NCBI GenBank assembly: GCA_018883105.1
Contig: VEQS01000005.1
Coordinates: forward strand, 1-36,285
Direction of reading: 5' to 3'
Length of the DNA stretch: 36,285 bases
Source of the DNA: Phycisphaerales bacterium
GTDB taxonomy: Bacteria; Planctomycetota; Phycisphaerae; Phycisphaerales; SM1A02
In this document: positions 1 through 36,285 of the stretch, piece after piece
Layout: the number at the start of each line of letters is the position of its first letter
How positions within the stretch are numbered: position 1 is the stretch's first letter
The notes under the pieces: generated by a model
Told to the model about the DNA's origin: nothing
Databases searched by the model: none
The model's input: the letters and a program-made list of their open reading frames with translations, nothing else
Program-made: the position numbers and the translations under genes

Positions 1-527
1 TCGAAGTAGCCCGTGCCGGAGGCATCGCCGCAGTCGGTGAATGCGTCGCCGGTCAGGAACAGGTTCACCCAGTCATGGGGCAGCAGGACACGGCGCACGC
101 GCGCGAAGTTCGCGGGTTCGCGCGACTTCATCCAGACGAGCTTCGGCGCCGTGAACCCCGAGGGCACGGGCCGGCCGACGCGCGCGCCGAACTCGCGTGC
201 CTCGTCGGCGCACTCGGTGTCGCACCAGAGCTTGGCGGGCCGCACCGGGCGGTCCGAGGCGTCGAGCGCGACGCAGCCGTGCTGCTGGCCCGAGACGCCG
301 ACGGCGGCGATCGATGCGGGGTCGATGCCCGCGGCGGCGAGCGCCTCGCGCACCGCGTGGGCCACGGCGTCGATCCAGCGGTCGGGATCCTGCTCGGCCG
401 CGCCCGGGCGCGGTGAATCGACGGAGAGCGGCGCGCCGCCGCGCCCGAGCACGCGGCCCGCGCCGACGTCGAGCACCAGCGCCTTCGCGCCATGCGTGCC
501 GAGGTCGATGCCGAGCACCGGCCCCAT
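1..527 (-). CDS. xylB: Xylulokinase (FGGY family), N-terminal part; runs off the window start
   Basis: Minus frame reads [22 protein letters not shown]...VGVSGQQHGCVALDASDRPVRPAKLWCDTE...PSGFTAPKLVWMKSREP...LLPHDWVNLFLTGD...DCGDASGTGYF, typical FGGY xylulokinase. Start ATG overlaps the xylA stop (TGATG at 527). Confidence 0.92.
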   Translation of the reverse strand, partial: MGPVLGIDLGTHGAKALVLDVGAGRVLGRGGAPLSVDSPRPGAAEQDPDRWIDAVAHAVREALAAAGIDPASIAAVGVSGQQHGCVALDASDRPVRPAKLWCDTECADEAREFGARVGRPVPSGFTAPKLVWMKSREPANFARVRRVLLPHDWVNLFLTGDAFTDCGDASGTGYF

Positions 528-1729
528 CAGGCGTGCACGCCCCCGCGCACGCCCATCAGGTGCTCAATCAGCAGCTGGTCGAGCCGTTCGTAGCGCAGCC
601 CGCGTGCGGCGATCGCCTCGGGATCGACGGAGAGCGCCGACAGGCGCGCGGCGGCGTTGGCGCCGCCCGCGCGCAGGATCGATGCGCAGTCGAGCGGCTC
701 GTCCGCATGGGCGTTCGCCGCGAGGATCGCACGCACCTCCGGGTCCGCGTCGAACGCGCGCGCCTTCGCGGCGAGGATGCGGTACGTGCGCATGCAGCCG
801 CGCGCGAAGTCCCAGACGCCGTCGACGTCCTCGGTGCGGTAGGCGTGCGCGTCGAAGTGGCGCGGCCCGTCGTAGGCGGGGCGGCCGCCCGTGCCCTCGA
901 GCATGCGCACCAGGAAGAACGCGCCCTTGAGGTCCTCGCTGCCGAAGCGGAGGTCCTGGTCGAACTTTCCGATCCGCTGGGCGTTGAGGTCGACGTGGAA
1001 CAGCTTGCCGCACTCCATCGCCTGGGCGACGGCGTGCAGGAAGCTGAGCCCGGGCATGGTCTCGTGCGCCACCTCCGGATTGACGCCGCACATCTCGGGG
1101 TGGTCGAGCGTCTCGATGAAGTGGAGCATGTGCCCCGTGGTGGCGAGGTAGATGTCGCCGCGCGGCTCGTTGGGCTTGGCCTCGAGCGCGAAGCGCAGGT
1201 TCCAGCCCTGCCCGCGCACCCAGTGCGTGAGCGCGTTCATGCACTCGCGGTACCAGCGAATCGCGTCGCGCGGGTCGCGGCAGGCGTCGGTCTCGGCCCC
1301 CTCGCGGCCGCCCCAGAAGACCACGGTTTCGGCACCGAGCTCGACGCCGAGCTCGATGCCGCGCATCGCCTTCTGCACGGCGAACGCACGCACGCGCGGG
1401 TCGCTCGCCGTGAACGCGCCGTCGCGGAACACGGGGTGCGAGAACAGGTTGGTGGTGGCCATCGGCACGCACAGGCCGTGGTCGGCGACGGCACGGCGGA
1501 ACTCCGCGACGATCCGGTCGCGCTCGGCCGCGGGGGCGCCGAAGGGCACGAGGTCGTTGTCGTGGAGGTTGACGCCCCACGCGCCGGCCTGGGCGAGCCC
1601 GGCGACGAGCTGCACCGGCGTCAGCGCCGGGCGGACGGGCAGCCCGAAGGGGTCGCCTCCGCGGTTGCCGACCGTCCACAGGCCGAAGGTGAAGCGATCG
1701 GCAGGCGTCGGGTCGAACGCGTCGGGCAT
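527..1729 (-). CDS. xylA: Xylose isomerase (class I / actinobacterial-type length, 400 aa)
   Basis: [29 protein letters not shown]...[13 protein letters not shown]...FWGGREGAE...[15 protein letters not shown]...NPEVAHETM...HVDLNAQ...[23 protein letters not shown]; canonical xylose isomerase motifs. Confidence 0.95.
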
Positions 1730-1757
1730 GCGGGAAATGGTACGGAGCGCACGGCGA

Positions 1758-4247
1758 TCACTCCGCCGCGACGAGCATCGAGTACGGGGGCAGCGTCACG
1801 GCGGCGGCGAGCGGTCCGCGCGGCGCCGCGCCGGCGGTCGACGCATCGACGAGCACCTGCCAGCGACCGGCCGGCGGACGAACGGTGACCGGCACCGACT
1901 CGCCGTTCAGTGCCACGAAGATCCGCTTCGCGGGATCCTTGGACGGCGTGCCGTCGATCGTCCACGCGACGGCGGGGCCTGCGTCGACCCATGCCACGGC
2001 GCGTCGCACCTGGGCATCGTCGGCCATGCGGAACGCCGGGTGCGCCCGGCGCACGGCGATGAGGCCGGCCACGTAGCCGGACACGTCGCGGCAGCCGGAC
2101 TTCGCGTCCCAGTCGAAGCGGTTGATGGCGTCGCCGGCCTCGTAGGAATTGTGGTTCCCCTGCTTGGTTCGGCAGATCTCGCTGCCGCCCTCGATGAAGG
2201 GGATTCCCTGGCTCACCAGCACGATGCCGAGCGCCAGCTTCTGCATCGCGCGGCGCGTGGCGCCGTCGGCCGCGGGGGCGGCCCTGGCGATCTTGTCCAC
2301 GAGCGAGAGGTTGTCGTGCGCCGACGCGTAGTTGATGGTCTCGGTGGGTTCGCGCGTGAAGTCGTCGATGGCGCCGGCCACGCCGCGGCGCACGGCGTCG
2401 CGGTCGCCGCCGGGGCCGGTGGCGAATCCGGTCGCGGCGCCGTCGAGGTCGCCGCGGATCGCGTTGCGCAGGTGGTCGTTGAAGACCGCGATCGGCATGC
2501 CCTTCTGCGCGCCCTTGCCGAAGCGGATCGGCCCGCCGCCGGTCCACGGCTCGCCGTAGATGGTGGCGTCGGGGCGACGGGCGCGGATCAGTTCGCAGGC
2601 GGCGCGCACGGTGGCCGGGTCGTGCGTGCCCAGCAGGTCGAAGCGGAATCCATCCACGCGGTAGGCGTCGAGCCAGAACGCCAGGGAGTCGAGGATGTAC
2701 TTGCGGACCATCGTGCGCTCGTCGGCGACGCTGTTGCCGCAGCCGGCGTCGTTCGTGTAGCGGCCGTCCGGCGTGGTGCGGAAGAACCAGTAGGGCACGG
2801 TGCGGTCGAAGGGACTCGCGGCGCCGCTCGAGGACGTGTGGTTGTAGACGACGTCGAGGATGACGCGGATGCCCGCCGCGTGCAGCGCCTGGATGGCGGT
2901 GCGCAGTTCGCGCACCGGGGCCAGCGGATCGGCCTTGTCGGAGGCGTAGTTTCCCTCCGGCACGTTGAAGAGCGCGGTCCAGTAGCCCCAGTTGTAGGCA
3001 TCGGGCGCGGCGGTGAAGTCATGCACCGGCATCAGGTGCACCGCCGTGATGCCGAGTTCCTTCAGGTGCGCGAGGCCCGTCGCCTCGCCCGCGGCCGCCG
3101 CGCCCGCATGCACGAGGCCGAGGTAGGTGCCGCGCGCCGGTGCCGGGCATGATGCGTCCGCCACCGAGAAGTCGCGCACGTGGAGCTCGTAGATCACCTC
3201 GTCGGTCGGCTGCGCGATCCGCGGAAGCGGCGTGTCGCCCCAGCCCGGCGGCGCGGCGCGCGCAAGGTCCACGACCACCGAGCGCGACGAATCCGCGGTG
3301 GCGGCGCAGCCGTGGATGTCGGGAACGATGCGTTCCGTGCCGTAGTGGCGGAAGCGGTAGGCGTAGACGCGCCCGTGCAGGTCGCCGGGGACGGTGGCTT
3401 CCCATTCACCGCGCGGGCGCCGGCCGAGCGGGATGACCTGCGACGGCTCGGGCGACGCAGCGGATTCGAAGAGCAGCAGGTCGACCGACGCCGACACCGG
3501 CGACCAGGTGCGGAACACCGTGGACGCCGCCGTGCAGCGTGCACCAAGCACCGCGTCGGTCGGGGTGAACGCGCCGTCCTCGAGCACGCCGCGGGCGTAG
3601 ACGGTGACTGGCGGCGCGCCGGGCGGCTGCAGCCGGAGCGATGCGATCTCATCCGGGCGCACCGGGCGCGACAGCGTCAGCTCGAGCATCGGCCGGGTGG
3701 CGCCGGCCGGCGTCACCGCCTTCACCGACCGGATGCGCGGGGCGTTCGAGCAATCGACGCACTCAAGGCCGATCTTGCTGGACGCAGCGGGTGCAAACGG
3801 AATGTTGGTGGCAACCAGCACGCGGTCGCGGGCATCGAGGAACGCAGCCTCGATGCGGGGCGCGCGATCGATCGTCGGCGGCGCGTCGTGGATGGTGGGA
3901 TCGCCGGCGACAAGCCACACCTCACGCCGCCCGGCAGCCGGGACGTCGATGAAGCGGTCGCCGTCGCCGTCCTTCTCGAGCCACTCGCCGCGCCGGACGA
4001 TGATGCCGACGCGGTCGGTGCCATCGCCAACCGGCACGACCGCGATGCGGCCGAAGTCGTCGCCACCGCTCAATGGATAGGCCCGGCCGTCCTTGCCGGG
4101 AGCCCACGCCCAGACGTTCCAGCCTTCGTATGACTGGTCGAGCCGGGTCCAGTGGATGACCAGCTCGCGCGCCGCGACGGCATCGCGCGCGGCCATGACG
4201 CCGAGGACGAGGAGGATGGCGATAACCGTGCGACGAATCGGCGCCAT
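1758..4247 (-). CDS. pulA: Secreted type I pullulanase / GH13 alpha-glucan debranching enzyme with N-terminal PUD/CBM41-like domain
   Basis: Signal peptide; N-terminal '[21 protein letters not shown]'; GH13 motifs 'DVVYNHT', 'GFRFDLLG', 'IYGEPWTGG', '[13 protein letters not shown]'. Confidence 0.88.
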
Positions 4248-4337
4248 GGTGACGCGATCGTAGGGAAGTGCGCGCCGCCCGGGTTCTCGCGGTCGGCGCC
4301 GAAACGCCGCCGCCGCGAGGCACTATGTTTGGGCGTC

Positions 4338-7193
4338 ATGCACGCCGGACCGATCCTGGCCGCCGCCCTCCTGCTGGCCGATGGGCCCGCGGGAGCGCCT
4401 GCCGGCCACGGGTCAGGCACCGCGGCGGAGGGCGCCAAGCCCGAGGGCGTCGCCGCCGACATCGTCGAGCAGCGAGCGCGCAAGGCACGCGACACGTGGT
4501 GGAGCTGGCGACCGCTGTCGAGCGCCGCTCCGCCGGAGGTCGCCGACGCATCGTGGGTCCGGACCCCCGTCGACCGGTTCATCCTCGCGAAGCTGGAGGC
4601 GGCCGGCATCCGGCCGGCATCCGAGGCCTCGAAGGCCGCGCTCATCCGCCGCGCGACGCTCGACCTCACCGGTCTTCCACCGACGCCCGAGGACGTGGCG
4701 GCATTCGAGGCAGACACGCGGCCCGATGCGTACGAACGATTGATCGACCGCCTGCTCGAGAGCCCCGAGCACGGCGTGCACTGGGCGCGGCACTGGCTCG
4801 ACCTCGTCCGCTACGCGGACACCAACGGCTTCGAGCGCGACAGCGACAAGGTGTCGGCGTGGAAGTACCGCGACTGGGTGGTGCAGGCGATCAACGACGA
4901 CATGCCCTACGACCGGTTCGTGCTGGAGCAGCTGGCGGGCGACGAGCTGCCGGACCGCACGCACGACACGCTGGTGGCCACCGGCTACTACCGCCTCGGG
5001 ATGTGGGACGACGAGGTGCCGGACCTCAAGCAGGCGCTCGCCGACGACCTCGACGGGATCGTGGACGTCACGGCGCGCACGTTCCTGGGGATCGGCCTCG
5101 GCTGCGCGCGATGCCACGACCACAAGGGCGACCCGATCCCGCAGCGCGACTACTACCGCTTCGCGGCCTTCTTCGCCGGCGTCAAGCCGTACAAGTCGAG
5201 CCCGTTCAACTCGATCGACGCGGAGAGCGTGCTGCGCATGGTGCGGCGCGACTTCGGAACGGTGGACCCGGAGGCGGAGCGCCGGGACTACCAGGCGAAG
5301 CGTGCGGAGCTGCTAGCGGCGATCGCCGAGATCGAGCGCGAGTCCGCGGCGGGTGCCGACGCGCCTGCGGGCGGGTTCATGGACCTTGCGCCGGCGGCCG
5401 GACTGGTCGCCCACCTCGCCTTCGAGGACGAGCGCAGTCCCACCGCACGGAACTCCGCTCCGGGCTCGACCGTGCCCGACGCCATGGTGCGCGACGCAGG
5501 CTTCGGCGCCGAGGGACGCATCGGCCGTGCCTTCCGCTTCGACGGCGGCGACGACCGGCTGGAGATCGCGCGCCCCGTGGCCGACAGCTTCACGGTGAGC
5601 TTCTGGTTTCGCACCACGGACGTCGGCGGCGGCAGCGAGTCGGACCGACGGTGGTTCCTGGGAAAGGGGCTGGTGGACGGCGAGATCCCGGGCATCGTGC
5701 GCGACTGGGGCATCAGCCTGATTGCCAACGGCTATCTGGCCGCGGGCACCGGCGACCCCGAGACCTTCGTCTCGAGCGGCCCCGGGCACAACGACGGGCG
5801 CTGGCACCACGTGGCCTTCACGCGGGACCGCGCCGGCGGCGACATCGCGCTCTGGGTGGACGGCGTGGACGTCGACACGGCACGGGGGTCGAAGGAGGCG
5901 CTTGATGCCCCCGAGACGATCGCGATCGGCTCAATGCGCCCGGATGGGCACCCCTTCGCCGGCACGATCGACGAGGTGCGCTTCTACGACCGCGTCCTGT
6001 CGGGCGAGGAGATCGGCGCGATGGCCACCGGACTCGCGCCGGCCTCCGAGGTGGACCGCGTGCTGGCGGGCCGGCCCGACGACGAACGCGCCCGGTGGTC
6101 GGCCATGCGCGCGCAGCTTGCCGGCATGCGGCCTCCCGACTGGAAGGGCGAGACGGTGCTGGCCGTGCGCGAGCACGAGGCGCCGCGCGAGATGCACGTG
6201 CTGGCGCGAGGCAGCCCGCATGCGCCGGGCGAGCGCGTCGAGCCCGGCGTGCCGATCATCGCCGCGCGGTTTGCGCCCGATGCACCCGAGGCACGCCCGC
6301 ACGGCGAGTCGAGCGGCCGGCGCCTGGCGCTCGCACGCTGGATCGCCGACGAGCGCAACGCGCTCACGCTGCGCACCGTCGCGAATCGCCTCTGGCAGCG
6401 CCACTTCGGCCAGGGAATCTGCCCGACCACCAACGACCTGGGAAAGCTGGGCGAGGAACCCACGCACCCGGAGCTCCTCGACTGGCTGGCGCGGCAGGTG
6501 GCGGCGAACGGCTGGAGCATGAAGTCGATGCACCGGCTGCTCATGACGAGCGCCGCGTACCGGATGTCGAGCGTTCCTGGCGAGGATGCGCTCGAGCGGG
6601 ACGCCCCGAACGCCCTGCTCTCGCGCTTCCGAGCGCGGCGGCTTTCGGCCGAGGAGCTGCGCGACTCGATGCTGGCCGCGGCCGGCACGCTGAGCGCGGA
6701 CCGCGGCGGACCAGGCGTGCGGCCGCCGATGCCCGAGGAGGTGCTTGCCACCAGCTCGCGCCCCGAGGAGGTGTGGCCGCTCACGCCTCCCGAGACGTGG
6801 ACGCGGCGCACGCTCTACGTCCACCTGAAGCGGTCGCTGCAGCACCCGCTGCTTGCGGTCTTCGACATGGCCGACGTCGACGGCCCCTGCCCCGTGCGCT
6901 TCGCCACGGTGCAGCCCACGCAGGCGCTGAGCATGTTCAACGGCGCGCTCACGAATTCGGTGGCGCAGGATCTTGCTGCACGCGTGATGCGCGAGCACCC
7001 CGGCGACGTGCGCGCGCAGCTGGCGCGGGCGCGGGCCCTCACCTCGGGCACCGTTCCGCCGGCGCGGGACCTCGACGAGGCCGAGGCGTTCCTGCTCGAG
7101 CTGCGGGAACGCGACGGCATGGACCACGCGCGCGCGATGCAGGCCTACTGCCTGGTGCTCTTCAACCTGAACGACTTCCTGACCGTCGACTGA
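4338..7193 (+). CDS. Planctomycete DUF1549/PSCyt2 - LamG (concanavalin-like) - DUF1553/PSD1 exported protein
   Basis: Signal peptide; 'VDRFILAKLEAAGIRP', 'RRATLDLTGLPPTPEDV', 'RHWLDLVRYADTNGFERD', CxxCH 'CARCHDHKGDPI'; LamG-like insert 'GFMDLAPAAGLVAHLAFED...GRAFRFDGGDDRLEI...IDEVRFYDRVLSGEEI'; C-terminal 'LARWIADERNALTLRTVANRLWQRHFG', 'MTSAAYRMSS'. Start set at ATG 4338 rather than the ORF-track start. Confidence 0.93.
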   Translation: MHAGPILAAALLLADGPAGAPAGHGSGTAAEGAKPEGVAADIVEQRARKARDTWWSWRPLSSAAPPEVADASWVRTPVDRFILAKLEAAGIRPASEASKAALIRRATLDLTGLPPTPEDVAAFEADTRPDAYERLIDRLLESPEHGVHWARHWLDLVRYADTNGFERDSDKVSAWKYRDWVVQAINDDMPYDRFVLEQLAGDELPDRTHDTLVATGYYRLGMWDDEVPDLKQALADDLDGIVDVTARTFLGIGLGCARCHDHKGDPIPQRDYYRFAAFFAGVKPYKSSPFNSIDAESVLRMVRRDFGTVDPEAERRDYQAKRAELLAAIAEIERESAAGADAPAGGFMDLAPAAGLVAHLAFEDERSPTARNSAPGSTVPDAMVRDAGFGAEGRIGRAFRFDGGDDRLEIARPVADSFTVSFWFRTTDVGGGSESDRRWFLGKGLVDGEIPGIVRDWGISLIANGYLAAGTGDPETFVSSGPGHNDGRWHHVAFTRDRAGGDIALWVDGVDVDTARGSKEALDAPETIAIGSMRPDGHPFAGTIDEVRFYDRVLSGEEIGAMATGLAPASEVDRVLAGRPDDERARWSAMRAQLAGMRPPDWKGETVLAVREHEAPREMHVLARGSPHAPGERVEPGVPIIAARFAPDAPEARPHGESSGRRLALARWIADERNALTLRTVANRLWQRHFGQGICPTTNDLGKLGEEPTHPELLDWLARQVAANGWSMKSMHRLLMTSAAYRMSSVPGEDALERDAPNALLSRFRARRLSAEELRDSMLAAAGTLSADRGGPGVRPPMPEEVLATSSRPEEVWPLTPPETWTRRTLYVHLKRSLQHPLLAVFDMADVDGPCPVRFATVQPTQALSMFNGALTNSVAQDLAARVMREHPGDVRAQLARARALTSGTVPPARDLDEAEAFLLELRERDGMDHARAMQAYCLVLFNLNDFLTVD

Positions 7194-7207
7194 CCGGAGC
7201 CCCACCG

Positions 7208-8695
7208 ATGCACGAGCGCCTCCATCTGCCGCGCAGCACCTTCTGCGGGAACACCCGCCGGGAATTCCTGTGGCAGGCGGGCGGCGCGTTCACGAGCGTC
7301 GCGCTCGCCGGCATGCTGGCGCAGGACGGGTTCCTCGCACGGCAGGCGTTGGCCTTCGATGGCACCACGCCCCTGCCGCCCTCGCCCAACCCGCTCGCAC
7401 CGAAGCCGCCACTCGTCGGCGGCAAGGCGAAGAGCGTGATCTTCCTCTTCATGTACGGCGGCCCGAGCCACGTCGACACGTTCGACTACAAGCCAGAGCT
7501 CTCCAAGTTCGACGGCCAGACGATCAAGGTGAAGACCAAGGGCCGCGGCGGGGACCGAAACGAGGGCCGCGTGGTGGGCCCGAAGTGGAAGTTCCGGCAG
7601 CACGGCCAGTGCGGCGCATGGGTGAGCGACCTGTTCCCGAACGTCGCCACCTGCGTCGACGACATCGCGTTCGTGAAGAGCATGTACGCCGAGAGCCCGA
7701 TCCACGGCAGCGCGATGCTCATGATGAACAGCGGCAAGCTGCTCGGCGGCGCCCCGGCGCTCGGCAGCTGGGTGAACTACGGGCTGGGCACGGTGAACCA
7801 GAACCTGCCGGGATTCGTGGTGATGCTCGATTCGACGGGCGGCCCGATCAGCGGCGCGAAGAACTGGTCGTCGGGGTACATGCCCGCCATCTACCAGGGC
7901 ACGGTGCTGCGCGGCGATGGCCCGCCGATCCTCGATCTTGCGAACCCGCCTCATCGGTCGACCGACCTTCAGCGGCGGATGCTCGACCGCCTGAAGCTCT
8001 GGAACACGCGGCACGCGCTGGCGCGGACGGGGAACTCGGAGCTCGAGAGCCGCATCGAGAGCTACGAGCTCGCCTACCGCATGCAGTCGACCGCGCCGGA
8101 GGCGGTGGAGCTCGAGGGCGAGTCGGCGGAGACCAAGGAGCTTTACGGCATCGACCGGCCCGAGACCCAGGACTTCGGGCGCAAGTGCCTTCTGGCGCGG
8201 CGCCTGGTGGAGCGCGGCGTGCGCTTCGTGCAGGTCTACTCAGGTGGTGCGCACAACGACGCCAACTGGGACGCGCACGGCGACCTGAAGAAAAACCACG
8301 ACTACCACGCCGGCCGCACCGACCGGCCGATCGCGGGACTGATGAAGGACCTGAAGCGCCGCGGGCTGCTCGACGAGACCATCGTCGTGTGGGGCGGCGA
8401 ATTCGGGCGCCAGCCCACCGCCGAATACGCCGAAGGCACCGGGCGCGACCACAATTCGTTCGGCTTCACGATGTGGATGGCAGGCGGCGGCGTGAAGGGC
8501 GGCGTGTCGGTCGGAGAGACCGACGAACTCGGCTCCACCGGCGTCGGCGACCGCTACCACGTCAAGCACCTGCACGCGACGATCCTGTCGCTCCTGGGGC
8601 TCGACCCGAACGCACTCACCTACTTCTACGCCGGGCTCGACCAGAAGCTGGTGGGCGTCGAGGGTGCCGAGCCGATCCGCGGGGTCATGGCCTGA
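7208..8695 (+). CDS. DUF1501 family protein (sulfatase-like fold), Tat-like signal
   Basis: 'TRREFLWQAGGAFTSVALAGML' Tat-like leader; 'KSVIFLFMYGGPSHVDTFDYKPEL', 'PIHGSAMLMMNSG', 'VWGGEFGRQPTAEYAEGTGRDHN', 'GVGDRYHVKHLHATILSLLGLDP'; directly downstream of the DUF1553 partner. Confidence 0.95.
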   Translation: MHERLHLPRSTFCGNTRREFLWQAGGAFTSVALAGMLAQDGFLARQALAFDGTTPLPPSPNPLAPKPPLVGGKAKSVIFLFMYGGPSHVDTFDYKPELSKFDGQTIKVKTKGRGGDRNEGRVVGPKWKFRQHGQCGAWVSDLFPNVATCVDDIAFVKSMYAESPIHGSAMLMMNSGKLLGGAPALGSWVNYGLGTVNQNLPGFVVMLDSTGGPISGAKNWSSGYMPAIYQGTVLRGDGPPILDLANPPHRSTDLQRRMLDRLKLWNTRHALARTGNSELESRIESYELAYRMQSTAPEAVELEGESAETKELYGIDRPETQDFGRKCLLARRLVERGVRFVQVYSGGAHNDANWDAHGDLKKNHDYHAGRTDRPIAGLMKDLKRRGLLDETIVVWGGEFGRQPTAEYAEGTGRDHNSFGFTMWMAGGGVKGGVSVGETDELGSTGVGDRYHVKHLHATILSLLGLDPNALTYFYAGLDQKLVGVEGAEPIRGVMA

Positions 8696-8697
8696 GG

Positions 8698-8716
8698 GCG
8701 CCGGCGGCCTCGGCGC
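8698..8716. terminator. Possible bidirectional hairpin between convergent genes
   Basis: GCGCCG-gcggcct-CGGCGC inverted repeat in the 27-bp gap between convergent CDS; no T-tract. Confidence 0.35.
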
Positions 8717-8722
8717 AGCCGC

Positions 8723-9910
8723 TCACTTCCAGAGATCGTCCTTCGGCGTGCCCAGGAAGGCCGGCATCATGTCGAGGGTCGGCGGCACGATGCCCAGCTG
8801 CGCGACGGCGTCCTGGCCGTCCTCGCTCCAGCAGAACTGGAGCCACTCCATGATGGCCGGGGGAATCGATGCTTCGTCGGCGGCGACGAAGGCGAGGCTC
8901 ATGCTGCGCACGATCGGGTAGGTGCGGTCGCGGATGGTGCCGACCGTCGGCGCCACTGGGCCCGATCCACTGTCGAGCGGCACGGCACGGGCGCGCGGCT
9001 GGCGAGCGCCGTAGCCGGCGACGCCGATGGCCAGCGGATACGCGCAGCAGGCGTTGACCACCGAGCTGGGGCCAGGCTCCACGTAGCAGAGGATCGTGGT
9101 GACCCGCTCGCCGGGCATGCACCACTCGGTGAACGCATGCATGGTGCCGGAGCCGCCGTCCATCACGTAGAGGGGCGGGAACTCGCCGCCGAGGGGCGAG
9201 TTCGGATCGAGCTCGTTCCAGCGCAGGATGGGCTGGGGCGTGAGCGAGTGCGTGATCGACACGAGCCCGTTGCACTGCTGGCGCGTGAGCGACGGGATCG
9301 GGTTGTCGCGGTTGACGAAGACGCACACCGCGTCCAGCGCGACGGGTGCGATGAACAGGCGCTTCTTCGTGGCCTTCTCGATGGCCGCACGCTGCGCGTC
9401 CGTGGGCCGGTCCGAGATGGCGGCCAGGTCGCACTCGCCGGCAAGGAGCGCGGCCAGCCCGCGGGCGCTGCCGCCCTGGCGGATGTCGACGGCGATCGCG
9501 GGGTAAACCCCCTCGAAGCGCGAGGCGACCGAGGTGAGCATGGGGCCCATCGAGTCGGAACCGATGATCCGCAGCGAGCGAGCGGCAAGGTCGTCTTCCG
9601 GGAAGTAGGCGGGGAATCCCGAGATGATCTCCGACACCTCGTCGTCGTAGCCGGTCGGCGGCGTGTACAGGGCCTTCGCAGCATCGCGCAGCGCCTGCTC
9701 GGCCGCGGACATGGCGGGTGCCGCGGCAGCGGCCGACGGGAGCTTGACGTCCGGGGTCGGCGCCGGCTCGCGTGATTCGCGCTGCGGAACCGCGAGCGTG
9801 CCGTCGGCGGCGAGTTCCTGCGTGCTGCCGGCGGATGCGGCCGGCGACTTCTCGCAGCCCGCCGCGACGGCGAGGGCCAGGAGCGAGGCGATCATGGGGA
9901 AGCGGGTCAT
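8723..9910 (-). CDS. PstS-like phosphate-binding periplasmic lipoprotein (PBP superfamily)
   Basis: Lipobox 'LAVAAGCEKS'; 'LRIIGSDSMGPMLTSVASRFEGVYPAIAVDIRQGGSARGLAALLAGECDLAAISDRP', 'NGLVSITHS', 'SLAFVAADEASIPPAIMEWLQFCWSEDGQ', typical of PstS-family SBPs. Confidence 0.8.
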   Translation of the reverse strand: MTRFPMIASLLALAVAAGCEKSPAASAGSTQELAADGTLAVPQRESREPAPTPDVKLPSAAAAAPAMSAAEQALRDAAKALYTPPTGYDDEVSEIISGFPAYFPEDDLAARSLRIIGSDSMGPMLTSVASRFEGVYPAIAVDIRQGGSARGLAALLAGECDLAAISDRPTDAQRAAIEKATKKRLFIAPVALDAVCVFVNRDNPIPSLTRQQCNGLVSITHSLTPQPILRWNELDPNSPLGGEFPPLYVMDGGSGTMHAFTEWCMPGERVTTILCYVEPGPSSVVNACCAYPLAIGVAGYGARQPRARAVPLDSGSGPVAPTVGTIRDRTYPIVRSMSLAFVAADEASIPPAIMEWLQFCWSEDGQDAVAQLGIVPPTLDMMPAFLGTPKDDLWK

Positions 9911-10914
9911 GACGTCTGCCTCCGGCGGAGCATGAGGACGAGCGCGATGCCGGCGATCGCGGTCACGAGCAGGATCATCGCGCCCCGGAACACCCGGTCG
10001 ACGACGTCGGTGGCGGTGCGCTCGACGCTTGCCACCCGGTCGGACACGAGGTTGACGCGGTCAGGCATGGTGGCGGCGGTCCGCGAGATGGTCTCGACCG
10101 CCTCGATCAGGCGGGCCGTGTCCTGCAGCGCGAGCATGTCGTACATCACCGCCTGGATCTGCCAGTTGGCGAAGAGCGGCACGCGCTTGGCCCAGAAGAA
10201 CGACCGTTCGAGCGCCAGCTGCGCCTCCTGCACCTGCTCGGTGGCACGGTCGATCGGCTCGAGCAGGCCGTTGCCGTCGCGCACGGTCTCGATGAGCGCC
10301 TCGCCCTTGGTGCTGGCCACCTCGCTGAAGCGCACGTAGGCGACGAACTCGGTGCCGCCGCGCTGGGCCCACCACGAGGCGATCATCAGGTCGAGCTGCT
10401 CCAGCTGGTCGTCGGTGAACACCTTCGAGGCCATGCTCCACACGTCCTCGCGCGCCTTGCGGAAGTTCTCCACGAGCGGCTGGGCGCGGTCGCCCCAGAT
10501 CACCTGCGACCGGCCCGAGTCGACCCAGAAGTAGTTCTGCAGCGTCACCACCGCCACCTGGTCCACCAGCTGCCCGAGGGTGTCCGGGCTGGTGGCGATG
10601 TCGTACATGCTGGATACGCTCAGGAGCCGCAGGCCGTTCATGATGCGGCACTGCTGCATGTCCGGGTTGTTGCGCATGACGCGCTCGCTGGCGGCGAGCA
10701 TCAGCGTGAAGTACCGGTCGGCGAAGGCGTTGGAAAGTTCCTCGAGCTGCGCGCGCGTGATCCGCTGGTCGCGCAGGACACGCGAGCGGTCGGTGGCGCG
10801 GACGGTGGAGTGCTGCGCGCAGCCGACGACCGCCGCGAGCGACGCGGCGACCAGTGCGGTGCGCCACGCGCGCGCACGCGACCGGCGGAAAACCAAGGGG
10901 CGAATGGAAATCAT
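9907..10914 (-). CDS. Hypothetical lipoprotein with C-terminal transmembrane helix, coupled to the PstS-like gene
   Basis: Likely start at MISIRP...; 'LAAVVGCAQH' lipobox; C-terminal 'GAMILLVTAIAGIALVLMLRRRQTS'; stop overlaps downstream ATG (ATGA, 9907-9910). Confidence 0.75.
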   Translation of the reverse strand: MISIRPLVFRRSRARAWRTALVAASLAAVVGCAQHSTVRATDRSRVLRDQRITRAQLEELSNAFADRYFTLMLAASERVMRNNPDMQQCRIMNGLRLLSVSSMYDIATSPDTLGQLVDQVAVVTLQNYFWVDSGRSQVIWGDRAQPLVENFRKAREDVWSMASKVFTDDQLEQLDLMIASWWAQRGGTEFVAYVRFSEVASTKGEALIETVRDGNGLLEPIDRATEQVQEAQLALERSFFWAKRVPLFANWQIQAVMYDMLALQDTARLIEAVETISRTAATMPDRVNLVSDRVASVERTATDVVDRVFRGAMILLVTAIAGIALVLMLRRRQTS

Positions 10915-10940
10915 CCTTAGGTAAAGTACCCCGCCTTCGC

Positions 10941-12038
10941 ATGACACACCACGCCCCCGCCATCGTCGTCGCGCTGGCCCTTTCCGGGTCCACGATTGCG
11001 CAGGATCCTGCGCCAGCTGCCACTCCTGCCGAGCCCGCCGCGGCCGCTCCCGTCGCCGGCGACCTGGTGCGCCTGCAGCTCACGACCGGTGAGGTGCTGA
11101 CGGCGACCCTGAAGTCCGAGACGCCGGAGGACGTGACGATCGCCCACCCGGTGCTGGGGACGATCACGCTGAAGCGCGCGTCCGTGAAGGCCATGGTCAT
11201 GGCGCCCCCGCCCGCGCCGCCCGCCGAGGATGGTGCGATCGCGAAGGTGGACCTCGGGCCGGCCGGCAACGCCGCCATGGATGCGCCAAAGCCCGTCGGG
11301 AGCGTCAATCCCGGCGACGCCGCGGCCACCGACGGCAAGGCCGCGGCCGGCGATGCCGCCAAGGCACCCGAGCCGCCGCCGTCGCCCTGGAAGTTCGTGC
11401 TGGACGCGAACGTGAACTACGTCTCGGCGGCGAACAAGCAGCTCGACTTCCGCGTGGCCGGCGCCGCCGTCTACGAGGTGAAGGACGTCGAGAAGTGGTC
11501 CAACAGCGTCGAGTTCTTCTTCAAGACCGTCGACGGCGGCACGACGGACAACAACCTGCTGGCCACCAGCACCTACGACCGGCGCTTCGAGTCCAACACG
11601 CGCGTCCTGTGGTTCGTGAAGGGCCAGGCGCAGTGGGCACCGCTCGAGGACTACGAGCAGCGCCTGTCGGCCTGGGGCGGCCTGGGCTACGAGTTCTTCA
11701 AGAAGCCGACGGCGAACCTGATCGGCAAGATCGGCGCGGGGTACTCCTACGAGTTCGGCAACATCCAGGAGGGCGACCCGCAGCTCTACGCGTCCGCCGA
11801 GTGGGACTGGGACATCACCGAGAACCAGGCGATCACGGGCAGCTACTGGATCACCCCGGACTTCGCCGACTTCACGAACTTCCTGATGCTCGCGCGCCTG
11901 GAGTGGACCATGAAGCTGCCGGACGTCCCGGGCCTGAAGCTCCTGGGCGGCGTGCGCTGGCAGTACCAGTCCCAGGTGCCGACCGGCGACATCCAGAACG
12001 ACATCCGCGTGTACGCGGGCCTGCGGCTCGAGGTGTGA
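10941..12038 (+). CDS. DUF481 / YdiY-like outer-membrane beta-barrel protein
   Basis: Signal peptide; 'TGEVLTATLKSETPEDVTIAHPVLGTITLKRASVKAM' and barrel-like C-half 'NVNYVSAANKQLDFRVAGAAVYEV...GLGYEFFKKPTANLIGKIGAGYSYEF...GGVRWQYQSQVP...IRVYAGLRLEV'. Confidence 0.8.
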   Translation: MTHHAPAIVVALALSGSTIAQDPAPAATPAEPAAAAPVAGDLVRLQLTTGEVLTATLKSETPEDVTIAHPVLGTITLKRASVKAMVMAPPPAPPAEDGAIAKVDLGPAGNAAMDAPKPVGSVNPGDAAATDGKAAAGDAAKAPEPPPSPWKFVLDANVNYVSAANKQLDFRVAGAAVYEVKDVEKWSNSVEFFFKTVDGGTTDNNLLATSTYDRRFESNTRVLWFVKGQAQWAPLEDYEQRLSAWGGLGYEFFKKPTANLIGKIGAGYSYEFGNIQEGDPQLYASAEWDWDITENQAITGSYWITPDFADFTNFLMLARLEWTMKLPDVPGLKLLGGVRWQYQSQVPTGDIQNDIRVYAGLRLEV

Positions 12039-12820
12039 CGGCGCACGCCGCGCTGCACGCCCGCCTCGAGCGGATCGCCCGCGACCTGCGTGGCCGCTGT
12101 GCCGGCGTGCGCTTCGGTGCCCCGGTGGCGTTCACCTATCACCCACTCGACTACGCGTGGCATGCGCACCGCACGTACCTGCGCATGGCGCGGCAGCGGC
12201 CGGCCATCCTCTTCGTCGGCATGAACCCCGGGCCGTTTGGCATGGCGCAGACGGGCGTGCCGTTCGGCGAGGTGGCCGCGGTGCGCGAATTCCTGGGAAT
12301 CGACGCCCGTGCCGCGCGGATCGGTGCGCCCGAGCGGATGCACCCGAGGCGTCCGGTGGACGGCCTATCGTGCACGCGCAGCGAGGTGAGCGGAGCCCGC
12401 GTGTGGGGGTGGGCGCGCGCGCGGTTCGGCACGCCGGAGGCGTTCTTCCGCTCGGCGTTCGTGTGGAACTGGTGCCCGCTGGCGTTCATGGAGGCGTCCG
12501 GGGCGAACCTCACGCCTGACAAGCTGCCGCGCACCGGGCGCGCCGCCGCCATGCATCGTGCGCTCGAGTCCGCGTGCGACACGGCGCTCGCGGCCGTGAT
12601 CGACGCACTCGGCCCCGCGCACGTGGTGGGATTCGGTGCGTTCGCGGCCGAGCGAGCGCGCCGAGTGCTGGCGGATGCGGGTGCGCGCGGTGCACATGCG
12701 CCGCCCGTGCTGCAGGTGCTGCACCCAAGCCCCGCGAGCCCCGCCGCCAACCGCGGGTGGGCCGAACAGGTCGACCGCGCCCTCGCACCTATCCTCTCGG
12801 GGTGCGCGTCGCGGTCCTGA
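12035..12820 (+). CDS. smug1: SMUG1-type (family 3) single-strand-selective uracil-DNA glycosylase
   Basis: 'FVGMNPGPFGMAQTGVPFGEVAAVREFLGI', 'SEVSGARVWGWARARFGTPEAFFRSAFVWNWCPLAFMEASGANLTPDKLP', 'HPSPASPAANRGW'; both diagnostic UDG motifs present. GTG start overlaps DUF481 stop (GTGA). Confidence 0.92.
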   Translation: MTAHAALHARLERIARDLRGRCAGVRFGAPVAFTYHPLDYAWHAHRTYLRMARQRPAILFVGMNPGPFGMAQTGVPFGEVAAVREFLGIDARAARIGAPERMHPRRPVDGLSCTRSEVSGARVWGWARARFGTPEAFFRSAFVWNWCPLAFMEASGANLTPDKLPRTGRAAAMHRALESACDTALAAVIDALGPAHVVGFGAFAAERARRVLADAGARGAHAPPVLQVLHPSPASPAANRGWAEQVDRALAPILSGCASRS

Positions 12821-14193
12821 ACGTGGTGGGGCTCTCGCCCTCGGTGTTCGCGCGCCGGAGGTCGCCGGCGCTCCAGGCATTCGCGCAGCGCTCCGGGGGC
12901 ATCCGCACGCTGGAACCGGACTTCCCGGCCGTCACCTGCACGGTGCAGTCGTCGATGCTGACCGGCCGGCGCCCGGAGCACCACGGCATCGTGGGAAACG
13001 GCTGGTACGACCGCTCGCTCGGCGAGGTGCACTTCTGGAAGCAGTCGAACGCGCTGGTGCGCGGGCCGATGGCGTGGGACACCCTGCGCGAGCGTGCGCG
13101 GGAAGCGGGCGGCCCGGCACCCACCGTGGCGAACTCCTTCTGGTGGTTCAACATGCACTCGTCGGCGGACGTCTGCGTCACGCCGCGGCCGCAGTACCGC
13201 GCCGACGGGCGCAAGGTGCCCGACTGCTGGACGCGGCCCTCCGACCTGCGCGACGCGCTGCAGCGTGAACTCGGGCCCTTCCCGCTCTTCCGGTTCTGGG
13301 GGCCGGCGGCTGGCATCGAGAGCACCGACTGGATCGCCGCGGCGGCGCGGCGGGTGGAGGAGCGGTCCGAGCCGGCGCTGCACTTCGTCTACCTGCCGCA
13401 CCTCGACTACTGCCTGCAGAAGTTCGGTCCCGACGACGCGCGCGTCGACCCGGAGATCCGCGAGATCGACCGGGTGTTCTCCGAGCTCGAGCGTTTCTTC
13501 GCATCCCGCGGCGTGAAGGTGATGGTGGTGAGCGAGTACGGCATCTCGCCCGTCTCGCGGGCCGAGTGCCCCAACCGGCTGCTGCGCGCCGCGGGGCTCC
13601 TGTCGCTGCGCATCGAGGACGGCCGCGAGCTTCTCGACGCCGGCGAGAGCCGCGCGTTCGCGGTGTGCGACCACCAGGCCGCGCACGTCTACGTGCGCGA
13701 TCCGGCGGACCTGCCCGCGGCTCGTGCCGCGCTCGAGCGATCGGAGGGCGTCGAACGCATCCTGGACGCGGACGCCCAGCGCGCGGCCGGCATCCACCAT
13801 GCGCGAAGCGGCGAGCTGGTGCTGGTCGCGCGTGCCGGGTGGTGGTTCGCCTACCCGTGGTGGGAGGACGACAGGCGCGCACCCGATTGGGCGCGCACGG
13901 TGGACATCCACCGCAAGCCGGGCTACGACCCGCTCGAACTCTTCATGGATCCGGGCCTGCGGCTCCCGAAGGCCTACGTGGCCGGCAAGCTCGCGCTGCG
14001 CGCGGCCGGCATGCGCACGCTGCTCGACGTGGTGCCGCTCGACCCTTCGCTCGTGCGCGGAAGCCACGGGCGCATCGAGCGCGGCACGCCGTACGCACCC
14101 GTCCTGATCGCCGACGGGGTGCATGACGGCGACACGGGCCCCCTGCCGGCGACCGCCGTGCACGACGCGATCCTCGAGGCGTGCCGATCATGA
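12802..14193 (+). CDS. eboF: Alkaline phosphatase-superfamily nucleotide pyrophosphatase/phosphodiesterase, EboF-like
   Basis: '[12 protein letters not shown]...[43 protein letters not shown]', '[22 protein letters not shown]', '[19 protein letters not shown]', '[12 protein letters not shown]', '[26 protein letters not shown]'. GTG start inside SMUG1 end (19-bp overlap). Ebo assignment is from family recall. Confidence 0.8.
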
Positions 14194-14876
14194 GCGTGCG
14201 CGCGGTGTGGGCGCTGGCGGCGGTGGCGGTGGGAGGTGCGGTGGTGGCGGCGGCGTGGCCGCAGGCGGGGGAACGGGCCCCGGGCAACGCTCCCGCTGCC
14301 GACGCCCCGACCGCGAATCCGCCGAAACCAAGCATCCTCGAGGACTACCTCGGCGGCTCGCTGGCGGCACCGGCCACGTCGGCGCCGTCGCTCACCGTCG
14401 GTACCGCCGCACGCATCGAGCGGCTGGACGACCGCACCGTGCGTCTCGACGACCGCTTCACGGTGCGCGGCAGCGGCACCGAGCGCGACCCGTACCTCAT
14501 CACGTGGGAACTCCTGGCGAGCGCGTCGGAGGGCGTCGATGCCGCGGCGGGCCGGTTCGTCATCCCGGGGCGCATCGCCGACCTGCGCGGCGCATGGGTG
14601 CGGATCAGCGGCTACTGGGCGCCGCCCGTGCAGGCATTCGAGGCGCGCGAGCTGATGGTGATGCTCAACAAGTGGGACGGCTGCTGCATCGGCCTGCCGC
14701 CGACGCCCTTCGATTCCATCGAGGCGACGCTCGCTGCGCCGATGCCCGTGAAGGGCGAGCACCTCTTCCGCTTCGGCACCATCACGGGCCGGCTCGAGGT
14801 GGAGCCGTTCGTGGCGGGGTCGTTCCTGCTCGGGCTGTACCGGCTGCAGGAGGCGGTGATGGAGTCGTCGTCGTGA
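14190..14876 (+). CDS. Exported hypothetical protein, DUF3299-like
   Basis: N-terminal signal/TM; '[51 protein letters not shown]' resembles the DUF3299 core; ATGA overlap with the preceding gene. Confidence 0.6.
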
Positions 14877-15913
14877 CGCTCGACATCGGACCGCTGCGGC
14901 TGGCGACGCCGCTGCTGCTGGCGCCGATCGCCGGCCACTGCGACCTGGCGTTCCGCATCCTCTGCCGCGAGCAGGGCGGCGTGGGGCTGGCAAGCACCGA
15001 TCTCCTGAATTCGCACGCCGTGCTGCGCGGGTCGCCGCGGAGCCTGGAACTGGCCGCCACCGACCCTGCCGACGATCCATGCGGCATGCAGCTCTACGGC
15101 AACTGGGACGACCCGCTGCCCGAGGCAGCCTGCTGGGCGCTCGACCGCGGCGCACGGCTCATCGACATCAACATGGGCTGCCCCGTCGACAAGGTGGCGA
15201 AGAAGAACGGCGGCTCGCTCCTCCTCTGCGACGCGCTGGGGACGGTGCGGCTGGCCGCGCGGATCGTCGACGCGGTGCGGCGCCACTCCGGCGGGCGCGT
15301 GCCGGTCACGGCGAAGATGCGTCTTGGGTGGGATCCAGAACGCTTCGTGGCGCCGGAACTGGCCCGTGACCTGGAGTCGGCCGGCATCGCGGCGGTGACG
15401 GTGCACGGGCGGTGGACGGTGCAGCTCTTCTCCGGGAAGGCCGACTGGGCACGGATCGGCGAAGTCGTCTCGGCCGTGCGGTCGATTCCGGTGATCGGCA
15501 ACGGCGACGTGACAGAGCCCGTACACGTGGCGGCGCTGATGGCGGCATCTGGGTGCCGGGGCGTGATGGTCGGCCGCGGCGCCCTGCGCACCCCGTGGAT
15601 CTTCCGGCAGGCCGAGGCCCTGCTGCGGACCGGGACCGCAGGACCCGAGCCCAGCTTCGACCAGAAGGTTGCCTGCATCGAGCGGCATGTCGACCTGCTG
15701 GAGCGTCATCACTCGCCCGAGCACCTGCTGCACTGCATGCGCAGCCGCGTCAGCTGGTACGGAAAGACCATGGGCCACGTGAAGGCGCTCAAGGAAGCCG
15801 TTCGCACCGCCGCGTCCGTCGGCGAGATCCGGACGGCCCTCCGGGGGTGGCGGGGATTGGAAGTCCGAGAACCTGTCCTTGGGCGTTCCTTCCGCGAAAC
15901 GCCCGCGGGATGA
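14873..15913 (+). CDS. dus: tRNA-dihydrouridine synthase family protein
   Basis: '[23 protein letters not shown]', '[11 protein letters not shown]', '[22 protein letters not shown]', '[10 protein letters not shown]', '[18 protein letters not shown]', 'IGNGDV', '[12 protein letters not shown]'; GTGA overlap with the preceding gene. Confidence 0.93.
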
Positions 15914-15970
15914 AAGGAAAAACGTCCGTGTGTTCCTTGCGTGCGGCCCGGACCGGGTCATAGTCCCCTT

Positions 15971-16001
15971 GACCGTCGGGCGATCCCGTCGGTCGTTGTT
16001 T
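15971..16001 (+). terminator. Putative intrinsic terminator after dus
   Basis: GACCG-T-CGGG-cgat-CCCG-T-CGGTC hairpin (9 bp plus one T-T mismatch, 4-nt loop) followed by GTTGTTT. Confidence 0.65.
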
Positions 16002-16077
16002 GGGAAAGGGAGCGAAAACCAGAATCGGTTGACCTGAGGGAAAGGGTCCGCCGTGTCCCCCGCGAGGAGGTGGGCAC

Positions 16078-16641
16078 GTGGTTTCGATGGCAAGGAACAT
16101 CTCGGTTGCGGCACTGGCTGCGGGCATGGCGTGCGCCCCGGCGAGCGCGGCCCTCGTGCAGTTCATGCACACGTTCGTGAACACGAGCGGCGCGGCACAG
16201 GACTTCACGTTCACGGTCTCATCGGACGTCGCCTACTCGGGACAGTCGCTGTTCGACATCCAGGGGTCGCTGGCGCTGAACCTGATCGACCTGAACGGCA
16301 ATGGCGCCACGGTGAGCACGAACGGCGTGCCGATGTACGTGGCCTCAATCGGCTCGGTGAACCCTACGGTGGTGCAGACCATCTGGAACGAGCCTTGGTC
16401 GTTCGGCGTCGGCGTGTACGGCAACGGCGTGCCGCAGGACCAGGTCTTCGCGGCCATGAACGTGCCGGTGACGCCGGAGGCCGTGCAGCCGCTCTCCATC
16501 ACCATCCGCCTGCGCCTCTCGGCGCGCGACATGGTGACCGTCAGCGGGACATTCCAGGCAGCGCCCGTCCCGGCCCCCGGCGCCATCGCGCTGCTGGCCA
16601 TGACGGGGGTTTCGGGAGCGGTTCGGCGCAGGCGGCGCTGA
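16078..16641 (+). CDS. Exported protein with PEP-CTERM-like sorting tail
   Basis: Signal peptide; C-terminal 'VPAPGAIALLAMTGVSGAVRRRRR'; SD GAGGAGG at 16064-16070 precedes GTG 16078. Confidence 0.8.
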   Translation: MVSMARNISVAALAAGMACAPASAALVQFMHTFVNTSGAAQDFTFTVSSDVAYSGQSLFDIQGSLALNLIDLNGNGATVSTNGVPMYVASIGSVNPTVVQTIWNEPWSFGVGVYGNGVPQDQVFAAMNVPVTPEAVQPLSITIRLRLSARDMVTVSGTFQAAPVPAPGAIALLAMTGVSGAVRRRRR

Positions 16642-16710
16642 CCCATCGTTGATCGAGACACGGAGGTCGCAGAGGGAACGGTTGTCAAAGGCTTGAGGGA
16701 AAGGGAACAC

Positions 16711-17445
16711 ATGGGCTTTTTCAGGAACGCTGTGCTTGCATCGATCGCCGCCGCCGCAACGGCCGGCTCCGCCTTCGCGAGCATCCCCGCCGTCTCCGTC
16801 CGCATCGAGCAGGTCGGAGCGGGTTTCGTCACCATGAACCCGACGGCCAACCCCGTGGAGGGCGGCTACACCTATTCCGGCGCCATCAGCCTCTGGGGCT
16901 TCCAGTCGAGCTTCGACCTGAGCACCAACTCGAAGGCCGCCACCGGCAACGAGGCGTTCGGCGGATTCTTCACGCTCAAGAACACCACCGCCACGGTGCA
17001 GCAGTTCATCATCGACATGACCGTCACCAATGATCCGTTCAGCGGCAATGCGCTTGCCGGCGGCTCGGTGGCGGGGGTGCTGCTCGGCGGGCCGAACGGC
17101 GGCCTGCTGCAGGGCGTCGGCAACGGCGCGGTCTGGCAGGCGATCATCAACCGTCCGACCGGCAGCACGACCATCGCCAGCCTGATGAACGGCAACCCGT
17201 TCACGGTGACGACCGGTGCCAACCAGTCCGGCGGCATCGCGCGCGAGTTCTTCGGGAACAACCCGCAGATCCCGTCGCTGCCGATCGGCCCGCTGGGCAC
17301 GTCGCGCACCATCCGCATGCAGTTCCTGCTCGGGGCCGGCAGCGAAGTCAGCCTCTCGACGAGCTTCGTCGTGCAGGTGCCGGCGCCCGGTGCGATCGCG
17401 CTGCTTGGGCTGTCGGGCCTGGTCGGCCGCCGCCGTCGGGCCTGA
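16711..17445 (+). CDS. Exported protein with PEP-CTERM-like sorting tail
   Basis: Signal peptide 'MGFFRNAVLASIAAAATAGSAFA'; C-terminal 'VPAPGAIALLGLSGLVGRRRRA'; SD-like GAGGGAAAGGGA upstream of ATG. Confidence 0.8.
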   Translation: MGFFRNAVLASIAAAATAGSAFASIPAVSVRIEQVGAGFVTMNPTANPVEGGYTYSGAISLWGFQSSFDLSTNSKAATGNEAFGGFFTLKNTTATVQQFIIDMTVTNDPFSGNALAGGSVAGVLLGGPNGGLLQGVGNGAVWQAIINRPTGSTTIASLMNGNPFTVTTGANQSGGIAREFFGNNPQIPSLPIGPLGTSRTIRMQFLLGAGSEVSLSTSFVVQVPAPGAIALLGLSGLVGRRRRA

Positions 17446-17456
17446 GGCCCCGGCGG
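17430..17456. terminator. Bidirectional terminator-like hairpin between convergent genes
   Basis: CCGCCG-tc-GGGCC-tga-GGCCC-CGGCGG: 11 paired bp with a 2-nt bulge; loop is the TGA stop of the upstream gene; no T-tract. Confidence 0.55.
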
Positions 17457-17457
17457 C

Positions 17458-18048
17458 TCAGCGCAGGTCCTTGGCGTTCGGCAGCTCGTCGAGCTTGCCG
17501 ATGCCGAACTGGCGCAGGAACTCGCTCGTCGTGCCGTAGAGCATCGGCCGCCCGACCTCGTCGGCGCGGCCGACGATCTTGACCAGGCGCCGGTCCATCA
17601 GGCTGCGCAGCACCTCGCCGCAGGCGACGCCGCGGATCGACTCGAGGTCCGCGCGCAGGATCGGCTGGCGGTACGCGATGATCGCAAGCGTCTCGAGCGC
17701 GGCCTGCGTCAGGCGGCCCTGCTCCCGCACGCCGCGCAGGCGCGCCACCACCGGGCCGAACGCCGGAAGCGTCATCACCTGGTTGCCGCCGGCGAGGCGC
17801 TCGATGCGGAAGGTGCGGCCATCGGCCGCGTAGCGCGCATTCAGCGCATCCACCGCCTCGCGCACCTTGGTGTCCTTGGGGTCCTGCACCGACAGCACCT
17901 CGGCGATGCGCGCATCGGTCATCGGGCGGTCGGCCACCATGAGGAGGGCCTCGATGCGCTGCTCGAGCGGCAGGTCCGCGCACGGCACCGCCTGCTCGGC
18001 GGACTCGGCCATCACGTCGAAGGTCGAGGACGCGGACTTCTGGGTCAT
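17458..18048 (-). CDS. scpB: Segregation and condensation protein B
   Basis: 'LEQRIEALLMVADRPMTDARIAEVLS', 'LTQAALETLAIIAYRQPILRADLESIRGVACGEVLRSLMDRRLVKIVGRADEVGRPMLYGTTSEFLRQFGI' is the canonical ScpB core. Confidence 0.96.
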   Translation of the reverse strand: MTQKSASSTFDVMAESAEQAVPCADLPLEQRIEALLMVADRPMTDARIAEVLSVQDPKDTKVREAVDALNARYAADGRTFRIERLAGGNQVMTLPAFGPVVARLRGVREQGRLTQAALETLAIIAYRQPILRADLESIRGVACGEVLRSLMDRRLVKIVGRADEVGRPMLYGTTSEFLRQFGIGKLDELPNAKDLR

Positions 18049-18089
18049 CGGACGTAGTGTGCCACAATCGGCGGCGTGCCGCGAACGAA

Positions 18090-18106
18090 CCGGGGCGGGG
18101 CCCCGG
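18090..18106 (-). terminator. Hairpin just downstream of atpC
   Basis: CCGGGGC-ggg-GCCCCGG perfect 7-bp inverted repeat between atpC stop and scpB start; weak T content after it on the minus strand. Confidence 0.4.
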
Positions 18107-18115
18107 GGTACGTGG

Positions 18116-18535
18116 TCAGCCGCGGGCGAGCTGCGCGGCGGTGATCTTGGCGCGGGCCAAGCGCTGCGCGCGCTCCATCGAGGCGCGCTCGTCGAGCGTC
18201 GCCGGGCGGGCGCCCGACTCCATCACCTTGGCGTTGGCCTGGGAGAGCTCGCGCTCGGCGGAGGCGAGGTCGATGCCGCTGCCTTCCATGGCCCGCTCGG
18301 TGAGGAGGGTCAGGCGTGCGCCGTCCATCTGGGCGAAGCCGCCGTCAAGGACGAACACACGCCGTGCGCCGTCGGCTGCCTGCACCGAGACCACGCCGGT
18401 GCCGAGCCGGGTCAGGAACGCCGACGCTCCGCTGGACACGCCCTGCTGGCCGTCCCAGGCCTCGAAGCTGGCGTAGGTGGCCGGGGTGTCGAGCACGGCG
18501 TCCGACGGGGTGACGATGGCGCAGGTGAAGCTCAT
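18116..18535 (-). CDS. atpC: F0F1 ATP synthase epsilon subunit
   Basis: 'FTCAIVTPSDAVLDTPATYASFEAWDGQQGVSSGASAFLTRLGTGVVSVQ...FVLDGGFAQMDGARLTLLTERA...A' matches the AtpC N-domain pattern, with a shortened helical tail. Confidence 0.85.
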   Translation of the reverse strand: MSFTCAIVTPSDAVLDTPATYASFEAWDGQQGVSSGASAFLTRLGTGVVSVQAADGARRVFVLDGGFAQMDGARLTLLTERAMEGSGIDLASAERELSQANAKVMESGARPATLDERASMERAQRLARAKITAAQLARG

Positions 18536-18557
18536 GGCGGGGTGAAGATGATAGCGG

Positions 18558-19070
18558 TCACCGCCCCCCGACCAGCCCGGCCCGGCGTGCCAGCTCGTAG
18601 TTGCGATAGGCGGGGTCGTCGGTCACCTCGCGGTCGATCCAGGGGGCCAGCCAGGCCGGAATGGCCAGCGGCGCGTCGGCCGCGGGCAGCTCGCACTCGG
18701 CCAGGACGATCGGAAGCGTGGTGAAGCGGTCGACCTCCCAGGTGCGGTCGCCCACGCGCACGCGGGTGCGCACCTTCGAGAGGCGTCGGCCCTCGGTGCG
18801 TGGCCACTCGCGCGCGAACGCGGTGGCGTCGATCTCGCGCTCAACCTCCTCGCGGACGAGGCCGGCGCCGCGCTTCACGGTGTGCACGTGGCGCACCGAG
18901 CCGTCGGGGCGTTCGATGCGGCGAAGGCGGCCCTCGAGCACGCCGGATTCGCTCCCGCCCGGGTCCGCCGGCGGCGGCAGGTAGCCCTGCTCGATGCGCC
19001 ACGTCTCGCCGGCCGGCATCGGCTCGGGATGCCCGCGCAGCAGGAAGACGCGCTCGATCTCAGCGGCCAC
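18558..19070 (-). CDS. CYTH-domain (triphosphate tunnel metalloenzyme-like) protein
   Basis: 'VAAEIERVFLLRG', 'WRIEQGYL', 'RLRRIERPDG', 'HTVKRGAG', 'REEVEREID', 'VRVGDRTWEVDRF', 'LAECELP'. GTG start overlaps the holB stop by 11 nt. Confidence 0.75.
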   Translation of the reverse strand: MAAEIERVFLLRGHPEPMPAGETWRIEQGYLPPPADPGGSESGVLEGRLRRIERPDGSVRHVHTVKRGAGLVREEVEREIDATAFAREWPRTEGRRLSKVRTRVRVGDRTWEVDRFTTLPIVLAECELPAADAPLAIPAWLAPWIDREVTDDPAYRNYELARRAGLVGGR

Positions 19071-20175
19071 GCGGGGATCCGCCGGCGGGGACCGCGGCGC
19101 GTTCGGCCCACTGCGCCACCAGGTTGGCAAAGGCGTGCTTCACGTTGAGGTTCGCGCGCACGTGGTGCTCGAACTCGGCGAGCGCCTCCGAGAGCGACAG
19201 CCAGCGTGCAAGCGCCGAGGGGTCGCCGGCCGACGCATGCAGGCCGCGGCGCACGCGCATGCCGAGCAGCCGGACCATGAGTCGCACCGCCAGGCGGTTG
19301 GCCGCCTCCTTCGACGCATGCTCGTCCTCGTCGACGATGGAGGCGGCGAGGTTGTCCGCGAGTTCCGCCATGCGGTCGGCCAGGCCCGCGTGCCAGTCGC
19401 CGGACTCGACGCCGTCCAGCAGGGGCGACAGTTCCGCATGCCACGCGGCGATGCCGTGGCGGACGGCACGCGTCGCCATGCCGGGCGAACCCTCGGCGAA
19501 CGACTGCACGAACTCGCGGTCATCGGCCGGGACGTCGAGCCCGCCGCGCGCCCACCACGCCGCCATCGCGGCCGCGTCGAGCGGCCCGAACGAGACGCGC
19601 TGGCAGCGGCTGCGGATGGTGGGAAGCAGCCGGTCCTCGTGCGCGGTGACCAGGACGATCACCGTGCCGGCCGGCGGCTCCTCGAGCGTCTTGAGCATCG
19701 CGTTCTGCGCGTCGGCGTCGAGCAGCTCGGCCTCGTCGATGATGAACGCCTTGCCGCGTCCGCGCACGGCGGTCCGGTAGACGAGGCTCTCGAGCTGGCG
19801 GCCGTCGCCCGCGACGCCGCCGAGCATCCGCTCGCGCAGCAGGTCGAGCGGGATGTTCAGCTGCTTGCGCTCGCGCAGCTCGCGGCTCTCGCTCGAGGCG
19901 GCCAGTTCCTTGCGGATGACGTGGAAGTCCGGGTGCGTGCCGGCGTCGATCAGGCGCTGCGTCTCGGTGCCTGCGGGCGGCGTGACGGAGGCGCGGTGCG
20001 CCTCGCCGGACGCGGGATCGAGCAGCGTGCGGGCGAAGGCCTCGGCGGTGCGGAACTTGCCGACGCCCGGAGGGCCGTGCAGGATCCATGCGTGGTGCAC
20101 GCGGCCCGAGGCGAGCGCGCGCCCGAGCGCCGCGATCGCCCGGTGCTGGCCGAGGATGGGGGCGCCCGCGTCCAT
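19060..20175 (-). CDS. holB: DNA polymerase III delta-prime subunit (clamp-loader AAA+)
   Basis: 'ILGQHRAIAALGRALASGRVHHAWILHGPPGVGKFRTAEAFARTLL', 'AFIIDEAELLDADAQNAMLKTLEEPPAGTVIVLVTAHEDRLLPTIRSRCQRVSF'. Confidence 0.92.
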   Translation of the reverse strand: MDAGAPILGQHRAIAALGRALASGRVHHAWILHGPPGVGKFRTAEAFARTLLDPASGEAHRASVTPPAGTETQRLIDAGTHPDFHVIRKELAASSESRELRERKQLNIPLDLLRERMLGGVAGDGRQLESLVYRTAVRGRGKAFIIDEAELLDADAQNAMLKTLEEPPAGTVIVLVTAHEDRLLPTIRSRCQRVSFGPLDAAAMAAWWARGGLDVPADDREFVQSFAEGSPGMATRAVRHGIAAWHAELSPLLDGVESGDWHAGLADRMAELADNLAASIVDEDEHASKEAANRLAVRLMVRLLGMRVRRGLHASAGDPSALARWLSLSEALAEFEHHVRANLNVKHAFANLVAQWAERAAVPAGGSPRGR

Positions 20176-20178
20176 CGG

Positions 20179-21378
20179 TCACATCCTGGGGATCTCGACG
20201 AGGCGCGGCCCCTGCGGCACCGTCTTTCCCTGCGGGTTCGACGGGTCGAGCGGGATGAGGACTTCCTCGCCGTTGACCAGGCTCTTCGGGAAGCGGCGCA
20301 TCACCGCGTCGACCTCGGCGGAGTAGAGCGTGCTCTTCGAGTCGTACGCATCGGGGCCGTAGACGCCGACCATGACGGTGCTGATCTTCGAGTAGGAGTC
20401 GTGGAAGTAATACGCCTCCTCGCCGCGGGAGCGCAGCTCGCGGCAGTAGGCCTCTGCGGCCCGCTTCATGTCGCCGTACTTGAGGTCCTCGGAGCCGAAC
20501 GTGCTCCAGGCGGCCACCTGCACGGAATAGACCTGTGCCTTCGGGAAGCGCTGGCGCACGATGCGCAGGTCGTTGGGACCGGGCGGACCCTGGTCGACGT
20601 CGGTGGCGGTGCGCGTGAGCATGGCACGAGGGAAGACGCGCGCACCGCCCTCGACCATCTCCTTCACTGCCTTGAGGCGTGCCTTGGCGGCCGGATCCTC
20701 GGGGCCCGCGAAGCGGCCGGCAAGCACCGAGCTGCCGCGGGCGCCGCTCGAGACGAAGGCGTCGGTGAGCGCGGGGTAGCGGCGCGCGATCTCGTCGCGG
20801 CTGAGGCGCGCGGCCTCGCGGTGGTCGTCGCCGGTGAAGCTCGCGAGGTAGATCGACCACGCACCGCCATCGCCGTTCTCCGCGGCCGCAGCGGCCTGGC
20901 GCCGCGCATCGGCGGTGGCCTGGCGGCGGGCGGCGCTCTCGGCGGCCATGCGCGCGGCCGCCGCACGTTCGGCGTCGCTGGCGGTACGGCGACCGGCGGG
21001 AGGCGTCGACTCGCCGGGCGCGGTGGGCGCAGGTGCCTTCGCCGATGCTGCAGGCGACGGCGGCGCGGCCGCCGGGGCGCCCGCCCGTGCCCGAGCCGGC
21101 GCGCGCGGGGCCGGCTCCGGCTCGAGTTCGTCGCCGGGGTTCATGAGCGCAGCGGTCGGATCGGGATCCGGGGCCGGCGAGGCGGCTGCGGCCGAGCGCT
21201 TCGGGGCGATGCGGGTCGGACCTTGCTTCGACGGAGCCTTCGAGGCGTCCGCCACGGGCGTGGCGGCCGGGGGCGGCTCGGCCTTCGGCGCGCTGTCGCA
21301 GCCGACGAACAGCACGCAGGCCACCGAGAGCGCGGTGAACCCGAAGTCATTGGCATGTTGAGACTTATGGGCCTTCAT
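20179..21378 (-). CDS. Lipoprotein with Pro/Ala-rich linker and two SPOR-like segments
   Basis: Lipobox 'LFVGCDS'; long PAP linker; two related segments 'GAWSIYLASFTGDDHREAARLSRDEI' and 'QVYSVQVAAWSTF...DMKRAAEAYCRELRSRGEEAYYFHDSYSKISTVMVGVYG'. Confidence 0.65.
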   Translation of the reverse strand: MKAHKSQHANDFGFTALSVACVLFVGCDSAPKAEPPPAATPVADASKAPSKQGPTRIAPKRSAAAASPAPDPDPTAALMNPGDELEPEPAPRAPARARAGAPAAAPPSPAASAKAPAPTAPGESTPPAGRRTASDAERAAAARMAAESAARRQATADARRQAAAAAENGDGGAWSIYLASFTGDDHREAARLSRDEIARRYPALTDAFVSSGARGSSVLAGRFAGPEDPAAKARLKAVKEMVEGGARVFPRAMLTRTATDVDQGPPGPNDLRIVRQRFPKAQVYSVQVAAWSTFGSEDLKYGDMKRAAEAYCRELRSRGEEAYYFHDSYSKISTVMVGVYGPDAYDSKSTLYSAEVDAVMRRFPKSLVNGEEVLIPLDPSNPQGKTVPQGPRLVEIPRM

Positions 21379-21548
21379 CGGGGTGGGCTACGATGACTTC
21401 GTGCTCAAGCAATTCGAGCGCGTTTGACGATACCACCCTTCGTGCCGGCGACGTTCGCCGGCGACACGCCTCGCGATGGATCGCGGGCGCGAACGAGACG
21501 CGGTGGTACGTCGAACGGACTGGACCGTTCCACCGGCAGGAGGCTGTG

Positions 21549-21866
21549 ATGAACGACATCGGCCACGTCGGTCCGTCAAGCGGCTTGGGCGCCACCGGCG
21601 CCGCCGCCCGCATCCATGAGGCAAGCGCCGCCTACCGCGCGAACGCGCAGGGCGAGGCCGCCCCGGCGGCACCGCGCTGGGCCGAGGGACGCGACCGCGT
21701 CGAACTGTCGGACCACGCCCGCCACCTCGATGCCATCCGCGCCATGCCCGACGTCCGCATGGCGCGCGTCGAGGCCATCAAGCAGGCCATCGCCGGCGGC
21801 ACCTACGAGTCGCCCGAGAAGCTGCAGGCGGCGATCGAGGGCGTGCTCCGCGACATCTCCGAGTGA
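21549..21866 (+). CDS. flgM: FlgM-like anti-sigma-28 factor
   Basis: 'RDRVELSDHARHLDAIRAMPDVRMARVEAIKQAIAGGTYESPEKLQAAIEGVLRDI' is the FlgM core; SD AGGAGG 21538-21543 before ATG 21549. Confidence 0.8.
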   Translation: MNDIGHVGPSSGLGATGAAARIHEASAAYRANAQGEAAPAAPRWAEGRDRVELSDHARHLDAIRAMPDVRMARVEAIKQAIAGGTYESPEKLQAAIEGVLRDISE

Positions 21867-21910
21867 ACCCGGGCGCGTGCCCGCGCCGCGTTTCGGTATG
21901 ACTCGCGGGC

Positions 21911-24900
21911 ATGACCCGCGCTGAACGCCGTCCGTCCGCACTGGCCCGCCCCGCGATGGCCCTGGTGCTTGCCGCCGCCACCGTGTGGCCCGTGGCCGCC
22001 CAGGAACCGCCGCCGGCGGCGATGCGCCCCGTGGACGTGCGGCGCGATGCGCTCGTGAACGTCGCGATCGTCGTCACGCCCGGCGAGCGGCTCGCCGACG
22101 GCGTGGTGGTCATGAAGGACGGATGGATCGAGCGCGTGGGGGCGCGCGGTGCGGTCGAGATCCCGGCCGGGACGACGGTGCACGACGGCGCCGGTGCCAC
22201 GGTGTATGCCGGCTTCATCGACGCATGCGTGCGGGTGGACAGCGCGGCGGCGGCTCGCGCCGCGGCGGCCGAGGCAGGGGCGCACTGGAACACGCGCGTC
22301 ACGCCGCAGGTGCGCGCGGCCGACCTGCCGGCGCTGACGACCGACCAGCGCAAGGCGCTGCGCGACGTGGGGTTCACGGCCGCGGCCGTTCGGCCGGATG
22401 CCGGCATCTTCCGCGGGTCCTCGCAGGTGGTGCTCCTGGGCGAAGACCCGCGTGCGGCCCGGTGCGTGCAGCCGGATGCGGGCATGGACGTGGCGTTCGA
22501 GACTTCCGGAGGCCGGCCCGGTGCCGAGGAGGACCCCGAGGCCTGGAACCGCGCCACGTACCCCGGTGCGCTCATCGGCGCCGTGGCCCTGGTGCGGCAG
22601 ACGTTCGCGGATGCGGCGTGGTACGCGACGGCCACCGAGACGTGGCGCGCGCACCCCGCGGGGAACACGCCGCCCGTCCAGTCGAATGCGCTGGCGGCGC
22701 TCGCCCCGACGGTGCGCGGGACACAGCGCGCCTGGTTCGACGCGGCGGACGAGCGCATGCTGCTGCGAGCCGATGCGGTGGCGCGCGAGCACGGGCTCGA
22801 TGCCGCGATCGTCGGCAGCGGGCGCGAGTACCGCCTCCTCGAGGCCGTCAAGGCCACCGGCCGGCCGGTGGTGGTGCCGATGGACTTCCCGCGGACGCCG
22901 GACGTGAGCACGCCGCGCGCGATCGACGCCGTGCCGCTCCGTGACCTCGCGCACTGGGCGCTGGCGCCCACGAACCTGGCCACGCTGCTGCGCGCGGGTG
23001 TTCCCGCGGCGGCGAGCACGGTGCGGCTCAAGGACGCCGGGGCGTTCGCGAAGGCGGCGCGCCGTGCGCTCGATGCGGGCACAACGCCCGACGAGATGCT
23101 CGCCGCGCTCACGGTGCATCCGGCCCGGATGCTGGGCATTGATTCGATTGCGGGCGAGGTGCGCGCCGGTCGGCTGGCGAACCTCGTGGTGGTGGACGGG
23201 TCGCTCTTCGGCGAGGACGCCAAGGTGCGCGAGACCTGGATCGCCGGCCTCCGGCACGAGGTGGAGCCGCGCAGCAAGTTCCCGATGAAGGGGACGTATG
23301 CGCTGCGTGGGGCAAGCGGTGGGTGGGCGGTGACCGCGGGCCCGACGTCAATCGTCGTCGATCCGGATGCCCGGTCGATCTCGTTCAAGGGACCGAAGCG
23401 CGACGAGGCGGCGGACGCGAAGGCCGACAGTGGGACGACGAAGGACGGCGATGGCGCCGCAAAGGAAGCGATTGCGGCCGAGGCGGCGAAGGACGGCCGC
23501 GGCCGCGGCGAGCCCACGACACGCGCCGACGGCGCGAACTTCGACGAGGCGAGGGCCGGATTCACGGTGGAGGGCAAGCCCTTCGGCGCCGACGTTCCGC
23601 TTCGCGGCACGCTGGTGGCCACGAGGAACGGCGCGGATCTGGCGCTTGCCCGCCCGGACGGCACGTCCGTCCACTGGAGCATCGTGTCCACCGACCGCAC
23701 GGGCGACGTGCCGGATCCGCGCAAGGAGCGCGAGCGACGCATCGCCGAGGGCGGCGGCACGCCGCCGGCCGATCCGGCCGCGGCCCGCGAGAAGGCGGCG
23801 GCCGTGATCGCGGCGATCCCGCGGACGGTGCCGCTTGCGGACTTCGGCGTGGCGACGCGCTTCGCGCCGGCGTGCGTGCTCGTCGAGGGCGCGACGGTGT
23901 GGACCGCGGCGGAGGCGGGCATCGTGCCCGACTGCGACGTGCTGGTGCGCGGGGGAAAGATCGCCGCGGTGGGCGCGGGACTGCGCGCGAAGCTCACCCC
24001 CGATGAACTGAAGTCCGCGCACGTGATCGACGGGCGGGGCCTGCACGTCACGCCCGGGCTCGTCGACTGCCACAGCCACACGGGAATCGACGGCGGCGTC
24101 AACGAATGGACGCAGAACGTCACCGCCGAGGTGCGCATCCAGGATGCGGTGAACGGCGAGGACGTCGACTGGTACCGCCAGCTTGCCGGCGGACTGACCG
24201 CGGCCAACCAGCTGCACGGCAGCGCCAACCCGATCGGCGGGCAGAACTCGGTGGTCAAGCTGCGCTGGGGCGAGCCGTCGACTGCGTTCCCGGTGCAGGG
24301 CGCGATCCCCGGCATCAAGTTCGCGCTCGGCGAGAACGTGGTGCGCAGCAAGAAGCGCTACCCGAGCTCGCGCCTGGGCGTCGAGACCCTGATCCGCGAC
24401 CGCTTCCAGGCCGCGCGCGAGTGGCGCGCCGCGCACGCGCGATGGGCCGCGCTGCCCGAGGCGGAGCGCGCGCGCACGATGCCGCCGGGGCCTGACCTCG
24501 AACTGGAGGCGCTCGCCGAGATCCTGGAGAGGAAGCGGCTGGTGCACTGCCACAGCTACCGCCAGGACGAGATCTCCATGCTGCTGCGGATCGCCGACGA
24601 CTTCGGCTTCACCGTGGGAACGCTGCAGCACGTGCTGGAGGGATACAAGGTTGCCGACGACATCGCGCGCCACGGCGCGGGTGCCTCGAGCTTCAGCGAC
24701 TGGTGGGCGTACAAGGTCGAGGTGATGGATGCGATCCCGTGGAACGGCCAGATGCTGTGGAAGGCCGGCGTGGTCACCAGCTTCAACTCCGACAGCGACG
24801 AGCTGGCCCGGCGGATGAACACCGAGGCCGCGAAGGGCGTGCGCTACGGCGCGATGCCGCGCGAGGAAGCGATCAAGCTTGTCACCATCAACCCGGCGAA

Positions 24901-25381
24901 GCAGCTCCGCATCGACGGCATGACCGGCTCGCTCGAACCCGGCAAGGACGCGGACTTCGCGGTGTGGAGCGCCGACCCCCTCAGCGTGTACGCACGCTGC
25001 CAGCAGACGTGGGTGGACGGCGTGCGCCGCTTCGACGTGGCCGAGGATGCGGCGATGCGTGCGCGCGATGCCGCGACGCGTGCGCGGCTGGTGGAACTTG
25101 CCATGGGCGAGTGGGGCAAGGATGGCGCGGGAAGCGACGGCGGCGGCGGCACGCGCGGCCGGCGGGGCGGTGCGCCGGGCGGCGGTCCGCCGCCGGTCGA
25201 CGGCATGCGCTCGGGCAGCCTGCTTGTCCGCATGCTGGGCACGCGCGCCGACGTCCTGATGGACCAGGTGCGTTCGGGCATCGATCCGTCGGCCATCCGG
25301 CCCGGCGAGTGCGGATGCGACCGGATGGACTCGTGGAACGCGATCTTCGAGGAAACCCTCGGCGAAGGAGGTGCACGATGA
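21911..25381 (+). CDS. Large exported amidohydrolase-superfamily protein: degenerate N-terminal domain + HxH-containing C-terminal domain
   Basis: Signal peptide; N-terminal half ends in 'MLAALTVHPARMLGIDSIAGEVRAGRLANLVVVDG' but has 'VYAGFIDACVRVDS' where HxH is expected; C-terminal half 'HVTPGLVDCHSHTGIDGG', 'LVHCHSYRQDEI', 'VVTSFNSDSDELARRMNTEAAKGV', 'ITINPAKQLRIDG..TGSLEPGKDADFAVW'-type motifs. Confidence 0.85.
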   Translation: MTRAERRPSALARPAMALVLAAATVWPVAAQEPPPAAMRPVDVRRDALVNVAIVVTPGERLADGVVVMKDGWIERVGARGAVEIPAGTTVHDGAGATVYAGFIDACVRVDSAAAARAAAAEAGAHWNTRVTPQVRAADLPALTTDQRKALRDVGFTAAAVRPDAGIFRGSSQVVLLGEDPRAARCVQPDAGMDVAFETSGGRPGAEEDPEAWNRATYPGALIGAVALVRQTFADAAWYATATETWRAHPAGNTPPVQSNALAALAPTVRGTQRAWFDAADERMLLRADAVAREHGLDAAIVGSGREYRLLEAVKATGRPVVVPMDFPRTPDVSTPRAIDAVPLRDLAHWALAPTNLATLLRAGVPAAASTVRLKDAGAFAKAARRALDAGTTPDEMLAALTVHPARMLGIDSIAGEVRAGRLANLVVVDGSLFGEDAKVRETWIAGLRHEVEPRSKFPMKGTYALRGASGGWAVTAGPTSIVVDPDARSISFKGPKRDEAADAKADSGTTKDGDGAAKEAIAAEAAKDGRGRGEPTTRADGANFDEARAGFTVEGKPFGADVPLRGTLVATRNGADLALARPDGTSVHWSIVSTDRTGDVPDPRKERERRIAEGGGTPPADPAAAREKAAAVIAAIPRTVPLADFGVATRFAPACVLVEGATVWTAAEAGIVPDCDVLVRGGKIAAVGAGLRAKLTPDELKSAHVIDGRGLHVTPGLVDCHSHTGIDGGVNEWTQNVTAEVRIQDAVNGEDVDWYRQLAGGLTAANQLHGSANPIGGQNSVVKLRWGEPSTAFPVQGAIPGIKFALGENVVRSKKRYPSSRLGVETLIRDRFQAAREWRAAHARWAALPEAERARTMPPGPDLELEALAEILERKRLVHCHSYRQDEISMLLRIADDFGFTVGTLQHVLEGYKVADDIARHGAGASSFSDWWAYKVEVMDAIPWNGQMLWKAGVVTSFNSDSDELARRMNTEAAKGVRYGAMPREEAIKLVTINPAKQLRIDGMTGSLEPGKDADFAVWSADPLSVYARCQQTWVDGVRRFDVAEDAAMRARDAATRARLVELAMGEWGKDGAGSDGGGGTRGRRGGAPGGGPPPVDGMRSGSLLVRMLGTRADVLMDQVRSGIDPSAIRPGECGCDRMDSWNAIFEETLGEGGAR

Positions 25382-26769
25382 AGTCGATCGGAATGAATCT
25401 CGCGGCCGCGATGGCGGCCGCATGCATGGCGTTGCCGACGCATGCGCAGTCGACCGAGATCCCCGCCCCGCCCCAGCGCACGCAGGTGGTGCTGCGCAAC
25501 GTCGCGGTCCATACGGCCGTGCCGGGTGCGTCGGCGATCGCCAAGGGCTGGGTCGTGTTCGATGACGGCAAGGTGCTCGCCGTGGGCGCCGAGCCGATGC
25601 CTGCCGGCACCGCGAAGCCGGATGCAGACGTGATCGATGCCGCCGGGCACGTGGTGACGCCAGGCCTCTGGGCGAGTGCCACCACGCTCGGGCTCGTCGA
25701 GACCCTGCAGGTGGAAGCCACCGACGACACGCGCGAGTTCGGCGACTTCCGCGCGGAGATCCACGCTGCCACCGCCACCAACCCGGACAGCGACCTGCCG
25801 CCCGTGGCGCGCAACGCGGGCATCCTGATGGCGCACACGTTTCCGTCGGGAGGCGTGGTCGCCGGCCACGCGAGCGCCATGCGGCTCGACGGCTGGACCG
25901 CCCTGGAGCGCACCGTGCGCCCGGCCGCGGGCCTGATCGTCCGCTGGCCCATGATGGAGCCGGTGCAGGCGCGGTGGGCGAAGTCGTCCGACGAACAGCG
26001 CAAGGACCGCGACAGGCGCCTGGCCGAGATCGACCGCTTCTTCGACGCGGCCGAGGCCTACCTGCGCGCGCGCGGCGCGGATGCGTCCATCGACAAGGAC
26101 GCACGCTACGAGTCCGTCGCCGACGTGGTGGCGGGCCGCGAGCCCGTCCTGATCGACGCCAACTGGCCGGGGCAGATCGAGGCGGGCGTGCTCTGGGCGG
26201 TGCGGCGCAACTACCGCCCGGTGATCGTGGGAGGCCTGGGTGCGCTCGAGGTGGCCGGGCTCCTGAAGGACCACAACGTTCCGGTGGTGGTGACGGGCGT
26301 GAACCGCCTGCCGCTGCGCGAGCAGGACCACTACGCGTCGGTGTACGAGCTTCCGGTGCGCCTGATGGCCGCGGGCCTGCAGTGCTCGCTCGCCTCGGGC
26401 GACGAGCCCGCGCACGAGCGATCGCTTCCGGCGCAGGCCGGGCGTGCCGCGGCGCATGCGCCGGCGGGCATGATGGCCGACGTGCATGCGGCGATGCTCG
26501 GCGCGGTGACGCGCGTGCCGGCCTCGATCGCCGGCGTCGGCGACCGCTACGGCACCATCGAGCCCGGCAAGAGCGCGACCATCGTCCTGTGGACGGGCGA
26601 TCCGTTCGAGGTGACCTCGAGCGTGCGCCGCGCGTGGATCGACGGCGGAGAGGTGGACCTGAACGACCGGCACAAGCGGATGCGCGCCAAGTACCTCGAG
26701 AAGGACCTGCAGCGCGCGCCGACCGCACCCGACGAGGAGCCGGAACCGGCCGCAGCGCCGAAGAAGTGA
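25378..26769 (+). CDS. Exported amidohydrolase-superfamily protein lacking the HxH motif
   Basis: 'VVTPGLWASATTLGLVE', 'GVVAGHASAMRLDGWT', 'AMLGAVTRVPASIAGVGDRYGTIEPGKSATIVLWTGDPFE'; ATGA overlap with the upstream gene. Confidence 0.85.
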   Translation: MKSIGMNLAAAMAAACMALPTHAQSTEIPAPPQRTQVVLRNVAVHTAVPGASAIAKGWVVFDDGKVLAVGAEPMPAGTAKPDADVIDAAGHVVTPGLWASATTLGLVETLQVEATDDTREFGDFRAEIHAATATNPDSDLPPVARNAGILMAHTFPSGGVVAGHASAMRLDGWTALERTVRPAAGLIVRWPMMEPVQARWAKSSDEQRKDRDRRLAEIDRFFDAAEAYLRARGADASIDKDARYESVADVVAGREPVLIDANWPGQIEAGVLWAVRRNYRPVIVGGLGALEVAGLLKDHNVPVVVTGVNRLPLREQDHYASVYELPVRLMAAGLQCSLASGDEPAHERSLPAQAGRAAAHAPAGMMADVHAAMLGAVTRVPASIAGVGDRYGTIEPGKSATIVLWTGDPFEVTSSVRRAWIDGGEVDLNDRHKRMRAKYLEKDLQRAPTAPDEEPEPAAAPKK

Positions 26770-26800
26770 TGCCGGCGGCCGGGCGCGTAGAGTGCGGCCG

Positions 26801-28243
26801 ATGACCGACGGAACGGATTTTGCCGCGCTGGGCGTGCCCGCACTGCTCTGCGGATCGCTCGCCCGGATGGGCGCCGCCTCGCCGACCCCCGCGCAGCGTG
26901 CGGCCATCCCTGCCGCGGCACGCGGCGGCGACATCGCCGTGGTGGCCGCCACCGGGACCGGCAAGACGCTCGCCTACCTGGTGCCGGTGGCCATGCGCCT
27001 GCTGGCCGACCCGCCGCCGCGCATGCGTGGCCGACCGGTGGACCCGCGCCGCCGGCTGCGAGCGCTGGTGCTCTGCCCCACGCGCGAGCTGGCCCAGCAG
27101 GTGGCGAAGGAGGCCGAGCGGCTCTTCCGCGGCACGGTGCTGCGTGCGACGGCGGTGTACGGCAAGAGCGCACTGGCCCCGCAGCGCGAGCGCGTCGAGG
27201 ACGGGATCGACCTGCTGGTGGGGACGCCCGGCCGCGTGCGCGAGCTGTGCGAGCTTGACGTGCTGTCGCTTGCCTTCGTGCAGCAGTGCGTGCTTGACGA
27301 GGCCGACCGCATGCTCGACATGGGCTTCCTGCCGCAGGCCAAGGAGATCCTCTCGCGGGCGCCGGAGTCGCGGCAGCTCCTCTTCTTCACCGCCACGATG
27401 CCCCGCCCCGTGGAGACCGTGGTCGAGGAGATGCTGCGTGCGCCGCAGCGGATCGACCTCGTCGGCCGCGAGCGGGCGCGGGTGGAGGGCACGCCCGAAC
27501 GGCGCACCGACCTCGGCCAGCACCTCTTCGACCTGCCCGACGAGGCGAAGACCGCGGTGACGGTGGCGCTCGTGAAGGACGGCAAGCGCCGCGGCGTGAT
27601 GGTGTTCTGCCGCACTCGGCGGCGCGCCGGCTGGGTGGCGGGGGCGCTGCGGCGGCACGCCGTGCGCACGGTGCTCATCCACGGCGACCGCAGCCAGCGC
27701 CAGCGCCAGGAAGCGCTCGAGGCGTTCGCGGCGGGCCACGCCGACGTGGTGGTGGCGACCGACGTGGCCGCGCGCGGGCTGCACGTGCCGGCCGCGCGCA
27801 CGGTGGTCAACTACGACGTTCCCCTGCTGCCCGAGGAGTACGTGCACCGCGTGGGCCGCGCGGGCCATGGCGGCGGCACTGCGGAGGCTTTCACGTTCCG
27901 CTGCCCGTCCGACCGCGAGCGCTGGTCGCAGGTCGAGGGCGCCATGCGCGTGAAGCTCGAGCCGTCCGCCCCGCCGGCGCACCGCGAGTACCTGCGCATG
28001 CAGGACCGGGTGGCGCCCGATGCGGAGGCGCCGAGAGCCCCCGGACGCGGGACGGGAAGGCCGGCACGCGCGCAGCGCACGAAGGAGCCGAGGCTGGCGG
28101 ACATGATCAAGCGCACCCCGAAGCGCCCGCGGCGCGGCAAGAGTGCCGGGGTCGGACCGGGGGCCGCCGGGCGCGGCACGCAGCGCAAGCAGCCCATCGC
28201 CAAGGGCCAGAAGCCCGGGCGCGGCGTGCGGCGCGGCGCATGA
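26801..28243 (+). CDS. DEAD-box RNA helicase with basic C-terminal extension
   Basis: 'AATGTGKT', 'PTRELAQQV', 'TPGR', 'DEADRMLDMGF', 'FTAT', 'ATDVAARGLHVP', 'YVHRVGRAGHGG'; Arg/Lys-rich tail. Confidence 0.95.
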   Translation: MTDGTDFAALGVPALLCGSLARMGAASPTPAQRAAIPAAARGGDIAVVAATGTGKTLAYLVPVAMRLLADPPPRMRGRPVDPRRRLRALVLCPTRELAQQVAKEAERLFRGTVLRATAVYGKSALAPQRERVEDGIDLLVGTPGRVRELCELDVLSLAFVQQCVLDEADRMLDMGFLPQAKEILSRAPESRQLLFFTATMPRPVETVVEEMLRAPQRIDLVGRERARVEGTPERRTDLGQHLFDLPDEAKTAVTVALVKDGKRRGVMVFCRTRRRAGWVAGALRRHAVRTVLIHGDRSQRQRQEALEAFAAGHADVVVATDVAARGLHVPAARTVVNYDVPLLPEEYVHRVGRAGHGGGTAEAFTFRCPSDRERWSQVEGAMRVKLEPSAPPAHREYLRMQDRVAPDAEAPRAPGRGTGRPARAQRTKEPRLADMIKRTPKRPRRGKSAGVGPGAAGRGTQRKQPIAKGQKPGRGVRRGA

Positions 28244-28256
28244 GGTTTCGTGCGGT

Positions 28257-28499
28257 TCACTCCGCCGGAAGCTGCGGCACCAGGAACTGCACGATCGCCG
28301 CAAGCGCGACGAACATGCCGATCATCGCAAGGATCACCTGCGCGGACATCCGCGTGACGGCGCCCCAGTAGCCGCGCATGTCGTCCTGCCGCACGGCCTT
28401 CCAGGCCATGCAGATGAGGATCGACATCGGAACCATGAGGAGCCACCACCACCGCGAGGTTGCCGGAGCGGGCGAGAGGAACGGGATCCACGCGGACAT
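28257..28499 (-). CDS. Small (80 aa) membrane protein, hypothetical
   Basis: Two hydrophobic stretches 'WWWLLMVPMSILICMAW' and 'VILAMIGMFVALAAIVQFLVP'; fits the gap between neighbouring CDS. Confidence 0.6.
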   Translation of the reverse strand: MSAWIPFLSPAPATSRWWWLLMVPMSILICMAWKAVRQDDMRGYWGAVTRMSAQVILAMIGMFVALAAIVQFLVPQLPAE

Positions 28500-28508
28500 G
28501 CACGGATC

Positions 28509-29417
28509 CTACGGCTCGGTCCGCAGCCCGTAGACGTCGCGGTCCGGCTCGGCCGGCTGGCCGAAGCGCGCGAACGCTCCCGTCCACCCGAGGGCGAGGA
28601 CAAGCGCCAAGAGCGCCAGGAGCGTCGGCACCGCGATGACCGCGAGCGCACGCGCGCGCGGCGACCCCCACGCGAAGCCGCGGACGGCAAGCCCGGCCGG
28701 GGCGCAGGCGAGGAGCGCCCACGACCACCACGGGAACCCGCTCTCGTCGTAGCCCAGCCCCAGGAAGCACAGCACCCCGAGCGCGCAGGCGCTCGCCGCC
28801 GTCGATGCGCCGTCGGGACGCAGCCGCGGCATCCACGGCGAGATGAGCGCAAGCATGGATGCCGCCGCGGAGAGCGAGGCGATCACGAAGGAGAGCTTCG
28901 CGAAGCCGGAGAGGAGCGCCATGGCGCTCGCGATGCCGAAGACCAGCCACCATGCGACGTGCTCGGACGCGCCGGCGGATTCGCGCGTGCCTCGCGCGGA
29001 TGATGCCGCGAAGGACGCCGCACCGACGATTGCCGCCGCGAGGAGGCGCCCACCTGGATCGGCGTACCCGGGTGGCACGACCACCGACAGCGCCAGGAAC
29101 GCCGGAAGCACCGACCGCACCACCGCCGGCGCGGGCGCCAGCGCGACCGTGGAGAGTGCCGCAAGCGACAGTGCCACCCATGTCCAGTTGAACGCGACCG
29201 CGGGCGGCCACGACAGGCCGGCCGCTCCTTCCTGCTGGGCATAGGACAGCACGGCGGGAAGCGCGGCCGCAAGCGGAAGCCACGTGAACCCGGTTGCGGT
29301 GGACCGGACGGGCGAACGACGCGCCGATCGCCCCGCCACCGCCGCCAGGACGGCGATCATGAAGTACGCCTGCGCCGCCGGCAGCAGGACGGCGCGCAGG
29401 ACGAGGTCAGCTTCCAT
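28509..29417 (-). CDS. Multi-pass membrane protein, hypothetical
   Basis: Multiple hydrophobic segments across 302 aa; occupies the gap between well-supported genes on the same strand. Confidence 0.65.
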   Translation of the reverse strand: MEADLVLRAVLLPAAQAYFMIAVLAAVAGRSARRSPVRSTATGFTWLPLAAALPAVLSYAQQEGAAGLSWPPAVAFNWTWVALSLAALSTVALAPAPAVVRSVLPAFLALSVVVPPGYADPGGRLLAAAIVGAASFAASSARGTRESAGASEHVAWWLVFGIASAMALLSGFAKLSFVIASLSAAASMLALISPWMPRLRPDGASTAASACALGVLCFLGLGYDESGFPWWSWALLACAPAGLAVRGFAWGSPRARALAVIAVPTLLALLALVLALGWTGAFARFGQPAEPDRDVYGLRTEP

Positions 29418-29435
29418 GGCGACCCCGCTCGGGCG

Positions 29436-30080
29436 TCACTTCTTGGGGCCGCCCTCGAGGCTGACGATCACGCGCACCTCGTCGCCGATGGCGCCCTTCT
29501 CGACGCCGTAGTTGACGCCGAACTCGCTGCGCTTCACCGTGAACTGGGCCTCGAAGCCAGCCTTGGGCCCGCGGCCCATGTCGGCCATGCCGCAAAACTC
29601 GAGCGTGGCGGTCACCGGCTTGGTGACGCCGCGCATGGTGAGGTCGCCCATCAGCTCGTACGTGCGCTCGCCGGTCTTCTTGGCGCCCGTGCTGCGGAAG
29701 GTCATCTTCGGGAAGTCCTTCGCGGCGAAGAAGTCGGGGCTGCGCAGGTGCTTGTCGAGGTCCTCGTTGCCGGAGTCAACGCTCTCGGTCGAGATCGAGA
29801 TGTCGAAGTTCATGCCCTCGGCCTTGCCTGGCTCGAAGGAGAAGGACCCGGTGACGTCGTTGAAGCGGCCCCAGAACTGGCCGGCGCCGAGGTGATGGAC
29901 CCGGAAGAGGGCCTTGCTGTGCACCGGGTCGACCATGCAGGCCATCGCGGCCGGCGCAGCCACGGCAGCCGCCGGTGCCTGCGCGGACGCGGAGGCGCCG
30001 ATCATCGGGATGGCGGTGGCGACACCGGCGGTGGCGAGGAGGACGGCGGCGCAACGAAGACCAAGGCAGCAGCAGTTCAT
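29436..30080 (-). CDS. YceI family protein (exported)
   Basis: 'MVDPVHSKALFRVHHLGAGQFWGRFNDVTGSFSFEPGKAEGMNFDISISTESVDSGNEDLDKHLRSPDFFAAKDFPKMTFRSTGAKK' is the canonical YceI pattern. Confidence 0.92.
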   Translation of the reverse strand: MNCCCLGLRCAAVLLATAGVATAIPMIGASASAQAPAAAVAAPAAMACMVDPVHSKALFRVHHLGAGQFWGRFNDVTGSFSFEPGKAEGMNFDISISTESVDSGNEDLDKHLRSPDFFAAKDFPKMTFRSTGAKKTGERTYELMGDLTMRGVTKPVTATLEFCGMADMGRGPKAGFEAQFTVKRSEFGVNYGVEKGAIGDEVRVIVSLEGGPKK

Positions 30081-30242
30081 GGGTGGAGGGTTCCGTGGAT
30101 TCCGTGGATCAAAGAGAGCGGACCCGGTCACATCGACCGAACGGGCAGCCGAGCATTCGATGTTCATGGCGATGAGATGCGGCGGTCGAACCGGAAGCGC
30201 CGTGCAACCCACGCCCGCGGCAAGATGTGATTATCGGACGTA

Positions 30243-31310
30243 TTACACTGACATCTTGGATGGGTTGAACCCAATCCGCTGCATAAGGCCGTCGAACGCA
30301 TCCAGCGAATGGAAGTGAATCCTCAGTTCGCCAGCGCCCTTTCGCCGACCGACCCTGAGTTCCACGCGCGTGCCGAGGTGCTCTTCGAGCCGCCGCTGCA
30401 GATCGGCAACATGGGCGCTGGACGGTGCCCCCCGTCCGTGCGTGCTCGATGTTCCACGTGGAACACCCCCCTCTGACCGCACCGCCTGCTCGAGCTGACG
30501 GACCGACCAGCCGCCTGCCGCAGCCGTGTCCGCCAGCAACCGGCGGCGCGCGACCTCTGTGATGCCCATGAGCACCTTCGCGTGACCCAACGTCAGCGCC
30601 CCCGAACGAACGTGCGCGGCCGACGCGGCATCCAGCTCGTTCAGCCGCAGCAGGTTCGTCACGGTCGACCGGTCGAGCCCCAGGCGTTCAGCGAGGCCTT
30701 GGTGCGATACCCCGAACTCCTCGCTCAATCGGCGCAACGCAGTTGCCCGATCCATGGGGTTCAGGTCCTCCCGCTGCAGGTTCTCGATGAGGGCGAGTTC
30801 GGCGGCCTGACGGTCATCAACATCCTGCACGATCGCCGGGATCTCGGCCCATCCAAGCCGCTGCACGGCCCGCCACCGGCGTTCGCCGGCGATCAGTTCA
30901 TGTCCGGCCCCGCGCCGGCGCACGACGATCGGCTGCATGAGCCCGGACTGCGCGATGCTGGCGGCGAGCGCATCGAGCATCGCCGGATCCATCTGGCCGC
31001 GCGGCTGATACGCGCCGGGCGAGATTCCAAGGACTGGGATGAAGGTCACGCGAACGCCCGCTGGATCCGCGCTCTCGGAGGCCGTCGCCGCCGAGGTGAT
31101 CGTGGCCGAGGGAGTTCCGACGGCTGCGCCGGAGGCGGTCGATGGCTTCGGTTCGGTGGTGATCGCCGCGGCTGGTGCAGAAACCGATCGCGACGGCTCG
31201 ACCGCGACGGCCGGGCGCTGCGCCGGCACTGGAATCAGGCTTCCCAGCCCGCGCCCGAGCTTCGAAAGACCAGGCTTGGCAGGGGACGAACGACCGGGAT
31301 CCTTGGCCAT
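30243..31310 (-). CDS. parB: ParB/Spo0J-family chromosome partitioning protein
   Basis: 'LGRGLGSLIPV', 'GAYQPRGQMDPAMLDALAASIAQSGLMQPIVVRRRG..HELIAGERRWRAVQRLGWAEIPAIVQDVDDRQAAELALIENLQREDLNPMDRATALRRLSEEFGVSHQGLAERLGLDRSTVTNLLRL'; SD GGAGGTG before ATG 31310. Confidence 0.95.
   Translation of the reverse strand: MAKDPGRSSPAKPGLSKLGRGLGSLIPVPAQRPAVAVEPSRSVSAPAAAITTEPKPSTASGAAVGTPSATITSAATASESADPAGVRVTFIPVLGISPGAYQPRGQMDPAMLDALAASIAQSGLMQPIVVRRRGAGHELIAGERRWRAVQRLGWAEIPAIVQDVDDRQAAELALIENLQREDLNPMDRATALRRLSEEFGVSHQGLAERLGLDRSTVTNLLRLNELDAASAAHVRSGALTLGHAKVLMGITEVARRRLLADTAAAGGWSVRQLEQAVRSEGGVPRGTSSTHGRGAPSSAHVADLQRRLEEHLGTRVELRVGRRKGAGELRIHFHSLDAFDGLMQRIGFNPSKMSV
30450..30465. promoter_or_regulatory. 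parS: parS-like centromere site inside the parB CDS
   Basis: Perfect 16-bp palindrome TGTTCCACGTGGAACA matching the Spo0J/ParB parS family; encodes VPRGT in the ParB linker. Confidence 0.85.
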
Positions 31311-31339
31311 GAAACACCTCCATGTGTGCGCGATGGCAT

Positions 31340-31355
31340 CGTTCCGCGTGGAACA
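31340..31355. promoter_or_regulatory. Degenerate parS-like site upstream of parB
   Basis: CGTTCCGCGTGGAACA: 14/16 match to the intragenic parS, 30 bp upstream of the parB start codon. Confidence 0.5.
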
Positions 31356-31494
31356 TCCACGCATCGCACCAACGCGTCATGCGATCGTAACTTCGGCACG
31401 CGCGTCGGCGAGCGACCACGCACCACGGTCCCCACACCACCAGGGCGAAGGAGCAGGGCACCCCGTCGTCGGCACTACGTCCGATAACTTCGTC

Positions 31495-32190
31495 TTACGA
31501 CGACCCATCCCGCATGCGGTCCAGCGTCTCCGGGAACGGATACGTCCCGTACACGCCAACCGACACGCTGTCCCACATCGTGACCGACGGATAGACGTCG
31601 CCGCCATAGCCAGCCGCGTGCATGCGGGCCAGCACGGCCTCGAAGCTCGGCTCCGCGCCCTTGTGGCCGGCCAGGCGATTGGACTTCGCGCCCAGGAACG
31701 ACACCGTTGCCGCGGGCTCGCGGTCCCAGCGGCCGTCGAGCATCCGTGACACGGTGCGGAAGCCGCGTTCGATGTCGTCGAGCGTGAAGTGGTCGCGGTC
31801 CGCCGGCCGCAGCAGGGCCAGCACCAGCAGCCGGTCGAGGTCGAACTTCAGGACGTACGGCTCCCGGTCGTCCTTCCCGTGCAGGCCCGAGGCGGTGCGG
31901 AAGGTCTTGGCGAACGAGGTGGCGGAGGCAAGCGTCCACTGCGACGTCGGCACCAGCCGGAGCACCTCGCCCAGGATGCCGTGCGAGTTGTCGCGCTCGT
32001 TCACGCCGCAGATCAGGGTGCGGTAGCGCCCGCGCAGCAGGTCATCGAGCAGATGCTGGCCCCACTGGATGCGGATGCGCCGCTCGCCCGAGGCGGCGCG
32101 CACGTCGCCCTGCGGAACCACCGTGATGCCCTTCATTCCCCGGCTGACCTGCATGAGCCGATCGCCATCGTCCTGGTAGATCTGGGTCAT
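31495..32190 (-). CDS. Hypothetical protein (231 aa)
   Basis: Non-degenerate composition: 'MTQIYQDDGDRLMQVSRGMKGITVVPQGDVRAASGERRIRIQWGQHLLDDLLRGRYRTLICGVNERDNSHGILGEVLRLVPTSQWT...'; no family recognised. Confidence 0.75.
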   Translation of the reverse strand: MTQIYQDDGDRLMQVSRGMKGITVVPQGDVRAASGERRIRIQWGQHLLDDLLRGRYRTLICGVNERDNSHGILGEVLRLVPTSQWTLASATSFAKTFRTASGLHGKDDREPYVLKFDLDRLLVLALLRPADRDHFTLDDIERGFRTVSRMLDGRWDREPAATVSFLGAKSNRLAGHKGAEPSFEAVLARMHAAGYGGDVYPSVTMWDSVSVGVYGTYPFPETLDRMRDGSS

Positions 32191-32242
32191 GGCCGCATCG
32201 TACGGCGCACCCGGGTGCGGGCGTGCGCCGCGACGGGCGAGG

Positions 32243-33703
32243 TCACGCCGACCAGGTTGCGCCCGGAGCGGGACGCTCGACGCGCGCGCAGCCCGCGGAT
32301 GCAAGGCGTGCGGACATCATCTCGCGTGCCCGCTCGTCGCCGTGGTTGAGGAGCACCGCCGAGGGAACCTTCCCCGATCCGAGGAGCCACGACTCCATCT
32401 GCGACGGATCCGCGTGGCCACTGAGCCCATGCAGGCGGGTGACGCGCGCACGCACGTCGAGCTCCTGGCCGTTGATGCGCACGCGGCGCGCGCGCCCCTC
32501 GGCCAGCGCCTCGGCAAGGGAGCCCGGGAGCACGTAGCCGGTGAACACCACGTGCCCGTGGTCATGACCCACATGGTGCTCGAGGTGGTGGAGCACCGGA
32601 CCCGCGTCGCAGAAGCCGCTTCCGGCGAGCACGATTCCCGCACCCTGGCGCCCGGCGATCCGAAGCGAATGCCGGCGCGACCACAGGAAATGCAGCGAAT
32701 CGAAGTCAAACGGCGAGTGACCGCGCGAGACCATCGCCCGCGCCTCGTCGGAGAGGAGCGACGGATGGCGCACGCACAGCTCGCCCGCACGGATCGCCAT
32801 CGGGCTGTCGAGGTAGACCGGCATCTCGCCCATCACGCCCTCGCGTGCGAGACGTGCGAGGTGGTGGACGATCACCTGCGCACGTCCGAGGCTGAAGGTC
32901 GGCAGCACCGCCGTCCGGTCGCGCGCACGGCAGTCGGCGACGATCTCGCGCAGCTCCACGGGGACGTCGGCGACCGGGGCGTCCGCGGGGCGCGCGCCCG
33001 TCGTGCATTCCATCACCACCACGTCGGCTTCCGGCGCGTCCGGCCGCTCGCGCAGGTACGAGTCGCCGCGCGGGCCGACGTCGCCGGAGAACAGGATGCG
33101 CGTGCGCGACGCGCCGTGCTTCACCTCGAGCTCGACCGATGCACTGCCGATCACGTGCCCGGCGTCGTGCAGCCGCATGCGCACGCCGTCGGCAAGGTCG
33201 CGCCACGCGCCGTAGGGCACGCCGATCGCCATGCGCCCGGCACGGTCGGCGTCGCCGCCGCCGTAGAGCACGGGCGGGTCCTCGGTGCGGCGCTGCGCCG
33301 AGGTCACCGCGGGGTCTGGCGGCGGATCGACGACGACCGCGTCGGGACCGGTGCCCTCGCGATGCTCCTGGAGGCGCACCTTCTGCAGGTTCGCGGAGCT
33401 GCGCAGCACCATCGGGAGCAGCTCCGCGGTCGGCTCCGAGCACCAGATGGCGCGGTCGAAGCCGAGGCGCGGCAGCATCCCGAGCCGGCCGCAGTGGTCG
33501 ATGTGGGCATGAGTGCAGACCACCGCGTCGAGCGACCGGAAGTCCACCGGCGGCGGGTCGGCGCTGCGCCGCTCCTGCTCGTGCGAGCCCTGGAACAGGC
33601 CGAAGTCGACCAGGACGCGCGCGCGGTCGGTCTCCAGGAGCGTGCAGCTTCCCGTGACCTCCCCGGCGGCCCCGAAGAACGTCAGCGATGGCGCTTTCGA
33701 CAC
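32243..33703 (-). CDS. MBL-fold metallohydrolase, RNA-processing exonuclease (CPSF/Ysh1-like, beta-CASP) type
   Basis: 'SLTFFGAAGEVTGSCTLLET', 'LVDFGLFQGSHEQERRSA', 'VVCTHAHIDHCGRLGMLPRLGF', 'DAGHVIGSASVELE', 'ILFSGDVGPRG', 'VYLDSPMAIRA', 'GSGFCDAGPVLHHLEHH', 'LHGLSGHAD'. GTG start. Confidence 0.92.
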   Translation of the reverse strand: MSKAPSLTFFGAAGEVTGSCTLLETDRARVLVDFGLFQGSHEQERRSADPPPVDFRSLDAVVCTHAHIDHCGRLGMLPRLGFDRAIWCSEPTAELLPMVLRSSANLQKVRLQEHREGTGPDAVVVDPPPDPAVTSAQRRTEDPPVLYGGGDADRAGRMAIGVPYGAWRDLADGVRMRLHDAGHVIGSASVELEVKHGASRTRILFSGDVGPRGDSYLRERPDAPEADVVVMECTTGARPADAPVADVPVELREIVADCRARDRTAVLPTFSLGRAQVIVHHLARLAREGVMGEMPVYLDSPMAIRAGELCVRHPSLLSDEARAMVSRGHSPFDFDSLHFLWSRRHSLRIAGRQGAGIVLAGSGFCDAGPVLHHLEHHVGHDHGHVVFTGYVLPGSLAEALAEGRARRVRINGQELDVRARVTRLHGLSGHADPSQMESWLLGSGKVPSAVLLNHGDERAREMMSARLASAGCARVERPAPGATWSA

Positions 33704-33713
33704 GCGGAGCCGA

Positions 33714-34109
33714 TCAGTCCCAGCGGAAGACGCCCTTGCGCCACGCGTAGATGTACGCGAGCACGCTGGTCGCGATGAAGAACAGGATGCGCGCGAGGAA
33801 CAGGCCCGACATCGGGCTCTGCGGCTCGAGCTGCGCATAGGCGACCGCCCACGGGTAGAGGAAGATCACCTCGACGTCGAAGAGCAGGAACGTCATCGCG
33901 ACCACGAAGAAGCGCACGTTGAAGCGCTTGCGGGCGGTGCCGATGGCGCTCATGCCCGACTCGTAGGTGTCGCCCTTGATGTCGCCCTCGCGTCGGGGCC
34001 CGAGCATCCAGCTCGCGCCGATGTTCACGATCGCGAAGATCGTGCTCATCACCACCGCCATCGCGATGGTCACGTAGCCGGTGAGGTCGGTGGCCGCGAG
34101 CAGCTGCAT
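33714..34109 (-). CDS. nuoA: NADH-quinone oxidoreductase subunit A
   Basis: 'LGPRREGDIKGDTYESGMSAIGTARKRFNVRFFVVAMTFLLFDVEVIFLYPWAVAY' is the NuoA/NDUFA3-type signature. Start ATG 34109 or GTG 34118. Confidence 0.94.
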   Translation of the reverse strand: MQLLAATDLTGYVTIAMAVVMSTIFAIVNIGASWMLGPRREGDIKGDTYESGMSAIGTARKRFNVRFFVVAMTFLLFDVEVIFLYPWAVAYAQLEPQSPMSGLFLARILFFIATSVLAYIYAWRKGVFRWD

Positions 34110-34142
34110 GGGGACCACAATGGTAGCAGGGCAGCGGCGCGA

Positions 34143-35051
34143 TCAGCTTGCGGGAAGCCGCGGCCGCAGCGCGCCGGCGATGCCCCACATCGCCACGCAC
34201 AGGAACCCGAGGAGCGGGCGGCCGAGCAGGAAGCACGTGGCCGCATCGACCGCGGGAATCGCGCCGATCCACGTGCCCACCGCCGCCGGCGCGCTGCCCG
34301 GGCCGCCGAGCGACCGGATGCCGGCGACCACCGTCACCACGGCCACCGCGATCGCGCCGAGGCCCGCGGTGACAAGGAACGCGCCCTCCGGCGCGACGCC
34401 CTCGGAGAACCACATGCCCAGCGGCGCGCAGGCCGCGAGCGGCAGCACCCATGCCGCGCGCGCGGTGACCGCGCCGACGCCGCGCATCTCCTCGCGCGCC
34501 ACCACCGAGAGGGCCAGCACGTAGGCGAAGGTGCCGCCGGCGACCCACGCCAGCAGCGCGCGCTCGGCGCCCGGCGAGGTGCCGCAGGCGGCGATCACGG
34601 GCACCATGGCGCGGCAGGCGGCGAGCAGCACGAACGTGCCCGGCACCCAGGCGTGCACCGCGTTGTAGGTGAGCACGCAGCCGGCAAGCAGCAGCGACCA
34701 CCACAACGTGGCCCCCGAGCTGACGGCGAGCATCGCGGTGCCGACCGCCAGCATCGACAGTCCCGCGAACTGCGCCCGCGCCGCCGGGATGCGGCCCGAG
34801 GGGATCGGCCGACGCGGCCGCTCGCGCGCGTCGATCCGCGCGTCGAACGCATCGTTCAGCACCATGCCGGCCACGTAGACGAAGACCGTTCCCGTGAGCA
34901 GGAGGGACGCCGTCCCCCACGGCACGGGGGCATCGGCGAGCCGAGCCTGCAGGCCGATCGCGATCCCGGCGAGCACGTTCGACACCACGGTCGGCGCGTT
35001 CCCCGCGCGCATCAGCTCGAGCCACGCGCCCACCTGCCCGCCGCGGCTCAC
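34143..35051 (-). CDS. eboC: UbiA-like prenyltransferase, EboC family
   Basis: 'LELMRAGNAPTVVSNVLAGIAIG', 'VLNDAFDARIDARERPRRPIPSGRIPAARAQFAG', multi-pass; GTG start overlaps eboE stop (GTGA); adjacent to EboE. Confidence 0.82.
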   Translation of the reverse strand: MSRGGQVGAWLELMRAGNAPTVVSNVLAGIAIGLQARLADAPVPWGTASLLLTGTVFVYVAGMVLNDAFDARIDARERPRRPIPSGRIPAARAQFAGLSMLAVGTAMLAVSSGATLWWSLLLAGCVLTYNAVHAWVPGTFVLLAACRAMVPVIAACGTSPGAERALLAWVAGGTFAYVLALSVVAREEMRGVGAVTARAAWVLPLAACAPLGMWFSEGVAPEGAFLVTAGLGAIAVAVVTVVAGIRSLGGPGSAPAAVGTWIGAIPAVDAATCFLLGRPLLGFLCVAMWGIAGALRPRLPAS

Positions 35052-36214
35052 GCCGGCACCCCGGCGAGTCCGTGCGCACGCAGGCGGCCGGCGGCCCAGC
35101 GGAGCTCGGCGGCGATGCCGTCCTCGAGCGCCTCGCCCTGGGTTGCATCGCGCGGCAGCACGTCCCAAGCATAAGTCTCGGCCTCGAAGGCCGGGCGCTC
35201 GCCGGCCGGCCACGACGCGACCTCCGCGAGGCACTCCTCGACCGCGGGCTGCGTGGTGCCGAGCGCACCGAGGCGCGCCGCGAAGAGCGGCACGTGGAAG
35301 TGGGTCCTCCATTCGCCCGCCGGCTCGGCGGCAAGCGCATGCGGGATGTCCTCCCAGAAGCGCACCGTGCGGTCGGCCGCGCGCACGCAGGTCTGGTGCA
35401 GCCACCGCGGCTCGGCATAGGCCGCGAGGACGGCGAGCGACTCCGGCGAACCGTCGCAGGCGAGCGCGCTGGAGAGCTGCACCTTGTGCACGCGGATCCC
35501 TGCGTCGCGGTAGGCGCGCAGCGAGTCGCGCTGGCCGTCGAACATCACCGCGGCATGGCAGGTGTCGTGGCAGATCCCGACGTAGCGCCGCGGATCCGGC
35601 GCGCCGGGCCGGGCGTGCAGCGCATGGAGCAGGAAGCCGACCGCATCCTGCGGCCGGTCGAGCATGCATCCGGGCTCGGGCTCGAGGTCGACCGTGACAA
35701 GCACGCCGGTGCGGTCCTCGACCCGCGCGAGGTGCGACACCAGCTGCTCGAGCATGACGCCCGCGAGCCCGACGCTCGCGCCGCAGCCCTCGAGCGAGAA
35801 CCGCATGCGCCAGCCGAGGGGCAGGGTGCTGATCGATGCCGTGCGGGTTCCTTCCGGCAGCAGGCCCGGGAGCAGGTCGGCGAGACGCTGCGTGTGCAGC
35901 AGGCGCCGCACGTCGGCCCAGTGCGGCTCGTACACCGCGTGCTTCACCACCGGCTGGCGGAAGTCGTGGTAGGGGAACCCGTTCAGCGTGACGACCGAGA
36001 GCCCGGCGCGCGCGAGCTCGTCGCGCAGGCGGCGCGCGCCGTCGGGCTCGGAGGCGAGCTCGTCCGCGGCGCGCGCGGAGAGCCAGAGGCCGATCGGCAG
36101 CGCATCGGCCGTGCCCAGGCGCGCGCGCACGCCGCCCATCGTGCGGACGACCGCCGCCCGCGTCGCCTCGAGGGTGCGCCCGGCGACGACGTTCGTGCAG
36201 TAGGCCGGGAACAC
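35048..36214 (-). CDS. eboE: EboE-like metabolite-traffic protein (xylose-isomerase-like TIM barrel)
   Basis: 'FPAYCTNVVAGRTLEATRAAV', 'PIGLWLSARAADEL', 'GLSVVTLNGFPYHDFRQPVVKHAVYEPHWADVRRLLHT', 'DLEPEPGCMLDRPQDAVGFL', 'VGICHDTCHAAVMFD', 'VHKVQLSSAL'. GTG start. Confidence 0.87.
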   Translation of the reverse strand: MFPAYCTNVVAGRTLEATRAAVVRTMGGVRARLGTADALPIGLWLSARAADELASEPDGARRLRDELARAGLSVVTLNGFPYHDFRQPVVKHAVYEPHWADVRRLLHTQRLADLLPGLLPEGTRTASISTLPLGWRMRFSLEGCGASVGLAGVMLEQLVSHLARVEDRTGVLVTVDLEPEPGCMLDRPQDAVGFLLHALHARPGAPDPRRYVGICHDTCHAAVMFDGQRDSLRAYRDAGIRVHKVQLSSALACDGSPESLAVLAAYAEPRWLHQTCVRAADRTVRFWEDIPHALAAEPAGEWRTHFHVPLFAARLGALGTTQPAVEECLAEVASWPAGERPAFEAETYAWDVLPRDATQGEALEDGIAAELRWAAGRLRAHGLAGVPA

Positions 36215-36221
36215 CGCGTGC

Positions 36222-36285
36222 TCAGGGCGCGCCGGCGCCGGAGCGGGTGACCTCGCGGCGCTTGACGGTCTTCTTCTTCCCGTCC
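36222..36285 (-). CDS. C-terminal fragment of the gene upstream of eboE (unassigned)
   Basis: Open minus frame DGKKKTVKRREVTRSGAGAP* ending 7 bp before eboE; too short to identify. Confidence 0.4.
   Translation of the reverse strand, partial: DGKKKTVKRREVTRSGAGAP

Follow-up and report, generated by a model that had tools for sequence, protein, structure and literature searches.

In Bacillus subtilis, one of about ten parS sites lies in parB, and parA adjoins parB. The site located within the parB gene is parS-359 (PMC4442127), which restores ParB foci as the sole site (PMC7614844), on a chromosome with ten parS sites (PMC7614844, PMC4368675). A GTDB scan for the core plus a GT-x-V codon pattern at the right distance returned at least 116 records. 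Among the matches listed, at least 51 place the site in parB, in frame and within the homologous linker (i.e., 48 from Bacillota and three from the genus described here), and most of the non-Bacillota matches listed lie outside parB. Two further loci, from Deltaproteobacteria and Bacteroidetes metagenome-assembled genomes (L098 and L164), carry the parS core with an in-frame VPRGT at the start of an mnmG/gidA-like open reading frame (ORF). Given parS-359 and the in-frame sites of Bacillota, parS inside parB is not new as an arrangement. In the literature searched, mostly without subscription papers, we found no description of its occurrence in Planctomycetota, of the confinement of parS to parB, or of its relocation between frames.

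The stretch of DNA analyzed here (36,285 nucleotides; "the window") is a single contig from the assembly of an uncultured Phycisphaerales bacterium (2.76 Mb; 255 contigs; 87% complete). Its parB gene is contained in a longer ORF on the minus strand (30243-31364; start at 31364). Translation from the likely start codon begins MAKDPGRSS...SKLGRGLGSLIPV and includes the motifs LGRGL (N-terminal), GERRWRA, and ENLQREDLNP. Its domains (Table 1) and the GERR, ENLQR, and LGRGL motifs identify the product as a chromosomal ParB/Spo0J protein. In the genus, parB shows synteny with a beta-CASP metallo-beta-lactamase gene (window positions 32246-33838, minus strand), whose best NCBIfam matches (i.e., type VII CRISPR Cas14 and aCPSF1) fall far under the cut-off.

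Table 1. Features of the parB locus (window coordinates)
Feature	Position	Strand	Remarks
parB	30243..31310	-	355 aa from likely start ATG 31310; Pfam ParB_N, HTH_ParB, ParB_C; TIGR00180
ParB_N (CTP-binding) domain	30774..31049	-	PF02195, E 5.9e-30
HTH_ParB DNA-binding domain	30474..30770	-	PF17762, E 2.6e-27
Linker containing parS	30420..30473	-	gap separating the HTH_ParB and ParB_C matches
Intragenic parS TGTTCCACGTGGAACA	30450..30465	.	14-bp core 30451-30464; encodes VPRGT
ParB_C dimerisation domain	30270..30419	-	PF23552, E 4.3e-15
Weaker parS-like site TGTTCCACGCGGAACG	31340..31355	-	2 mismatches/16; 30-45 bp 5' of likely parB start

The intragenic sequence TGTTCCACGTGGAACA is a perfect 16-bp palindrome with a CACGTG center, close to the parS consensus TGTTNCACGTGAAACA, and is read on the parB strand through the codons GTT CCA CGT GGA ACA. 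A first reading made from the sequence alone had reported a perfect parS-family palindrome inside parB and had placed the encoded VPRGT in the linker joining the HTH region to the C-terminal domain; the match is exact, and both the reading frame and the gap between the two flanking domain matches agree with that placement. Shuffles of the window gave an expectation of 0.07 motif matches at three or fewer mismatches, while three were observed: the perfect copy, a match with two mismatches at 31340-31355, and a match with three mismatches at 987, which looks like chance. The second of these, a weaker site 5' of parB that the sequence-only reading did not mention, is a degraded site in the window's genome (2 of 16 positions). 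A perfect or one-mismatch core occupies the same 5' place in all 10 genus genomes having that region, about 30 to 75 bp from the parB start codon. Both G010 and the window's genome have a mismatch in the 5' core, which leaves the intragenic copy as the sole perfect one there.

We scanned the genus genomes with the 14-mer (one mismatch or fewer). In these fragmented metagenome-assembled genomes, where counts cover recognizable sites in assembled sequence, perfect copies were found only at parB in every genome with parB; there are usually two, one 5' of the gene and one inside it. In 22 genomes of five genera, every exact copy of GTTCCACGDGGAAC lies at parB: g44, g305, and g17 have two copies per genome, g18 has two or three, and G000 and G010 have one each. 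In a further 25 genomes, exact GTTYCACGTGRAAC was at or near parB in nearly all of those having it, the clear exception being G036. This genome (L022, genus g24) has no good parS near parB and carries eight exact GTTTCACGTGAAAC sites on contigs other than that of parB (C43, C44, C96, C106, and C122), four of them within 0.7 kb on C96.

Although dnaA is absent from the window contig itself, it lies approximately 25 kb from parB on the same contig in three genus genomes (G003:C97, G007:C3, and G008:C199); around parB, the window shares synteny with G003 and G007. In the one-contig family genome G022, sampled values of GC skew stay negative as far as 1.42 Mb and are positive at 1.48 Mb and beyond, with the switch placed between 1.44 and 1.48 Mb. 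In this genome dnaA lies at 1.402 Mb, and parB lies at 1.556 Mb; the dnaA-parB distance differs in other genera. The proposal in the sequence-only reading that the motif marks the neighborhood of the replication origin is supported by the confinement of its copies to parB, the distance to dnaA in the three genus contigs, and the nearby skew switch in G022. No exact TTATCCACA DnaA box was found in 36 kb of G007 or 40 kb of G003 around dnaA and parB. The dnaA gene of the genus (L062:2174-3646) is flanked by genes for a formamidopyrimidine-DNA glycosylase and a metallo-beta-lactamase-fold protein.

The parB gene is not adjoined by parA as in a chromosomal ParABS operon. ParA-type (AAA_31) genes were on contigs other than that of parB in all eight genus genomes tested (G000, G002, G003, G004, G006, G007, G008, and G010), and the best ParA-type gene in G022, where placement was also checked, is 18 kb from parB. 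With parA and parB lying apart in the genus, the locus is assigned to a ParABS system presumptively. SMC was found in 6/6 genus genomes tested, and ScpA was found in 5/6.

To the family as a whole, the comparison was extended through 119 complete parB loci from 41 genera, in which sites were counted in the gene and in the 650 bp 5' of it. Sites were called intragenic by the LGRGL anchor; an older definition, the start of the HMM alignment, had put some 5' sites inside the gene. Two sites were found in 79 loci, one in 24, three in 15, and none in 1. Intragenic sites occur in the linker in frame 0 (g1 and g44) or frame 1 (most g18 genomes), in the N-terminal part of parB (g16, g17, g292, g305, g5, and others), and in the folded N-domain (g14 and g18), and the encoded peptides are VPRGT (frame 0), RSTGN (frame 1), and FHEE (frame 2). 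The parB ORFs of the family (124,619 bases) contain the motif 68 times and the reversed motif 0 times, although the 68 occurrences come from related ORFs and do not count as independent events. In the ParB phylogeny, the frame-0 linker site requires two changes; a single origin of the g1 and g44 sites was recovered in 0 of 200 bootstrap trees and was not rejected by the AU test (p = 0.16). Most other planctomycete genera lack parS at the place homologous to the Bacillota linker.

Where a genus has an intragenic site, there is mostly one further site 5' of parB, and many other genera have two 5' sites; genus g18 has two or three parS inside parB and none found 5'. A genus-level test for fewer 5' sites where an intragenic one exists (p = 0.004) was computed with the older intragenic definition and across related genera and is only suggestive. 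A fixed spacing of the two sites was rejected, since 5' pairs are tens to hundreds of bases apart and pairs of a 5' and a linker site are about 0.9 to 1 kb apart. A half-asymmetric parS whose center is ACGG (CCGT on the opposite strand) rather than ACGT was also seen (loci L023, L024, L032, and L033). It is common and conserved in several genera (listed for g14, g17, g18, g20, g42, and g305), and in frame 1 it exchanges a tryptophan codon for a glycine codon (STGN versus STWN).

We consider it highly probable that the palindrome belongs to a pair of parS sites that jointly appear to form the chromosome centromere, both at the gene of their own binder. Loading of ParB-CTP clamps at the site is the natural reading of such a sequence. 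ParB-CTP would load at both sites as sliding clamps, and the loaded clamps would spread across parB and its neighbors and mark the origin region, both for its segregation by an unlinked ParA and for the loading of SMC-ScpAB; we infer binding, clamp closure, segregation, and SMC loading from what is known of the ParB family. The site may sit in the loosely constrained linker because its VPRGT codons are tolerated there. What is conserved would be a few sites in or beside parB, rather than a fixed position, peptide, or frame. Feedback of the loaded clamps on parB transcription is plausible and would be secondary.

If the sites were mainly an operator, clamps at the 5' and intragenic sites would block parB transcription and hold the level of ParB constant. 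The short distance between the 5' site and the start codon in the genus fits this explanation, as does the expectation that clamps from both sites would load on the transcribed unit. We nevertheless consider it unlikely. The parS sites of g18 are all inside parB, with none detected 5'; therefore, promoter binding cannot be the general purpose. No other parS was found in these genomes, which would leave them with a missing centromere if the sites were only operators, and no promoter is recognizable. The clamp-loading centromere is better supported than autoregulation of parB via parS, which the sequence-only reading had raised and which may operate where a site lies 5' of the gene.

A further explanation is that the protein needs VPRGT and that the palindrome simply follows from the codons of this peptide. 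The peptide is indeed invariant in the genus (12/12) and in g44 (8/8), and Bacillota have VPRET or VPRGT at the homologous linker. However, the codons GTT CCA CGT GGA ACN are kept in all 12 genus genes, while the flanking linker differs in sequence and length. Among these genes, 83 invariant columns hold residues with at least four codons; 79 of the columns use 2 to 5 codons, and the sole codon-invariant residues are the V, P, R, and G of the parS site (4/83). Limiting the test to the 10 full-length genes gave the same four residues (4/98). The 14-mer GTTCCACGTGGAAC is unchanged in 12/12 genes and is the gene's only invariant run of at least 8 nt; the outermost base pair of the palindrome varies in the genus, as it does in the 5' sites. 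No VPRGT with scrambled codons was found among the 12 genus relatives; a single synonymous change within the site was seen in one g44 genome. In other genera, this DNA word is read in a different frame and falls in a different part of the protein, and most genera lack the peptide at the linker. Peptide-driven conservation was rejected on the codon test and the other frames in related genera, and we regard this explanation as very improbable. The idea, raised with the sequence-only reading, that the palindrome is kept beyond the needs of the peptide holds up: its nucleotides are invariant in 12/12 genes, while nearly all other synonymous positions vary. The site is conserved as DNA beyond coding need, and very probably it is a functional parS on which selection acts at the DNA level. 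Nucleotide-invariant runs were also tried as site markers in g17, g42, g19, g298, and g300, where they mark no site.

The least probable explanation is a chance palindrome or an mRNA hairpin (terminator or attenuator), which a perfect inverted repeat foldable as RNA might suggest, but the local fold is no stabler than shuffles (z -0.34), no terminator was found, the DNA word is kept while its position shifts and is also present 5' of the gene, and the family parB ORFs contain the motif without a single reversed match; a hairpin or terminator was rejected on the first two of these grounds.

A broader proposal, for which we see the case as evenly balanced, is that in this Phycisphaerales family the whole centromere set is tethered to parB and repeatedly re-enters its coding sequence, each time at another place and in another frame. 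If so, one DNA segment would be at once a centromere and the gene for its binder, and selection for keeping parB and parS physically coupled would be indicated (e.g., through co-inherited specificities, loading of ParB at the place of its synthesis, or clamp feedback on the gene). The parS-in-parB solution known from B. subtilis is seen here in another phylum. The sites have moved into parB repeatedly and in different frames, while each genome keeps about two of them and no others were found away from parB. The family offers a natural series in which to ask why a centromere remains linked to the gene of its binder, as well as a minimal centromere of two sites whose parA is unlinked.

Among known systems, the closest are parS-359 in the spo0J/parB gene of B. 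subtilis and the similar sites of other Bacillota, with a core identical except for one base (GTTCCACGTGRAAC). In alignments with the ParB proteins of Bacillus, Peribacillus, and Planococcus, parS is in frame in the same HTH-to-C-terminal linker, and sites of the parS-359 type share with the present one the frame, the homologous linker in the Bacillota relatives, and proximity to the origin. Unlike in B. subtilis, parA is unlinked here and parS occurs only at parB, each genome of the genus having two sites; the peptide is VPRGT rather than VPRET, and the site is known from sequence alone. The gidB-parA region of Mycobacterium is similar in having parS inside genes of the par region and two sites per genome, but its sites are inside parA (Mycobacterium bovis BCG) and at the 5' end of gidB and not in parB (PMC2346475). 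The canonical parS sites of Pseudomonas, Caulobacter, and Streptomyces belong to the same 16-bp palindrome family and are bound by ParB proteins of the same architecture, but they form multisite clusters around oriC that are not limited to parB.
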